Below the pieces are notes generated by a model. The model worked only from the letters and a program-made list of their open reading frames with translations. It made no database searches and had not been told where the DNA came from. The translations under genes and the position numbers were made by a program. A stretch of DNA of 64,000 nucleotides from the NCBI GenBank assembly GCA_005843825.1, contig SZXX01000001.1:1-64000 (forward strand). Reading direction: 5' to 3'. The DNA is from Chlorobium sp. (GTDB taxonomy: Bacteria; Bacteroidota; Chlorobiia; Chlorobiales; Chlorobiaceae). Positions 1-64,000 of the stretch are shown here, in pieces (position 1 is the stretch's first letter; each line of letters opens with the position of its first letter).

Positions 1-114
1 GCTCTTATTGAACAATAAGACTTGATGTAACCCGAAATCGCAGAATTGCTTAAGCAGAATAAAAATGGGTTTTTTCTGATGAGCCAATAACGATAAGGTT
101 ATTACCGAATACCT

Positions 115-163
115 ATCTGCCTCTGTTTCCAAACTGGTCGATTTCGACCACTTTAACATTCAT
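115..163. repeat. 49-bp palindromic direct repeat, copy 1
   Basis: This stretch matches 1701-1749 in the same orientation at 46 of 49 positions. Its core, 131-154, is an imperfect palindrome: arms AAACTGGTCGA and TCGACCACTTT around a TT spacer, with one mismatched pair. The two copies bracket the dinD-like gene and the orphan antitoxin. It could be a REP/MITE-like element or the trace of an insertion. Confidence 0.8.
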
Positions 164-226
164 TGCTCAAATCAATGCTCGCAAGCATTGCCTTATAAGT
201 TGTTAATTTATTCCGATTGCTGTTCA

Positions 227-1066
227 TTAGCTGGTCCATCCAGCTTTTTCTCCGACGATTTTTTTCAGATCCTCATCAGGTTTCGGCAGGTCTTCGGGCA
301 TGGTGCCGCCAAGTTCCTTAATGGTTTGGCGGACTTTTTTACAGACATCATAGTGGGTCCGGTTGGCTTTAACCTTTCCCTGAATATTTTCACGACGAAG
401 TTTTTCCTCTGTCTGATTGGCACGGAAGAGGTTGGCTGCCAACTCAGTGCTGCCCATATTGTCAAGAATCTGTTGGCTCTTTTTCAGTCCTTTATGCTGA
501 TGAATACCCTTAGCATCAAGTCCGCCATAAAGCCCATTGTAACCATGATTCTGAAAAATGGCAAAATCGAGATTGGTTTCTACCCCCGCCTGATGGGCAG
601 TTACCACCAATTGTTTGTTATGCTCGCGCATTTCGTTGCGAAGGAACAGTCGTTTTTCCTCCTCCTTGAGATTTTTAAAAGCCTCATCGTTCGACAATTC
701 CTGTCTGCGAGTCTGGATAGGAAAATATGTCTGCCCATTGGCGATAACAGGCTTGGATGGATCGCTGTTCTGGACAATCAGATAGCAGGCATAGCGAGAA
801 AAGGCATAAGATTCCATATTGCGCTCAGCGCCCGACCCAATCAGAACCATCTCGTGCATCTCCACGAAATGGTATTCAACTGTTTGACCGCTGTTTTGAC
901 AAGCCTTTTTAGCTTTCTCAATAACCGGCAAAAAATTGCGAAATTCCGCATAATCGAGAATCTTCGCCAGTTGCCGTGCCATCCAATATTCCGAGCCATT
1001 TGAGTTGATATACTTTATCTCTTCAAAAGTCTGGTGATGTTTGTTCTCTATTTCTTTGCGGCTCAT
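227..1066 (-). CDS. dinD: DinD-like DNA-damage-inducible protein D
   Basis: The 279-residue protein resembles DinD, an SOS-induced protein of E. coli that antagonises RecA filaments. The N-terminal third looks like a BRO-N/KilA-N type DNA-binding module (region SEYWMARQLAKILDY, about residues 25-40). The C-terminal half is charged and lacks membrane segments. The start is supported by AAGGAGA about 8 bases upstream of ATG. It lies between two copies of a 49-bp repeat together with an orphan HigA-like gene, which suggests an acquired block. I could not recognise a LexA operator, and the operator used in this phylum may differ. Family assignment is fairly sure; SOS control is inference. Confidence 0.75.
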   Translation of the reverse strand: MSRKEIENKHHQTFEEIKYINSNGSEYWMARQLAKILDYAEFRNFLPVIEKAKKACQNSGQTVEYHFVEMHEMVLIGSGAERNMESYAFSRYACYLIVQNSDPSKPVIANGQTYFPIQTRRQELSNDEAFKNLKEEEKRLFLRNEMREHNKQLVVTAHQAGVETNLDFAIFQNHGYNGLYGGLDAKGIHQHKGLKKSQQILDNMGSTELAANLFRANQTEEKLRRENIQGKVKANRTHYDVCKKVRQTIKELGGTMPEDLPKPDEDLKKIVGEKAGWTS

Positions 1067-1225
1067 CGATGAATCTCCTTAAGCTTTTCGGCCATTATCA
1101 CTCTCTCATCGGTAAGGACTTTTGAGATTGAAGTCGCTTTTCCCGACCTCTCTACATCCAGCAATATAAGCTTATTTTACGTCAATACCTCGTCAGTTTT
1201 TTACCTTTACTGCCCCGCCAACCCC

Positions 1226-1250
1226 GTCTTTTATAGGCCCTATTCTTCTC
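1226..1250. repeat. GTCTTTTATA...CCTATTCTTCT intergenic repeat, short copy
   Basis: The segment begins GTCTTTTATAGGCCC and ends CTATTCTTCTC. The same beginning and end recur at 2781-2832, where extra degenerate CCTATA(A/G)GTC units lie between them. It reads as an intergenic tandem-unit repeat present in different unit numbers. Confidence 0.55.
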
Positions 1251-1269
1251 TTTACTCTCAGCCCGAAAA

Positions 1270-1584
1270 TCAGCTGTTCAAAACATTCAATACGGTGTCG
1301 GGTGCTTTTTTCACAAGATTGAGGAGTACCAATGCCGGGCCATGCGGTTTTCGATCACCCCGCTCCCAATGCCTCAGTGTGGCGACGCTGATGCCGAATG
1401 CAGCAGCAAACTCATCCTGCGTAAGGTTTGTTCCTTGTCGGATGCTCTTGACATTAACAGGTTCCGGATAAAATACCCTGACCGTTACTTTTTTCCCTTT
1501 AGAATAATCAACAGCCTCTTCCAGCCCTTTCTTTATACTTTTAAATGCGTTATCCATTGTTTCTCTTATTGTTGCAATATTCAT
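1270..1584 (-). CDS. Orphan HigA-type XRE antitoxin
   Basis: A small helix-turn-helix protein. The C-terminal half has the classical XRE layout (region VKSIRQGTNLTQDEFAAAF, then ISVATLRHWERGDRKP). The family normally binds its own promoter and neutralises a RelE/HigB toxin. I prefer the start MNIATIRE at 1584; an upstream ATG at 1602 would add MDYILT. No toxin gene precedes it, because the next bases upstream are a palindrome and then the second 49-bp repeat, so it looks orphaned. It resembles the HigA at 43306-43596. Confidence 0.7.
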   Translation of the reverse strand: MNIATIRETMDNAFKSIKKGLEEAVDYSKGKKVTVRVFYPEPVNVKSIRQGTNLTQDEFAAAFGISVATLRHWERGDRKPHGPALVLLNLVKKAPDTVLNVLNS

Positions 1585-1594
1585 TGTCAAAATG

Positions 1595-1609
1595 TAATCC
1601 ATTGGATTA
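1595..1609. promoter_or_regulatory. Probable autoregulatory operator of the orphan antitoxin
   Basis: TAATCCATTGGATTA is a palindrome with 7-bp arms around one central base. It lies just upstream of the preferred antitoxin start and overlaps the alternative start. Antitoxins of this family commonly repress their own promoter from such a site. The role is inferred from position and symmetry. Confidence 0.5.
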
Positions 1610-1700
1610 ATTATTTCAAGAAAATATTGGCCAGCAACAAGACTTGGAGTTAAATTTCAAGTTGTCACTGAAAAGCCAGCCTAAGAGCCTCGTTCTGCCA

Positions 1701-1749
1701 ATCCGCCTCTATTTGCAAACTGGTCGATTTCGACCACTTTAACATTCAT
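1701..1749. repeat. 49-bp palindromic direct repeat, copy 2
   Basis: Second copy of the repeat at 115-163, same orientation, three mismatches. The palindromic core is at 1717-1740. It lies between the orphan antitoxin and the truncated antitoxin at 1827. Confidence 0.8.
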
Positions 1750-1826
1750 CAACTTCGGCAGTTTTGGAGCTGTTAAATGGGTCGAAAGAATACTTGAAGA
1801 GATGTACTTATTTTGTATATTTAAAA

Positions 1827-1976
1827 ATGGAACAGAACAATATTGGTAGCAGTTTCGATGATTTTCTTCGAGAAGAAGCTCTTCTGGATGAAGTTACTGC
1901 GGTAGCAGAAGAGAGAGTTATTGTCTGGCAAATCGCAGAGGACATGAACGCACAGAATCCCACCCAAAACTGCTGA
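1827..1976 (+). pseudogene. Truncated XRE-family antitoxin
   Basis: From the ATG at 1827 the frame reads MEQNNIGSSFDDFLREEALL and continues through a segment ending WQIAEDMNAQNPTQNC. The first 40 or so residues match the N-terminal arm of a common XRE antitoxin family (IGSSFDDFL..E.....V...A..R...WQI...M). The helix-turn-helix that should follow is missing, because the frame stops right after the arm. Its TGA overlaps the ATG of the metallophosphoesterase (TGATG), so the fusion point probably arose by deletion. An in-frame extension to 1764 is open but looks unrelated. Family recognition is from memory of the motif. Confidence 0.55.
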
Positions 1977-2764
1977 TGCTTATCAGGGTGATGTCCGACA
2001 TCCACAATGAGTTTTGTCACGAGCAGAGCGGGTGTGACTATCTTGTTCCTGAACTTGATGATGATAAGGATTCGACCCTCATTCTTGCCGGAGATATTGG
2101 ACTCCTCAACCGAAAGCAAACCTGGCTCAGTTTTCTTTCAAAATGCTCCAGCCAGTTCAAATACGTCTTTGTGGTTGAGGGAAATCATGAATGGTATAAA
2201 GGGAACATTGAGAAACACTCTTACCAGAACAGCATTGTTGAGTATGGGATTAAAAACACTGTTACCGGTCAGCTCATTATTGAAGAGGAAAAAGTTGCTA
2301 TAATCGGCACCACTCTCTGGACTGACTATTATGGAGGCAATCCTCTGGTAATGTTTGACATAAATCATGGGCTCAGCGACTATAATCTGATAAAAGTCGG
2401 CACTGAATACCGCCGGTTAAGACCGGAATACATTTTAGCCCTACACCATAAGCAAAAAAAGAGGCTTTTTCTCGCTGTTGATCACTATGCGGCGCTGGGA
2501 TACACGATTGTAGTGGTAACGCATCACCATCCTTCACTGCAGGGAATTCTGCCCGATTACAGGGGGGATGCACTTAATGCAGCTTACGTTTCTGACCTTG
2601 AAAAAGAAGTCATGACCCACAAGATAGCCTACTGGATCTGTGGCCACTGCCATACCGCCATGGAATATTCAATTGGAAATACAAAGGTGATATGCAACCC
2701 CAAAGGATACCCGCACGAACAAGGCAATGGATTCAATCCACTCAAAACGCTGAGCATAAATTAA
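1976..2764 (+). CDS. Calcineurin-like metallophosphoesterase
   Basis: The 262-residue protein has the full metal-binding motif series of the calcineurin-like phosphoesterase superfamily: SDIH near residue 7, GDIG near 40, GNHEW near 69, THHHPS near 182 and GHCHT near 223. Two divalent metals are expected in the active site. The substrate cannot be told. There is no signal peptide, so it should be cytoplasmic. Its ATG overlaps the stop codon of the truncated antitoxin, which may couple translation. It sits beside the DinD/antitoxin block and may have come with it. Confidence 0.85.
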   Translation: MLIRVMSDIHNEFCHEQSGCDYLVPELDDDKDSTLILAGDIGLLNRKQTWLSFLSKCSSQFKYVFVVEGNHEWYKGNIEKHSYQNSIVEYGIKNTVTGQLIIEEEKVAIIGTTLWTDYYGGNPLVMFDINHGLSDYNLIKVGTEYRRLRPEYILALHHKQKKRLFLAVDHYAALGYTIVVVTHHHPSLQGILPDYRGDALNAAYVSDLEKEVMTHKIAYWICGHCHTAMEYSIGNTKVICNPKGYPHEQGNGFNPLKTLSIN

Positions 2765-2780
2765 ATTCTCCGCAAACAAC

Positions 2781-2832
2781 GTCTTTTATAAGCCCTATAA
2801 GTCCCATACGACCTATAGGTCCTATTCTTCTC
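2781..2832. repeat. Degenerate CCTATA(A/G)GTC tandem repeat between convergent genes
   Basis: Successive units read CCTATAAGTC, CCATACGAC, CTATAGGTC, CTATTC. They follow GTCTTTTATAAG, which is shared with 1226-1250. The repeat fills the gap between two convergent genes and runs into the end of the ROK kinase gene, supplying its stop codon. ACCTATAGGT at 2811-2820 is a perfect palindrome. Confidence 0.6.
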
Positions 2833-3745
2833 TCCTCCCTATAGTAAGCAGCGCAGCACCGAAAACACCAGCGCTATCTCCAAGAAGAGGGCGCAGTAGC
2901 GGAATCCTCAGCTCGCTGTTAAACAAATGCCGCTCAATAGCCTGCACAGCTTCTTTCGAATAGAGCTGCTCAACCTGCCCGACACCGCCGCCTAAAATGC
3001 AGACATCAGGATCAAGGATATTGAGCACCTGAGCCAGCGCTTTGCCGAAATAAAAGAGCAGGCGCTCAATCGTTTCAGCTGCAGCAGCGTCAGACCCTGC
3101 AGTTGCCGAGATTTGCTCCAGGGGGAGGGAGCGTCCGGTGAGTTTCTGATAAAATCGTTCAAGCGCAGGGCCTGAAATAACCGTCTCCACACAGCCCCTT
3201 CTGCCGCAATAGCAGGGTTCGCCGTCCGCGATCAGCTCATTATGCCCCCATTCACCGGCAATGCCGTGGGCTCCGTGCCGCAAACTCCCGTGACATACAA
3301 TCCCTCCGCCGACACCGGTACCGAGAATAATACCGAAAGCTGTCTTTGACGGGTCGCGCATGATTGATGCCGCTGCGCCGAGCCGGGATTCGGCGAGGGC
3401 AAAACAGTTGGCGTCGTTTTCTATGATCACTTTTTTCTGGAGGACCGCTTCAAGATCGCCTTTGAAATCGCGACCATTCAGGCATACCGTATTGGAATTT
3501 TTCATGATGGCCAGGGCCTTGTCATAACGACCGGGGGTGCCGACGCCGATCACTTCCGGAGGTGCAATGCCTGATTCCTCTGAGATCATCTCAACCAGGT
3601 GCATTATGCGATCGAGGATATGGCGATAGCCTTGGGTTGCCTCCGTCACAATCCGGCGGCGAATGAGGGGCTGCATGGAGCGGTCAATCACCACCGCCTC
3701 GATTTTGGTGCCGCCAAGGTCTATTCCCCAGAAGGTGTCAGCCAT
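2822..3745 (-). CDS. ROK-family sugar kinase (glucokinase/GlcNAc kinase-like)
   Basis: The 307-residue protein begins with the phosphate-binding motif GIDLGGTKIEAVV. It carries the ROK zinc site: GEWGHN followed by CYCGRRGC at about residues 178-186. A second glycine-rich motif, GTGVGGGIV, lies near 140. ROK kinases phosphorylate glucose, N-acetylglucosamine or related sugars with ATP; the specific sugar is not determinable here. The start overlaps the end of the PAP2 gene by 8 bases, so it is the last gene of the rpmH-yidC operon. The stop codon lies in an intergenic repeat. Confidence 0.85.
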   Translation of the reverse strand: MADTFWGIDLGGTKIEAVVIDRSMQPLIRRRIVTEATQGYRHILDRIMHLVEMISEESGIAPPEVIGVGTPGRYDKALAIMKNSNTVCLNGRDFKGDLEAVLQKKVIIENDANCFALAESRLGAAASIMRDPSKTAFGIILGTGVGGGIVCHGSLRHGAHGIAGEWGHNELIADGEPCYCGRRGCVETVISGPALERFYQKLTGRSLPLEQISATAGSDAAAAETIERLLFYFGKALAQVLNILDPDVCILGGGVGQVEQLYSKEAVQAIERHLFNSELRIPLLRPLLGDSAGVFGAALLTIGRREE

Positions 3746-4340
3746 CGCTGCAGCTCTCCTGACGCATGAAACGAGGCTGGATAACGTTCTTCCAGAGCCA
3801 CGTCACTATGATATAGACAATTGAGGCGCTGGAAACCCCGATCAACTGACCGGCAAATACGTCTCCGGGGTAGTGAACGCCAACGTAGACCCGCGATAAC
3901 GCAACAGCGAGAGCGTAGAAAATCATGGTGATGGTGAACAGCTTTTCAACCAGTACACCCCGGTGAAAGAATACCCATGTTATGGAGGCGACCGCGGCGG
4001 TATTGGCGGCATGGGATGAGGCAAAGGAATAGCTTCTCGCCTGGTCGATAAGAAGCCTTACATGCTCAAGAGCAAAGCAGGGGCGGGTACGCTGAACAAG
4101 TGGTTTGAATATGCCGGATGCGATAAAATCGGAGAGGCCGACAGAAAGAAGTGCGAAGCAGATAATTGCAAAACCCTCTTTTCCTCTTCTGACAGCGATA
4201 AACAGAGCTGCAAGTAAAAAAATATGTCCCGACAGCCTCTCCCTGGTCAGAAAGACCATGAGATCATCGGCTGCCGGATGAACCAGATGAAGGTTCAGCA
4301 GCTGGAACAGCCATACATCTGCCTGCTCAATCAGCGCCAT
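3738..4340 (-). CDS. PAP2-family membrane phosphatase
   Basis: A 200-residue membrane protein with several hydrophobic helices and the three PAP2 signature blocks: KPLVQRTRP (about 85-93), SFASSHAANT (about 114-123) and SRVYVGVHYPGD (about 154-165). The conserved His and Arg residues are present; the usual proline of the second block is alanine. Family members remove phosphate from undecaprenyl diphosphate or other lipid phosphates at the outer face of the membrane. It follows yidC by 9 bases and overlaps the ROK gene, so it belongs to this operon. A role in lipid-carrier recycling is plausible but inferred. Confidence 0.85.
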   Translation of the reverse strand: MALIEQADVWLFQLLNLHLVHPAADDLMVFLTRERLSGHIFLLAALFIAVRRGKEGFAIICFALLSVGLSDFIASGIFKPLVQRTRPCFALEHVRLLIDQARSYSFASSHAANTAAVASITWVFFHRGVLVEKLFTITMIFYALAVALSRVYVGVHYPGDVFAGQLIGVSSASIVYIIVTWLWKNVIQPRFMRQESCSDG

Positions 4341-4349
4341 AATTTTGGT

Positions 4350-6086
4350 TTACTTTTTAGCTCCCCCTTTTTTCTGTTTCGCGGATGAGCTTGAAGAGGT
4401 TCCGAGGTTGACTTTCGGCAGATCGTCGAGAGTAGTGGTCTTATTGATATAAAACTGCTGCGCAACGCTGAAAACGTTGAACATCAGATAGTAGAGACCA
4501 AGACCTGCAGGCATGTTGTTGAAAAACAGCAGCATCATGGCAGGGAAAATATAGATCATCGCTTTCATCTGATCATTGCTCTGTGTCGTCGGTGTGATTT
4601 TCTGCTGCACAAAGACGGTCACGGCCATCAGAATCGGAAACACCGCAATGTGGTCACCATACATGGGGACGCTGAAACCGAAATCCAGAATGGAATCAGG
4701 AATGGAGAGATCCTTTACCCAGAGCAGGCCATGCTGACGAAGCTGAATGGATGAACGGAAGACATAAAACATCGCATAGAGCAGAGGCATCTGCAGCAAT
4801 ACGGGCAAACAGCCGCCTAGCGGGTTCACGCCGGCTTCCTTGTAAATCCTGCCAAGCTCACTCTGCAGCTTTGCGGGATTATCCTTGTACTTCTCCTGAA
4901 GCTCCTTGAGGGCCGGCTGCAGGGCCGACATTTTTTTCATTGACTTCGTGGACGCGATGGAAAGCGGGTAGGTTACCAGCTTGATCAGCAGCGCGAATAT
5001 GATAATGATAAGGCCGTAATTGCTGATAAAGGTATTGAGCCAGCTGAAAACCGGCAGAATGATAAACTCGGCAAACGGTCTTGTCAGCCAGTCCCAGCCG
5101 AAATCCATGATCTTTTCAAGACCGACGTTCTGAGCCTTGACAATATTGTAATCAAGCGGCCCGAAATAGAGGCTGAAGTGGTTATCCGTAACATTGCCGG
5201 TAGCAGGTACACCCATTTTAAGGGCGGCTATATAATCGGTAAAATCACCGGGCTTTCTTTTTCCGTCAAGAAAAATCCCTTCAGTGCGCCCCTGAGGAAT
5301 AAGCGCTGCGACAAAATACTTGTTACGGACGGCAACCCACTTGGCCTCACCCGACTGCTCTTCACGATAGGCCTGATTCTCCTTGCTTGCTGCAATCTTG
5401 ACGACGCTGCCGCCAAGGAAGGCCCCCGCAATGGAGCTCTGAGATTCATCCTGCCGGTTTTTTTCAGAGTAGGCAAGCCCTCCGTCCCACTGCAGCTGAT
5501 ACTCATTGCCTGCGAGAGCATTTCCGAATCCGGTCAGCTTGACGTCATAACCCACTTTATAGCTATTGCCTGCAAAGAGATAGCTGATATCAATAGACTG
5601 CTGGGGAGCGACATCAAGGTGATAGCGCACTGCATAACTTTCCTTGCCGGTGACGGTATGCAGGGTATCCAGGGTTACGCTGCTGAAATAGAGATCTCTC
5701 GTATCGATTTTTTTACCTTCCCTGGTCAGAAAAAGCAGCGAAAGTGCGCCGTTTTTATCATTGCTGACAAGGTTGAACGGCTTGTGGCTGCTGTCCAGAT
5801 GCTGTTTGAGCACCAGGGACTTCAGTGTTGCACCTTTTGTAGAGAGGGTTGCACTAAAAACATCGTTGTTGACCTTCAGAAGCTGCTCTTTACCGCCGGC
5901 TGCTGAAGCAAAAACTCCTAAATTTTCGGGCAGAGGAGCCTGAGCTGCCTCTACCTTACGTTCCACCTTCTCCGTTTTCACCGCGGCTACAGGCTTTACC
6001 AGCTTTTTCTCCGGCGTCATAAACTGAAGCCAGACTATCATGATCAAGCCGATAAGCGCAAGACCGGTTACTGAATTTCTATCCAT
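4350..6086 (-). CDS. yidC: Membrane protein insertase YidC
   Basis: The 578-residue protein has an N-terminal anchor ([13 protein letters not shown]), a large extracytoplasmic domain (about 60-340) and the C-terminal insertase domain with five transmembrane helices. The insertase domain contains the [19 protein letters not shown] cytoplasmic loop and the [17 protein letters not shown] helix. YidC inserts membrane proteins alone or with SecYEG. The tail is Ser- and Lys-rich ([15 protein letters not shown]), as in Gram-negative YidC proteins that touch the ribosome. It sits in the conserved rpmH-rnpA-yidD-yidC order. Confidence 0.97.
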
Positions 6087-6108
6087 TACCTCACACTTTT
6101 ATTTTAAA

Positions 6109-6357
6109 CTATGAAACTCTTTTTTTGTTTACAGGCACCGGATCAAACCCTCCCTTTGCAAAGGGATTACATCGCACAATGCGCCACACGGTCAACCAGG
6201 ATGCATAAAAAAAGTTATGCTGCCGAAAAGCTTCAAGAGCATAACTGGAACAGGTAGGAAAATATCTGCAGGAAGGGCCAAGCAGAGGCGAAAGAAACGA
6301 CTGATAAAATTTTATCAGCATAATCGGCACCTGATTAAAAAACATCCAGCTACTCAT
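6109..6357 (-). CDS. yidD: Membrane protein insertion efficiency factor YidD
   Basis: An 82-residue protein with the YidD signature [18 protein letters not shown] (about 27-44), followed by a [22 protein letters not shown] block. It has an N-terminal amphipathic/hydrophobic stretch. YidD assists membrane protein insertion and is almost always next to yidC and rnpA, as here. It lies 22 bases upstream of yidC. Confidence 0.95.
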
Positions 6358-6446
6358 GCTCTCTCATCCTTTATCAAGTAAAAAAACATCTCCCCTTTCA
6401 CATGCTCTTCGACAGTTCAATCAATGCCCGACGGTATCGCATCCAT

Positions 6447-6878
6447 TCACGAAAGAGTCATATTATGCAACAACCTGCTGATTTCCTCTCTGAATGCGTC
6501 AAGATTTGGAAAAGTTTTTTTTCTGCCCGTGTAAAGAAAAGCGATGCAAAGCTGCCCGGGAGCACTGCCTTCGTGCTGAACCCCCACCGTAAGCTCCACA
6601 TTCGATTTTTCAAGCCTGTAGGCTTCTCTCATCATTCTTTTTACCCTGTTGCGCTGAACTGAAGAGGGGACTGTTTTTTTGCTCACAGCAAAAAGAATCG
6701 ATGGAATCCCGGTAACAGAGTTGTTCTCGGGATTGAGAGAGGCATATATCATTTTCAAAAAATCGCCTTTCAAACTTCTTCCTCTCTTGAACAGGAGCGA
6801 AATCAGTAGTTTTTTCCTCAAAATCTCATGCTTTCGCAGAGAATGGACGTGTAACTTATTCAAAACGTGAAGGAGCAA
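6447..6878 (-). CDS. rnpA: Ribonuclease P protein component
   Basis: RnpA binds the RNase P RNA and helps it mature tRNA 5' ends. The family signature is clear: SLRKHEILRKKLLISLLFKRG near the N terminus and SVQRNRVKRMMREAYR (the RNR motif) in the middle. The start is uncertain. The longest frame opens with TTG at 6878; another TTG a few codons later would give MNKLHVHSLRKHE, closer to typical family lengths. Neither has a good ribosome binding site. It lies between rpmH and yidD, as in most bacteria. Confidence 0.92.
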   Translation of the reverse strand: MLLHVLNKLHVHSLRKHEILRKKLLISLLFKRGRSLKGDFLKMIYASLNPENNSVTGIPSILFAVSKKTVPSSVQRNRVKRMMREAYRLEKSNVELTVGVQHEGSAPGQLCIAFLYTGRKKTFPNLDAFREEISRLLHNMTLS

Positions 6879-6922
6879 TTTTTTTCATGAGTCAACCCCG
6901 AAAGGGTCGACACCGAGGTCAC

Positions 6923-7084
6923 TTACTGTCCTGCTGTACCCATAGAACTGCTTACGGAAAGAGAGTGACGGCCCTTGGCTCTTCTTGCGGACAGAACTTT
7001 ACGGCCATTCTTGGTCGCCATTCTCTGTCTGAAACCATGCTTGTTTCTTCTTTTTCTATTCCGTGGCTGAAAGGTTCTTTTCAT
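6923..7084 (-). CDS. rpmH: 50S ribosomal protein L34
   Basis: This 53-codon gene on the minus strand translates to a protein beginning [18 protein letters not shown] and continuing [20 protein letters not shown]. That is the near-invariant L34 sequence. Residues after the RRAKGRH block form a short extension (ending MGTAGQ) beyond the usual 44-46 residues. It begins the leftward rpmH-rnpA-yidD-yidC operon and borders the origin region, the classic bacterial arrangement. Confidence 0.95.
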
Positions 7085-7550
7085 CGCTTATAGCTCCAAA
7101 CTTATTAATAATTCATAATACAGGGCGCGTAATTTAGCACAATAGACGCTCATTAACAAATTCATCCGTCACATCAAGGAGATTACCATCAAAAAATGAG
7201 GCAGATTTCACTTAAAAAAACAGTCTGGTGTCGTAAAAAATTTTTAACCCCGCTTAAGTTATCAACAATGTTGACAATTTGTGGATAAAATAATTTCGCC
7301 ACCCGTGACACCCCGAAAACCCTGCCGACGAAAGAATTAACACATGTTGATTACTTTTCCTCCAACACCCTCTAATTTCAACAAAAACAATATCTTATCA
7401 TGTTAACAACTTTACCTGCGCATACCCCTCCATAGGAAAGGATTTTCGTAAACGAAATTGTTTTTTGTCCACTTAAAACACTAACTTGTGAACAGTAAAT
7501 GTTGATGGTTCAGACAATCCCGGCCCTTACCGCTCAAATCCCTTTCTTTT
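7085..7550. other. Replication origin region between rpmH and dnaA
   Basis: This AT-rich, gene-free segment lies between divergent rpmH and dnaA. It holds two consensus DnaA boxes, TTATCAACA at 7259-7267 and TGTGGATAA at 7280-7288, a one-mismatch box TGTTGATTA at 7345-7353, and weaker ones (for example 7500-7508). An AT-rich tract lies at about 7103-7120. The gene context and boxes mark it as part of oriC. A second box cluster lies beyond dnaA. Confidence 0.75.
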
Positions 7551-9026
7551 ATGCTCGAAGTTACGTCAAAAGCGTTTCCGGATTTTCCGCAAACCAACAC
7601 ACAGAAGGGCGGCTCAATAGAACAGCAAGTCTGGGATGCATGTCTTAATGCTATCAGAGAAAAAATTAACCCTCTTGCGTTTAAAACCTGGTTTTTTCCG
7701 ATTCGACCACTCAGCTTTGCAGGCAGTGAGCTGACTATTGAAGTCCCGAGTCAGTTTTTTTATGAGTGGATTGAAGAAAATTACTCTTCTTTTTTAAAAC
7801 AGGCTCTGAAAGATGTGATCGGCCCCGAAGCGAGACTGATGTATTCGATAGTGATGGATAAGTCGCAGGGGCAGCCGGTAACTATAGAGTTGCCGCACCA
7901 GAACACCATGAACGCTGATTTCATCGCTGCAAGCAATGCGGCTGTCGTGCGCATAAAGAATTCTGAAGAATTTGATCGCAATCTTGCCCGTTTTGAGACC
8001 CACCTGAACACCAAGTATACCTTCGATACTCTTATAAGAGGCGACTGTAATTCTCTCGCATTTGCGGCGTCAAAGTCAGTTGCCCAGAGTCCCGGCCAGA
8101 ATGCCTTCAACCCCTTGGTGATCTACGGTGGCGTAGGGCTTGGCAAAACCCACATGATGCAGGCTGTAGGCAACAGTGTCAGGGAAAACAGGCTTTCGGA
8201 GCGGGTGCTCTATGTGTCGAGTGAAAAATTTGCCATTGATTTTGTCAATGCGATCCAGAATGGCAAAATCCAGGAATTTTCCTCTTTCTATCGATCAATC
8301 GACGTCCTCATCATTGATGATATCCAGTTTTTTTCAGGCAAGGAAAAAACGCAGGAGGAAATTTTTCATATTTTCAATACCCTGCATCAGTCAAACAAGC
8401 AGATTATACTCTCGGCTGACAGGCCTATCAAAGATATCAAGGGAATTGAAGATCGACTGATATCACGCTTCAACTGGGGACTCTCTGCAGACATTCAACC
8501 GCCTGATTACGAAACGCGTAAAGCCATTATTCTCAGTAAACTGCATCAGAGCGGCGTCAATCTTGATGAAGCAGTTATCGAATTTATTGCCACCAATATC
8601 ACCGAAAACGTTCGTGAACTTGAAGGGTGCATTGTCAAGCTTCTTGCTGCCCAGTCGCTCGACAACCGGGAAATTGATCTTCAGTTTACCAAGTCTACCC
8701 TTAAAGACATTATCCGTCATACAACAAAACGCCTGACGCTTGATACTATTGAAAAAGCGATCTGTGCATACTTCTCCATCACCGCTAACGACCTGAAGGG
8801 AAAATCAAAGAAAAAGGAGATCGCGGTCGGGCGGCAGATGGCTATGTATCTGGCAAAACATCTCACCGAATCGTCACTAAAAACCATAGGGCTTCATTTT
8901 GGAGGCAGAGATCACTCGACGGTCATCCATGCAGTGAACACGATCGCCAAACGGGTGGAAACAGTCACTGAGGAGAGGAAAAAAATTGAGGAAATCAAAA
9001 AAAGGATTGAGATCAGCTCCATGTAA
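7551..9026 (+). CDS. dnaA: Chromosomal replication initiator DnaA
   Basis: The 491-residue initiator has all four domains: an N-terminal oligomerisation domain ([22 protein letters not shown]), a linker, the AAA+ domain with Walker [10 protein letters not shown] (about 193-201) and Walker [10 protein letters not shown] (about 253-261), and the C-terminal DnaA-box-binding domain with [13 protein letters not shown]. DnaA opens the origin and loads the helicase. The length is slightly above the usual 440-470. The ATG start is the only good one. DnaA boxes on both sides imply autoregulation. Confidence 0.97.
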
Positions 9027-9306
9027 TTAAGGATGTGTACAAGTTGTTGGCGGAGTGTTTGTTTCTTCTTGATAAGTCACAGGTTATCAACACGGCTCCA
9101 GTGAAAGAATATTCATCAACAAACCATACACAATCCTTAAGCAGAAGAGCAGGGTGGTTATCAACAGTTTCGAGAGTATGGAAAATTTTTATAAGTTATT
9201 TATTTACAGGTAAATAGAAATTTCTAACTCCCGGTTATCCAGATATCAACACAGTCAACAACAACAACAATTTTCTATAAATATTAAATAGTAAAAGTTG
9301 GAGCAG
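9027..9306. promoter_or_regulatory. Second DnaA-box cluster, dnaA-dnaN intergenic region
   Basis: Two consensus boxes TTATCAACA occur at 9084-9092 and 9158-9166. TCATCAACA at 9114-9122 has one mismatch. TTATCCAGA at 9235-9243 is directly followed by a TATCAACA half-match. Two AT-rich tracts lie near 9179-9228 and 9270-9297. The cluster could be the unwinding half of a bipartite origin, or a dnaN promoter control region. Confidence 0.65.
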
Positions 9307-10431
9307 ATGAAATTAACCTCCTCGATCCGTCAACTCCAGGATGCCGTCAGTAAAGTCGCACAGGCAATCCCGGCAAAAGCCATTGATGCGCGTTTTGAAA
9401 ATGTCCATTTATCCATTGAATCGGGATCATTGACTCTCTTTGCTACTGATGGAGAACTTTCCATAACTGCAAAGAGTGATGTTGAAACAGCTGATAATGG
9501 AAACATTGGCATCAAAGCCAGAACATTGCAGGATTTTCTAAGGAGTATGTATGATACTTCTGTTTCCTTTGTCATTGAACGGCAGGAAATCAGTGATCAT
9601 GGTACCGTTCATATCACGACTGATAAAGGCAGATACAAAATTCCATGCCAGTTTGAGAGCAAGCCTGAAAAACATGAAAAGAGCTACGACATTTCACTGG
9701 AACTACAGACAGCGGAGTTGCTTGATCTGGTTCAGAAAACACTTTTCGCATGCAGTGTGGATGGTATGAGACCTGCAATGATGGGCGTTTTGTTTGAACT
9801 TCAGGGAACTGTTCTTACTGCTGTAGCTACTGACGGGCATAGACTGGTGAGATGCAGAAAGAATTCATCGACAGATGTCGCTGAAAAGCAGAAATTTGTT
9901 GTTCCTGCACGGGTTCTTTCCATCCTGCAGAAACTTGTACAGAACGACTCGGTTACAATGAGCATTGATGCTGATCGCCGGTTTGTGCGTTTCATCAGTG
10001 GTAACATTGTTCTTGATGCTGCTCTTATTGTTGAACCATATCCGAATTATGATGCGGTTATTCCGATTGAACATGATAAACATCTCATTATCGATCGTTC
10101 TCTGATTTATGATTCTGTAAGGCGTGTGGGTCGTTTTTCCAGTATTGGCGATATAAAGATGGTGATTGAAGGTCAGCTTCTGAAAGTTATGGCTGAAAAT
10201 ACCAACGAAGGTGAAGCTGCACAGGAAGAGTTGCCATGCAATTACACTGGAGAGGATATTACCATAGGCTTTAATTCAAGATTTATCGAAGCTGCCCTGG
10301 CACATCTTGATGATAACGATATCCGTATCGAGCTTAAAAGTCCGACGACAGCAGTTATTTTCAAGCCGCATAAGGAAGAGGATGACGATAAACTGATCAT
10401 CCTGGTTATGCCTGTCAGAATAAACAGTTGA
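9307..10431 (+). CDS. dnaN: DNA polymerase III sliding clamp (beta subunit)
   Basis: The protein is about 374 residues with the three-repeat clamp fold; recognisable blocks include [25 protein letters not shown] and the C-terminal LVMPVRI. The clamp ring tethers polymerase to DNA. I take the ATG at 9307 because GGAG lies just before it. An in-frame TTG at 9298 is an unlikely start. It lies in the dnaA-dnaN-recF run. Confidence 0.96.
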
Positions 10432-10447
10432 TGAGTGGGGATATGTA

Positions 10448-11557
10448 TTGAGACTCCAGCGTATAACCTATGAAAATTTCAGAAATCACCGGTTACTGAG
10501 TTTTGAGCCATCCCCCGGAATCAATCTTCTGTATGGCCCAAATGGATCGGGTAAGACCTCTATGCTTGAGGGTATTCATTTCTGTGCGCTGACAAAAGGT
10601 TTTGTCAGCGCTGCAGACAGCGAGTGCCTCACCTTCTCTCAGGATTACTTTTTACTGAACGGCGTTTTCTTTGATGAATCTGAGAGTAGTATTACTGTAA
10701 AAATAACCTGCACGAAAGAAAAAGAGAAGCAGATTATCGTCAATAACAGTGAGATAAAACCCTTTTCACGCCATATTGGAAGAGTTCCATGCATTACTTT
10801 TTCTCCTCAGGAGATAGTTATTGTCAATGGAGCTCCTCTTGAACGAAGGCGTTTTATCGATAACGCTCTCAGTCAGACTGATCGCCGGTATCTTGATGAC
10901 CTGTTAGCCTATAGAAGGGTGCTCCATCAGCGAAATGCCCTGCTTCTGCAATTGTATGAACAGCATAGCCCGCCGAATGATATGCTCTCCCTGTGGACTG
11001 AGCAGATCTCCAGGCTTGCCGCATCGATTGTTCATGCAAGAATGAAATTTGCAGCTCTCTTTTTTCTCCACTTCAAGGAGATTTACTCACGATTATCGGT
11101 ACATGAGGATCCCTCAATACTCTACCGTTGTTCACTGGGCAGCATCAGTCCCGATATATCTTTGGAAGATCTCTATCTTCTTTTTATTGCGAAGTTTAAA
11201 GAGATAGAAAAGCAGGAGATTCTTCGTACTCAAACCATGATTGGACCGCATAGGGATGATCTTGTTTTTCTGCTTGACCGGAAGGAACTAAAAAAATATG
11301 CATCCCAGGGTCAAATGAGAACATTTCTCATTTGCCTCAAGCTTTCCCAGCACCAGTTTTTTTCTGAAATCATTGGCGAAAAACCTCTCTGCCTTCTTGA
11401 TGATGTATTCAGTGAACTTGATTCCATCAGGACAGCTGATATTTTAAGCATTCTTGAAACCTGCGGACAGACTATCATTACCTCTACGGAAATAAAGGAG
11501 CAGCGAAACATAAACGCTCTATCAATAGAGACTCTGAAACAATTCAGCGCTAAATAA
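10448..11557 (+). CDS. recF: DNA replication and repair protein RecF
   Basis: A 369-residue SMC-like ATPase with Walker A YGPNGSGKTSMLEG (about 30-43), the signature region near ASQGQMRTFLICLKL, and Walker B PLCLLDDVFSELD (about 312-324). RecF helps load RecA at gaps with RecO and RecR. The apparent start is TTG (MRLQRITYENFRNH), preceded by GTGGGGAT. It follows dnaN by 16 bases. Confidence 0.95.
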   Translation: MRLQRITYENFRNHRLLSFEPSPGINLLYGPNGSGKTSMLEGIHFCALTKGFVSAADSECLTFSQDYFLLNGVFFDESESSITVKITCTKEKEKQIIVNNSEIKPFSRHIGRVPCITFSPQEIVIVNGAPLERRRFIDNALSQTDRRYLDDLLAYRRVLHQRNALLLQLYEQHSPPNDMLSLWTEQISRLAASIVHARMKFAALFFLHFKEIYSRLSVHEDPSILYRCSLGSISPDISLEDLYLLFIAKFKEIEKQEILRTQTMIGPHRDDLVFLLDRKELKKYASQGQMRTFLICLKLSQHQFFSEIIGEKPLCLLDDVFSELDSIRTADILSILETCGQTIITSTEIKEQRNINALSIETLKQFSAK

Positions 11558-11559
11558 TT

Positions 11560-11853
11560 GTGGCAAGAACCAGCGATCCTAAAAAAATATCCGCACTCCT
11601 GGGTGATATGTGCCACTCCCTCGGGTTTGTAGAGGCATACCAGCAGTACAAGACGCTTCAGATATGGGGTACGGTCGTTGGAGAGTCTATTGCTGAAGCA
11701 ACCACTATCGAGCGATTTACCAATGGGCAGTTGTTCATCAAGGTCAAGAATCCCTCATGGAGAATGGAGCTCAATTACCGTAAAAAGGATATTATCGCCA
11801 GACTCAATGAGGCCTTGAAGAGCCCTATGGTGAATGAAATAATCTTCAAATAA
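11560..11853 (+). CDS. DUF721/DciA-like protein
   Basis: The 97-residue protein matches the DUF721 family (WGTVVGESIAEATTIERFTNGQLFIKV...WRMELNYRKKDIIARLNE). Some members, called DciA, load the replicative helicase in bacteria lacking DnaC/DnaI. The location after recF and near the origin fits that role. The start is GTG, two bases after the recF stop codon. Family assignment is good; the helicase-loader function is inference. Confidence 0.8.
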   Translation: MARTSDPKKISALLGDMCHSLGFVEAYQQYKTLQIWGTVVGESIAEATTIERFTNGQLFIKVKNPSWRMELNYRKKDIIARLNEALKSPMVNEIIFK

Positions 11854-11855
11854 AA

Positions 11856-11885
11856 AAAGCCGCAATGATTTACCACCACGGCTTT
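11856..11885. terminator. Possible bidirectional terminator between convergent genes
   Basis: AAAGCCG at 11856-11862 pairs with CGGCTTT at 11879-11885 across a 16-base loop. An A-run on the left would read as a U-run for transcripts coming from the right. The hairpin is weak. Confidence 0.4.
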
Positions 11886-11905
11886 CAAGATATATTTCCC
11901 TTTGT

Positions 11906-13129
11906 TCAGAGATCACAGCTGAGCTGATACCTTTCAATCATTTTATCAGCAAAAGCATGCCCGAACGCGCTGCACTGGGCAAATTCCTCTTCATGAGGTT
12001 TGAACTTTATTCTGACGCTCTGATCAAAAACCTTCAGCTTCAGCATCGTAAAATTCGTTTCTATCATCTTTACAGCCTCACCGCTCCATCCATAGGAGCC
12101 GAACGCCGCACCGAGTTTTCCCTTGTCGCGAATAGGGTTGATAGCCGCAAAAAGCTGATATATCTGGGGCAGAATATTCTGGTTTATGGTTGGAGAACCG
12201 ACAATAATGCCCGAACAGTGTGCAATTTTATCCTCCAGTGTCAAAAAGGGAACTGTTTCAATATCGCAGATATCAATATTGAAGTCACACGACAGTCTCA
12301 ATCCGTCAGCTATCTTTTCCGCAAGCAATGCCGTGTTTTCATAGGCTGAAACGTATGCTATAAGGATATTCTTATCCTGTGGCATGGCGATTGCCGTTGT
12401 GGCATACGTAAATGACAGATCAACGTATTTCTTCCAGTGACTTCTCAAAATGGGGCCATGGCCGGGGCAGATGGCTTTGATATCTAAATCCTTGATCTTT
12501 TCAACAGCCTGCAGCATGTACTTGCTGAATGGCCTCAGTATTGAATCAAAATAGTAGGTGAAAGCATCGTCAAAGTTGCCGACAGCATCATCATACATCT
12601 CTTCCTGACAGAAATGTGATCCAAACGAGTCACATGTAAAGAGAATCCGGTCTTCCTCGAGCCAGGTATAGATAGTGTCAGGCCAGTGAAGGTTCGGTGC
12701 GAGAATAAAATGAAGGGTTTTGTTGCCGAGGCTGAGCGTATCGCCTGTTTTGACAACAAGTGACTTGAAGTCATGCCCTGTCTGATCCCGGAGAAATTTG
12801 ATGGCGTTTCCACTGCCGACAACGGTGGCATTCGGCGCTATGGCAAGCAGGTTTCTGACATTCCCTGAATGGTCCGGCTCGGTATGGTCAACAATGATGT
12901 ATTCCAGGTCGGCAGGATTGACGACATGTTTGATTTTATCAAGATAGGTCGGCCAGAACTTTTCTTTTGTTGTCTCTATAATGGCCTTTTTATCGGCATT
13001 GATGAAATAGGAGTTGTAGGTGGTGCCATATTTGGTCTCCATCACAATATCAAAGGTGATGAGACCAGGGTCGAGAACACCTATCCAGCTGACATCATCG
13101 GTAATAGGAAGTACTTTATTGTCTGACAT
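11906..13129 (-). CDS. Flavodiiron protein (A-type flavoprotein)
   Basis: The 407-residue protein has an N-terminal metallo-beta-lactamase-like diiron domain with HTEPDHSGN (H82, E84, D86, H87) and further ligands in the GHGP motif near 222. A C-terminal flavodoxin domain follows from about 255 ([17 protein letters not shown]). Such proteins reduce O2 to water or NO to N2O using FMN and rubredoxin or NADH-linked partners. In a strict anaerobe the likely role is oxygen or nitric oxide detoxification. No rubredoxin domain is fused. Confidence 0.93.
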
Positions 13130-13241
13130 GTTGAATTCTTGGAATTGATTTTAAATAAATGGTTTATAATTATTACCGAAAATTGATCTTCACAGTTCCA
13201 TGTGTTTTCTGCAGGCGTAAGATAGAAACATATCAACCAGC

Positions 13242-15641
13242 TTAAAATGGAAGTTCACCGCCAAGATCATTTGTTTCGGTGTGCCTGATTTCCCTCAGGA
13301 GCTCAATGCCTTCAGCGGAAAATGAAAAAAGGGTATCGTCTGAAAAAATTGTGCTGTAATCCTGTGGTTTGAAAAATGGAAGAAACTTCTGGCAGTGTTC
13401 ATCAAGGCGTTTTAGATAGAAGTGCGTGTTTTCGTCCGGCTTCTCCTTTTTCCATTCAGCAGCCAGTTTCCCTTTTTCATACGAAGAACTTCCTGTTCCG
13501 CTCCCTGATACGTAATAGGTTATTCGGTCCCCTTTTGTGCTTCCCAGGCCCGCTTTTATGGCAATCTCATAGGTAATTGATTTCGATCTTTTCCCGCTTT
13601 TGACATCACTCTGATATTGTTCCAGCGAGTTTTTAAGGGTTTCTGTCCTTGAAAACTCAGCAACATCAAGCTCATGGTTCAGGATGCTGTTTCTGTATTC
13701 CGTGAACAGATCATGAAGTCCACTGATATTCTCTGTCAGCAGCGTTTCAAATCCCCTGCGGACAAAATCGCGTCCGAATTTTTCGCCGCTTCTGCTCGTC
13801 AGTGATGATCCTTTAAGCATCATGTCATTATCATAGCCAAGAAGCGCATAGTTTTTCTTCATGTAGGAGATCATTTTTCTGTATCTCCCGTCAAAACCTA
13901 TGTTGATCCCCTGCGGCATGAGCATGGAAACCTCCTCTACCAGTTCTTTTTCGGCCGCTTCTGTTGTGACCGTTGGAGGCGGTACAAACAGAATACCATC
14001 GGTGTCGACTTCTATCACCTTGCATCCTCTCGACTCAAACTCAAAAATCATCTTTTTTGCAAGGTTTTGTCCAGTCGAAGTTACCTTGTCAGCTTCTTCA
14101 AAATCATTGAAAATGCCGCCAGCATATCCCAGATAGCCGTACATCGCATTGATAAGGATTTTGAAGGAAAGCTGCATTGCATCGAAATTATTGGCAAGAG
14201 AGGCCCTTCCTAGAGCTTTTTCTTCGCGGGCTCTGTCTTTTGCCTTGAATCTGAGATCTTTCAAGTCATTCAGTATCCCTGGAAAAGCGTTCAATTCATC
14301 GCTTTTGGGGCAGATATTGTATGACAGCATGATTGATGGATAGAGTGACTCCACATCGGCATAGACAATCGGTCCAAGAATTCCTTTGAGAAAAACTTCA
14401 GTATATCCGCCTGAATGCTGCTGGCCTGAAGTAGGTTTAGGAATCGATTGTTTTCGTCTAAGGTATTCGCGCACCAGGAGCACCTCAATTTTAGCAGCCT
14501 GTCCAATGCGTGATGTCATTGCATAGGTATAGGGAAGCATTTGTGCGAGGTAAAAATTACTCCCTGACAGAAGCGATGAGAGCGCCCTTGTTTCCCTCAC
14601 ATCGTCAAGAGCATATGCCAGAAGCTTTTCATGATTATTCAGCCATAGAGCAGCAATATCCTTATAATCAACGTAGGTCCGATCCGGTGAGGCAAATCCG
14701 AAATGTTTTGCAACAGCTTTCAATCCGTAACTCTGCATCGAGCGCTTTGAAATATCATAGCTCTGTACAAGAAAAAGTGTATCAATAACATGCCTGCCGG
14801 GGATATCAAAAAATGGATAATCAATGCTTCTTTCAGCAAATCGTATACTTGCAGGGTATGTTTTTGGAATAAGTCCGTTGCGGCCTATTGCAAATGGGAT
14901 GCCATGGCGCTCGCATCGTCTTTGCAGGTGTGATAGATCAAAACTGAAAATATTATGTCCTTCAATAACGTCAGGATCCATTGTTCCAATCAAGGCAATC
15001 AGCTCCACAAGAAGAGCTTTTTCATCCCGTCCTTTTGAATGCAGAACCGTCTCCCACCCTCTGCTGTCGCTGAGTGATACAATAATAACTTCATCTTCTC
15101 CAATACCTGAATTCCCGCTCCCCTTTTTTCCCGGATCGTAATTTGTCTCAATATCGAGCTGCATTCGATAAAGATCATCAAATATCATTCCCTTAAAAAG
15201 AGTCTTGCCACTTTGCAGCAGGTACTGGGTGACGGCGTCTCCTTTATTATATATATGAGAGTTGCTATCGAACTGTCCGCTTTCACTGGAAGAGTCTGAT
15301 CCTTCGCCATACGATTTGCTGTTGATGAAATCAATTGCTCCCCGGTACGCTTTCCAGCTCCTGAAAATTGAGAGGCACTGATAAAAGTTTGATCCGGCAA
15401 GCTTTACAAGCCAGAACTTATCCCTGTCTTCCGGTACAAACCCTTCAAGCAGTGACTCGTCTGAAACAAATATAAAAGGGAAAAAAGGTTCATCATGAAA
15501 ACTCACCTTCTCCTTATCACGGTTAAATACCCTGATCTGTGTGTCTGATAACTGGTAGGCTCCAACTATACACCCCTCTTTATCCTTTCCAAACAGGAGG
15601 TCGTTGTTTATAATTTCATGTATAATGCTCTCCATACGCAC
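13242..15641 (-). CDS. polB: Family B DNA polymerase (PolII/archaeal type)
   Basis: The 799-residue polymerase has exonuclease motifs DIET (about 160), GHNIFSFDL and [10 protein letters not shown]. Its polymerase motifs are A ([16 protein letters not shown], about 425), B ([13 protein letters not shown]) and C (VDTDGILF, about 543). All catalytic aspartates are present. It most resembles archaeal and PolII-type enzymes. In bacteria these serve lesion bypass or fork restart rather than bulk replication. The start could be at the first Met (15641) or the Met two residues on. It is a stand-alone gene between the flavodiiron gene and mnmG. Confidence 0.92.
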
Positions 15642-15678
15642 TCAATACCTTAATTAGCCGGAGAAAAAGGATGAAAAA

Positions 15679-15694
15679 TGTTTCACGTGAAACA
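15679..15694. promoter_or_regulatory. parS centromere site 1
   Basis: TGTTTCACGTGAAACA is a perfect 16-bp palindrome and an exact match to the conserved bacterial parS consensus bound by ParB. It lies between polB and mnmG, about 8 kb from the origin, where parS sites cluster in other chromosomes. Confidence 0.9.
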
Positions 15695-15703
15695 AATGAG
15701 ATT

Positions 15704-17569
15704 TCAGCGTCCAAGACGTATCATGAGAACTGAAATATCAGAAGGCGAAACACCGAGAATTCTCGAAGCCTGCCCTATAGTATCCGGACGATGTTTCTTT
15801 AATTTTTCGCGACCTTCATTTGACAGGCCGGAAACGCTGTCGTACTTGAATGATGCCGGTATTTGATGAGAATCCAGTCTGAGAATTTTATCGGCCATCA
15901 GCATATCCCGTTTAAGATAACCATCATACTTCAAATCAATATCAACCTGCTCAAAAATAGAGTGGTCATCGGTAATGGCAAGTACTGCTTTTTTCAAAGA
16001 AAGAGATTGTTCAATGAGTATATGCAGATATATACCTGTTCTTTTCAGAAGCGTCGATGCATTTTGTGCGGCATTGACATCACTGTATCCGAGTTCATTC
16101 AGCAGCGGGTTTATTTCAGTCGCCGATAGCCTTGTATCAAGGCAAAGCTGTTTCAGCGCCTCTATTGCCTTGATTTTATTGCTGCACAATGTAAATGTCG
16201 TTTCATCAAGAAGGCCTGAGGCATATCCGAATTCATGGAGGCGGATATCAGCGTTGTCATGGCGCAGCAGCAGTCGGTGCTCGGCAGAGGATGTAAACAT
16301 CCGATATGGTTCATTAGTCTCCTTGGTGATGAGGTCATCAACCAGGACGCCTATGTACGCATCCGAGCGCTTCAGGTGGAGCGGTGGTTTCTTGCGAAGC
16401 TTGAGTGATGCGTTTATTCCGGCAATCAATCCCTGCGCAGCAGCCTCCTCATACCCGGAGGTTCCATTGATCTGTCCTGCAAAATAGAGATTCTCTACAA
16501 GTTTGGTTTCAAGACTTCTGTTCACCTGATAGGGAAAGAAGTAATCATATTCAATTGCATATCCGGGACGTATCATCTTGACGCCTGCGAGCCCCTGAAT
16601 AGACCGCAGCCCCTCTATCTGGATATCTTCCGGCAGGGAGGTGGAAAAGCCATTGACATACATCTCATTTGTATCGAGACCTTCCGGTTCAAGAAATATA
16701 TGGTGACTATCTTTGTCCGGGAAACGGCAGATCTTGTCTTCTATTGACGGGCAGTATCGCGGGCCTATTCCCTGCACCTTCCCTGTAAAGAGAGGAGACC
16801 TGTCGAATCCCTTTTTCAGAATCTCATGAGTTTCAAGTGTGGTTTTAGTAACAAAGCAGCTGATCTGCCGCCTGTTAATAAACGGTTCCGTCTTGAATGA
16901 GAATACAACCGGTTCATCATCGCCTGTTTGCTCTTCAACAAGAGAGTAATCGACACTCCTGGCGTCAATGCGCGGAGGGGTGCCGGTTTTCAGGCGACCC
17001 GCTGCAAAGCCGAGTTTGATAAGGTTTTCTGTCAGTCCGTAAACCGGTGGCTCGGCAATTGTGCGTCCGCCATGATAATGATTCATACCTATATGAATCA
17101 AGCCGTTCAAAAATGTACCGCAGGTAAGGATTACTGCTGAAGCATGGATGATTCTTCCGGAAGCGAGCGCTACTCCTGTGCATCCGCCCGAGTCGCTCTC
17201 GATTCCCGTAACCGTATCCTGCAGGAGGTCAATATTCCTTTCCTGTTCAAGAGCGCATCGCATATAATGAGAATAAGCCGCTTTGTCTGCCTGCGCTCTC
17301 GGAGAGTGCATCGCCGGACCCTTGCTTCTGTTGAGCATCCTGAACTGAATTCCTGTGGCGTCTATTGCTTTCGCCATCTCTCCGCCCAGAGCATCAATCT
17401 CCCTTGTGATTTGCCCTTTCGCCACTCCGCCAATCGCAGGATTGCATGACATTCTGGCAATAGCGGTAAGATCCGACGAAATCAGCAGGCAGGAGCACCC
17501 TGTTCTCGCTGCAGCCAGTGCCGCTTCGCAGCCGGCATGGCCCGCCCCGGCAACTATAATATCATACAT
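15704..17569 (-). CDS. mnmG: tRNA uridine-34 carboxymethylaminomethyl modification enzyme MnmG (GidA)
   Basis: The 621-residue FAD enzyme begins with the dinucleotide-binding motif [17 protein letters not shown] (about 8-24). It shows the family blocks [14 protein letters not shown] and [12 protein letters not shown]. With MnmE it modifies the wobble uridine of several tRNAs. It is flanked on each side by a perfect parS site. gidA next to chromosome partition signals is a known arrangement, although parA and parB are not in this window. Confidence 0.97.
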
Positions 17570-17580
17570 GATGTGCGAAT

Positions 17581-17596
17581 TGTTTCACGTGAAACA
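17581..17596. promoter_or_regulatory. parS centromere site 2
   Basis: A second perfect TGTTTCACGTGAAACA, 11 bases upstream of the mnmG start and about 1.9 kb from the first site. It lies in the probable mnmG promoter, so bound ParB might also influence that gene. Confidence 0.9.
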
Positions 17597-18019
17597 TTTG
17601 TCAATTACTTAAGCTTTCAGGACCGAAGATACGAATAATAGTCTTTTATGCGCCATCACTCCTTTCGTCAATATAAATAAATCGGAGTATAATATGAGTA
17701 ATAACAGCATAACTCTGTCACTATAAGCCCTCTATAATAATATAAGCCTGTGTTGAATATATATTTTAAGCTCAAGGTTGTTCACTGGTTGCGATGGTCT
17801 CCGGGGTAAATCGTGTCACTGAAGTCCCTGTTGTCCTTTTGGTCCCTTTGTGATCACTGCTTCCTGTCGTCCTTTAGCTCCCTTCATTCCTTCAACTCAT
17901 TGCCGCAGCCTATCCCTGAAAAGGCGGTTCAAAGCTCGCGTATCCCTGAGCCCTATTGTTAGATAATCAATACCCCATTTTATATATTGGCTGAATTATT
18001 TCTATTCGAGCGAAAAGCG
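17597..18019. other. Gene-free region between parS site 2 and secD
   Basis: I see no gene here. The first half is AT-rich (several TATAATA-like boxes about 17690-17770). From about 17820 to 17900 the sequence has degenerate GTCC(C/T)TT units (GTCCCTG, GTCCTTTTG, GTCCCTTTG, GTCCTTTAG). These resemble the short intergenic repeats elsewhere in the window. A promoter for secD presumably lies here. Confidence 0.5.
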
Positions 18020-19882
18020 ATGCCATCAATGAAAAATAAACGTTTTAATCTTCTTCTTATTGCTGTTGTTACACTTGTGGCGGCCTGGTCTTTATGGCCA
18101 ACATGGCGCGACTACTCCCTTTCGAAACAGCTCAGCAGTTTTAAGTCAGCACCCGACAGTCTGCGGTACACGCTGAGTAACCGTGATGAGATTGAGAATG
18201 CCCGCAAAAAAAGCCTCAAACTCGGTCTTGATTTGAAAGGTGGTATGCATCTGGTGATGGAAGTTGACCAGGTTGATCTCTTTGATCAGAAAGCCGGGAA
18301 TAAAGATGCAAAGTTTACCGCAATTATGAATACCGTCAGGGCCAAGGCATCTAAAAGCGATGCTAAAGTTCTTGATATCCTTATCGGTGAGTTCAAAAAT
18401 GAAAATATACGCCTGAGCCGGTATTTTTATGACATCCGGAACTCAGACCAGGAAATTGTAAAAAAACTGGAGAAGGAGTCCGAAGATGCACTCAACCGCG
18501 CGAAGGAGATTATTCGCAACCGTATCGACCAGTACGGTGTTGCAGAGCCTGTCATCACAACACAGGGCAGCAGAAAACTGATCATCGAGCTTCCAGGTGT
18601 TTCCGATGAAAACAGGGTGAGAAACCTCCTGAAAGGAACAGCCAAGCTTGAATTCAGGCTTCTCCGTGATCCTGAAATACTGGTCAGGACTCTTGACCGC
18701 CTCAACACCTATCTGGTTCAGAACAGTGTAGCTCCAAAGAGCGCTCCTGTTGCTGATGCTTTACCGTCGCCATCAGTTTCTTCGCAGCTTAAGGCGCCCG
18801 TTCCTGCACCTGCAGCGACCGGGCAGGCCTCTGCCAAGCCGCTTTATGATGTTATAGGCGTATTTCAGAATGGTACGGCCTATACAACAGAGCACTCAAA
18901 GGATTATGTGGTATCCCTGCTTCATCGCGCCGACATACAGGCGCTGCTGCCGATGGATACCGAGCTCCTGCTTGCCGCTAAACCGGAAATCGGAAAGAAT
19001 GGCGAAAAACTCTTTCCAGTCTATCTTGTGAAAAAGACTCCGGAGTTGACTGGCGGCGTTATTACAGAAGCAAAGGCGACATTCGGGTCACAGGGTGTGC
19101 AGCCTGAAGTGCTTATGGCAATGAACTCCGAGGGAACTTCCAAATGGGCCCGCATTACCGGAGCAAATATCGGCAAGCGTATCGCTATCGTGCTTGACGG
19201 TGCAGTCTACAGTGCGCCTGTAGTTCAGTCGAAAATCCCCAGCGGCAACTCAGTCATCAACGGTATTGAGAGCCTTGAAGAGGCAAAAGATCTCGAAATT
19301 GTCCTCAAGGCCGGTGCGCTTCCGGCTCCGGTCCGGATCATGGAAGAGCGCTCCGTCGGACCTTCACTCGGAGCTGATTATATCCGCGCTGGAGTCCTCT
19401 CGCTCGGCTGGGCATTTCTTGCGGTTTCCGTCTTTATGCTCCTGTACTATAAAAAGGCAGGTATTGCTGCAGATATAGCCCTTGTGCTTAACATTGTCAT
19501 TGTCCTTTCCGTACTGGCAGGATTCAATGCTTCCCTATCATTGCCTGGTATTGCCGGTATTGTTCTGACCATTGGAATGGCTGTCGATGCCAACGTTCTG
19601 ATCTATGAGCGTATACGCGAAGAGCTTGACGGAGGCAAGGTGCTGAAATCCGCAATTGAAGTCGGGTATGACAGAGCGTTTTCATCAATCCTTGATTCGC
19701 ACGTCACTACGCTTTGTGCAGCATTTCTGCTCTTTACCTACGGAATCGGGCCGATTCAGGGATTTGCCCTTACCCTTATGATCGGTACTGCCGCAAGCCT
19801 GTTTACTTCGATTGTGGTGACTAAAGAGATATTCTCGTTCCTGCTTGAAAGGAACCTTATGACCCAAAAAAGTTTCGGTTAA
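18020..19882 (+). CDS. secD: Protein translocase subunit SecD
   Basis: SecD with SecF uses the proton gradient to assist protein export through SecYEG. The protein has an N-terminal helix ([16 protein letters not shown]), the [15 protein letters not shown] motif, a large periplasmic domain and five C-terminal helices containing [18 protein letters not shown], which is diagnostic. A Pro/Ala-rich insertion lies near residues 255-275. I choose the ATG at 18020 (MPSMKNKRF); a longer frame from TTG at 17987 lacks support. secF follows by 21 bases. Confidence 0.95.
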
Positions 19883-19903
19883 TTTTTCAACATCTAGCAA
19901 CCC

Positions 19904-20839
19904 ATGAGGATTTTTCATAAAACCAGCTTTGATTTTATACGGTTCCGTAAAATTGCCTACGTCTTTTCTCTTGTTATACTTGCATCAGGAATGATATCAC
20001 TGGCAGTTAAAGGTTTGAATTACGGTATCGACTTCAGGGGGGGATCTGAAGTGCTGATTCGGTTTGAAAAGAATGTTGATGTCAGTACCGTTCGTTCTGT
20101 CCTTGATGTGGCAGGAGTTTCAGGATCGCTGAAGCAGTATGGCATGGATCGTTCATTTCTCTTCAGTACCGTGTTCAATGGTGATACCAACGATTTGAAA
20201 TCACTTGTTTCACATGCGTTAAACGACCGCCTCAAAGACAATCATCACGAAATTGTCCGTGTTGAAGCTGTCGGACCAAGTATCGCATCCGATTTGAAAT
20301 GGTCGGCTGTAAAAGCACTCATGGCGTCGCTTTTAGCTATTCTTCTCTATGTCGGTTTCCGGTTTGAACTGAAATTTGCCACTGCAGGCGTGGTTGCCAT
20401 TTTTCATGATATCCTTACCGTTCTAGGGCTCTTCAGCCTGCTTGGAGGATTGATTGATTTTATGCCCCTTGAAATGGATCAAAGCATCATAGCGGCATTT
20501 CTTACCATCGCAGGCTACTCCATTACCGATACCGTTGTTGTCTACGACCGTATAAGAGAGCGCATACGCGGTCAGAAGCCAGCTGACTATGAACGCATTT
20601 TTAACGAAAGCATGAACCAGACTCTGAGCCGCACAATTATAACGTCCAGCACTGTTCTTCTCTCTGTTCTTGTTCTCTTTATCTTTGCAGGGCCCGCTAT
20701 CAGAGGCTTTGCTTTTGCGGTGTTCATCGGCATTCTTATTGGTACCTATTCCTCAATCTTTGTTGCGGCACCTCTTGTCTATGACTGGCTGAGGCTGTCA
20801 AAAAGCCCTGTTCATCTTAGAGGAAGCAAGGTATCCTGA
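19904..20839 (+). CDS. secF: Protein translocase subunit SecF
   Basis: The 311-residue partner of SecD carries the D1 motif GIDFRGGSEVLI and the C-terminal block TIAGYSITDTVVVYDRIRER, with six predicted helices. It forms an operon with secD. Confidence 0.96.
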   Translation: MRIFHKTSFDFIRFRKIAYVFSLVILASGMISLAVKGLNYGIDFRGGSEVLIRFEKNVDVSTVRSVLDVAGVSGSLKQYGMDRSFLFSTVFNGDTNDLKSLVSHALNDRLKDNHHEIVRVEAVGPSIASDLKWSAVKALMASLLAILLYVGFRFELKFATAGVVAIFHDILTVLGLFSLLGGLIDFMPLEMDQSIIAAFLTIAGYSITDTVVVYDRIRERIRGQKPADYERIFNESMNQTLSRTIITSSTVLLSVLVLFIFAGPAIRGFAFAVFIGILIGTYSSIFVAAPLVYDWLRLSKSPVHLRGSKVS

Positions 20840-20901
20840 TACACATATACCCCTCTGGGGGGCCGGATTAAACAATATTATATATACCTAAGGAGTTGGT
20901 G

Positions 20902-24255
<3,354 letters not shown>

Positions 24256-24274
24256 TTATCTGTGCCGGATGTGC

Positions 24275-24667
24275 TTAGTAATCAGCCCAGAATGCATCAA
24301 TATAATGTTCAATAACAAAAGAGGTTATAAGGTTCTCTCCTTCACATTCAGCAAGTACCGTGACAACATCAAACCGGCAGTCTGTTTCGCCTTCGCCTGA
24401 AAACGCGAGGAAGGCTTTTGCCGCCTTGATGATCTCCTTTTGCTTCGTAGTGGTCACAGCCTCAGCCGGATGACCTTTTTCCCGGGAGGAGCGGGTTTTC
24501 ACCTCGATAAAACAGAGCGTTTTCTTATGCCGGGCAATAATATCGATCTCATTGCGATGGTACCTGTAGTTGCGCTGCAGAATACGGTACCCTTTTTCTG
24601 CAAGGTAGTCAGCAGCAAATCGTTCGCCCTCTTTTCCGAGCATATGGGGATCAAGCATGGGCGGCAT
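24275..24667 (-). CDS. YraN-family (UPF0102) nuclease-like protein
   Basis: The 130-residue protein shows the UPF0102 pattern: [41 protein letters not shown] and a C-terminal FDVVTV. The D...E.K arrangement resembles Holliday-junction-resolvase-type endonucleases, but the function of the family is not settled. Its start touches the rnhB stop codon, the usual rnhB-yraN pairing. Confidence 0.9.
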
Positions 24668-25284
24668 TATTTTTCACCAAGTTGTCTGAGCTTGAAGCTT
24701 TTACGGTGAATAGGGCACCTCCCGTGCTCTATTATAGCCCGGACGTGTTCCCTTGTCCCATACCCGACATGCCGTTCAAAGCCATACTCCGGCCACTCCG
24801 CGCTGTATGCCGCCATAATCCCGTCCCGATGTGTTTTGGCAAGCACCGAGGCTGCAGCAATCGAAAACACTTTGGAGTCTCCCTTTACAATGGTTGTATA
24901 GGGAATCCCGAGGCTTGTCTTGAACCTGTTGCCGTCAACAAGCAGCAGTTCCGGTATCACCGGAAGTGACTCAACCGCATGGTTCATGGCAAGCATGGTT
25001 GCCTGCAGAATATTTATCCGGTCGATTATGTCCGGTTCAACAGCTGAGACAGCCCATCCGAGAGCATGGGTTTTAATTTCACGGGTAAGCTGCTCCCGCA
25101 CTCTGGCTGAAAGCTTTTTGGAGTCATTCAGCTCTTCCAGCACACCTCCGTCAGGCCTGAACCAGCGGGGAAACACAACCGCTCCGGCAACCACCGGCCC
25201 GGCCAGAGGCCCCCGTCCAACCTCATCGATACCGCATATGATTTCAGTCGTTTCCCAAAGGGGGAATTCATAGTCGGTTTTCAT
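24667..25284 (-). CDS. rnhB: Ribonuclease HII
   Basis: The 205-residue enzyme has the catalytic motif [20 protein letters not shown] at the N terminus, LLVDGN in the middle, and [10 protein letters not shown] later. It removes ribonucleotides from RNA-DNA hybrids. It forms a two-gene unit with yraN. Length and motifs are normal for the family. Confidence 0.96.
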
Positions 25285-25705
25285 AGCAGTTTTTTTTACA
25301 AATGCAGAGGCTTTACCGGGGCATGAAAAACAGTCCGAACCCTTTGAGAAACGTCTTAACAGAATGTATGCATCCTTTGGATGCTTAGGAAGGATAAAAT
25401 GGATCAGAATACTATCAGTTTTTGTATATCAAACTGCTCATCCACTCTCGGCAGTGGATCAGTGAGGGCGTTGCTGATTCCTTATATAATTTCTTATCTT
25501 GATCGTTGGTTTGCAGGTCCTTTTTCCTGCCTGCCATCTGTTTTTCCTGTCGAAATGCATTGATGGGTATATGAGGTGGCCTCTTGAAGTGTTTGAGGCC
25601 TGCGTTGCATGTTTCTGCGACAGATGGTTTTTGCCGTATGTGCGGTTTAAAGAGTGATAAAAGGGGCTTGTCTCCTGGTTCTTACCATTATAAAAGAGTG
25701 CGCTA
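25285..25705 (+). promoter_or_regulatory. Long hairpin-rich leader upstream of the RNase E/G gene
   Basis: There is no gene in this 420-base gap. Three inverted repeats occur: GCATCC/GGATGC at 25370-25384, ATCCACT/AGTGGAT with a 6-base loop at 25440-25459, and GGCCTC/GAGGCC with an 11-base loop at 25578-25600. In E. coli the rne leader forms hairpins that RNase E itself recognises to control its own mRNA. A similar role here is inference. The hairpins are visible but the transcript start is not. Confidence 0.4.
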
Positions 25706-27391
25706 ATGAAGAAGAGTTCGAATAAGCAATTGTTGATGAACAAGACCGGTGACGAGATACAGGTTGCGCTTGTTGAAGAGGGTCGTCTGGTCGAGTTGAT
25801 TATTGAGCGCCCTGAAAGCAAGAGAAGTATAGGTGATATTTATCTTGGCCGGGTGCATAAGGTTATCGAAGGGTTGAAAGCGGCGTTTGTCGATATTGGA
25901 CAGAAGTCCGACGGGTTTCTTCATTTTTCCGATGTAGGCACGACCAGTGAGGATTACCGTGCACTGATCGAGGATGATGATGATGATGAAACTGTAGTCG
26001 GAACTGAAGAAGACGGTGAGGAAGGAGTCCTTTCTGTTGAAGCGCCTGCTGCCGAGCAGAATTTTAAAGCTGCTGCACGCAGCGGAAACAAGCGGATTTC
26101 AGGCGAGGGCGAGGATAAGGGTGAAAAACGTCAGTCCTATACCCAGATTATTGCCGGCAAGCTTAAGCCGAACGACTCAATTCTTGTCCAGGTTATCAAG
26201 GAACCTATCAGCAGCAAGGGCTCCCGCCTTACTTCCGATATTACCATTGCGGGCCGTTTCATGGTGCTTCTTCCTTTTGGCGGAGGTCAGGTAGCGGTTT
26301 CCCGCAGAGTTGTCGTACGTAAAGAGAGGGCAAGGTTGAAAAAACTTGTGCGCTCCATGCTTCCGGAAGGTTTCGGTGCGATCATCCGTACGGTTGCCGA
26401 AGATCAGGAAGAGGGCCTGTTGAAGCAGGATCTCGAAAAGCTGCTGGCAAAGTGGACGCAGATTGAGGAGAAGCTTCAGGATGCCGCTCCACCTCAGCTG
26501 ATTTTCAAGGAGGATACCATTATATCAAGCGTTCTTCGCGACTCCCTCACCTCCGACGTTACTGAAATTGTTGCCAATTCGCCCGTCATCTACAAAGAAA
26601 CGCTGAACTATATCCAGTGGGCTGCACCTGAAATGGTGAAAAATGTCAGCCTCTACCAGGGGAAGCTGCCTCTGTTTGAAGGCTATGGGATTGCCAAAGA
26701 TGTAGAATCGATCTTTTCCCGCAAAGTGTGGCTCAAGTCAGGCGGCTATATCATTATCGAGCATACCGAAGCCATGGTGGTTGTTGATGTCAACAGCGGA
26801 AGGTACGCTGCCAAGCGGGAGCAGGAGGAGAACTCTCTCAAGACCAATCTTGAGGCTGCCCGTGAGGTTGTCCGTCAGCTGAGGCTCCGCGATATCGGAG
26901 GTATTATTGTCGTTGATTTCATCGATATGCTCGATCAGAAAAATGCAAAGAAGGTATACGACTCCATGAAAACCGAATTGCGCAACGACAGGGCAAAATC
27001 AAATATTCTGCCCATGTCCGATTTCGGAATCATGCAGATTACCCGTGAAAGGATACGTCCCAGCCTGATGCAGCGGATGGGCGACCAGTGCCCGGCCTGC
27101 GGCGGAAGCGGCGTTGTACAGGCTCGCTTTACGACCATCAACCAGATTGAGCGGTGGTTGAGGAAGTATGCGCTTCAGCACTCCATGCGCTTTCAGCAGC
27201 TTGATCTCTATGTCAGCCCGACGGTTGTCGAGCCAATGCGGAACAGCGATATGAAAACGGAGCTGAAATGGTTTCTCCAGCACATGCTTTTTGTTCAGGT
27301 GAAGGCGGACGAAAGCCTCAGAAGTGACGATTTCAGATTCTACAGCAGAAAAAACAACAAGGATATTACCGCTGAATACGGCGATATCTAA
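25706..27391 (+). CDS. rng: Ribonuclease E/G family endoribonuclease
   Basis: The 561-residue protein has an S1 RNA-binding domain ([21 protein letters not shown]), the catalytic DNase I-like region with [10 protein letters not shown] and VVDFIDM, and the zinc-link CPACGGSG near 467. A charged acidic insertion of about 65 residues (about 84-148, starting EDDDDDETV) interrupts the S1 domain, longer than in E. coli RNase G. It lacks the long C-terminal degradosome scaffold of RNase E. It processes rRNA and mRNA. Confidence 0.93.
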
Positions 27392-27408
27392 TAATAAGAA
27401 AGTGTGTT

Positions 27409-28272
27409 ATGGGACAGTATGATTCGTTGAAACAGGATATTCTAGGCTTTTCATCCTTAGGCGCGGCTGCGCTCTGGGAAATTCCACAGGCACGCATTGT
27501 GTTTGATCAGTTCAAGGAGCTGCTCAATGCCGGTCTGGTGAGGGCTGCTGAAAAATCCGGCGAGGATTGGGTGGTCAATGCCTGGGTAAAAGAGGGCATT
27601 TTACTCGGCATGCGACTCGGACGACTGCAGGAAAGTCATGTCTCGCATGATGGAGAGGGCGCCGGGCTTACCTTTATCGACAAGGACACCTATCCGCTTA
27701 AAACCATAACGCTTGAAAACAGTGTCCGCATTGTGCCAGGAGGATCGGCAGTCCGCGATGGTTCCTATCTTGCGCCTTCAGTTGTCATGATGCCACCTGC
27801 TTATGTCAACGTAGGAGCCTATGTTGATGAGGGAACCATGATCGATTCCCATGCCCTTGTCGGGAGCTGTGCCCAGGTTGGTAAAAAGGTGCACCTTTCG
27901 GCAGGCGTACAGGTTGGCGGTGTGCTTGAACCGGTCGGGGCTATACCGGTTGTTATCGAAGATGAGGTTATGGTCGGCGGCAACTGCGGTATTTATGAAG
28001 GCACCATTGTCAGAGAGCGGGCAGTTATTGGGACCGGGGTTATTCTCAATGGTTCAACGCCTGTCTATGATCTGGCTCGCAATGCCATCTACAGAAAAAC
28101 AGCTGACGCTCCTCTGATTATTCCTGCCGGAGCGGTTGTTGTTGCCGGTTCCCGCAAGATCAAAGGTGATTTTGCTGCCGAACACGGTCTTTCAATTTAT
28201 ACACCTGTTATTATCAAATACCGTGATGAACGGACAGACAGTGCAACGGCTCTTGAAGAGGCTCTCAGGTAA
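27409..28272 (+). CDS. dapD: 2,3,4,5-tetrahydropyridine-2,6-dicarboxylate N-succinyltransferase
   Basis: The 287-residue protein has the left-handed beta-helix typical of acyltransferases, with hexapeptide-like repeats from about 110 to 240 ([41 protein letters not shown]). It catalyses a step of lysine and diaminopimelate synthesis by the succinylase route. It follows the RNase gene by 17 bases and precedes the S41 protease. Confidence 0.95.
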
Positions 28273-28278
28273 GTTACC

Positions 28279-30003
28279 GTGAAGCGCACCGGAATGAGTA
28301 AAGAGGCCCGCCAGAGGAGTAATTCGCTGCGCCGCAGGATGCAGGGCTTCCTTGTGTTTCTTTTACTGTTCTGCGCTGTACCTTGCCAGTCGCTCTATTC
28401 CGCAACAGCTCCCGCTGACAGAGAGTACTTCGATATCGTTAAAAGTATCGACCTTTTTGGTGAGGTGTATCGCGAAGTGTCGAAAAGTTATGTCGATTCG
28501 CTCAATGTCAGCAAAATGATCTACGCCGGCATCGACGGAATGCTCCACACCCTTGATCCCTACACGGTATTTCTTAATGAAGAGGATTCGGGCGATCTCG
28601 ATGATCTGACAAACGGACAGTATGCCGGTATCGGCGTCATCATTTCGCCCGTTGACGGTGTGCTTTATGTTACATCGGTTGTTGACGGCAGTGCTGCAGC
28701 AAAGGCCGGCATCAGGGCCGGGGATGCTATTGTTTCAATTGACAGCAAAGATGTCCGGAGGTCGCCGTTTAAAGAGGTGAAGTCACTGATGAAGGGAGTC
28801 TCCGGGAGTGCGCTTTCGCTCAAGCTGGAGCGTGAGGGTTCGCAGCCACTCTCTGTCAGGGTTATCCGTGAAGAGGTCCGGGTCAGTCCGGTCAGTTATT
28901 CCGCTATTATTGATGGCATCGGCTACGTCGAAATGAAAACCTTCAGCTCTCATTCAGCTGAAAATTTACGTGAGGCTATACAGGCTCTTGAGCGTCAGGC
29001 TGCAGAGACGCATGTGCCGATGAAAGGGATGATTCTTGATCTTCGTAACAATCCGGGGGGACTCCTGACGGTTGCCGTTGATGTCGCCTCGCTTTATGTA
29101 AACAACGGCAGTCTGGTTGTTTCAATTCGAGGACGTGCACCGGAAACATCAAAAACCTATGTAACAAACGTTCCTCCTCTCAATGCTTCTCTTCCGCTTG
29201 CAGTGCTTATCAATTCCGAAAGCGCATCTGCTTCTGAAATTGTTGCCGGCGCAATTCAGGATCTTGACCGCGGGGTAGTTATCGGTGAACGCTCCTTCGG
29301 TAAAGGACTGGTACAGTCAGTGATCAAGATATCCTACAATAATACCCTCAAGCTTACAACGGCCAAGTACTATACTCCCTCCGGCCGTCTCATCCAGAAA
29401 GAAAAAGAGGCCGTAAACGACTCGCATCAGGTGCTTCACAAGGTAAAAGAGGATGTTGCAGAAAAGGTCTTCTATACCAGAGGCAAAAGAAAAGTGTACG
29501 GCAGCGGCGGTATTACGCCTGATATCCAGCTTGCTGATCCGGCGCGTTCATCTTATATAGCTGCTCTTCGCAAGAAAGGGATGCTTTTGCTCTTTCCCGC
29601 CGTCTATTGTTCTGCTCACCCTGTCATGCCTTCGCTGCCGTTGGATCGCCATGCCCTGATGGCCTCCTTCAGCGACTTTCTGTATAGAAAAAACTTTACC
29701 TACATCTCTGAACCTGAACGACGTTTCAATGAACTGAAGGAGAGCATGAAAAAAACGTCAGGCGCTAAAGATGCCGAATGGGTGAAAACGCATGCAGGAC
29801 TCCATCAGGAAGTCAACAGGCTCAAGGAGCTGGAAATAGCAAAAGAGTCTGAAAGGGTCGCGCAATTGCTCGAAGAGGAAATTATCCGGCATTTCAACGA
29901 GCGCCTTGCCCGTAAGACCGAACTCGATCACGATCCTGTTGTGAAAAAAGCTCTTGAAGTGCTCTCCGATTCCCGGAAATACTCAGGGATTCTTCATCCC
30001 TGA
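28279..30003 (+). CDS. S41-family C-terminal processing protease
   Basis: The 574-residue exported protease has an N-terminal hydrophobic segment (MQGFLVFLLLFCAVPC), a PDZ domain (about 105-185, GIGVIISPVDGVLYV...AAKAGIRAGDAI) and the S41 catalytic domain, with Ser in NSESASASEIVAGA and Lys in ERSFGKGLVQS. A C-terminal coiled extension follows. Such enzymes trim periplasmic proteins. The start is GTG at 28279 or ATG at 28294. Its last 10 bases overlap a convergent gene. Confidence 0.92.
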   Translation: MKRTGMSKEARQRSNSLRRRMQGFLVFLLLFCAVPCQSLYSATAPADREYFDIVKSIDLFGEVYREVSKSYVDSLNVSKMIYAGIDGMLHTLDPYTVFLNEEDSGDLDDLTNGQYAGIGVIISPVDGVLYVTSVVDGSAAAKAGIRAGDAIVSIDSKDVRRSPFKEVKSLMKGVSGSALSLKLEREGSQPLSVRVIREEVRVSPVSYSAIIDGIGYVEMKTFSSHSAENLREAIQALERQAAETHVPMKGMILDLRNNPGGLLTVAVDVASLYVNNGSLVVSIRGRAPETSKTYVTNVPPLNASLPLAVLINSESASASEIVAGAIQDLDRGVVIGERSFGKGLVQSVIKISYNNTLKLTTAKYYTPSGRLIQKEKEAVNDSHQVLHKVKEDVAEKVFYTRGKRKVYGSGGITPDIQLADPARSSYIAALRKKGMLLLFPAVYCSAHPVMPSLPLDRHALMASFSDFLYRKNFTYISEPERRFNELKESMKKTSGAKDAEWVKTHAGLHQEVNRLKELEIAKESERVAQLLEEEIIRHFNERLARKTELDHDPVVKKALEVLSDSRKYSGILHP

Positions 30004-30680
30004 TTCTTCAGCAGTTGTTCCGCCTCGAACTCCCGGATTTTACGATGCGCACCAAAGGCAATCATGAGATTGCTCACCGTCAGTAGGCTTTCAGCAAGTC
30101 CATGGAGCAGGTCGTCGTGTGAAAGGGTCGGATAGCCTCGCACATCGGTCGCAAGGTAGATACAGAATACAGTTACGGAGATAAAGACAAGGACAAACCA
30201 GAACCCTGCAACGGTCAGTGCTGAAAAAACAGTCCGGTCCCGCCTGTACAGCACAATAAGCAGAACAAGAAACGTCAGATAGACAATGCTTGAGAGCTGC
30301 AGGATGGTGTCAAAAATATCCGAACCCATATAGGATTGCGGTTTTCCCGCAAACACAATAGCAGCAACTGCAGCCGTATATCCGGCAGCCTGCTGTTTTT
30401 TTGTTGTTTTCAGAAGATTCAGGGTCGCCCACAACAGTGAAATGCTGCCGAAAAAATTGATTACCTCCGACAAATCCAGAAGGAGCGGAATGGAGTCAGT
30501 GGAAATGTGATAACCAAGAACAAAAAAGCTGCCAACCCAGTGAGGAAGCATGGCTATGCCAAAGTGCCGGATCTCCCGCCTCCCTGTCAGTGAGCCGTAT
30601 CGAAAAATCAGTAATGCACCGATTCCCCACTCAAGGGCCGAAGAGATATGGATGATCCAGTTCGGAAAAGAGAGGAGCAT
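29994..30680 (-). CDS. Uncharacterised integral membrane protein
   Basis: The 228-residue protein has about seven hydrophobic segments and no motif I recognise. It starts directly after bchP (no gap), so the two are probably co-transcribed. This links it tentatively to photosynthetic pigment or isoprenoid metabolism. Its 3' end overlaps the S41 protease gene. Confidence 0.75.
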   Translation of the reverse strand: MLLSFPNWIIHISSALEWGIGALLIFRYGSLTGRREIRHFGIAMLPHWVGSFFVLGYHISTDSIPLLLDLSEVINFFGSISLLWATLNLLKTTKKQQAAGYTAAVAAIVFAGKPQSYMGSDIFDTILQLSSIVYLTFLVLLIVLYRRDRTVFSALTVAGFWFVLVFISVTVFCIYLATDVRGYPTLSHDDLLHGLAESLLTVSNLMIAFGAHRKIREFEAEQLLKNQG

Positions 30681-31823
30681 TTAAGAGCCTTTGATCAAGT
30701 GGTAGATGTTTTTGGAAAAAATTTTCATCTGGGTTGACCAGGCTGCCGGTATCATCTTTTTATAGAGATAGGAGTCAAAGGTGATCCTTTGAACATCATC
30801 ATCAGCACAGATTGCCACAAAACTCTCTCTCAGGCGGTCATTGCGGTAGTAGACTGCCTGCAGCACTTCAAGTCCGAAAAAGATAGGTGCATAGAGCTTT
30901 CGGAACTCATCTTCATAGTTCTTGAGCGGGGTATTCCTTTTCAAGTGCTCAATCATCGCCCGTGCTCCCAGCTTGCCGGAGCGCATGGCGAAGAAAATAC
31001 CCTCTCCGTTAGCAGGTGTTACAAGTCCTGCAGCATCTCCTATCAGGATTGACTTCTCCGCAGTAAACGATTTACGAGGCTTCATCGGGATTTTAGCTGC
31101 CTCGTCAAGGTATGGCTTATCGGTAATCCCTATTTTTTCAATAAAGCGCTTCTGAAGCGCCTTGATATTATATTTGTTGTCCTCGGTGCCTGTTCCGATG
31201 GCAAGGTGATCTGCCTTAGGAAATATCCATCCGTAAAAGTCCGGGGAGACTTCGCCGTCAAACCATATTTCAACAATATCGCTGAATTTCTGGATGGAAG
31301 GGGTGTACTTGAATCGCTGCTGCATGGCGATAACTTTCAGCTCGTTCGCTGGAAAGTGCAGCTCATCGGCGGTTTTGGAGTTTGCCCCGTCAGCACCGAT
31401 AACCCTGAGCACTTCAACAGGCGGTACCTTGTCGTTAAGAGTGCTGATCGCAAATCCATTGCCCGAAGGCTTGATGGAATTAACCAGTCCTTCAACCACA
31501 ACCGTACCGGCTTTTTCAGCTTCAGAACGCAGCCAGCTGTCAAATTTTTCACGCCTTACCATGCCGACATAGCCGTTAGGCATACGCATCTCAATAACTC
31601 TGCCTTTCGGAGAGCGAGCCCTCATGCGGGAGAGTTTTTTTTCCACAAGTTCAGCTGGAATGTTGAACTCTTCAATAAGGCCGAGAGGAATAGCCCCACC
31701 GCATGGCTTGACATTGTCGAGGTTGCGCTCAAAGAGAATCGTTGAAACCCCTGCCCGGGCAAGTTCCGCAGCAGCAACAGCTCCTGAAGGCCCTCCACCT
31801 ATGACTGCTACATCGTAACGCAT
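30681..31823 (-). CDS. bchP: Geranylgeranyl reductase family protein (BchP/ChlP-like)
   Basis: The 380-residue flavoprotein begins with the FAD motif [19 protein letters not shown]. It has GADGANS near 152 and [15 protein letters not shown] near 270, the classic geranylgeranyl reductase blocks. BchP reduces the geranylgeranyl tail of bacteriochlorophyll to phytyl. In green sulfur bacteria this finishes bacteriochlorophyll a and related pigments. The assignment to bchP rather than another paralogue rests on overall similarity. It lies downstream of glyS and upstream of a membrane protein. Confidence 0.85.
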
Positions 31824-31859
31824 TCTTATAAAAAGTAATTAACCGGCATTAACCCAAGC

Positions 31860-33329
31860 TTAAACAAGCTTTGCGGCAAGAAACTCTTTGACTCTCGAAA
31901 TCTCGATCCTCTCCTGCAGGGCAGAGTCCCGATAGCGGACCGTAACAGTGTTCTCTTCCAGCGACTGGTGGTCCACCGTGATACAGAAAGGTGTGCCGAT
32001 TTCATCCTGCCTCCTGTAGCGCTTGCCGATAGAGCCGGCATCATCATACTGGATGAGAAAATCCGTAGACAGCTCATCACGCAGTTTCAGCGCAGCCTCA
32101 CCCATTCCGCCCTTTTTCATGAGCGGCAGCACGGCAGCCTTTACCGGTGCAACTTTCGGCGACAACCTGAGCACCACGCGCTCTTCGCCGTCAACACTAT
32201 CCTCAGTATATGCATCTGCGAGAAGCGCAAGGAACAGTCGATCGCATCCGGCAGAGGTTTCAACAACATAGGGGATGTAACGCTCGTTGGTAAGCTGGTC
32301 GATATACTCCATGTTTTTGCCTGAAAACTCCTGATGCTGTTTCAGGTCAAAATCGGTTCTCGAGTGGATTCCTTCAATCTCTTCTATGCCGAACGGGAAC
32401 TCAAATTTGATGTCGTAGGCAAGATCGGCATAGTGAGCAAGCTTGTCATGCTTGTACCAGTGCAGTTTTTCCCTGCTGATGCCAAGTGATTCTGTGTACC
32501 AGTTGAACCGCTCCTCTCTCCATGCTTCAAACGCCTCAGCCTGGGTTCCTGGTTTTACAAAGTACTGCATCTCCATCTGTTCAAACTCAACCATACGGAA
32601 GATGAAGTTGCCTTTGACGATCTCGTTCCGGAACGCCTTGCCGATCTGTGCGATTCCAAAGGGGACCCTCATGCGCGAAGATTCCCGAACGTTGTGGAAG
32701 TTTACGAAAATGCCCTGTGCTGTTTCAGGCCTCAGATAGACAATGCTTGCTGTGTCAGCCACCGCTCCCATGTTGCACTGAAACATCAGGTTGAACTGAC
32801 GCACTTCTGTCCAGTCTCCCGATCCTGTATCCTGAGCCTTGATTCCCTCTGCAATGATCAGCTCGTAGAGGGCGCGATTCGAATCCTTTGCTCCACCGGC
32901 AGCTTCATACCTCCCCTGTACTCTAAGGGCGTCCTGATCCTTGCCGTCGCGGCGGAGTTTTTCAATATGATTTTCAATTATGTGGTCAGCGCGGTAACGC
33001 CTTTTGGTAGTCTTGTCATCAATCATAGGATCGTTAAAGCTCGACACATGTCCCGATGCCTCCCAGACTCTCGGATTCATCATGATCGAAGCATCTATCC
33101 CTACAATATTCTGATGGCGGCGCGTCATCGATTTCCACCAGAGATCCTTGATATTCTTTTTCAGTTCACTGCCCAGCGGGCCATAGTCAAAGCACGAAGA
33201 GAGCCCTTCATATATTTCCGAAGACTGAAAAATAAAACCGCGACGCTTAGCCAGTGAAACCAGTTTATGCATGACTTTATCAGGCGGCAGCTTCACGCTC
33301 TGCACCCGTTTCTGCTCAGAATTACTCAT
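31860..33329 (-). CDS. glyS: Glycyl-tRNA synthetase (dimeric type)
   Basis: The 489-residue class II synthetase has the N-terminal KRRGFIFQSSEIYEGLSSCFDYGP segment, motif 2 (NFHNVRESSRMRVPFGIAQIGKAFRNE) and a C-terminal anticodon-binding domain (KVAPVKAAVLPL). It is the single-chain homodimeric form, not the alpha2-beta2 form of E. coli. Gene symbols vary for this form (glyS or glyQS). Confidence 0.95.
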   Translation of the reverse strand: MSNSEQKRVQSVKLPPDKVMHKLVSLAKRRGFIFQSSEIYEGLSSCFDYGPLGSELKKNIKDLWWKSMTRRHQNIVGIDASIMMNPRVWEASGHVSSFNDPMIDDKTTKRRYRADHIIENHIEKLRRDGKDQDALRVQGRYEAAGGAKDSNRALYELIIAEGIKAQDTGSGDWTEVRQFNLMFQCNMGAVADTASIVYLRPETAQGIFVNFHNVRESSRMRVPFGIAQIGKAFRNEIVKGNFIFRMVEFEQMEMQYFVKPGTQAEAFEAWREERFNWYTESLGISREKLHWYKHDKLAHYADLAYDIKFEFPFGIEEIEGIHSRTDFDLKQHQEFSGKNMEYIDQLTNERYIPYVVETSAGCDRLFLALLADAYTEDSVDGEERVVLRLSPKVAPVKAAVLPLMKKGGMGEAALKLRDELSTDFLIQYDDAGSIGKRYRRQDEIGTPFCITVDHQSLEENTVTVRYRDSALQERIEISRVKEFLAAKLV

Positions 33330-33761
33330 TATTCAATCAAAATATTATAAAAAAATCCCTTAGGGATTCCTGTTTCAATAAGAAACAATGAATATAAGAA
33401 ACAAAGCAGGATAATTTGCCAGAAGAGAAGCTTGTATGCTCAGCCCTTTCCGTCTCCCGCTTCCACAATTTTCATTCCGATCGCTGCTTTTTGTCATCCC
33501 AATCTCTCCTTCTCGTCATCCCGATCGAAGAGAGGGATCCATAACAGCAATAAGATTATAAAAAAGTATATCTAATTGAAGCTTTGCTTCTCCCCAATTT
33601 TTCTGAATTGCGATCACACCGTCACGTGTTTCTTTTGACTTGATGCGATAAGTCAGATAAGAGGAAAGAATGTTAAAGCAAAACGTAAAAGTCGAGGGGG
33701 CTTGTACAGTGTAGGAATATACTGGAAATAACCTCCGGTGGTGATTGCAAGCCGGGGTGAG
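33330..33761. other. Gene-free region with small palindromes and repeats
   Basis: AATCCCTTAGGGATT at 33354-33368 is a palindrome. GTTTC...GAAAC occurs at 33372-33386. A GTCAT-type repeat lies at 33514-33541. On the minus strand one frame stays open from about 33763 to 33516 and includes SSYLTYRIKSKETRDGVIAI. It has no plausible start and ends inside the repeat. It may be the tail of a decayed gene, but I cannot identify it. Confidence 0.4.
33514..33541. repeat. GTCAT(C/T)CCGATCGAAG repeat, copy 1
   Basis: The segment reads GTCATCCCGATCGAAGAGAG then GGATCCA. A near-identical segment occurs at 34341-34367 in the same orientation. The two lie on either side of a pair of small accessory genes. 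Confidence 0.7.
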
Positions 33762-33968
33762 TTATGCGATTTTTCGAGATATTTCCTGATAGGAAAACTC
33801 CCATAATCCTGCTTTTTCTTTTGCGTGCTCAATAGTCATACTGACAAGATTCCCTTGGGCATCAATATCGATATAAATATTTTCGCTGATCTCTCGAGTT
33901 TCAACTGCTGGTTTGTCAAGTAACTCAACATGAGCAGTATCCGTATCTTCAAAATATTTTACTTTCAT
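33762..33968 (-). CDS. DUF2283 family small protein
   Basis: A 68-residue protein with the DUF2283 pattern (MKVKYFEDTDTAHVELLDKP...ENIYIDIDAQGNLVSMTIEHA). The family is small, of unknown function, and often occurs paired with a second small ORF in a toxin-antitoxin-like arrangement. The partner here lies 3 bases upstream. Confidence 0.8.
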   Translation of the reverse strand: MKVKYFEDTDTAHVELLDKPAVETREISENIYIDIDAQGNLVSMTIEHAKEKAGLWEFSYQEISRKIA

Positions 33969-33971
33969 AGT

Positions 33972-34208
33972 TTAATCCTTCTTGTACGATCGGTCAAAAA
34001 AGGCATTATGCACGGGTTCTGCATCTTCGAGCAGAATTACCCGTAAATATTTACTCGCCTCAGGGATGTATGCCCATAGTTTAATTCTGCTATCAGATTG
34101 AATAATTGTCTTCTCAGGGTTTTCAATTACAAAATTAATCCACTCATCCTTAATTTCTGTGCGATCCTGTTGGTTTCTTCTATAGTTAAAGTAATCTGTT
34201 GTTTTCAT
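33972..34208 (-). CDS. Small protein paired with DUF2283
   Basis: A protein of about 78 residues from MKTTDYFNYR; a longer start at 34226 is possible. It is rich in charged residues with a basic tail (FFDRSYKKD). I do not recognise a family with certainty; its size and pairing resemble DUF4258-type partners of DUF2283. Direct abutment with the DUF2283 gene indicates co-translation. A toxin-antitoxin role is only a guess. Confidence 0.65.
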   Translation of the reverse strand: MKTTDYFNYRRNQQDRTEIKDEWINFVIENPEKTIIQSDSRIKLWAYIPEASKYLRVILLEDAEPVHNAFFDRSYKKD

Positions 34209-34340
34209 GTTAAAATAGCCGCGCAATTACAACAGACATTAAAAGTGTGTCTTAAGTATTAAACCAGTCAAATAAAAATATAGCGAATTTATTATGACTA
34301 ATCTTTTTTGTCAATAATCCGTTCTATAAGTCCTTTTCAT

Positions 34341-34367
34341 GTCATTCCGATCGAAGAGAAGGATCCA
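34341..34367. repeat. GTCAT(C/T)CCGATCGAAG repeat, copy 2
   Basis: Second copy of the repeat at 33514-33541 (GTCATTCCGATCGAAGAGAA then GGATCCA), same orientation, differing at two positions in the shared part. Together the copies bracket the DUF2283 gene pair. Confidence 0.7.
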
Positions 34368-34389
34368 ATGCGTCTCCACCAGGAAGCCC

Positions 34390-34707
34390 TCACCCCGTCT
34401 GTATTTCAGTTTTAAGGGCAATCTCTTCCAGAATCGCGCTCACCTTCAGGCATGTGCTCATCTGACCGAAATAGACGATGCTCCGACCTCTGGTATGGAC
34501 TTCCCATGTACACTGCTCAGCTTTCTGTCGGCTGCATTGCGTAGCCTTGATAATCTGGTCGATTACCTCGTCGAAGGAGTGCTCTTCATCATTGAACAAC
34601 ACGACACGGTATGCGTCAAGCGTATCAGTCCCGGAGCTTTGTTCACTCTCTTTCGTTACCTGCTCTGGTAAAGATGCGTTCCAGCTGCTCAGAAAGGAGG
34701 AGTTCAT
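34390..34707 (-). CDS. clpS: ATP-dependent Clp protease adaptor ClpS
   Basis: The 105-residue protein has the ClpS core: [20 protein letters not shown] followed by [24 protein letters not shown]. ClpS delivers N-end-rule substrates to ClpA(C)P. The N-terminal 30 residues are variable. No clear ribosome binding site precedes the start. Confidence 0.88.
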
Positions 34708-34789
34708 GGTTATTCCGTTCTATCGTTTTAAAACTGTAAAATAGGAAATGCATTCCTAAAGATGCAAGAGCGGCGGATATTCAGGAGGG

Positions 34790-35734
34790 TTATTCAATAA
34801 CAGGCTCGAGTGCGCCGAGCGAAAAAGTACCGTTCGATGATATTTTCAGTTTAAAGCGGGCACCGACAGGGATGGTCATCAGATCCTGAATGTGGCCGTA
34901 GGAGAGGCCTGAAAGAGTCGCAGCATGGTTGTTGAGTGTGCGGTAATATTCTAAAACCCTGTTCATTCGTTCATCATCACCGTTTTTTTCCGGTTCTCCG
35001 GAGAATTGGCCAAAAAGGATGGCGCTGCACTGCGACAGAAGGTTTGCATTGTTAAGATGCGAAAGCATTCGGTCGATGCGGTATGCAGCCTCGTTGATGT
35101 CTTCCAGAAAAAGAAGCGTGTTATTGAAGGATGGAAGAAAGGGAGTTCCGATCATGGAGGAGAGTACAGAAAGGTTTCCTCCGATAAGCTGCCCTTCCGC
35201 AAAGCCCTCTCTAATGCAGGTGATGGGATGACTTTCATGGTTCTGAAGCGACAGGGCATATCCCGGAGAGGTAAGTATACCCCAGAAATGCTCTTCAGTA
35301 TACGGTGTTGGAGAGTGGAGCTCAGTGGCAAGCATGGGGCCGGAAAAACTTATCAGGCCGGTCTTGGCATACAGGGCAAGAGAGAGAGCTGTAATATCGG
35401 AATACCCTGCAAGGATTTTCGGGTTGGCCGCTATCAGGCTGTAATCGATGTTGTTCAAGAGGCGCGCTGCTCCAGCTCCTCCTCTCAGACAGAATATTGC
35501 CTGCACTGAAGGGTCGCTGAACATGTCGTGAATATCGTGCAGTTTCTCCTTGTCGGCAACTGCCGGATCGGGATCAATGCGGTTCAGGTGGAGAGATGGC
35601 TTGACGTTATAGCCGTTTTTTTCCAGATAGCTTACCGCCAACCCGATTTTTTCAGGATAAGCGCAATGTGAAGAAGGGGAGATAAGTCCGATTGTATCTC
35701 CCTTGCGCAGGGCTTTTGGCGTGAGGTTTTTCAT
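34790..35734 (-). CDS. ldcA: LD-carboxypeptidase (peptidase S66)
   Basis: A protein of about 314 residues from MKNLTPKALRKGD; the longer start at 35755 adds MLMFFCF. It has the S66 features: PSSHCAYPEK near the N terminus, CLRGGAGAARLL, and GYSDITALSLAL with the nucleophilic Ser, plus later Glu and His regions. It removes the terminal D-Ala from murein tetrapeptides during peptidoglycan recycling. Confidence 0.88.
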   Translation of the reverse strand: MKNLTPKALRKGDTIGLISPSSHCAYPEKIGLAVSYLEKNGYNVKPSLHLNRIDPDPAVADKEKLHDIHDMFSDPSVQAIFCLRGGAGAARLLNNIDYSLIAANPKILAGYSDITALSLALYAKTGLISFSGPMLATELHSPTPYTEEHFWGILTSPGYALSLQNHESHPITCIREGFAEGQLIGGNLSVLSSMIGTPFLPSFNNTLLFLEDINEAAYRIDRMLSHLNNANLLSQCSAILFGQFSGEPEKNGDDERMNRVLEYYRTLNNHAATLSGLSYGHIQDLMTIPVGARFKLKISSNGTFSLGALEPVIE

Positions 35735-35740
35735 AAAACA

Positions 35741-35778
35741 AAAAAACATCAGCACCCGTGAGGATACTGATGTTTTTT
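35741..35778. terminator. Terminator downstream of atpC
   Basis: AAAAAACATCAG at 35741-35752 pairs with CTGATGTTTTTT at 35767-35778 around a 14-base loop. The stem ends in a T-run on the plus strand and an A-run on the other side, so it can act in both directions. It would end the leftward atpD-atpC transcript before ldcA. Confidence 0.75.
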
Positions 35779-35798
35779 ATTCATTCATTGGCATGAAT

Positions 35799-36065
35799 TC
35801 AGGAAATAGTTTCAGTCAGCAGAATGGCTTTGTTGCTGCTGACTTCCAGAAAGCCGTCCGAGATGGAAAATGATTGTTCGGTGCGATCTGCCAGAGCAAG
35901 TTTTACCTTGCCGTTTTTCAGTGAGGAGAGCAGGGGTGCATGGTTTTTCAGTATCTGAAATTGACCGTCTTCTCCTGGTGCTGTTACACTGACAACCTCC
36001 CCGGAAAAATAGAGCTTCTGGGGAGTGACGATCTCTATATTGAACCCTTTATCGGAATTCGCCAT
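35799..36065 (-). CDS. atpC: ATP synthase epsilon subunit
   Basis: The 88-residue protein has the N-terminal beta-sandwich of the epsilon subunit ([37 protein letters not shown]). It lacks most of the C-terminal helical domain found in E. coli, which gives the short form known in green sulfur bacteria. It follows atpD by 14 bases, as a separate atpDC unit. Confidence 0.93.
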
Positions 36066-36079
36066 GATTCTTGCTAAGT

Positions 36080-37489
<1,410 letters not shown>

Positions 37490-37595
37490 TTATAGAGTAA
37501 TCAAACGTTCAGGCATCCATTCAAAGAGTGGGGGCCCTTTTTTATTCGGGAATTATGGTTCAGATCATCCCGTTGCAATGGCAGTTCATGAAACG

Positions 37596-37668
37596 AGCCA
37601 CCTGAGGGAGTCGAACCCACGACCTACTATTTACGAAACAGTTGCTCTACCAACTGAGCTAAGGTGGC
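37596..37668 (-). tRNA. tRNA-Thr (anticodon CGT)
   Basis: The minus strand folds as a cloverleaf: acceptor GCCACCT/AGGTGGC, D-arm GCTCAGTTGGTAGAGC, anticodon stem ACTGT/ATAGT with loop TTCGTAA (anticodon CGT, decoding ACG), and T-loop TTCGACT. The T stem GTGGG/CCCTC has one T-T mismatch. CCA is not encoded. It lies 127 bases upstream of atpD. Confidence 0.93.
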
Positions 37669-37820
37669 TTAAGCGTATAAAACAAATCAAGCCGAAATAT
37701 AATTTTTTTGATAAAGAAACACAAAGATAAATACATCCCATTTATAGCTTTCAAAAAAAAGAAGAATTGTATATTAAGAAGGAAGTATGTAGTCTTGTTG
37801 CTTTTTTTAACTGGAACTGA

Positions 37821-38384
37821 GTGAGAAAAATGATGAAGATGATGAAGATGGTGAGGTATTCTGTACGCGCAGTTATGGTTGGTTGTTTTTTGTGGGTGGC
37901 TTTAGCCGGGTCGCTGTTTGCTGCACCTTCTGCAGATACTCCTCCTCCGGTTCCGGCTTTTTCGGTTGTATCTCTTGATGGAAAAGCTGTAGGCTCCACA
38001 ACCCTGACAGGAACAACATATATCGTCAATTTCTTTGCATCCTGGTGCCCGCCATGCCGTTCAGAAATTCCTGATATGGTTGCTCTTCAGAATCAGTATG
38101 GTCGTAAAGGCTTTACGTTTATCGGTGTAGCTGTCAATGAAACCGAACCGACGATCAGGGCGTTCATCAAAAAAAATCAGATTTCCTATCCTGTCGTCAT
38201 GGCTAATGAGCAGATAGTCAATGCTTTCAGCCGATATGTAGATGGCGGCATACGTGCAATTCCAACCTCTTTTGTTGTAAACTCTTCAGGCCGGATTACC
38301 CAGGTTATTACCGGGGCAAGAAGTAAAGAGGTTTTTGAAAAAATAATTCTTGATACTGTCAGGAAACAGAAGACCAATAAATAA
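37821..38384 (+). CDS. TlpA/ResA-like exported thioredoxin
   Basis: The 187-residue protein has a signal segment (VMVGCFLWVALAGSLFAAPSA) and a thioredoxin fold with the active site FFASWCPPCRSEIPDM (about 72-87). Such periplasmic proteins reduce disulfides, for example for cytochrome c maturation. The start is uncertain: several Met codons lie in the first 12 residues (MMKMMKMVRYS). Confidence 0.88.
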   Translation: MRKMMKMMKMVRYSVRAVMVGCFLWVALAGSLFAAPSADTPPPVPAFSVVSLDGKAVGSTTLTGTTYIVNFFASWCPPCRSEIPDMVALQNQYGRKGFTFIGVAVNETEPTIRAFIKKNQISYPVVMANEQIVNAFSRYVDGGIRAIPTSFVVNSSGRITQVITGARSKEVFEKIILDTVRKQKTNK

Positions 38385-38457
38385 AGCCCTCATCAGATGA
38401 TTGATGGTTGTCAGACCCGGATGATGGTTACAATCCGGACATATTGTTTTCTTATAC

Positions 38458-38493
38458 GTCCGTAGCCACTGGTGGTTGCGGGCGTTTTTTTGT
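38458..38493 (+). terminator. Possible terminator between the thioredoxin gene and pckG
   Basis: CCGTAGCC pairs, with two wobble pairs, with GGTTGCGG across a short loop. The stem is followed by GCGTTTTTTT. It would end the upstream transcript. Confidence 0.45.
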
Positions 38494-38522
38494 ATAACCG
38501 TTAGCCCAAAAAAAGAAAGATC

Positions 38523-40388
38523 ATGACGTTAATTCAGATTAATCCTCCGGATTATGTGAAAAACAAAAAACTGATTCAGTGGGTACAGCAGACCGCTGAT
38601 CTTTGTCGTCCAAATTCTGTTCACTGGTGCGATGGTACTCAGGAAGAGTACGATACCCTTTGTCAGCAGATGGTGAAGAGTGGTACATTCATCAAGCTTA
38701 ACGAAGAAAAACGTCCGAACAGCTATCTCTGCCGTTCGGATCCGAGCGATGTCGCCAGAGTTGAGGACCGGACCTACATCTGCAGTCTCCGTCGTCAGGA
38801 TGCAGGGCCAACCAACAACTGGGTTGCACCCAAAGAGATGAAAGAGACTCTCAACGAGCTTTTCACCGGTTGTATGGAAGGCAGAACCATGTATGTCATT
38901 CCGTTCAGCATGGGGCCTCTCGGCTCGCATATTGCCCATATCGGCGTTGAAATTTCCGATTCTCCTTATGTCGCGACCAACATGCGCATCATGACGAGAA
39001 TGGGCCGCAAGGTTATGGATCTGCTTGGTGAAACCAAAGATTTTGTTCCTTGTCTGCACTCTGTCGGAGCCCCGCTTGAGCCCGGTGCAATAGATGTTCC
39101 CTGGCCATGCAATGGCAAGAAATATATAGTGCATTTCCCTGAAGAGCGCTCAATTGTCTCTTACGGAAGCGGGTATGGCGGTAATGCACTGCTTGGCAAA
39201 AAATGTTTTGCGTTGCGTATTGCATCTTCAATGGCTCGTGATGAAGGCTGGCTTGCCGAACACATGCTGATTCTCGGTCTTGAATCACCTGAAGGCGAAA
39301 AAACCTATGTCGGAGCTGCATTCCCGAGTGCATGCGGTAAAACAAACTTTGCAATGCTTATCCCGCCTAACTCTTTTGATGGCTGGAAAGTAACAACTAT
39401 CGGTGACGATATTGCCTGGATCAAGCCGGGTGAAGATGGCCGCCTTCATGCGATCAACCCCGAATATGGCTTTTTCGGTGTTGCTCCGGGTACGTCGGAC
39501 CAATCAAATCCGAATGCCATGGCATCTCTATCGAGGAACAGTATTTTCACAAACGTTGCCATGACTCCGGAAGGAGATGTCTGGTGGGAAGGAATGACAA
39601 AAGTTCCGCCTGCTGAGCTTATCGATTGGCAGGGTAATCGCTGGACTCCTGATTGCGGAAGAGTTTCTTCTCATCCTAATGCCCGATTCACCTCACCGGC
39701 AAGTCAGTGTCCTTCGCTTGATCCCGACTGGGAAAATCCAGTTGGAGTGCCGATCAGTGCCTTTATTTTCGGCGGGCGCCGAGGCGATACGGTTCCTCTT
39801 GTCTATCAGTCTGCAAACTGGAATTTCGGTGTATATCTTGCGGCTACAATGGGTTCAGAAAAAACTGCTGCCGCCGCCGGTACGATTGGAGATGTTCGCC
39901 GCGATCCTTTTGCCATGATTCCTTTCTGCGGTTACCACATGGGAGATTACTTCAATCACTGGCTCCATGTTGGGCGTACTCTTCAGGAACCGCCAAGAAT
40001 TTTCGGTGTCAACTGGTTCCGGAAAGATGAAAACGGCAAGTTCCTCTGGCCGGGCTTCGGCGAGAATATGCGCGTACTGCAATGGATTGTCGGTCGTGTT
40101 CGTGGACATGCTGCCGCAGTGGAAAGTCCGCTCGGCTGGATGCCGAAGTATGAGTCGATCAATTGGACCGGTCTGGATGAAATGACTTCAGAAAAGTTTT
40201 CTAAACTGATGTCGGTGGATCGTGAAGCATGGAAGAAAGAGCTTCTTTCGCATGAAGAGCTTTTTGCCATGATTTATGACAGACTGCCCAAAGAGTTTAC
40301 CCATATCAGGGAACTGATGCTTTCAACGCTCTGGATGTCTCCAAGGCACTGGTCACTCGCCCCTGAAGATTATTCTCATGACAACTGA
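38523..40388 (+). CDS. pckG: Phosphoenolpyruvate carboxykinase (GTP)
   Basis: The 621-residue enzyme is the GTP-dependent type, with the kinase-1a motif [12 protein letters not shown] (about 268-279), the kinase-2 segment [10 protein letters not shown] and a C-terminal NHWLHVG block. It interconverts oxaloacetate and phosphoenolpyruvate. In autotrophs with the reductive TCA cycle it can link C4 and C3 pools. The start ATG follows an A/G-rich leader. Confidence 0.96.
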
Positions 40389-40403
40389 TCTTAAGTGGAA
40401 TTA

Positions 40404-40447
40404 ATTAAACAGAGAAGGCGCCATCAAAGGCGCCTTCTCTGTTTAAT
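40404..40447. terminator. Strong bidirectional terminator
   Basis: A perfect 19-bp stem: ATTAAACAGAGAAGGCGCC at 40404-40422 and its complement at 40429-40447, around the loop ATCAAA. AT-rich ends give weak-pairing tails on both strands. It lies between convergent pckG and dodecin and would end both. Confidence 0.9.
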
Positions 40448-40463
40448 CATAAAAATCACCTTA

Positions 40464-40676
40464 TTAATGCTCGTCAAGGGTGAAGCCGATTTTTATGGTA
40501 ACCTGCCAGTAGACAAGTTTCTGGTTTTCAACATGGCCACGGGTCTCGACTATTTCAACCCACTTGATATTTCTGATTGATTCAGAAGCTTTGGCAACAG
40601 CATTATTGACTGCTTCTTCAATGCTTGTCGGCGAAGAACCTACAATTTCGATTTTCTTATAAATGTGAGCGCTCAT
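40464..40676 (-). CDS. Dodecin (flavin-binding protein)
   Basis: The 70-residue protein matches dodecin (IYKKIEIVGSSPTSIEEAVNNAVAKA...IKWVEIVETRG). The Trp of the flavin-stacking site (KWVEI) is present. Dodecins form 12-mers that store flavin and limit flavin phototoxicity, which suits a phototroph. Confidence 0.93.
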   Translation of the reverse strand: MSAHIYKKIEIVGSSPTSIEEAVNNAVAKASESIRNIKWVEIVETRGHVENQKLVYWQVTIKIGFTLDEH

Positions 40677-40898
40677 GGCGTATCATTGTTTAAGTGCTTT
40701 AAAAAAAGAAAGGTACACGTAAGGTGACGCATGCGTCAGGTCAGCACCAATATTAGCAATTAAGGTGAAATCTTCAAAACAGCCTTTCTCGGGTAGCGTG
40801 TTGTTGGAATAAAGATAATCGGGAGTTGTCCCATGGAGGGTGCGGCCCGGAACAACCGTAAAACTGATGATTGTTCCGGGCAAGTAGAGGTCTGGTGG

Positions 40899-41444
40899 TT
40901 ACACTCCCAGAGAGTGGAACAGAAGCGGCAGGGCGCAGAGAGCGATTGCAATATTGGTTGCGCCGCAGATTTTAGTGATGAGTGTATTCTGCTTGTACCA
41001 GGCAAACGGAAGCAGAATGGTCAGTACGTTGATAAGCAGAAGAACCGTGCCTAAAGGCCATATTTTCCCCATCAGGATCGCTTTGTAGCTGAACACAGCC
41101 GTGATGAAAAAGATACCGAGAAACAGGTGGGCGTATATTTTTTTGTCCCCGGGATTGTAGAAATGCATGGCCACAACTACCCAGAACAAGCCGTACGTGG
41201 CAAAGATCGTCCCGATGTAGATTCTGGCTTCAGGCGGCATCCCCACATCGAACAGATAGAGGAAGGCTGCAGTGAAAAGCTGAGCGAATCCGCCGAAGTA
41301 AAGTGCAATATGGGCAAGATTTCTTCCCAGTTTCGCATGATCAGTCTCCTTGTCCAGCCCGAATCCCAGCTGTTCAAGCCCAAAAACCCAGACAGTGACG
41401 ATAAGTCCAAATAACCCGATAGCTTCCGGATTAACTGCATTCAT
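40899..41444 (-). CDS. GPR1/FUN34/YaaH (SatP) family acetate transporter-like protein
   Basis: The 181-residue protein starts MNAVNPEAIGLFGLIVTVWV and has six hydrophobic segments with the family opening NPEAIGLFG. Members carry acetate or succinate across the cytoplasmic membrane. AAGGAG nine bases before the ATG at 41444 supports this start over a longer frame from 41513. Green sulfur bacteria photoassimilate acetate, which fits. The exact substrate is inferred. Confidence 0.8.
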   Translation of the reverse strand: MNAVNPEAIGLFGLIVTVWVFGLEQLGFGLDKETDHAKLGRNLAHIALYFGGFAQLFTAAFLYLFDVGMPPEARIYIGTIFATYGLFWVVVAMHFYNPGDKKIYAHLFLGIFFITAVFSYKAILMGKIWPLGTVLLLINVLTILLPFAWYKQNTLITKICGATNIAIALCALPLLFHSLGV

Positions 41445-41633
41445 TGGTGGAGCTCCTTTTGGTTTTAGTTTCCAACTGTTAATGCCGTCCGGTGGTCGCA
41501 ACGGCTGCGTCAATGTACTGCTATTCTTTTTTAAAGAATAACACTATTGTAAGATGCTATCGTGTCACGTTTGTCGCGTTCTTTTAATACCTTTGATCTT
41601 TGAAAAAGAGATAACTGAAGATGTTTTGTTGCG

Positions 41634-42944
41634 ATGCCGATAGATACTGAAGAACCCACGATAAAAAATCCGGAAAAGCCGGAACTTCAAACGAAAAAAG
41701 GAGTGTCAGGACAATTGCTTTCAGCTTTTCCTGCATTTCAGAGCCGGAATTTTCGTCGTTATTTCCCAGGGCAGGTTATTTCCATGATCGGTACATGGAT
41801 ACAGATGGTGGCGCAGGGCTGGCTGGTGCTTGAAATTACCGGTTCGGCATTTGACGTCGGAGTTGTTGCTGCGGCCTCGACCCTGCCAACGCTCTTTCTC
41901 TCTCTCTTTGGGGGTGTTATTGTCGATCGCTATTCGAAGCGCACGATTCTCCTCTGGACCCAGTCAGCGGCAATGATACTTGCCTTTATCCTTGGTGTTT
42001 TTGCGGTGACAGGTACTGTTACTATCTGGATCATTATTGTACTCTCCTTTCTTCTCGGTTGTGTCAACGCGCTCAATGTTCCTGCACTCCAGGCTTTTCT
42101 CAGTGAAATAGTTGAAAGGGAGGATCTGGCATCAGCCATAGCGATGAATTCGGCGATCTATAACGTCTCAAGGGTTATCGGGCCGGCTATTGCAGGATTT
42201 CTTATTTCAGCCGCAGGGTCTGGCGTTGCTTTTCTTGTCAACGGAGTCAGCTTTTTTGCTGTTATTCTCTCCCTTCTTTCCATGAAGGATCTCTCCGAAA
42301 AAATTAGAGAGATAAATCCTGTTCATCCGCTTCAGTCTATCAGGGAAGGGCTGAAATATTCATGGGATCATCCGTTGATACGAACTGTAGTTTTATTTAT
42401 AGCAGTAATTGCAATTTTTGCGTGGTCTTATGTCACCATGCTTCCGGTGATTGCAAAACAGACGTTCGGAATGGATGCTTCCGGTCTTGGGTATCTTTAC
42501 GGCGTTTCCGGTCTTGGTTCCGTTATTGGTACCGTGGTTGTCTCCATATACTCCAAAAAAATCGACCCCCTCTTTTTTATTGCAGGCGGAAATATCCTTT
42601 TCGCTCTTGCCTTGATCGGGTTTACGTTTACAACCATTCTGCCTGTGGCACTGTTCTTTCTTTTTATCGCAGGCTTCGGACTTGTTGCCGCCGTTTCAAC
42701 CATGAGCGCTACAATTCAGAGTACAGTTGACGATCGTTTCCGGGGAAGAGTGATGAGTCTTTATATGATGGTATTCATGGGGTTCATGCCGATCGGCAAC
42801 GTTGAGATCGGCTATCTGTCGGAACACTTCGGCACAGGACTTGCCATCCGCACAGGATGTATCGTCACAATCCTCGCCTCATTATTTCTTATCTACTCAA
42901 GTAGAAGTGTCCGCACAGCCTACCAACGTTATAAAGCACTGTAA
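41634..42944 (+). CDS. MFS transporter (EntS/DHA3-like)
   Basis: The 436-residue protein has about 12 transmembrane helices. It opens with a cytoplasmic arm and FQSRNFRRYFPGQVISMIGTW, typical of the EntS/enterobactin exporter-like group. The motif GGVIVDRYSKR between helices 2 and 3 is the MFS signature. The substrate is not known. It borders the remnant island on its right. Confidence 0.9.
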   Translation: MPIDTEEPTIKNPEKPELQTKKGVSGQLLSAFPAFQSRNFRRYFPGQVISMIGTWIQMVAQGWLVLEITGSAFDVGVVAAASTLPTLFLSLFGGVIVDRYSKRTILLWTQSAAMILAFILGVFAVTGTVTIWIIIVLSFLLGCVNALNVPALQAFLSEIVEREDLASAIAMNSAIYNVSRVIGPAIAGFLISAAGSGVAFLVNGVSFFAVILSLLSMKDLSEKIREINPVHPLQSIREGLKYSWDHPLIRTVVLFIAVIAIFAWSYVTMLPVIAKQTFGMDASGLGYLYGVSGLGSVIGTVVVSIYSKKIDPLFFIAGGNILFALALIGFTFTTILPVALFFLFIAGFGLVAAVSTMSATIQSTVDDRFRGRVMSLYMMVFMGFMPIGNVEIGYLSEHFGTGLAIRTGCIVTILASLFLIYSSRSVRTAYQRYKAL

Positions 42945-42947
42945 AGA

Positions 42948-43106
42948 TTAGAGTGCATTGAGATCAAAGCCGTATTTGAGGTAGCTGATCCTGTGGTTAT
43001 CACTATTAATGTTTTCAATCCATGCTTTTTCCTCATGACTGATCTTGACAATTTCTTGAGTACTGCTATCGGAGAAAGTGGCAGCTACAGTTTGTAACGT
43101 ACTCAC
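42948..43106 (-). CDS. Short unrecognised ORF with GTG start
   Basis: This minus-strand frame encodes 52 residues beginning MSTLQTVAATFSDSSTQEIV and ending SYLKYGFDLNAL. Codon use looks like a real gene. Composition is that of a soluble small protein (KISHEEKAWIENINSDNHR). AAGGG lies about 9 bases upstream of the GTG. I do not recognise a family. It could also be the intact tail of a longer lost gene. Its start codon sits in the loop of a hairpin (43099-43115). Confidence 0.4.
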   Translation of the reverse strand: MSTLQTVAATFSDSSTQEIVKISHEEKAWIENINSDNHRISYLKYGFDLNAL

Positions 43107-43136
43107 TCTGAGTACCCTTGAAGGGGTAACGTTACA
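43093..43136. repeat. Nested palindrome structure
   Basis: An outer inverted repeat, TGTAACG (43093-43099) and CGTTACA (43130-43136), encloses two hairpins: GTACTC/GAGTAC (43099-43115) and TACCC/GGGTA (43113-43128, sharing a few bases with the first). It lies exactly at the boundary between the small ORF and the terminase-like fragment, so it may mark an old recombination end. Confidence 0.5.
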
Positions 43137-43262
43137 GCTGCGCTGACGAGCTGGTTTGCTGCTGCGTGGATACTTGAGCGGAAGTGGGCGGAGCGGTGGG
43201 GTCGGCGTGAGGTGCTGCCTGGGGATGAGACGGGGTTGGATACGCTGGTGGTGATTGGGTAA
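43122..43262 (+). pseudogene. Phage terminase small-subunit-like fragment
   Basis: The frame reads RGNVTAALTSWFAAAWILER followed by KWAERWGRREVLPGDETG. GNVTAA followed by W.LE....ERWGRRE resembles the C-terminal part of phage small terminase subunits. There is no start codon and the frame opens after a stop. It is G-rich, unlike the flanks. A large-subunit fragment lies 4.3 kb downstream in the same orientation, which supports this reading, but identity is uncertain. Confidence 0.4.
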
Positions 43263-43305
43263 TTATTTCAAAACCTTAATCGTGCAGGGCTTTTGAATAT
43301 TGTCG

Positions 43306-43596
43306 CTAACGTGCCAACGCCCTGCTGACTGCTTCAGGTTCATGGGCAATGACGGTTAAAAGAACCCGTGCTGCCCGATCTGGTTGACGGCGTTTTTGTT
43401 CCCAATCTTGTAGTGCCCGAACATCAAAGCCAAATCGTGAAGAGAATTCGGGTTGCGTCAAACCCAAACTGGTGCGGATAGACTTGACGTCAATCTCCTC
43501 TGGAACATGCACAGTAAAGCCGTCACTCGTTTCTTCGCGTGCATAGGCTAACGCCTGGTTGGCGGACTGGATAAGTTTACTTCCTGCGTTGGACAT
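43306..43596 (-). CDS. higA: HigA-type XRE antitoxin
   Basis: A protein of about 96 residues from [10 protein letters not shown], with helix-turn-helix region [20 protein letters not shown] then [16 protein letters not shown]. It follows a RelE/HigB-type toxin gene and overlaps its end by 20 bases, the toxin-first order typical of higBA. It should neutralise the toxin and repress the operon. It resembles the orphan antitoxin at 1270-1584. Confidence 0.85.
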
Positions 43597-43942
43597 AGTT
43601 TTTAACTCCTTTCTTGTAAACATCAGCAATCGATCCTAAAATCAGCTTCAGTTCATTTCTTTCGGATTGCGATAAATTGGCTCTTTCACCTTTTGAAAAT
43701 ATAGATAACAGGAAAACGGGCATATCTTCTCCGGCATAGAAGGTAACAACCCTGTACCCTCCGCTTTTTCCCTTTCCCCGTCCAGCAAATCGAATTTTTC
43801 GCGCCCCGCCTGTACCTTTCATTTCCACTCCGACATCAGGGGTTTGCGCTATAAAATCGACGATTGATCGACGCTCATCAGCAGTTAAACCGAGCGCTTT
43901 GGCATCGACGAGATAATCCGGCGTTTCTATAACAAGATGCAT
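43577..43942 (-). CDS. higB: RelE/HigB-type toxin
   Basis: The 121-residue protein shows the HigB/RelE pattern ([49 protein letters not shown]). Family members cleave mRNA at the ribosome. A conserved core of basic and aromatic residues is intact. It is translationally coupled to higA. An IS21 fragment lies just upstream. Confidence 0.85.
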
Positions 43943-44001
43943 AGTTTAATGTACGGCAATGCCGTAGATAATGCAAGGGGTAGTTCGAGGGAACCACGCC
44001 C

Positions 44002-44253
44002 GCGGTCAAAATATTGGAGCGGTTTTCCGGCAAAAACAATCTCAAGGCGTTCACCTGGCACATGCGACTGCGCCATCGTTGCCTGTGGCTGTGCCGCCAG
44101 ATAATGCTTGAGATGAAAACTGAATTGCGCATAACGGTACCCGTCCGGTTGTTCCTTCAGGTACTCTTCCCACAAGAGTTGTTTGGTGACCCCGAGCAAT
44201 TTGAGTTGCTGGCCATAATACTGAAACCTTGGCTCTAACTGCTGAAAACGTTT
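44002..44253 (-). pseudogene. IS21-family transposase (IstA) fragment
   Basis: This frame reads KRFQQLEPRFQYYGQQLKLL, then GVTKQLLWEEYLKEQPDGYR and YAQFSFHLKHYLAAQPQATM, up to GKPLQYFDR. This is the middle of IS21 IstA. The DNA-binding N terminus and the rest of the DDE domain are missing, and the first catalytic Asp of the EIDFAG segment reads Val (EIVFAG). istB is absent. It is a dead remnant whose 3' side merges with the start of higB. Confidence 0.8.
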
Positions 44254-44802
44254 ATCAGTCGTTTGGCTGGATCGTGGAGAATAAACCACTGAGCTGAGCT
44301 CAGCGTCAGGTAGGGCGGAGTGCAGCGCTGTGTGATGAGCGGGTGCAGTTTGGTGCGGTTAGAGGCAACTGGGCTGAGTCTGCTGGACAGTATAGCACAG
44401 AGGCATGGAGCGTAGCGGACGAGCTGAGTTTGGAATGTTAGTTTTTATGGTTTTATCGCCATGCAAACTGAATCGATTTAAATAGTTAGGATAACAGGTG
44501 CAATGAGGAAGTAGTCAAAAGAATCAAGCGAATTAACATAAATAAAAGGAATTTGAAGAGCTTCTGACTGAGCTGAGAAGTGATTAGACTTTGCTGGCGA
44601 ATTCAGGTGAAGGGGAAATGCTAACGGATTGATTAAGTGTATGGCTTAAAAAATACGCAATGTTCAAGGGTCGCAGGTCTATGTATGTAATTGCTTGGCC
44701 GAAAATATGACTTAAGAAATCGGGAAACATCGGATTGCGCGGTTGTTGATTCTTGAGGTTGACTAGTAGCGTGACAGGCAGTCGTAAAGAAGTTATTGGT
44801 GA
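44254..44802. other. Gene-poor region beside the IS21 remnant
   Basis: There is no intact gene. GCTGAGCTCAGC at 44293-44304 is a palindrome. On the minus strand a frame without a start stays open from 44802 to 44584 and includes FGQAITYIDLRPLNIAYFLS. I cannot identify it and it may be a remnant. The left part is G-rich and the right part AT-rich, consistent with patchwork ancestry. Confidence 0.4.
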
Positions 44803-45024
44803 TTATAAGATGTGGATTTTGATGATATTTTGCCAGACTGTATAATCTTAGCCATTTAAATGTACCGCATCTAAAGTGGATTTAGGATCTAATGCCCTAT
44901 TAATAGCTAATCCGGCATTAAGATCGATATAGGTCGTTACTTTATTCGCACAAGCTAGCTTTTATAACTCAGCATTTAATGAAGTAATTATTCTGTTAGT
45001 TATTTGATATAATAAGGAAAATTT
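44803..45024 (-). pseudogene. SGNH/GDSL hydrolase remnant with two in-frame stops
   Basis: Reading through stops, the minus strand gives RIITSLNAEL, stop, KLACANKVTTYIDLNAGLA, INRALDPKSTLDAVHLNG, stop, DYTVWQNIIK. This matches the C-terminal part of SGNH/GDSL esterases (YIDLN.....LDP..T.D.VHLNGEGY.VW). The catalytic Asp...His pair is at DAVH. The nonsense codons are TAA at 44962-44964 and 44848-44850. The N-terminal catalytic Ser part is not present. It sits beside a frameshifted acyltransferase that also carries an SGNH-like domain. Confidence 0.65.
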
Positions 45025-45095
45025 TTGCCATTATTATAATGGGAGAATGTATATGTGGATCTATGTATTTCTAAATTAAACTATACTTTATATGG

Positions 45096-47130
45096 TTATA
45101 ATTGTTTCAATACTAACTCCATTGCGTCATCTTTTGGGTGCATTCCATCATAAAAATCTTTAGAAGAACAACCCACTTTACTTGGATCATATGATCCAAT
45201 AATCTTTATGTTTTTTTTTCAATGCTATTTCTCTATATTGATTCTCAATATAGAGAAATATAGGCTTCTCTTGTTTGATTCGTTTGTATAGGTCGGGATG
45301 GTATGGAGAAAGGACTAAAATTATTTCATATTTACTTCTATAGTAATCAAGAAATTTTTCAAATAAATCCATAGATTGTGGCGAAAACTTATATGAGGTC
45401 ATCGAATAGTTTATTAAACCATTAAATCCTCTACGTATTTCATCTTGCGTTGTAGTCGAGTAGTTCGTGTTATACATTCTACTTCCATCTTTACGAATAA
45501 TATCCTTGTATTGAAGAGGGCTATTATTATTAACATATGTTTTTGAGATATTTATTTTTTCATAAACATTATATACAGTCTCAAAAAAACTATGGTCATT
45601 TATTGTATATAATTTAGTGGCAATATGTTTTGGTTGTTTAGATTGACTAAACCTTGAAACCGCATTTATATATTCTGGTTTAAGTGATAGCCATCTTGAT
45701 TGACCAGAATTACTATTAAATAGCCAAGGGTCTGCACCAATGATTAGCTTTTTGGGGTGAAATTTATTAGTAGCTAAATCTATTATTGCAATATCGTCCT
45801 CAATAGAAGCCCCACTCACAGCAAAATTCAAACAATCATCTTTAAGATTATGTTTGCCGATTTGCATAATTCTACTAGAACCAGCAAGAATTACATTTGG
45901 ATTTTGTTTTTCAATTTCAATTCGAGACTTTACAAACAGTCTTTCATCCATATTACTTGAGATAACTCCAAGGTGATTCGATAACGCATATGCAAGTTTT
46001 TTTTCTGAATTAAACACTCCGTTACTTTCAAACAGATATGTTGAAAATAATCCGACTGATATAAATAACAAGCTGATAAATAAACTATATTTAAAGATTT
46101 TATGACGTGGAAATTGTTTCCTATTCTTAAAAGGTTGTTCAACATATTTCCACGTTATAAATGCGAACAATAAAGTTAATATTAGAATTAATCCTTTTAT
46201 GATCAGACTTGGCTCTGAAATAGTTGCGTACCGAGTGAAGGATAGTAAAGGTTGATGCCAAAGATACGCACTGTAACTAATAAGACCAATTCCAACAAAT
46301 AATTTCTTTCCCAACAACTTCCCGACCATTGTCGATGGCTTCCCAAATAGTATAATCAACGAAGCCCCAATGGTCGGTAAAATTGTATAGAGACTTGGAA
46401 ATGGGGTGTTCTTTTTGAAGGTAAAAATAGAGACTAACACCATACATAAGCCAATAATACTTAATAATTGATGTAATGTCTTGCTGCCGCCAATCTGTTT
46501 TGTAAACAAAATTGCAGTGAATGCACCAATTGCAATTTCCCACCCTCTCGTAGGAAGAAGGAAAAATGTCATTACAGGTTTATTATATGCGCCCCATTCA
46601 CAAACAGCTAAACTAAATATTGCAATAATCGCGAGTATACCAAATAATCTTCGTTTGCCAAATCTCCAAAAAATTAAAACAAATATAGGGAATAATACAT
46701 AATACTGCTCTTCTACCGATAAACTCCAGGTGTGTATCAAGGGATTAAGTTCTACAGCATCTTCAAAATACCCTCCACCTCTCCAAAAAAGAATGTTTGA
46801 TATGAATAGGCAAACCGCAATCAGACTCTTTGAAAAGTTATGTAAATCATTTGGTAATAATAATACCCACGCAACTGGGATACACATTGACATTACAAAA
46901 AATAGTGCAGGAAGGATTCGTCGTGCTCGCCTCTCGTAAAAATTGATAAGAGAGAATGTCCCTGACTCTTTTTCAGAAAGGATATTATGTGTTATTAGAT
47001 ATCCACTGATGACGAAAAATACGTCAACTCCAACAAAACCCCCACCAAATAATTTAAAACCAGCGTGGTACAGCATTACTGGAATAACAGCCAATGCTCG
47101 AAGACCATCTACTTCTCTCCTGTATTTCAT
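45096..47130 (-). pseudogene. OafA-type acyltransferase with frameshifted C-terminal SGNH domain
   Basis: The open frame (47130 to 45187) encodes 647 residues of an acyltransferase-3 protein: REVDGLRALAVIPVMLYHAG, then FFVISGYLIT, about ten helices and a periplasmic SGNH-like domain (AGSSRIMQ). It ends at KKKHKDYWII. At 45211-45219 the coding strand has nine A. With eight, the frame continues KKNIKIIGSYDPSKV...FYDGMHPKDDAM...LKQL to a TAA at 45096, restoring the catalytic DxxH (DGMH) of the SGNH fold. So a one-base slip has truncated it, either permanently or reversibly. It is AT-rich compared with its neighbours. Likely role: O-acylation of surface polysaccharide. Confidence 0.85.
45211..45219 (-). 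repeat. Homopolymer run at the acyltransferase frameshift
   Basis: Nine T on the plus strand (nine A in the coding strand). One base fewer would join the two frames of the acyltransferase. Such runs are typical slippage sites. Confidence 0.85.
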
Positions 47131-47184
47131 TCGTTGAGTATTAGATTTTTGAGGGATTTTGGATGGTCAATTGCCGGTAAGGAA

Positions 47185-47354
47185 TTTTAAAAGAAACAAT
47201 TCCAACATATCCTTGATTTCAGCGGTCGTTCAGCCACCAAGAATAGCTATCCTTTTATCAAGTAATTCTGATTGATTTAGCAGGTCACGACGTATAGCCT
47301 TTTTTTACGCAGCAGATAATGTGCGTCTAAAGGATAATTGATTGTAGTGACCAT
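47185..47354 (-). pseudogene. FkbH-like (HAD-IIIC) protein remnant
   Basis: From the ATG at 47354 the frame reads MVTTINYPLDAHYLLRKK. A shift in a run of seven A (47300-47306) then joins IRRDLLNQSELLDKRIAILGG, an in-frame TGA (47230-47232) in place of a Ser, and TTAEIKDMLELFLLK. This is the N terminus of FkbH-like proteins, where IAILGGSTT..EIKD.LELFLL is characteristic. The sequence breaks off there. It lies directly upstream of the acyltransferase on the same strand and was probably part of the same surface-polysaccharide operon. Confidence 0.6.
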
Positions 47355-47543
47355 AATTTGTAAACAGTTAATCTGCTGACTTGCAAAAGTCTTTTCTCGT
47401 AATAAGATAGTGATTTTGTAATTTTTGGCAAATCCTATCCGTTCACCTTTGCTCGCCATTTTTAGTTATAAATCCACCAAAGGCGGGGTATCTTTAGTAG
47501 GTATTATTATCTATTAATTGATGCGTTGAACAAAGGGGTTACG

Positions 47544-47777
47544 ATGAGATTCAGGATTAATAAGCGGAGGATGCTGCCGCATCAGGTGGCGTTTTGGGAG
47601 TTGCCGAATTTTGTGAAGTTGCTGGTTGGCGGGTATGGGTATGGGTTTGGGTTTGGGAAGACGCATATCGGGGCGCTCGGGTCGATTTATGACAGTTTTG
47701 TGAATGCTCCGGCTCCGCATTTGTATGTGTCGCCTTCATATAAGCAGGTGCGCAAAACGGTGCATTGGAGGGTGTGA
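47544..47777 (+). pseudogene. Phage terminase large-subunit fragment with expanded Walker A
   Basis: The frame reads MRFRINKRRMLPHQVAFWEL, then PNFVKLLVGGYGYGFGFGKT and HIGALGSIYDSFVNAP...YVSPSYKQ, the N terminus of a phage terminase ATPase. It stops after about 77 residues. The Walker A loop, normally GGYGSGKT, has become GGYGYGFGFGKT through hexamer repeats GGGTAT, GGGTAT, GGGTTT, GGGTTT (47631-47654). A ribosome binding site (AAAGGGG) is still visible. It is a prophage relic. Confidence 0.75.
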
Positions 47778-48013
47778 ATTTGGGCTGGGGAAGCTTTAAA
47801 GGAACGAATCAATGAATAAATGCTGTTTAAAGAATAACTCTATACTTGCTCTCTGTAATCCTGATTGCATTGATTTTTTACTTGTTAGGCAGATAACGTG
47901 GTGTGGTTTAGAATTGTAAATTTCCTGTAAATTATCGCCGGAAAGCGAAGTTGAGAATAGCATCTAACCTATTATTATGTATAATATTATCGGGATATAA
48001 TTATCAATTTTGT

Positions 48014-48565
48014 ATGAAACAGCTTAATATACTCCTGCTTGTCTTTGCAACTCTTCTGTTATTTTCTGCCGCTCCTGCGGAAAACATCAAGACACCCAAA
48101 AAAATGGAACAGCAAAAGCCTTCCAATCCATATTATTCCCGCACTGATAACGCGAAACTCAACCTGCCGGATGCAGTGTGGAAAAAAATACTCTCCCCTG
48201 AGGTCTACGCAGTAGCCCGTAAAAAACAAACCGAGTCAGCGTTTACCGGCAAGTTCTGGGACTATACCGGTAAGGGGACCTACTACTGTGCGGCATGTGG
48301 AAACGCCCTGTTTCGCTCCGATGCCAAATTTGCCTCAACCTGCGGCTGGCCGAGTTTTTTTGAAGAGGTGCGAAAAGGAAGTGTAACCTATATCCCGGAC
48401 CATTCATACGGCATGGTAAGGACTGAGGCCCTCTGCGGAAGGTGCGGTGCTCATCTTGGCCATCTTTTTGACGACGGCCCTCCCCCAACCGGAAAGCGTT
48501 TTTGCATGAACTCCGTTGTGCTGGATTTCGTCCCAGACAAGCAGGGAGCCAAAACAGCCAAATAG
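48014..48565 (+). CDS. msrB: Peptide methionine (R)-S-oxide reductase, exported
   Basis: The protein is about 183 residues from the ATG at 48014, with a Sec signal peptide (MKQLNILLLVFATLLLFSAAPA). It has the MsrB domain: zinc motifs CAAC and CGRC, and the catalytic Cys in KRFCMNS. It repairs oxidised methionine; export suggests a periplasmic site. A longer frame from 47951 is unlikely because it would bury the signal peptide. It stops 3 bases before the convergent emrB gene ends. Confidence 0.92.
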   Translation: MKQLNILLLVFATLLLFSAAPAENIKTPKKMEQQKPSNPYYSRTDNAKLNLPDAVWKKILSPEVYAVARKKQTESAFTGKFWDYTGKGTYYCAACGNALFRSDAKFASTCGWPSFFEEVRKGSVTYIPDHSYGMVRTEALCGRCGAHLGHLFDDGPPPTGKRFCMNSVVLDFVPDKQGAKTAK

Positions 48566-48568
48566 GGT

Positions 48569-50188
48569 TCAGTGTGCCGACGAAAGATCGACCTTTTCCC
48601 CTTTTGGTATCCTGATCAGGAGGAGCAGAGGCAGAGCAAGTGCAAAAAGGAGCGCAATAAGAGAAAATGCGTCCATGTAAGCCAGATGGTGGCTTTGAAC
48701 GGTGACGGTTCCCTCCAGCGCTTTTATGCCTGCGAGCTCAGCTTCATGCGGTGACATGCCTGCTTTCATAGTGGCAAGCTGCTGTACACTCTCAAGCCTT
48801 GTGACCGCAGCGGGATCATAGGGTGAAAGGTGGCTGAGAAGCTCCACCCTGTGAGCAGCAACCCGCCTTGCGATATAGGTATTGGTAATCGCAATGCCGA
48901 ACGAACCGCCAAGCTGGCGCACCATGTTATTGAGCCCGGTTGCCTGTCCGATATCTTTGCCGTGCAGCCCTGCAACAGCGAGCATGGTGACGGGAATGAA
49001 AATAAACCCGAGTCCGAAACCGCGTAACAGGAGTATCCAGAAAAAGTTATCCGCTCCTGACTGCATGGTTTGCTGACCGAGTTCCCAGCAGAACACTGTA
49101 AAGGAGACCATACCGACAGCCATCACTTTTTTCGGAGAGATACCCCGTTGCAACGCAATGCCGAGCGGAAGCGAGATTATTCCAGTGACAATTGTGCTTG
49201 GAAAAAGCACCAGTCCTGTCAGCAGTGCGGTAAAGCCGAGCAGCCGTTGCACAAAGACAGGAAAGATAAAGAGAGAGCCATAGAGGCCATAACCAACGAT
49301 AAAGGTAAGTACAGCCCCAATTGCCAGGTTTTTGCTTCGGGCCAGCACTCGCAGGTCAACAGCGGGTTCTTCGGTGTGCAGTTCCCACCAGACAAAAGCC
49401 AGAAGTGAAACAGCGGCGATGAGGGTAAACCAGGTAATATAGGGTGTTTCAAACCAGTCTTTCGCCTCTCCCCGTTCAAGAATGAACTGCAGTGAGCCGA
49501 TGCCGACAGCAAGAAGCCCGATACCTGCCCAGTCAATTTTAGAGACCGTGTGCTGGACTTTTGGCTCTCTGAGAAAAGTGAATGCAGACCATGCAGCAAG
49601 AAGCCCGACCGGGATGTTGACGAAAAAGCACCACTCCCAGGCAAAATAGTCTACAAGAAAGCCTCCAAGCAGCGGACCTATGGTAGGACCGAGCACAAGT
49701 CCCATGGAAAAGATGCCGGTCGCCTTGCCGCGTTCTTCTGGTCGGTATGTTTCGTAAAGGATAGCCTGTGATGTTGGTAAGAGAGCACCTCCGCCGAGGC
49801 CCTGCAGGAAGCGGAAAATCACCAGGGCCCATATATTCGGGGCCATGCCGCACAGCAGAGAAGCAAAGGTAAAAAGCAGAATCGAACCAATGTAGTAGTT
49901 TCGTCGTCCAAGCAGGTTTCCGAGAAAGCCGGAAAGGGGAATCACAATAACATTGGCAATGGCATAACTGGTGATGACCCATGCGGCATCATCGATACTC
50001 GCACCAAGGTTTCCGCTGATCTGGGTGAGCGCAACATTGACAATGGTCGTGTCGATCAGTTCAAGCATGGCCGACACGATCACCGTCAAGGTGATGATTA
50101 TTTTTCTGAATCCAGTGTCATATATCTGGGCTGGATTCGGCAGCATTGCCGCTACCGATACCCCACTCTGTTGTTCAACTCTTGCCAT
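48569..50188 (-). CDS. emrB: EmrB/QacA (DHA2) family drug exporter
   Basis: The 539-residue MFS protein has about 14 helices. Family motifs include LDTTIVNVAL-like ELIDTTIVNVAL, the antiporter motif region GLVLGPTIGPLLGGFLVDYF, and FVNIPVG. It works with an EmrA-type fusion protein and TolC to export toxic compounds. It is the last gene of the tolC-usp-emrA-emrB operon. Confidence 0.92.
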   Translation of the reverse strand: MARVEQQSGVSVAAMLPNPAQIYDTGFRKIIITLTVIVSAMLELIDTTIVNVALTQISGNLGASIDDAAWVITSYAIANVIVIPLSGFLGNLLGRRNYYIGSILLFTFASLLCGMAPNIWALVIFRFLQGLGGGALLPTSQAILYETYRPEERGKATGIFSMGLVLGPTIGPLLGGFLVDYFAWEWCFFVNIPVGLLAAWSAFTFLREPKVQHTVSKIDWAGIGLLAVGIGSLQFILERGEAKDWFETPYITWFTLIAAVSLLAFVWWELHTEEPAVDLRVLARSKNLAIGAVLTFIVGYGLYGSLFIFPVFVQRLLGFTALLTGLVLFPSTIVTGIISLPLGIALQRGISPKKVMAVGMVSFTVFCWELGQQTMQSGADNFFWILLLRGFGLGFIFIPVTMLAVAGLHGKDIGQATGLNNMVRQLGGSFGIAITNTYIARRVAAHRVELLSHLSPYDPAAVTRLESVQQLATMKAGMSPHEAELAGIKALEGTVTVQSHHLAYMDAFSLIALLFALALPLLLLIRIPKGEKVDLSSAH

Positions 50189-50252
50189 TCGTTACTTATG
50201 TTACCCTGTATGGTCCTTTTGTATTGACGATCGCGTCTCTCCCTCAACTATC

Positions 50253-51293
50253 TTATTTCACCTTGACGTCCACAACCACGTTCATGCCTGCGGCAAGCTG
50301 ATGATCCTTGTCAGGCTTTTCCGTAAAGACGATTTTGACCGGCACCCGCTGCGTGACCTTTATGAAGTTGCCGCTTGCATTGTCGGGTGGAAGCAGTGTG
50401 AATTTTGCGCCGGTACCCGACGATATGGACTCCACCTTTCCTTTGAACTCTTTATCAGGGAATGCATCAACCTTTATGGTCACTGGCAGTCCCGGATGTA
50501 ATTTTTCAAGCTGGGTCTCCTTGAAATTCGCTACAATCCAAAGCTCCCTGCTTCCGACAATTCCTATGAGCTGCTGGCCGGGAGAGACATATTGTCCGGG
50601 TTGTACATTTTTCCTGGAAACCTGACCGTTGGCCGGAGCCGTAATTGTCGTGTACGACAACTGCAGCTCAGCCTGACGAAGTTCAGCCTCACGTTTTTTT
50701 ACCTCTGCCTGTTGCAGCGGAATCTGGGCAAGGGCCGCCTGATACTGGTTTCCTGCTGCAGAAGATTGTGCTGCAGCAGCCTGAGATCCAGCTTTGACTC
50801 CATCAAACTCTGCCTGTGAAATAACGTCCTGATTCCTGAGATTTTCACCTCGGCGAAGATCGGCCTGCTGTTTTCTGCTGGTGGCAGCCGCAGCGTTTGC
50901 TGATGCACTTGATGCATTTGCCTGGTCAGCCGTTGCCTTAACCCCTGCCCTGGCGCTTTCCAGAGCTGCGGCAGCAATGTCACGACGCACTTCATAGTCA
51001 GCAGCTTCAAGCCGGATAAGAGGATCACCCGCATGGACCTGCTGGTTATCGTTTGCCAGCACCTCCTGTACTTTTCCGGGAATTCGTGAAATGACAGGGT
51101 AGACATCCCCCTCAATCTGGGCGTTGTCTGTTTCAACGTACTGGAAAGAGTGGTAGAGGCTCATACCTCCCCAGATAAGTCCGGCAGTAATAACAACACC
51201 AGCAATAATGATGCGCAGCGGGTTCGATGCCTTTACAGGGTCTGTGCCCGGGGACGGGTTTCCAGGGATTGTCTTTGAATCAGTTTTTTCCAT
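50253..51293 (-). CDS. emrA: EmrA/HlyD-type membrane fusion protein
   Basis: The 346-residue protein has one N-terminal helix (IIIAGVVITAGLIWGGMSL), a lipoyl-like half-motif (DNAQIEGDVYPVISRIPGKV), a long coiled-coil rich in Ala and Gln (about 110-205), and the second lipoyl half (TITAPANGQVSRKNVQPGQYV). It bridges EmrB and TolC. emrB follows by 64 bases. Confidence 0.92.
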   Translation of the reverse strand: MEKTDSKTIPGNPSPGTDPVKASNPLRIIIAGVVITAGLIWGGMSLYHSFQYVETDNAQIEGDVYPVISRIPGKVQEVLANDNQQVHAGDPLIRLEAADYEVRRDIAAAALESARAGVKATADQANASSASANAAAATSRKQQADLRRGENLRNQDVISQAEFDGVKAGSQAAAAQSSAAGNQYQAALAQIPLQQAEVKKREAELRQAELQLSYTTITAPANGQVSRKNVQPGQYVSPGQQLIGIVGSRELWIVANFKETQLEKLHPGLPVTIKVDAFPDKEFKGKVESISSGTGAKFTLLPPDNASGNFIKVTQRVPVKIVFTEKPDKDHQLAAGMNVVVDVKVK

Positions 51294-51327
51294 GTTATTG
51301 CTTGTTGTTGTCGTGAAGAGTATCGTT

Positions 51328-51762
51328 CTAAAGCTTTTCCTGAACTGCTTTCAGGTTGTTGTTCGGTATTTTAAGAATCACAACGGGGCATGTTGCCTGC
51401 CGCATGACTGTTTCTGCAGTGCTTCCAACCAGAAGCCTTCCTATGGCAGTGGTCCCGTGCGAACCCAGGAGAATCATATCCGCGTTATGTTCTTTTGCAT
51501 AAACGAGAATTTCGGCAGCAGGATCGCCATATTCAACACTAAAAATGTTGTCAGCTTTTCGTTGAGAAAGCATGTCGCTGTATCTCGAAAATTCATGTAA
51601 GTGCTTTCTCAGCAGGAGATCATGATTATTGTCTGCCGGCGCCACATAGAGAAGTGTGAGTTCTACATCTCCAGAATATATCGCGGCTGCATAACGCACC
51701 ACAGAATCCGCAGCGGAGGAAAAATCAACAGCGCAGATTATTTTTTTCAGCGAAGTCGTCAT
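51328..51762 (-). CDS. Universal stress protein (UspA family)
   Basis: A protein of about 144 residues from MTTSLKKIICAVDFSSAAD. It has the ATP-binding motif GSHGTTAIGRLLVGSTAETV near the C terminus (G-2x-G-9x-G-S/T). It lies between tolC and emrA in one operon, which is unusual. It suggests that pump expression is tied to stress. Confidence 0.88.
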   Translation of the reverse strand: MTTSLKKIICAVDFSSAADSVVRYAAAIYSGDVELTLLYVAPADNNHDLLLRKHLHEFSRYSDMLSQRKADNIFSVEYGDPAAEILVYAKEHNADMILLGSHGTTAIGRLLVGSTAETVMRQATCPVVILKIPNNNLKAVQEKL

Positions 51763-51763
51763 G

Positions 51764-53077
51764 TTACCAGAAAATCTCCCCGGTTGCACGTTTCAGCGTA
51801 TAGTTGTTTATCACATAGGCATAGTTTGCCTGCAGTCTTGCAAGTTCTGCCTGGGAAAGTGATGCTTCGGTGTTAAGCAGGTCAAGCGCTGTCGCCATGC
51901 CGTTTTCATACCTTGCTCTCGCATGTTCGGCTGCAAGTTTTGCCTGTTGCACCTGTACTTCCGTCGTAGTTATTTTTTCCGATGCGGTTTCGAGGGCATG
52001 GGTTGTCTCTTCGACATCTGATTTGACCTGCTGCTGGGTATCAAACTTTCTGTTCGCAGCGGCATGCACGAGGGCAGTTGCCTCCTGACGTTCAGCACTT
52101 GTTTTGAATCCGCTGAAGAGAGGTACTTCCAGATGCAGACTGCCTGCAAAATTTTCCCTGATTTCGTTAATGTCGGGCATGAGGCCATTGGTGACTCCGT
52201 AGGAAGCGCTGCCTGATACTACAGGAAGTCCGTCTTTCATGGCGATGGAGCGTCGCTGCTCTGCGGCATGTTCATGTTCGCTGGCAAGCTGCATCTCAAG
52301 GCGCTGCTCCAGGGCGTGCTTGACAAGTCCGGTATTTTCATGAGCAGCCGGAGTGACAGCAAACGACCCCTGAATATTGAGCGGTAAATCGTCTGCCATG
52401 CCTGTCAGGCGTCGCAAAGTCAGTTCCTGTCGGAGCAGCTCATGCTTTAAATCGAGCATTTTGCTCCTGGCTGCTGCAATTCGCACTTCAGTGGAAAGAA
52501 CATCAAATCTGGTCGCAGCCCCTGTCTTGTATCGTTTTGTTGTGAAGTCGAGAGCCTTGCTGAGTGCCGCAATCTCTTTCTGTTCTACGGTTATGCTTTC
52601 CCTTATAAACAGAATGCCGTAAAAGAGCTGCACTGCCTGAAAAGAGAGCTCTCTTCGGGATAGTTCAAGGTTATGTTCGGCTGTTTTTTTCCCTGTCTTC
52701 GCCAGATCGACCGTAGAACCTCTTTTACCGAAGTCAAACAGGGTTGCCTTGGCGGTGACTTTTGCTTCATAGTTGTCGTTAGGCATAAATTTCATCAGGC
52801 CAAGACCCGGTAGACTAAATTCCGATACTGGGTCAAGATAGGTGTACCCCGCGCTGGCCGAGATGTGTGGAAAATATGCGCTTCTGCTCTGTGTAATCCG
52901 GGCATCGGCCGCACTTACATCGTCGGCAGCAGCCTTCAGTGCAGGATTGTTTTCACGGACCATGCGTATCGTTTTTTCAATGGTCAGGGGCTCTTCAGCA
53001 CCCATTGCCGGTAAAGGGCAGTAAAGCATCAGCGCAGTTGCTGCGAATCTAACAGTACAGGTCAAAATTCTATTCAT
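51764..53077 (-). CDS. tolC: TolC-family outer membrane efflux protein
   Basis: The 437-residue protein has a signal peptide (FAATALMLYCPLPAMGAEE) and the two repeated helical hairpins of TolC proteins (NPALKAAADDVSAADARITQSRSAYFP; ...ALDLLNTEASLSQAELARLQANYAYV). It forms the outer membrane channel for the EmrAB pump. It is the first gene of the operon, about 70 bases downstream of the predicted sigma-54 start site. The Shine-Dalgarno sequence is poor. Confidence 0.92.
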   Translation of the reverse strand: MNRILTCTVRFAATALMLYCPLPAMGAEEPLTIEKTIRMVRENNPALKAAADDVSAADARITQSRSAYFPHISASAGYTYLDPVSEFSLPGLGLMKFMPNDNYEAKVTAKATLFDFGKRGSTVDLAKTGKKTAEHNLELSRRELSFQAVQLFYGILFIRESITVEQKEIAALSKALDFTTKRYKTGAATRFDVLSTEVRIAAARSKMLDLKHELLRQELTLRRLTGMADDLPLNIQGSFAVTPAAHENTGLVKHALEQRLEMQLASEHEHAAEQRRSIAMKDGLPVVSGSASYGVTNGLMPDINEIRENFAGSLHLEVPLFSGFKTSAERQEATALVHAAANRKFDTQQQVKSDVEETTHALETASEKITTTEVQVQQAKLAAEHARARYENGMATALDLLNTEASLSQAELARLQANYAYVINNYTLKRATGEIFW

Positions 53078-53156
53078 AAGAGCGCGATGATTTGTTCCGT
53101 TATTGTTCTTAATACATCGGGAAACTTCTGCTTGAACATGTCATGAGCTCTATAAA

Positions 53157-53174
53157 TTGCAATTTGCATGCCAG
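53157..53174 (-). promoter_or_regulatory. Sigma-54 (RpoN) promoter for tolC-usp-emrAB
   Basis: The minus strand reads CTGGCATGCAAATTGCAA. It matches the -24/-12 consensus TGGCA(C/T)-N5-TTGC(A/T), with GG and GC exactly ten bases apart. It points toward tolC, and the predicted start is near 53147. The divergent gene encodes a sigma-54 activator, which strengthens the call. Confidence 0.8.
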
Positions 53175-53247
53175 ACAGCGAAGGGGGATAAGAACAGCTG
53201 CAGCCCTTGCTGTATCAGGGGGTTAATTTTCACGATACATTCAGCTG

Positions 53248-53297
53248 TTCTGAAAAAATCAGAAAATTCTGTATATTGTATTCCTGATTTTTCAGAA
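53248..53297. promoter_or_regulatory. Paired palindromes, probable activator binding sites (UAS)
   Basis: TTCTGAAAAAATCAGAA at 53248-53264 and, on the opposite strand, TTCTGAAAAATCAGGAA at 53281-53297 are two versions of one palindrome. Their centres are about 33 bp apart, near three helical turns. They lie about 75-140 bp upstream of the sigma-54 promoter and between it and the activator gene. This is the usual place for enhancer sites. The two could also pair with each other as a hairpin. Confidence 0.65.
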
Positions 53298-53320
53298 TAT
53301 CCTGACTCTTCTATGGCGTT

Positions 53321-55420
53321 ATGAGTATTTCTTCTGTTCATGAAGCACACCTTCTGATGCAGTACGTCAGTGATGCGGTTGGCTCTATTCGCGATCCTGA
53401 CGAACTTTTCCGCACCGTTACAGACAAGCTTCGCCTTGTCTTTGAGTTTGATTCCGTTGTTATTATCACCTTTGACAAAGAGCGGCGGTATAGCAATGTT
53501 ATTTTTGAAATGCTTCGATTTCAGGTCCCTGAAAGTTTGGAACGCAAAAAAAGGCCGATTGCCGGGTCATGGATTGAGCCGCACATGGCTGACTTAAAGG
53601 TTTCGGTTTTCAACATTAAAGAAGTTCTTGATCGTTACCCGGCTGATTACCCTGTGCCCCATGTACTTTACGATGCCGGCATGCGGCAGGTTGTGTTTTC
53701 GCCGCTTCGGACAGGCGGAAAGGTTATAGGGTTTCTGAATTTTGTGACAAAAGAAGAAAAAAACTGGTCGGAGAGCGATAAAGAACTGCTTGCCACCCTT
53801 TCATCTCCAATCGCAGTCGCAGTAAGCAATACCCTTGCATACGAGGAGCTTCGTCTCCGTGAAGCCCAGACCGTTATGCAGCTTGCCGTCAACAATGCCC
53901 TGCTCACCATAAAAGACCGGAACAGAATGCTCCTTGCTGTCTGTGAGCAGATCGATAAACTGGTGCCCTGTACGTTTCTCGGTATTCGTGTGATGGGTGA
54001 TGATGGCAGGTTTCGTCTTTACGACAATTTCATGCGTGAAGACGGGAGCGGCTTTTATCCCGTCTCTTCCGCCGAAAAGCTTGATATTTCAGATGTTGAA
54101 GAGATAGCCAGAGAGAGCTTTTCATTGATTACAAATCCGGGATGTTATGGTGGAGAGGCTTTTCTTCGTCTTTGCCGAACGTACCGAATACTTGCGCTTG
54201 CCCGGGAGAAATTTGGCGTCTGCTCTCTGATAACCGTTCCATTGTGGGATACTCCGGGAAGTCGTGCCGGGCTCATTATTTCAGATACTTCCCGCTCTTT
54301 TGATGAGCACGACCAGGCTACGGTAAGCCTGATTGTTCCCCAGCTCTCCCTTGCACTGCAGAACTATCTTGCATTTGAGGAGATCGATGAGCTTCGCCGC
54401 AAGCTCGAAGGGGAACGTACCTGTCTTATCGAGGAGATCAAGGCCGGGCATAATTTTGAAGAAATCATCGGCAACAGTGCCCCACTGGCTGCGGTATTGC
54501 ATCGAGTAAGTCAGGTGGGTCCGACCGATGCCACAGTATTGATCCAGGGAGAAACAGGTTCGGGAAAGGAGCTTTTTGCCAGGGCGCTTCATAATCTCTC
54601 TAACCGCAGGCAGCGTGCATTGATCAAGATTAATTGTGCGACATTGCCCGGTACGCTTATTGAGTCTGAGCTTTTCGGTCATGAAAAAGGAAGTTTCACC
54701 GGTGCAATAGAACGGCGGATCGGCAAGTTTGAGCTGGCTGAAGGCGGAACCATATTTCTTGATGAAATTGGCGAGCTTCCGTTGGAACTGCAGGCAAAAC
54801 TGCTTCGTGTCCTTCAGGAACGTGAGCTTGAAAGGCTTGGCGGGAAAATGGTGATCAAGGTCGATGTTCGTGTTATTGCCGCTACGAACCGTGACCTTGC
54901 AAAAGAGGTAGCTGAAGGCAGGTTCCGTGAAGATCTGTTTTTCCGTCTCAATGTTTTCCCCCTTTCCATACCGTCACTGAGTGAGCGGCGTGATGATATC
55001 CCGATGCTTGCCGCACACTTTGCCGCAAAATTTTCAAGAGAGTTCGGCAAGCCTCTCCGTATGTTCAAAGAGAGTGATATGCTGCGTCTGGTAAACCGTC
55101 AGTGGAAAGGCAATATCCGTGAACTCGCTCATCTTGTTGAACAGGCAGTTATTGTTTCGGAAAGCTCCTCGCTTGATTTTTCAACAATTCTATCTCTTCC
55201 TGAGCCACCCGCTGAACATACCCCCTCAGGAGATGTTAAAACCATGCATGATTTCGAGCTTGATATTGCCCTGATGGAAAAGGAGCTGATTATTGATGCC
55301 CTCGAACGCTCAAACGGCCGGGTAAGCGGTACCGGCGGTGCTGCTGAGCGCCTTGCAATGCACCCAAAAACACTCTACTCCCGCATTGAAAAACTGCGTA
55401 TTCAAAAGCGCTATCAATAG
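53321..55420 (+). CDS. Sigma-54-dependent activator with GAF sensor domains
   Basis: The 699-residue protein has two GAF-like sensor domains (about 20-170 and 195-350), a short coiled linker, the AAA+ domain and a C-terminal Fis-type helix-turn-helix (about 665-695, [21 protein letters not shown]). AAA+ motifs are Walker [11 protein letters not shown] (about 409), the sigma-54 contact loop as GSFTGA (about 457, usual GAFTGA), Walker [13 protein letters not shown] (about 476) and FFRLNVFPL. The architecture is like FhlA or NorR. It diverges from the efflux operon, which has a sigma-54 promoter, so that operon is its probable target. The signal is unknown. Confidence 0.92.
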
Positions 55421-55464
55421 TCCCCTCGCAAACTCAGCACTCGGCCCTCAGCACTGTTGTTCAT

Positions 55465-55489
55465 GCTATCCGCAAACAGCGCGGATAGC
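55465..55489. terminator. Hairpin at the end of the aminotransferase gene
   Basis: GCTATCCGC and GCGGATAGC form a 9-bp stem with a 7-base loop overlapping the last codons of the aminotransferase. It lies between convergent genes. There is no T-run, so termination is uncertain. Confidence 0.35.
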
Positions 55490-56659
55490 TTGAGCAACTA
55501 TAGGAATCCCCTCAGCAATCTGCTCCGGGGTGTTGTTGCAGTAAGAGAGACGGAGAGCATTATTTTGTTCCCCCGCAGGATCAAACGTTTTTCCAACCAC
55601 AAACACAGCTCCGCCTGCAATGGCCAGTGTCACGATACGCGTTGCATCAGTTCCTTTCGGCAGGGTAAGCCAGATGTAAAATCCGCCTCTTGGCTCATCC
55701 CACTGCACATAGCTTGGGAGATGTTCCCTGAGGGCAGCAACCATGGCAGCCGCTCGTTTTTTATACTCCTGCCGCACACTGGCAACATAGCTGTATATCT
55801 GGCCTGAACGAATGAATGCATCTGCCAGTACCTGGGTGAAACTCGGTGAGCAGGCATCAGCAGACTGTTTGATGAGTTCACATTTAGCATAAATTTTTTC
55901 CGGTACCAGCATCCATCCAAGCCTCAGGCCGGGGCCGAGAATTTTGGAGAACGAACCGGTATAGCAAACATTGATACCGTCCGGATTAATAGCCTTGATC
56001 GGTTTGAGTCGCTCCTGATCCCCCTCGAAAAAATAGAGGTCCCCGTAGGCATCATCCTCAATGAGTGGAATGTTGGTTCCCTGAAGCGTTGCAATAAGCT
56101 GATTTTTACGTTCAGCAGTGTAGAGCACACCTGCCGGGTTATGGAAATACGGGGTGATATAGAGAAACTTCGCCTTCTCATTTCTGCTGATTTCCTGGCG
56201 CAACCCTTCTATCGAAATGCCATCGATGTCAACAGGGACGCCTCTCAGTTCAGCTTCATAAGAACGAAAGGCTGAAAGTGCCCCGATAAAGCAGGGGTTT
56301 TCGACAAGTACCGGTTCACCAGGGTCAATAAAGGCTTTGCCCAGAATATTCAGCGCCTGTTGGGAGCCCGTCGTAATGAGCAGCCTGTTTTCCTTTACAG
56401 GCAGACCCTTTTTTTCAAGAAACCCTTCAAGTGATTCAAGGAGGGAGGGCAGGCCGGGTGTCGGTCCGTACTGAAACGCAGCTTGTTTTTTTTTGATGTC
56501 AAGCCGCCGGTAAAGCTCTTCGACTGCCTCAACAGGAAAAAGGTCATTTCCGGGCATTCCGCCTGCGAAGGATATAATATCAGGTCTTGAGGCCAGGGTC
56601 ATGAGATCCCTGATTTCAGAAGAGCGAAGTGAAGATACTGCTTTTGAAAACCTTGGCAT
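55466..56659 (-). CDS. PLP-dependent aminotransferase (class I/II, 2-aminoadipate-type)
   Basis: A protein of about 397 residues from MPRFSKAVSSLRSSEIRDLM; a longer frame to 56782 overlaps the ACT gene and is not credible. It has ISFAGGMPGNDLFP, the PLP-binding block TGSQQALNILGKAF, and the lysine site YTGSFSKILGPGLRLGW. Such enzymes transfer amino groups between 2-oxo acids and amino acids, often aromatic or branched. It lies next to an ACT protein and near iorAB-paaK, which suggests phenylpyruvate or indolepyruvate as substrates. Confidence 0.88.
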   Translation of the reverse strand: MPRFSKAVSSLRSSEIRDLMTLASRPDIISFAGGMPGNDLFPVEAVEELYRRLDIKKKQAAFQYGPTPGLPSLLESLEGFLEKKGLPVKENRLLITTGSQQALNILGKAFIDPGEPVLVENPCFIGALSAFRSYEAELRGVPVDIDGISIEGLRQEISRNEKAKFLYITPYFHNPAGVLYTAERKNQLIATLQGTNIPLIEDDAYGDLYFFEGDQERLKPIKAINPDGINVCYTGSFSKILGPGLRLGWMLVPEKIYAKCELIKQSADACSPSFTQVLADAFIRSGQIYSYVASVRQEYKKRAAAMVAALREHLPSYVQWDEPRGGFYIWLTLPKGTDATRIVTLAIAGGAVFVVGKTFDPAGEQNNALRLSYCNNTPEQIAEGIPIVAQAIRAVCG

Positions 56660-56673
56660 GAGAGCGTAAATAG

Positions 56674-57102
56674 TTAAACCTGGATGACATCCCCTTCCTT
56701 CAGAAGCTCCATTTTGTGCTCCTGCAGGACATCGATAATTTTCTGAAGAGACTCCGCCCTGATGACGACTGTCGCCTTGCAATCCCCGGAAGCAAAGGCA
56801 TACATGTACTCTATGGCGACACTGTTGTCCGAAATGATCTGGAGCGCCTTGTGCAGCCCTCCGGGTCTGTTAGGAATAATCATGCCCACAACATCGGTAA
56901 CCTTGACGGTAAACCCTTTTTCTTTAAGCACCTGCGCTGCAAGTTCAGGTCTCCCCACAATCATGCGCAGAATACCGTAATCAGCCGTATCGGCAATACT
57001 GAACGCCGAGATGTTGATGTCGTTGTCAGCAAGAATTCCGGTCAGTTCAGTCAGCCGACCTGTCTTGTTTTCGAGAAACACCGATAATTGTTTAATAATC
57101 AT
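56674..57102 (-). CDS. Tandem ACT-domain protein
   Basis: The 142-residue protein is two ACT domains in a row (IKQLSVFLENKTGRLTELTGIL; VVGMIIPNRPGGLHKALQIISDN). ACT domains bind amino acids. Genes of this type are commonly next to paaK and ior genes and may regulate aromatic amino acid metabolism. The aminotransferase follows closely. No catalytic domain is attached. Confidence 0.9.
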   Translation of the reverse strand: MIIKQLSVFLENKTGRLTELTGILADNDINISAFSIADTADYGILRMIVGRPELAAQVLKEKGFTVKVTDVVGMIIPNRPGGLHKALQIISDNSVAIEYMYAFASGDCKATVVIRAESLQKIIDVLQEHKMELLKEGDVIQV

Positions 57103-57190
57103 GGTATAACCTCATTTTGATAATGATCTACCAGCTCTAAGTTATAATAAAGTCAAAAGTCCGGATAAAAAGCTATTCCGCTCCCCCTCT

Positions 57191-57221
57191 CAGTCATTTC
57201 GAAACGCAGTGAGAAATCTGT
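57191..57221. repeat. GTCATTTCGAA..GAAATC intergenic repeat
   Basis: The segment reads GTCATTTCGAAACGCAGTGA then GAAATCTG. It has the same overall pattern (GTCAT..CGA....GA.ATC) as the repeats at 33514 and 34341. It borders the accessory gene pair at 57233-58099. Confidence 0.5.
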
Positions 57222-57232
57222 TTTCTCAGCAT

Positions 57233-57487
57233 TCATAACTCATCCCTCATCCCGCTCTGAATATCGATCAACTGATTCCATTGCTCTTTGAACTGCCGAT
57301 TATAAAACGCGCTGAGTTCTCTCATCTCACGCAATTGAAGGCCTTTATCGGCATTACGTGCTACTTTTGCCTTTCCTGCTTCTGTTCGCGGGCCGGTTGA
57401 TTTCGTCCAAGGTTTCCACTGTTGAATCATCTCCGATTGTCTCGCCCTTCGCTCTGCCGACCATGCGTTTGCCCTTGGCTTTTTCAT
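57233..57487 (-). CDS. Uncharacterised small basic protein
   Basis: An 84-residue protein. The N-terminal half, SAERRARQSEMIQQWKPWTK followed by STGPRTEAGKAKVARNA, is a motif I know from small uncharacterised proteins on plasmids and islands, of unknown function. It is basic with no membrane segment. It follows the next accessory gene by 36 bases. The pair interrupts the paaK-ACT neighbourhood. Confidence 0.65.
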   Translation of the reverse strand: MKKPRANAWSAERRARQSEMIQQWKPWTKSTGPRTEAGKAKVARNADKGLQLREMRELSAFYNRQFKEQWNQLIDIQSGMRDEL

Positions 57488-57523
57488 ACGTCAATAGTTT
57501 TTTTTGCTCAAGCTCTAATTTTT

Positions 57524-58099
57524 TCAGAGGTTACCATCGGCATGACTATCCCGGGCAAGCGAGTTGTTTACCTGCTGCGGGCCATTGCTGATGTTAGCCT
57601 GATTGGTTATTACGGTTTGCCGGGGGTTCTTGATATTTGCGAGGGTCTCAATCGATGCGCGACTCTGGTTCTGAGCCTTAAAGGCCATGCGCGTATATAC
57701 CGCTTTCATTTCAAAATGCCCGGCATCACTTGCTTGTCTTGCAAAATCGGCGAACATCGCATTCAAGGCTAAAATTTGTCCTATAAGTATTCCTTCAATC
57801 CCTTTTGTCTCGCCGCTATGAAACTCATCCATTTGCCTGTGGATTTCCTCAACCATATCGTAAGGCGGGATATCCCCGATAGGAATAAACTGTTTCAGTA
57901 CTGAAGCAGCATTTCCCGGACCGCTCAAGACATACTCTGCAGCCCTTGCACCACGTGATCGCTGATCTCCCGGTTTCTTTTTAAAGATGTGCAGGTGTTT
58001 GGGTAGACTCTCCAGGTCAACGTCCTCCGGGACAACGATCCCCAGTTTAATCCCCTCCATTTCAGCCCTCTCCTGATAATCCCTATCCAAAGCATTCAT
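57524..58099 (-). CDS. Uncharacterised protein of the accessory pair
   Basis: A protein of about 191 residues from MNALDRDYQERAEMEG; GAGGAAGAG just before the ATG supports this start. It has a middle segment GAMAALK-like in hydrophobicity (GIEGILIGQILALNAMFADF) and a polar tail with NISNGPQQVNNSLARDSH. I do not recognise a known family with certainty. It co-occurs with the basic protein downstream and is probably acquired cargo. Confidence 0.7.
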   Translation of the reverse strand: MNALDRDYQERAEMEGIKLGIVVPEDVDLESLPKHLHIFKKKPGDQRSRGARAAEYVLSGPGNAASVLKQFIPIGDIPPYDMVEEIHRQMDEFHSGETKGIEGILIGQILALNAMFADFARQASDAGHFEMKAVYTRMAFKAQNQSRASIETLANIKNPRQTVITNQANISNGPQQVNNSLARDSHADGNL

Positions 58100-58182
58100 C
58101 TCTTCCTCTTTCATGATTGAGGTTTTAATGGTGAGGTTTAAAAAGAAAAACAGATAAAGTGATCCCGAGGTCTTTGTGATTC

Positions 58183-59481
58183 TTATAAGTTACGTTTATC
58201 GATTACCCGCTTCGCCTTGCCCGTACTGCGCTCTATGGTGCCGGGTTCAACCAGCCTGATAGTGGCACTGATACCGAGGGTGCTTGAAATATTCGCCTTG
58301 ATTCGATGGCGAAGTCCTTCAAGCTCTTTCACCTCATCTGAAAAGAACTCCTCTTCGATTTCCACCTGAATTTCCATAGTGTCGAGGTTGTTTTCACGAT
58401 CGACCACAATCAGGTAGTGAGGTTTTGTTTCACTCATTTCAAGCAGCACCGACTCCACCTGTGAAGGGAAGACATTGACACCCCTGATAATGAGCATGTC
58501 GTCCGAACGGCCGACGCATTTTTCCATGCGTACAAGTGTTCGGCCGCACTGGCATTTATCAGCATGGAGGCGGGTGAGGTCGCGCGTCCTGTAGCGGATA
58601 AGCGGCATAGCCTCTTTTGTGGCGGGAGTGAATACCAGCTCTCCAAGTTCGCCGTAAGGCAGCACTTCACCACTGTCGGGGTTGATGATTTCGGCTATAA
58701 AATGGTCTTCAAAAATGTGCATCCCACGCTGGAACCGGCACTCCATCGAGACGCCGGGACCGATAATTTCAGTAAGGCCATAAATGTCGTAAGCCTTGAT
58801 GCCGAGCACCTGCTCAATTTGCATGCGCATCTCCTGTGTCCAAGGCTCAGCACCGAAAACTCCGGATTTGAGTTTTATCTTTCTGGGGTCAATTTTTTCT
58901 TCGACAAGGGATTCGCCGATAAAGGCCGCATAGGATGGTGTGCATGCAAGCACGGTCGAGCCGAAATCTTCAATGAGCTGGAGCTGTTTTTTTGTGTTGC
59001 CGCCTGAAATCGGCACAACAGAGGCCCCTACTTTTTCTGCTCCATAGTGGAGGCCTAGACCGCCGGTAAAAAGGCCGTAACCATAAGCGACCTGGATGAT
59101 GTCAGCTTTTGTCACTCCCGCCATGGTGAGCGAACGGGCAACGACTTCGCTCCACATTTGAATATCGTTATGCGTGTATCCAACTACTGTAGGTTTGCCT
59201 GTGGTGCCGCTTGAAGCATGAAATCGAACGATATCCGGCTGAGGCACGGCAAAAAGGCCGAAGGGGTAGTTGTCGCGGAGGTCCTGTTTTGTCGTGAAGG
59301 GCAGTTTTTTCAGGTCTTCAATTCCTTTGATGTCCCCGGGTTCAATCCCCTCTGCCTGCAGCCGGTTGCGGTAAAAGGGAACCGTGTCGTAGACCCGTTT
59401 CACCATCTCTTTTACCCGCTGGCCTTGAAGTTTCAGCAGCTCTTCCCGCTCCATACACTCGTAATGCTCGTTCCAGATCAT
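58183..59481 (-). CDS. paaK: Phenylacetate-CoA ligase
   Basis: The 432-residue adenylate-forming enzyme has the signature [14 protein letters not shown] (about 90-103), [11 protein letters not shown] near 242 and the C-terminal [11 protein letters not shown] hinge. It makes aryl-CoA from arylacetate, CoA and ATP. Its ATG overlaps the iorB stop codon. With iorAB this supports activation of phenylacetate or indoleacetate before reductive carboxylation. Confidence 0.93.
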
Positions 59482-60068
59482 GGCTCTGTCGCTTGAGTTT
59501 TAGATAATTCCTTTCCTTTTCTGAATGCCCTGATATTGACATCAACAATATCAGGGCCTTTTGCATGAAAAAGCTCTCCGATGGCCGATTCAAGCTGTTC
59601 GTTGGCAATCCCGATATAAGGTGCAGCCGCACCCAGCATTACCATGTTCGATGTTCTTGCATTGCCAGCCTCCCGCGCCAGTTCTGCCGCATTCACCAGC
59701 ACCGGCCGATTCGTTCTGTTCAGCTCAGCGAGTATATCTTCAATTGCCGGATAGTTCTCAACGTTGATAAATGGGTCTATAGAGGTAATGATTCTGCTTT
59801 CGGGAGCAAGAAATGGCAGATAGCGAAGCGCTTCATGAGGTTCAACAGAGAGAATCATGTGAGCTGTCCCTTCAGCAATAAGATCAGAATAGATCTCTCT
59901 GTTGGAAATTCTCAAGTGAGACTGAACGGCTCCTCCACGCTGGCTCATGCCATGCACTTCAGTCTGACGGATAGTGAGTCCGCTTTGCAGGGCGGCCCGG
60001 CCTATTGCAGCCGCAATGGTGAGTATCCCCTGTCCGCCGACTCCAGCAAGAATAATATTGATCTGCAT
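59478..60068 (-). CDS. iorB: Indolepyruvate:ferredoxin oxidoreductase, beta subunit
   Basis: The 196-residue protein is the gamma-type domain of 2-oxoacid oxidoreductases ([41 protein letters not shown]). It pairs with IorA to interconvert aryl pyruvates and aryl-CoA with ferredoxin. It follows iorA by 9 bases. Confidence 0.94.
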
Positions 60069-60077
60069 AATATGTAG

Positions 60078-61679
60078 TTACGTGCCGGTCACCTTGTTTC
60101 GTTTTTTCCGCGCAGCTGTTTCAATGCATTCACGTTGCGCAATCACCACCGATACACCTTCATAACTGATTTCCTCTCTGAGAACTGTCATATTTTCCTC
60201 AAGATGCGATTTCAGCGGGACGATGGTTCTTAGATGCTCATCCTCAACACCAAGTCCCCTGCAGATATCAAGAAGCCTTGAGCCGGTTGCCGAAGAGAGC
60301 TGACCTCCGGTCATAGCTGTGGTGTCATTATCAGCGATAATAACGGTGAGAGGCGACTTGTCATTAATGGCGTCAAGCAGGCCGGTCATGCCGGAGTGGG
60401 TGAACGTCGAATCACCGATTACCGCCACTGCGGGCCGAAGACCTGCATCTGCCGCACCTTTAGCCATAGTGATCGATGCCCCCATATCGACGCATGTATG
60501 AATTGCATTGAATGGCTCGAGCGCTCCAAGGGTGTAGCAGCCGATGTCTGAAAAAACATGGTGTTCTCGAAATGAGCCCATGACCGTGGTAAGTGCGTCG
60601 TACAGGTCACGATGGCCACATCCTTTGCAGAGTGCGGGTGGTCGATGAACAACTATATCAGGAACCGGCAGTACTGCCTTTGGAGTAATGCCAAGTCCAC
60701 TTGCGATAATGTCAGCATTAAGCTCTCCTGCTCGAGGCAGCGCTCCGTCCATGCGCCCCATGATGTTTTCTCCGCCAAAATAACCTCTCAGCAGCTCTTC
60801 ATAGACTGGGTATCCCTCTTCGGCGACAAGAATGGTATCGCAGGATCTGAAAAAGCTTTCAACCAGGCTTCTTGGAAGAGGATACTGTCCGATTTGAAGA
60901 ACAGGAAAGTCAAGCTTAAAGGTCTGACGTACCTCCATTGTATAGTTGAATGCAATGCCGAATGCTATAACCCCTTTGGAGCCGGTTCCTGTGATAAGGC
61001 GGTTAAGCCAGGACAGTTCTGAACGTTTTTCAAGCTCCTTCTGCATTCCCAGCAGCACATTGTACTGCCGCCGGGCATTCTGCGGAATCAGAACAAAGCG
61101 TTCAGGGGCATAGATAGCATTAAGGGGATTCTGCATGCGAGCGGCAGTGCGCTTCACTCCTGCACGCGAATGAGCCAGCCTGGTGGTAAGCCGGAGGAGT
61201 ACAGGAAGCCTGACTGACTCAGAGAGATCAAAAGCCTCTCTGGTGGCAGTGTAGAGATCCTGCTGAGAAGAGGGTTCAAGTACAGGCAGCATGGCAAATC
61301 TGCCATAGACGCGGCTGTCCTGCTCGTTTTGCGACGAATGCATTGAGGGGTCATCAGCAACAGCGACGACAAGTCCCCCGTTGACGCCTGTAATGGCCGA
61401 GTTTATAAATGCATCAGCGGCCACATTCAGTCCGACATGTTTCATGCACACCAGACTTCGCTTGCCGGCATAAGACATGCCGAGAGCGGCCTCATAGGCA
61501 GTTTTTTCGTTTGTGGACCATGCCGATCGAACGGGTTGTTCCAGGTCATCACTGTTTTTCTGAATGTATTCGGTGATTTCGGTCGAAGGGGTTCCGGGGT
61601 AGGCATAGACACCTGATATTCCGGCGTCAAGGGCACCAAGAGCAATCGCTTCAGCTCCCAGCAAAAGTTGTTTGTTCAT
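60078..61679 (-). CDS. iorA: Indolepyruvate:ferredoxin oxidoreductase, alpha subunit
   Basis: A protein of about 533 residues from MNKQLLLGAEAIALGALDAG. It has the pyrimidine domain (YAYPGTPSTEITEYI) and the TPP domain (ALCKGCGHRDLYDAL, GDSTFTHSGMTGLLDA). Many IorA proteins end with a ferredoxin-like domain bearing two CxxCxxC clusters. Here the chain ends at ARKKRNKVTGT with no Cys cluster, so electrons may pass another way. It works with IorB. It is the first gene of the iorA-iorB-paaK run. Confidence 0.93.
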   Translation of the reverse strand: MNKQLLLGAEAIALGALDAGISGVYAYPGTPSTEITEYIQKNSDDLEQPVRSAWSTNEKTAYEAALGMSYAGKRSLVCMKHVGLNVAADAFINSAITGVNGGLVVAVADDPSMHSSQNEQDSRVYGRFAMLPVLEPSSQQDLYTATREAFDLSESVRLPVLLRLTTRLAHSRAGVKRTAARMQNPLNAIYAPERFVLIPQNARRQYNVLLGMQKELEKRSELSWLNRLITGTGSKGVIAFGIAFNYTMEVRQTFKLDFPVLQIGQYPLPRSLVESFFRSCDTILVAEEGYPVYEELLRGYFGGENIMGRMDGALPRAGELNADIIASGLGITPKAVLPVPDIVVHRPPALCKGCGHRDLYDALTTVMGSFREHHVFSDIGCYTLGALEPFNAIHTCVDMGASITMAKGAADAGLRPAVAVIGDSTFTHSGMTGLLDAINDKSPLTVIIADNDTTAMTGGQLSSATGSRLLDICRGLGVEDEHLRTIVPLKSHLEENMTVLREEISYEGVSVVIAQRECIETAARKKRNKVTGT

Positions 61680-61804
61680 TACATAAAAAAGTTTTCCCCC
61701 AAAGATCAGCAATTATTTCTTTCGATGCCAATGAATTCAGTCTGAGAGGAGGATAAGGGCAGGTTTTTTTATAAGTCACACAGGTACTATACGTCCTATC
61801 AAAC

Positions 61805-62320
61805 TCAATAATAGGTCGTTATTTCATCAAGAGACTTGCGCTTTTTCGGCGCAGGAAGTGCATCCGGAGCGGCATAGCCAAGTGGAGTGAATGCAAAAAT
61901 CTCAATATTCGGCTCAAGCTGCAACGCTTCACGAATAATGCCAGGGTCGAAAGCAGCAATCCAGCAGGTTCCCAACCCTTCCTTTGTGGCCGCAAGAATA
62001 AGGTGGTCCATGACAATTGTCAGATCGGTTTCGATGGAGTTATAGTTGTCCTGTCGGCGAACCCAGGCGTTGTTGCGATCACCTGAAACAATCAGGAGAC
62101 AGGGAGCACTTTGTATCCAGTCACGCTTATAGCCAGGGTATATTTTTTCAAGTATTTCCGGCGACGTTACAACATGAAAATGCCAAGGCTGAAGATTACA
62201 GGCAGAAGGTGCAACTCTTCCGGAATTGAGAATCCGGTTGAGAACCTCTTCGGGAATACTTTTGTTCCTTTCAAAGCTGCGGACACTGCAACGCTTTGAT
62301 ACAAGGTCGTAAAAGTCCAT
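61805..62320 (-). CDS. Nitroreductase-family flavoprotein
   Basis: A protein of about 171 residues from MDFYDLVSKRCSVRSF. AAGG seven bases upstream favours this over a start at 62338. It shows the nitroreductase pattern: RCSVRSFERNKSIPEEVLNRIL, then SACNLQPWHFHVV, then GLGTCWIAAFDP. It binds FMN and reduces an unknown substrate. It directly follows a DUF1997-like gene, with the upstream stop codon lying between the two possible starts. Confidence 0.88.
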   Translation of the reverse strand: MDFYDLVSKRCSVRSFERNKSIPEEVLNRILNSGRVAPSACNLQPWHFHVVTSPEILEKIYPGYKRDWIQSAPCLLIVSGDRNNAWVRRQDNYNSIETDLTIVMDHLILAATKEGLGTCWIAAFDPGIIREALQLEPNIEIFAFTPLGYAAPDALPAPKKRKSLDEITTYY

Positions 62321-62334
62321 AGCGCCACCTTCGT

Positions 62335-62946
62335 TCATATCTTATGGATCTTGCAGAAATCTTTTGACATCGAGTGAAACATACTGTTTGTAGCGGTCTG
62401 CATAATAAACGTCATTCCTCCATTGACCATGGTTCTGACAATTTTTTTCGGAACTATCCTGAATGCGGGATAAAGAAGAAACTTTACATCTACTCGTAAA
62501 TCAAAGTGAACCTTGGTTTTTTTTGCATCTATGCGCTGAATATCCATATCGCCAGATACTTTCCCCTCAAAAAGGTATTTTTTTGGATCGGAAATTTTAT
62601 GACCGACAGGATGGTGCTTCCAGCGAACTTTTTTGAAGATCGTATAGCTTTTAATCATTTCATCGGTGAGATCGTCAGGGTCGGCACATTCGATATGGTC
62701 AGGCAGTTCAACCTGCAGTTCTTCCGTCTGTTCGACAAAAAAGATGATATCAAAAGGGTTGTTCTGCGGATCAGTAACACGGAAATTCCATTTATAGACG
62801 TTCTCAATATCGGTGAGTTCCACGTTATAGCAGAAAGGGTTAAACCCCAATATTTTTTTCAGATCGGAGAGATAGGCTGCAGTCCGGTCAAATTCTGCAA
62901 AGAAAATCCACTCTCCCTTACTTACTCCTGTAGCATGCATTTCCAT
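62335..62946 (-). CDS. DUF1997-like protein
   Basis: The 203-residue protein resembles the DUF1997 family of photosynthetic organisms (a DIIFFVEQTEELQVELPDHI core, repeated beta-strand pattern). It lacks a signal peptide and membrane segments. The family function is unknown. It is closely linked to the nitroreductase gene. The family name is from memory and should be taken with caution. Confidence 0.65.
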   Translation of the reverse strand: MEMHATGVSKGEWIFFAEFDRTAAYLSDLKKILGFNPFCYNVELTDIENVYKWNFRVTDPQNNPFDIIFFVEQTEELQVELPDHIECADPDDLTDEMIKSYTIFKKVRWKHHPVGHKISDPKKYLFEGKVSGDMDIQRIDAKKTKVHFDLRVDVKFLLYPAFRIVPKKIVRTMVNGGMTFIMQTATNSMFHSMSKDFCKIHKI

Positions 62947-63084
62947 ATGATCAGCGTTCCATAGGTTTCGGTTTATTTGAGAGCGCTGGAAAATCTTCCA
63001 TGCGGGCAGTTACCTCAAAAAATATACAGAGAATCTGTGAAAACATATCCTTACAGAACGTTTTCTTTGGCGAAAATAGTGTGA

Positions 63085-64000
63085 TTACAAAAGTTCCGCT
63101 TGCAGGCGTTCCGCCTGATCATGCATTTTGAGTGCGTCGATAATATCCTGTATGTCTCCCTGGAGAATCTGGGGAAGAGCATGGCTGGTAAAGCCGATAC
63201 GGTGGTCAGTAACTCTGGATTGAGGGTAGTTGTAAGTGCGGATTTTGGCACTCCGGTCACCGGTCGTTACCATTGAGCGGCGTAAGTCAGCTCTTTGCTG
63301 CTGCTGCTCGGCAAGCTGGATGTCATAGAGTTTTGTGCGGAGCATTTTCATTGCCCTTTCCTTGTTCTGAAGCTGGGAGCGCTCTTCCTGACAGGCGGCA
63401 ACAATTCCGCTCGGCATATGGGTGATTCGTACGGCTGTTTCCACCTTATTGACGTTCTGTCCGCCTTTTCCTCCGCTTCGGTAAGTGTCAAACCGCAAAT
63501 CCTCCCTGCGGATTTCAACATCAACCTCTTCAGCTTCAGGCAACACTGCAACGCTGACCGCAGACGTATGAATACGCCCCTGTGTTTCTGTATCCGGAAC
63601 CCGCTGTACACGGTGTACCCCGCTTTCATATTTCATGGTGCCGTAAACATCGTGTCCGCTCACCCCCATGGTAATCTCTCGGAAACCACCCGGCATTGAA
63701 CTTTCATTAAAGTGAAGCACCTCGCACTGCCAGCCCTGTTTCTCAGCATACCGCTGGTACATTCTTGTCAGATCAGCGGCAAAAAGTGCGGCCTCCTCGC
63801 CCCCGGTGCCCGCCCGGATTTCAATAATAACATTACGGGAATCCGCCTCGTCTTTTGGCAGCAGGAGTACTTTTAACTTCTGTTCGAGATCAGGCAGCTT
63901 TTTCTGCAGTTCATTGATTTCGGTCTGGATAAGCTCCTTCATCTCCGTGTCTTTCTCTGTTTTCAGCAGATGGAGAGATTCATCGAGTTCTGTTTTGGCC
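63085..64000 (-). CDS. prfA: Peptide chain release factor 1 (5' end outside window)
   Basis: The frame runs off the right edge. About 305 residues of the usual 357 are present. The GGQ motif ([18 protein letters not shown]) and the class I release factor core ([42 protein letters not shown]) are clear. RF1 ends translation at UAA and UAG. The upstream residues to the edge (...[18 protein letters not shown]) continue in frame, so the apparent Met at 63942 is internal. Confidence 0.96.

Follow-up and report, generated by a model that had tools for sequence, protein, structure and literature searches.

The locus described here lies in a window of 64,000 nucleotides, the whole stretch of DNA that was analysed, from a Chlorobium sp. 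The host is a green sulfur bacterium, and its genome encodes the FMO protein (E = 7.9e-227). A 647-codon frame on the reverse strand joins an AT3 acyltransferase domain to a C-terminal SGNH domain (Table 1). PF01757 covers residues 6-327 of the window protein (E = 2.2e-28, 99.7 bits against a cut-off of 31), which also carries the two motifs reported for SGNH-fused AT3 proteins, namely R-X10-H and the GG-F/Y-XGV-D/P/V loop (PMC7448272). The first is present in transmembrane helix 1 as R11-X10-H22 and the second as GGGFVGVD; in an alignment of 14 relatives, R11, H22, G30, G31, G34, V35 and D36 are invariant. An extra transmembrane helix connects the AT3 domain to the C-terminal domain. The sequence upstream of the frame break described below had been called intact in an earlier note on this DNA, in agreement with the AT3 match and with a frame free of internal stops.

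Table 1. Features of the acyltransferase gene and of the segment that contains it (window coordinates).
Feature	Position	Strand	Basis
Segment with the AT3 gene; G007 and G015 (sister species) lack it between the two transporter genes	42945..48567		genome comparison
Open frame, 647 aa: AT3 domain, extra transmembrane helix, truncated SGNH domain	45187..47130	-	PF01757, motifs
SGNH domain, in-frame part with membrane anchor; block I = GSSR	45190..46080	-	homology to stand-alone L088, L089, L090, L092
Nine-A run (sense), point of frame loss	45211..45219	-	sequence
SGNH domain end, out of frame: block V DGMH and stop codon near relatives' ends	45096..45218	-	alignment, profile E = 4.6e-6

The C-terminal domain of the window protein matched no Pfam or NCBIfam family. 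PF19040, the SGNH family usual in AT3 proteins, was absent from the window protein in a Pfam scan up to E = 1, with the intact paralogue of the same genome (L001 on contig C52, 1.7e-35) and L004 (2.5e-8) as positive controls. No PDB chain matched the domain, by sequence or by profile, and a single-sequence structure prediction reached a mean pLDDT of 34 and was not used; for these reasons the assignment rests on sequence motifs. These fit SGNH blocks I and V, from which we infer that the domain is of the SGNH kind. Its stand-alone relatives are membrane-anchored proteins encoded by open frames of 313-433 residues, and the close ones share GSSR, DPWLF-like, LSP and DxxH motifs. The G-S-S-R of block I is invariant in the window domain and in L088, L089, L090 and L092. 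Homology to the family of L088, L090 and L092 extends over the whole domain and includes GSSR, LSP and DxxH, the part with DxxH lying in another frame of the window gene. L091 had been considered as a further relative and was dropped, because the protein is of another kind and the profile failed to recover it.

The frame is lost at a run of nine A, as the earlier note proposed; the forward strand reads T9 here and the sense strand A9. The reported frame stops eight codons beyond the run, at 45187, with the C-terminus ...ALKKKHKDYWII. From the run onward, the neighbouring frame reads KKNIKIIGSYDPSKVGCSSKDFYDGMHPKDDAMELVLKQL, up to a stop at 45096-45098. Counted from the last shared residue, this frame gives 677 residues versus 647, confirming the predicted extension of about 30 residues. 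The Ser block thus lies in the reported frame and the Asp/His block, DGMH, in the next one, where its DxxH aligns with the C-termini of the relatives. The claim that the downstream frame is coding-like also held: compared alone with a small database, the tail aligns with the C-terminal ends of SGNH relatives (E 1.2e-6 and 1.8e-5), and the family profile finds it too. Four relatives' C-termini align with it across the conserved DxxH, and five columns, including the Asp and His of this motif, are invariant in all five sequences. Closest to the tail is a Subdoligranulum variabile protein, which reads NIPVYGSYNPYAIPATSADFYDGLHP; the Subdoligranulum sequence IPVYGSYNPYAIPATSADFYDGLHP is 40% identical to the tail. 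In L089 and L090, the in-frame part and the tail match consecutively inside one protein. When the family profile was run against the whole genome, the tail was a separate match at model positions 304-343, directly preceded by the in-frame match at positions 7-319. On these alignments, the tail supplies the end that the SGNH domain lacks in the reported frame and is, as judged from its sequence, real coding sequence.

None of four close SGNH relatives ends naturally at the run without DxxH. This motif, or a similar one, stands near the C-terminus of almost all full-length AT3-SGNH proteins examined, and the few without it are short proteins or are encoded close to the end of a contig. Since the reported frame lacks block V, the reported allele is most likely inactive for acyl transfer, by analogy with OafA, in which the substitutions S412A and H590A leave <1% activity and D587A about 10% (PMC7448272). 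The frame break is fresh. Coding sequence is clean on either side of the run, no other decay is seen, and across a run of eight A in the same gene (45997-46004) the frame remains open.

Clean coding sequence on both sides of the run is also what speaks for an error of sequencing or assembly, with a miscalled run length or a minority variant in the assembly and a gene that is intact in the organism; homopolymers are, moreover, the commonest site of indel errors. The genome, however, contains 97 exact A9 runs, 96 of which were read as sequence stretches around each run. Of these, 28 sit harmlessly within open frames that are at least 150 codons long and extend 30 codons or more to either side of the run. 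Runs near frame ends were read singly and comprised three natural gene ends, by inspection those of a sigma factor, an ATP-synthase-associated membrane protein and a TamB-like protein, and others with no recognisable broken gene. With at least 28 other open frames reading through A9, and no other run of the 96 truncating a recognisable gene, errors are not systematic, and we consider an isolated miscall unlikely, ranking next after a recent mutation.

The same survey bears on phase variation, which the earlier note had listed beside recent loss and sequencing error. Replication slippage at the A9 run would then toggle the acyltransferase in the manner of a surface-antigen switch. A run of nine A is mutable, and some surface acyltransferases are phase variable, such as oafB of Salmonella Typhi, which is under epigenetic control (PMC9558356). 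Against such a switch, the length of the run is unexceptional in this genome, the run lies near the 3' end of the gene, at 94% of its length, and a single allele is known. The harmless runs inside other frames point neither to systematic homopolymer error nor to a phase-switch system, and we regard phase variation as very improbable.

Equally improbable, in our estimate, is that the gene still works through slippage of RNA polymerase on the run, which would yield some in-frame mRNA. Slippage during transcription is relevant in bacteria at runs of this length: the A9 run of Thermus thermophilus dnaX gives two products by slippage, the long product of Shigella mxiE needs slippage (PMC1088944), and poly-A frameshifts of Blochmannia may be rescued by it (PMC3017870). 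In A/T runs, however, single-base insertions prevail in slippage (PMC5574713), and an insertion in this direction does not restore the window frame. Efficient slippage would also harm about 30 other open frames of the genome. A recent mutation is therefore the likeliest explanation of the frame break, the slip having probably occurred in the DNA rather than in the assembly; among the possibilities raised earlier, recent loss is favoured and phase variation is weakened.

The gene differs from its surroundings in composition, with a GC content of 0.33 versus 0.47 for the window and values of 0.295-0.342 at 45001-47000. The two transporter genes that flank the segment are close neighbours in G007 and G015: sequences matching 41582-42934 and 48568-50148 are separated by just 39-50 bases in these sister species, against 5.6 kb here. 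The same variable segment contains, at 43306-43942, a RelE-like toxin gene (PF06296) that overlaps an MqsA-like/HTH antitoxin gene. By eye, the ORF at 43927-44289 looks like a truncated IS21 transposase (IstA) of which the N-terminal part is left, and an 83-aa ORF at 47526-47777 looks like the beginning of the large terminase subunit of a phage; neither had a Pfam match. From the low GC content, the lack of the segment in sister species, and the toxin, transposase-like and terminase-like pieces, we conclude that the gene lies in a variable segment that was probably acquired horizontally. From 47525 onward, the sequence is 86% conserved in sister genome G005 (L136). In another sister genome (G006:C232:13405-15017), the flanking EmrB-like transporter gene is broken into two overlapping frames.

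A PF03062 (MBOAT) gene adjoins all 14 stand-alone relatives of the SGNH domain that were examined (L088, L089, L090, L092, L227-L235 and L237). Because the relatives of the domain are stand-alone proteins next to MBOAT genes, the window gene is, at the level of its sequence, a fusion of AT3 with an SGNH domain of the MBOAT-partner type and not of the PF19040 type usual in AT3 proteins. When a profile of the SGNH family was compared in hhalign with 73 canonical AT3-SGNH C-termini, with the window protein left out of the template, the probability was 16%. Within the 65 genomes of the genus and the 394 of the phylum that were searched, the window genome is the only one with the fusion. L238, which within the genus is the AT3 relative closest to the window protein, shares 52% identity with it over residues 1-360 and then continues into a different SGNH end. 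The window SGNH type was absent from the AT3 relatives taken from genome contigs and from the order, and none of the 64 closest AT3 relatives, in a view beyond the phylum, carries it. One stand-alone relative of the SGNH domain was found in the plasmid collection and none on viral contigs. A misjoined assembly at the AT3/SGNH junction is disfavoured, since the frame continues unbroken from one half into the other and each half is AT-rich. The earlier note correctly recognised an acyltransferase with an SGNH domain broken at the run; it missed the MBOAT-neighbour type of that domain and the foreign-looking insertion. The 14 stand-alone proteins form a broad SGNH-like set beside MBOAT genes that would merit a family model of its own.

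Other AT3 genes are interrupted as well. In a sister species (G093:C26, L254), an AT3 gene of the same family is split: its first half occupies 1411-2205 and a further piece 3315-3677, and two ORFs that resemble transposases (2233-2697 and 2687-3382; IS630-like by eye) separate the two parts. Stops or split matches were also seen in AT3 genes of G262:C20, G165:C1, G009:C78 and G309:C356. In this family, surface acyltransferases seem to have been lost repeatedly. The frameshift itself is ordinary, and it is commonplace for a surface-acyltransferase gene in a foreign segment to be broken; less ordinary, and worth following, is the hybrid architecture.

On balance, we favour the explanation that this is an acquired hybrid AT3/SGNH acyltransferase that was recently broken by a one-base slip in the A9 run, leaving an allele that is most likely inactive. 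Horizontal acquisition would have brought in a membrane acyltransferase gene of hybrid make-up. By analogy with OafA/OafB and OatA, its AT3 domain may take an acyl group, probably acetyl, from CoA and move it across the inner membrane, and the periplasmic SGNH domain would place this group on a surface glycan. The recent slip would then have cost the protein its final ~38 residues, among them the catalytic Asp/His block. That such a pairing is workable is suggested by the AT3 protein WecH, which can replace the MBOAT protein PatA and feed PatB; cross-talk between AT3 and MBOAT proteins was raised in a review from this observation (PMC9558356). We think it likely that the window gene is a natural fusion in which AT3 and MBOAT, membrane carriers that are unrelated to each other, have drawn on periplasmic transferase modules that are interchangeable, and that the GSSR/DxxH SGNH proteins beside MBOAT genes are their glycan acyltransferase partners. 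The architecture bears on how AT3 and MBOAT carriers pass acyl groups to SGNH domains and on whether these domains are interchangeable. If the interpretation is true, the covalent fusion shows that evolution made the same swap as that of WecH for PatA, and it provides a lead on the function of the SGNH proteins beside MBOAT genes.

Loss of a surface acyltransferase gene by frameshift has a counterpart in Haemophilus influenzae, in which an AT3 gene is frameshifted in strain Rd and intact in strain Eagan (PMC9558356). That case concerns a different AT3 gene, and the window gene is known from its broken allele alone. Among SGNH families, DUF1574 (PF07611), of which the function is not known (PMC9487903), gave no match above its cut-off in the window protein and a weak match in relative L090 (E = 2.4e-4, 21 bits against a cut-off of 29.1). 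Three close stand-alone relatives that were scanned had no Pfam matches above cut-off, and one SGNH relative reaches both DUF1574 and GDSL-2 below their cut-offs. The window protein resembles OafA, OafB and OatA (PF01757 + PF19040) in its AT3 motifs (R-X10-H and the GG-F-XGV-D loop), its extra helix and a C-terminal periplasmic SGNH domain whose block V, DxxH, stands close to the end of the protein. It differs from this group in that PF19040 is lacking, block I reads GSSR instead of the usual GDSH, and block V lies outside the reported frame. The relatives of its SGNH domain, in turn, resemble the PatA/PatB, AlgI/AlgJ-AlgX and DltB/DltD systems in being membrane-anchored, stand-alone and located beside an MBOAT gene, although by Pfam the family is not that of PatB, AlgX or DltD. 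Unlike in these MBOAT-SGNH pairs, no MBOAT gene was seen among the ORFs adjoining the window gene, and the SGNH domain is fused directly to AT3.
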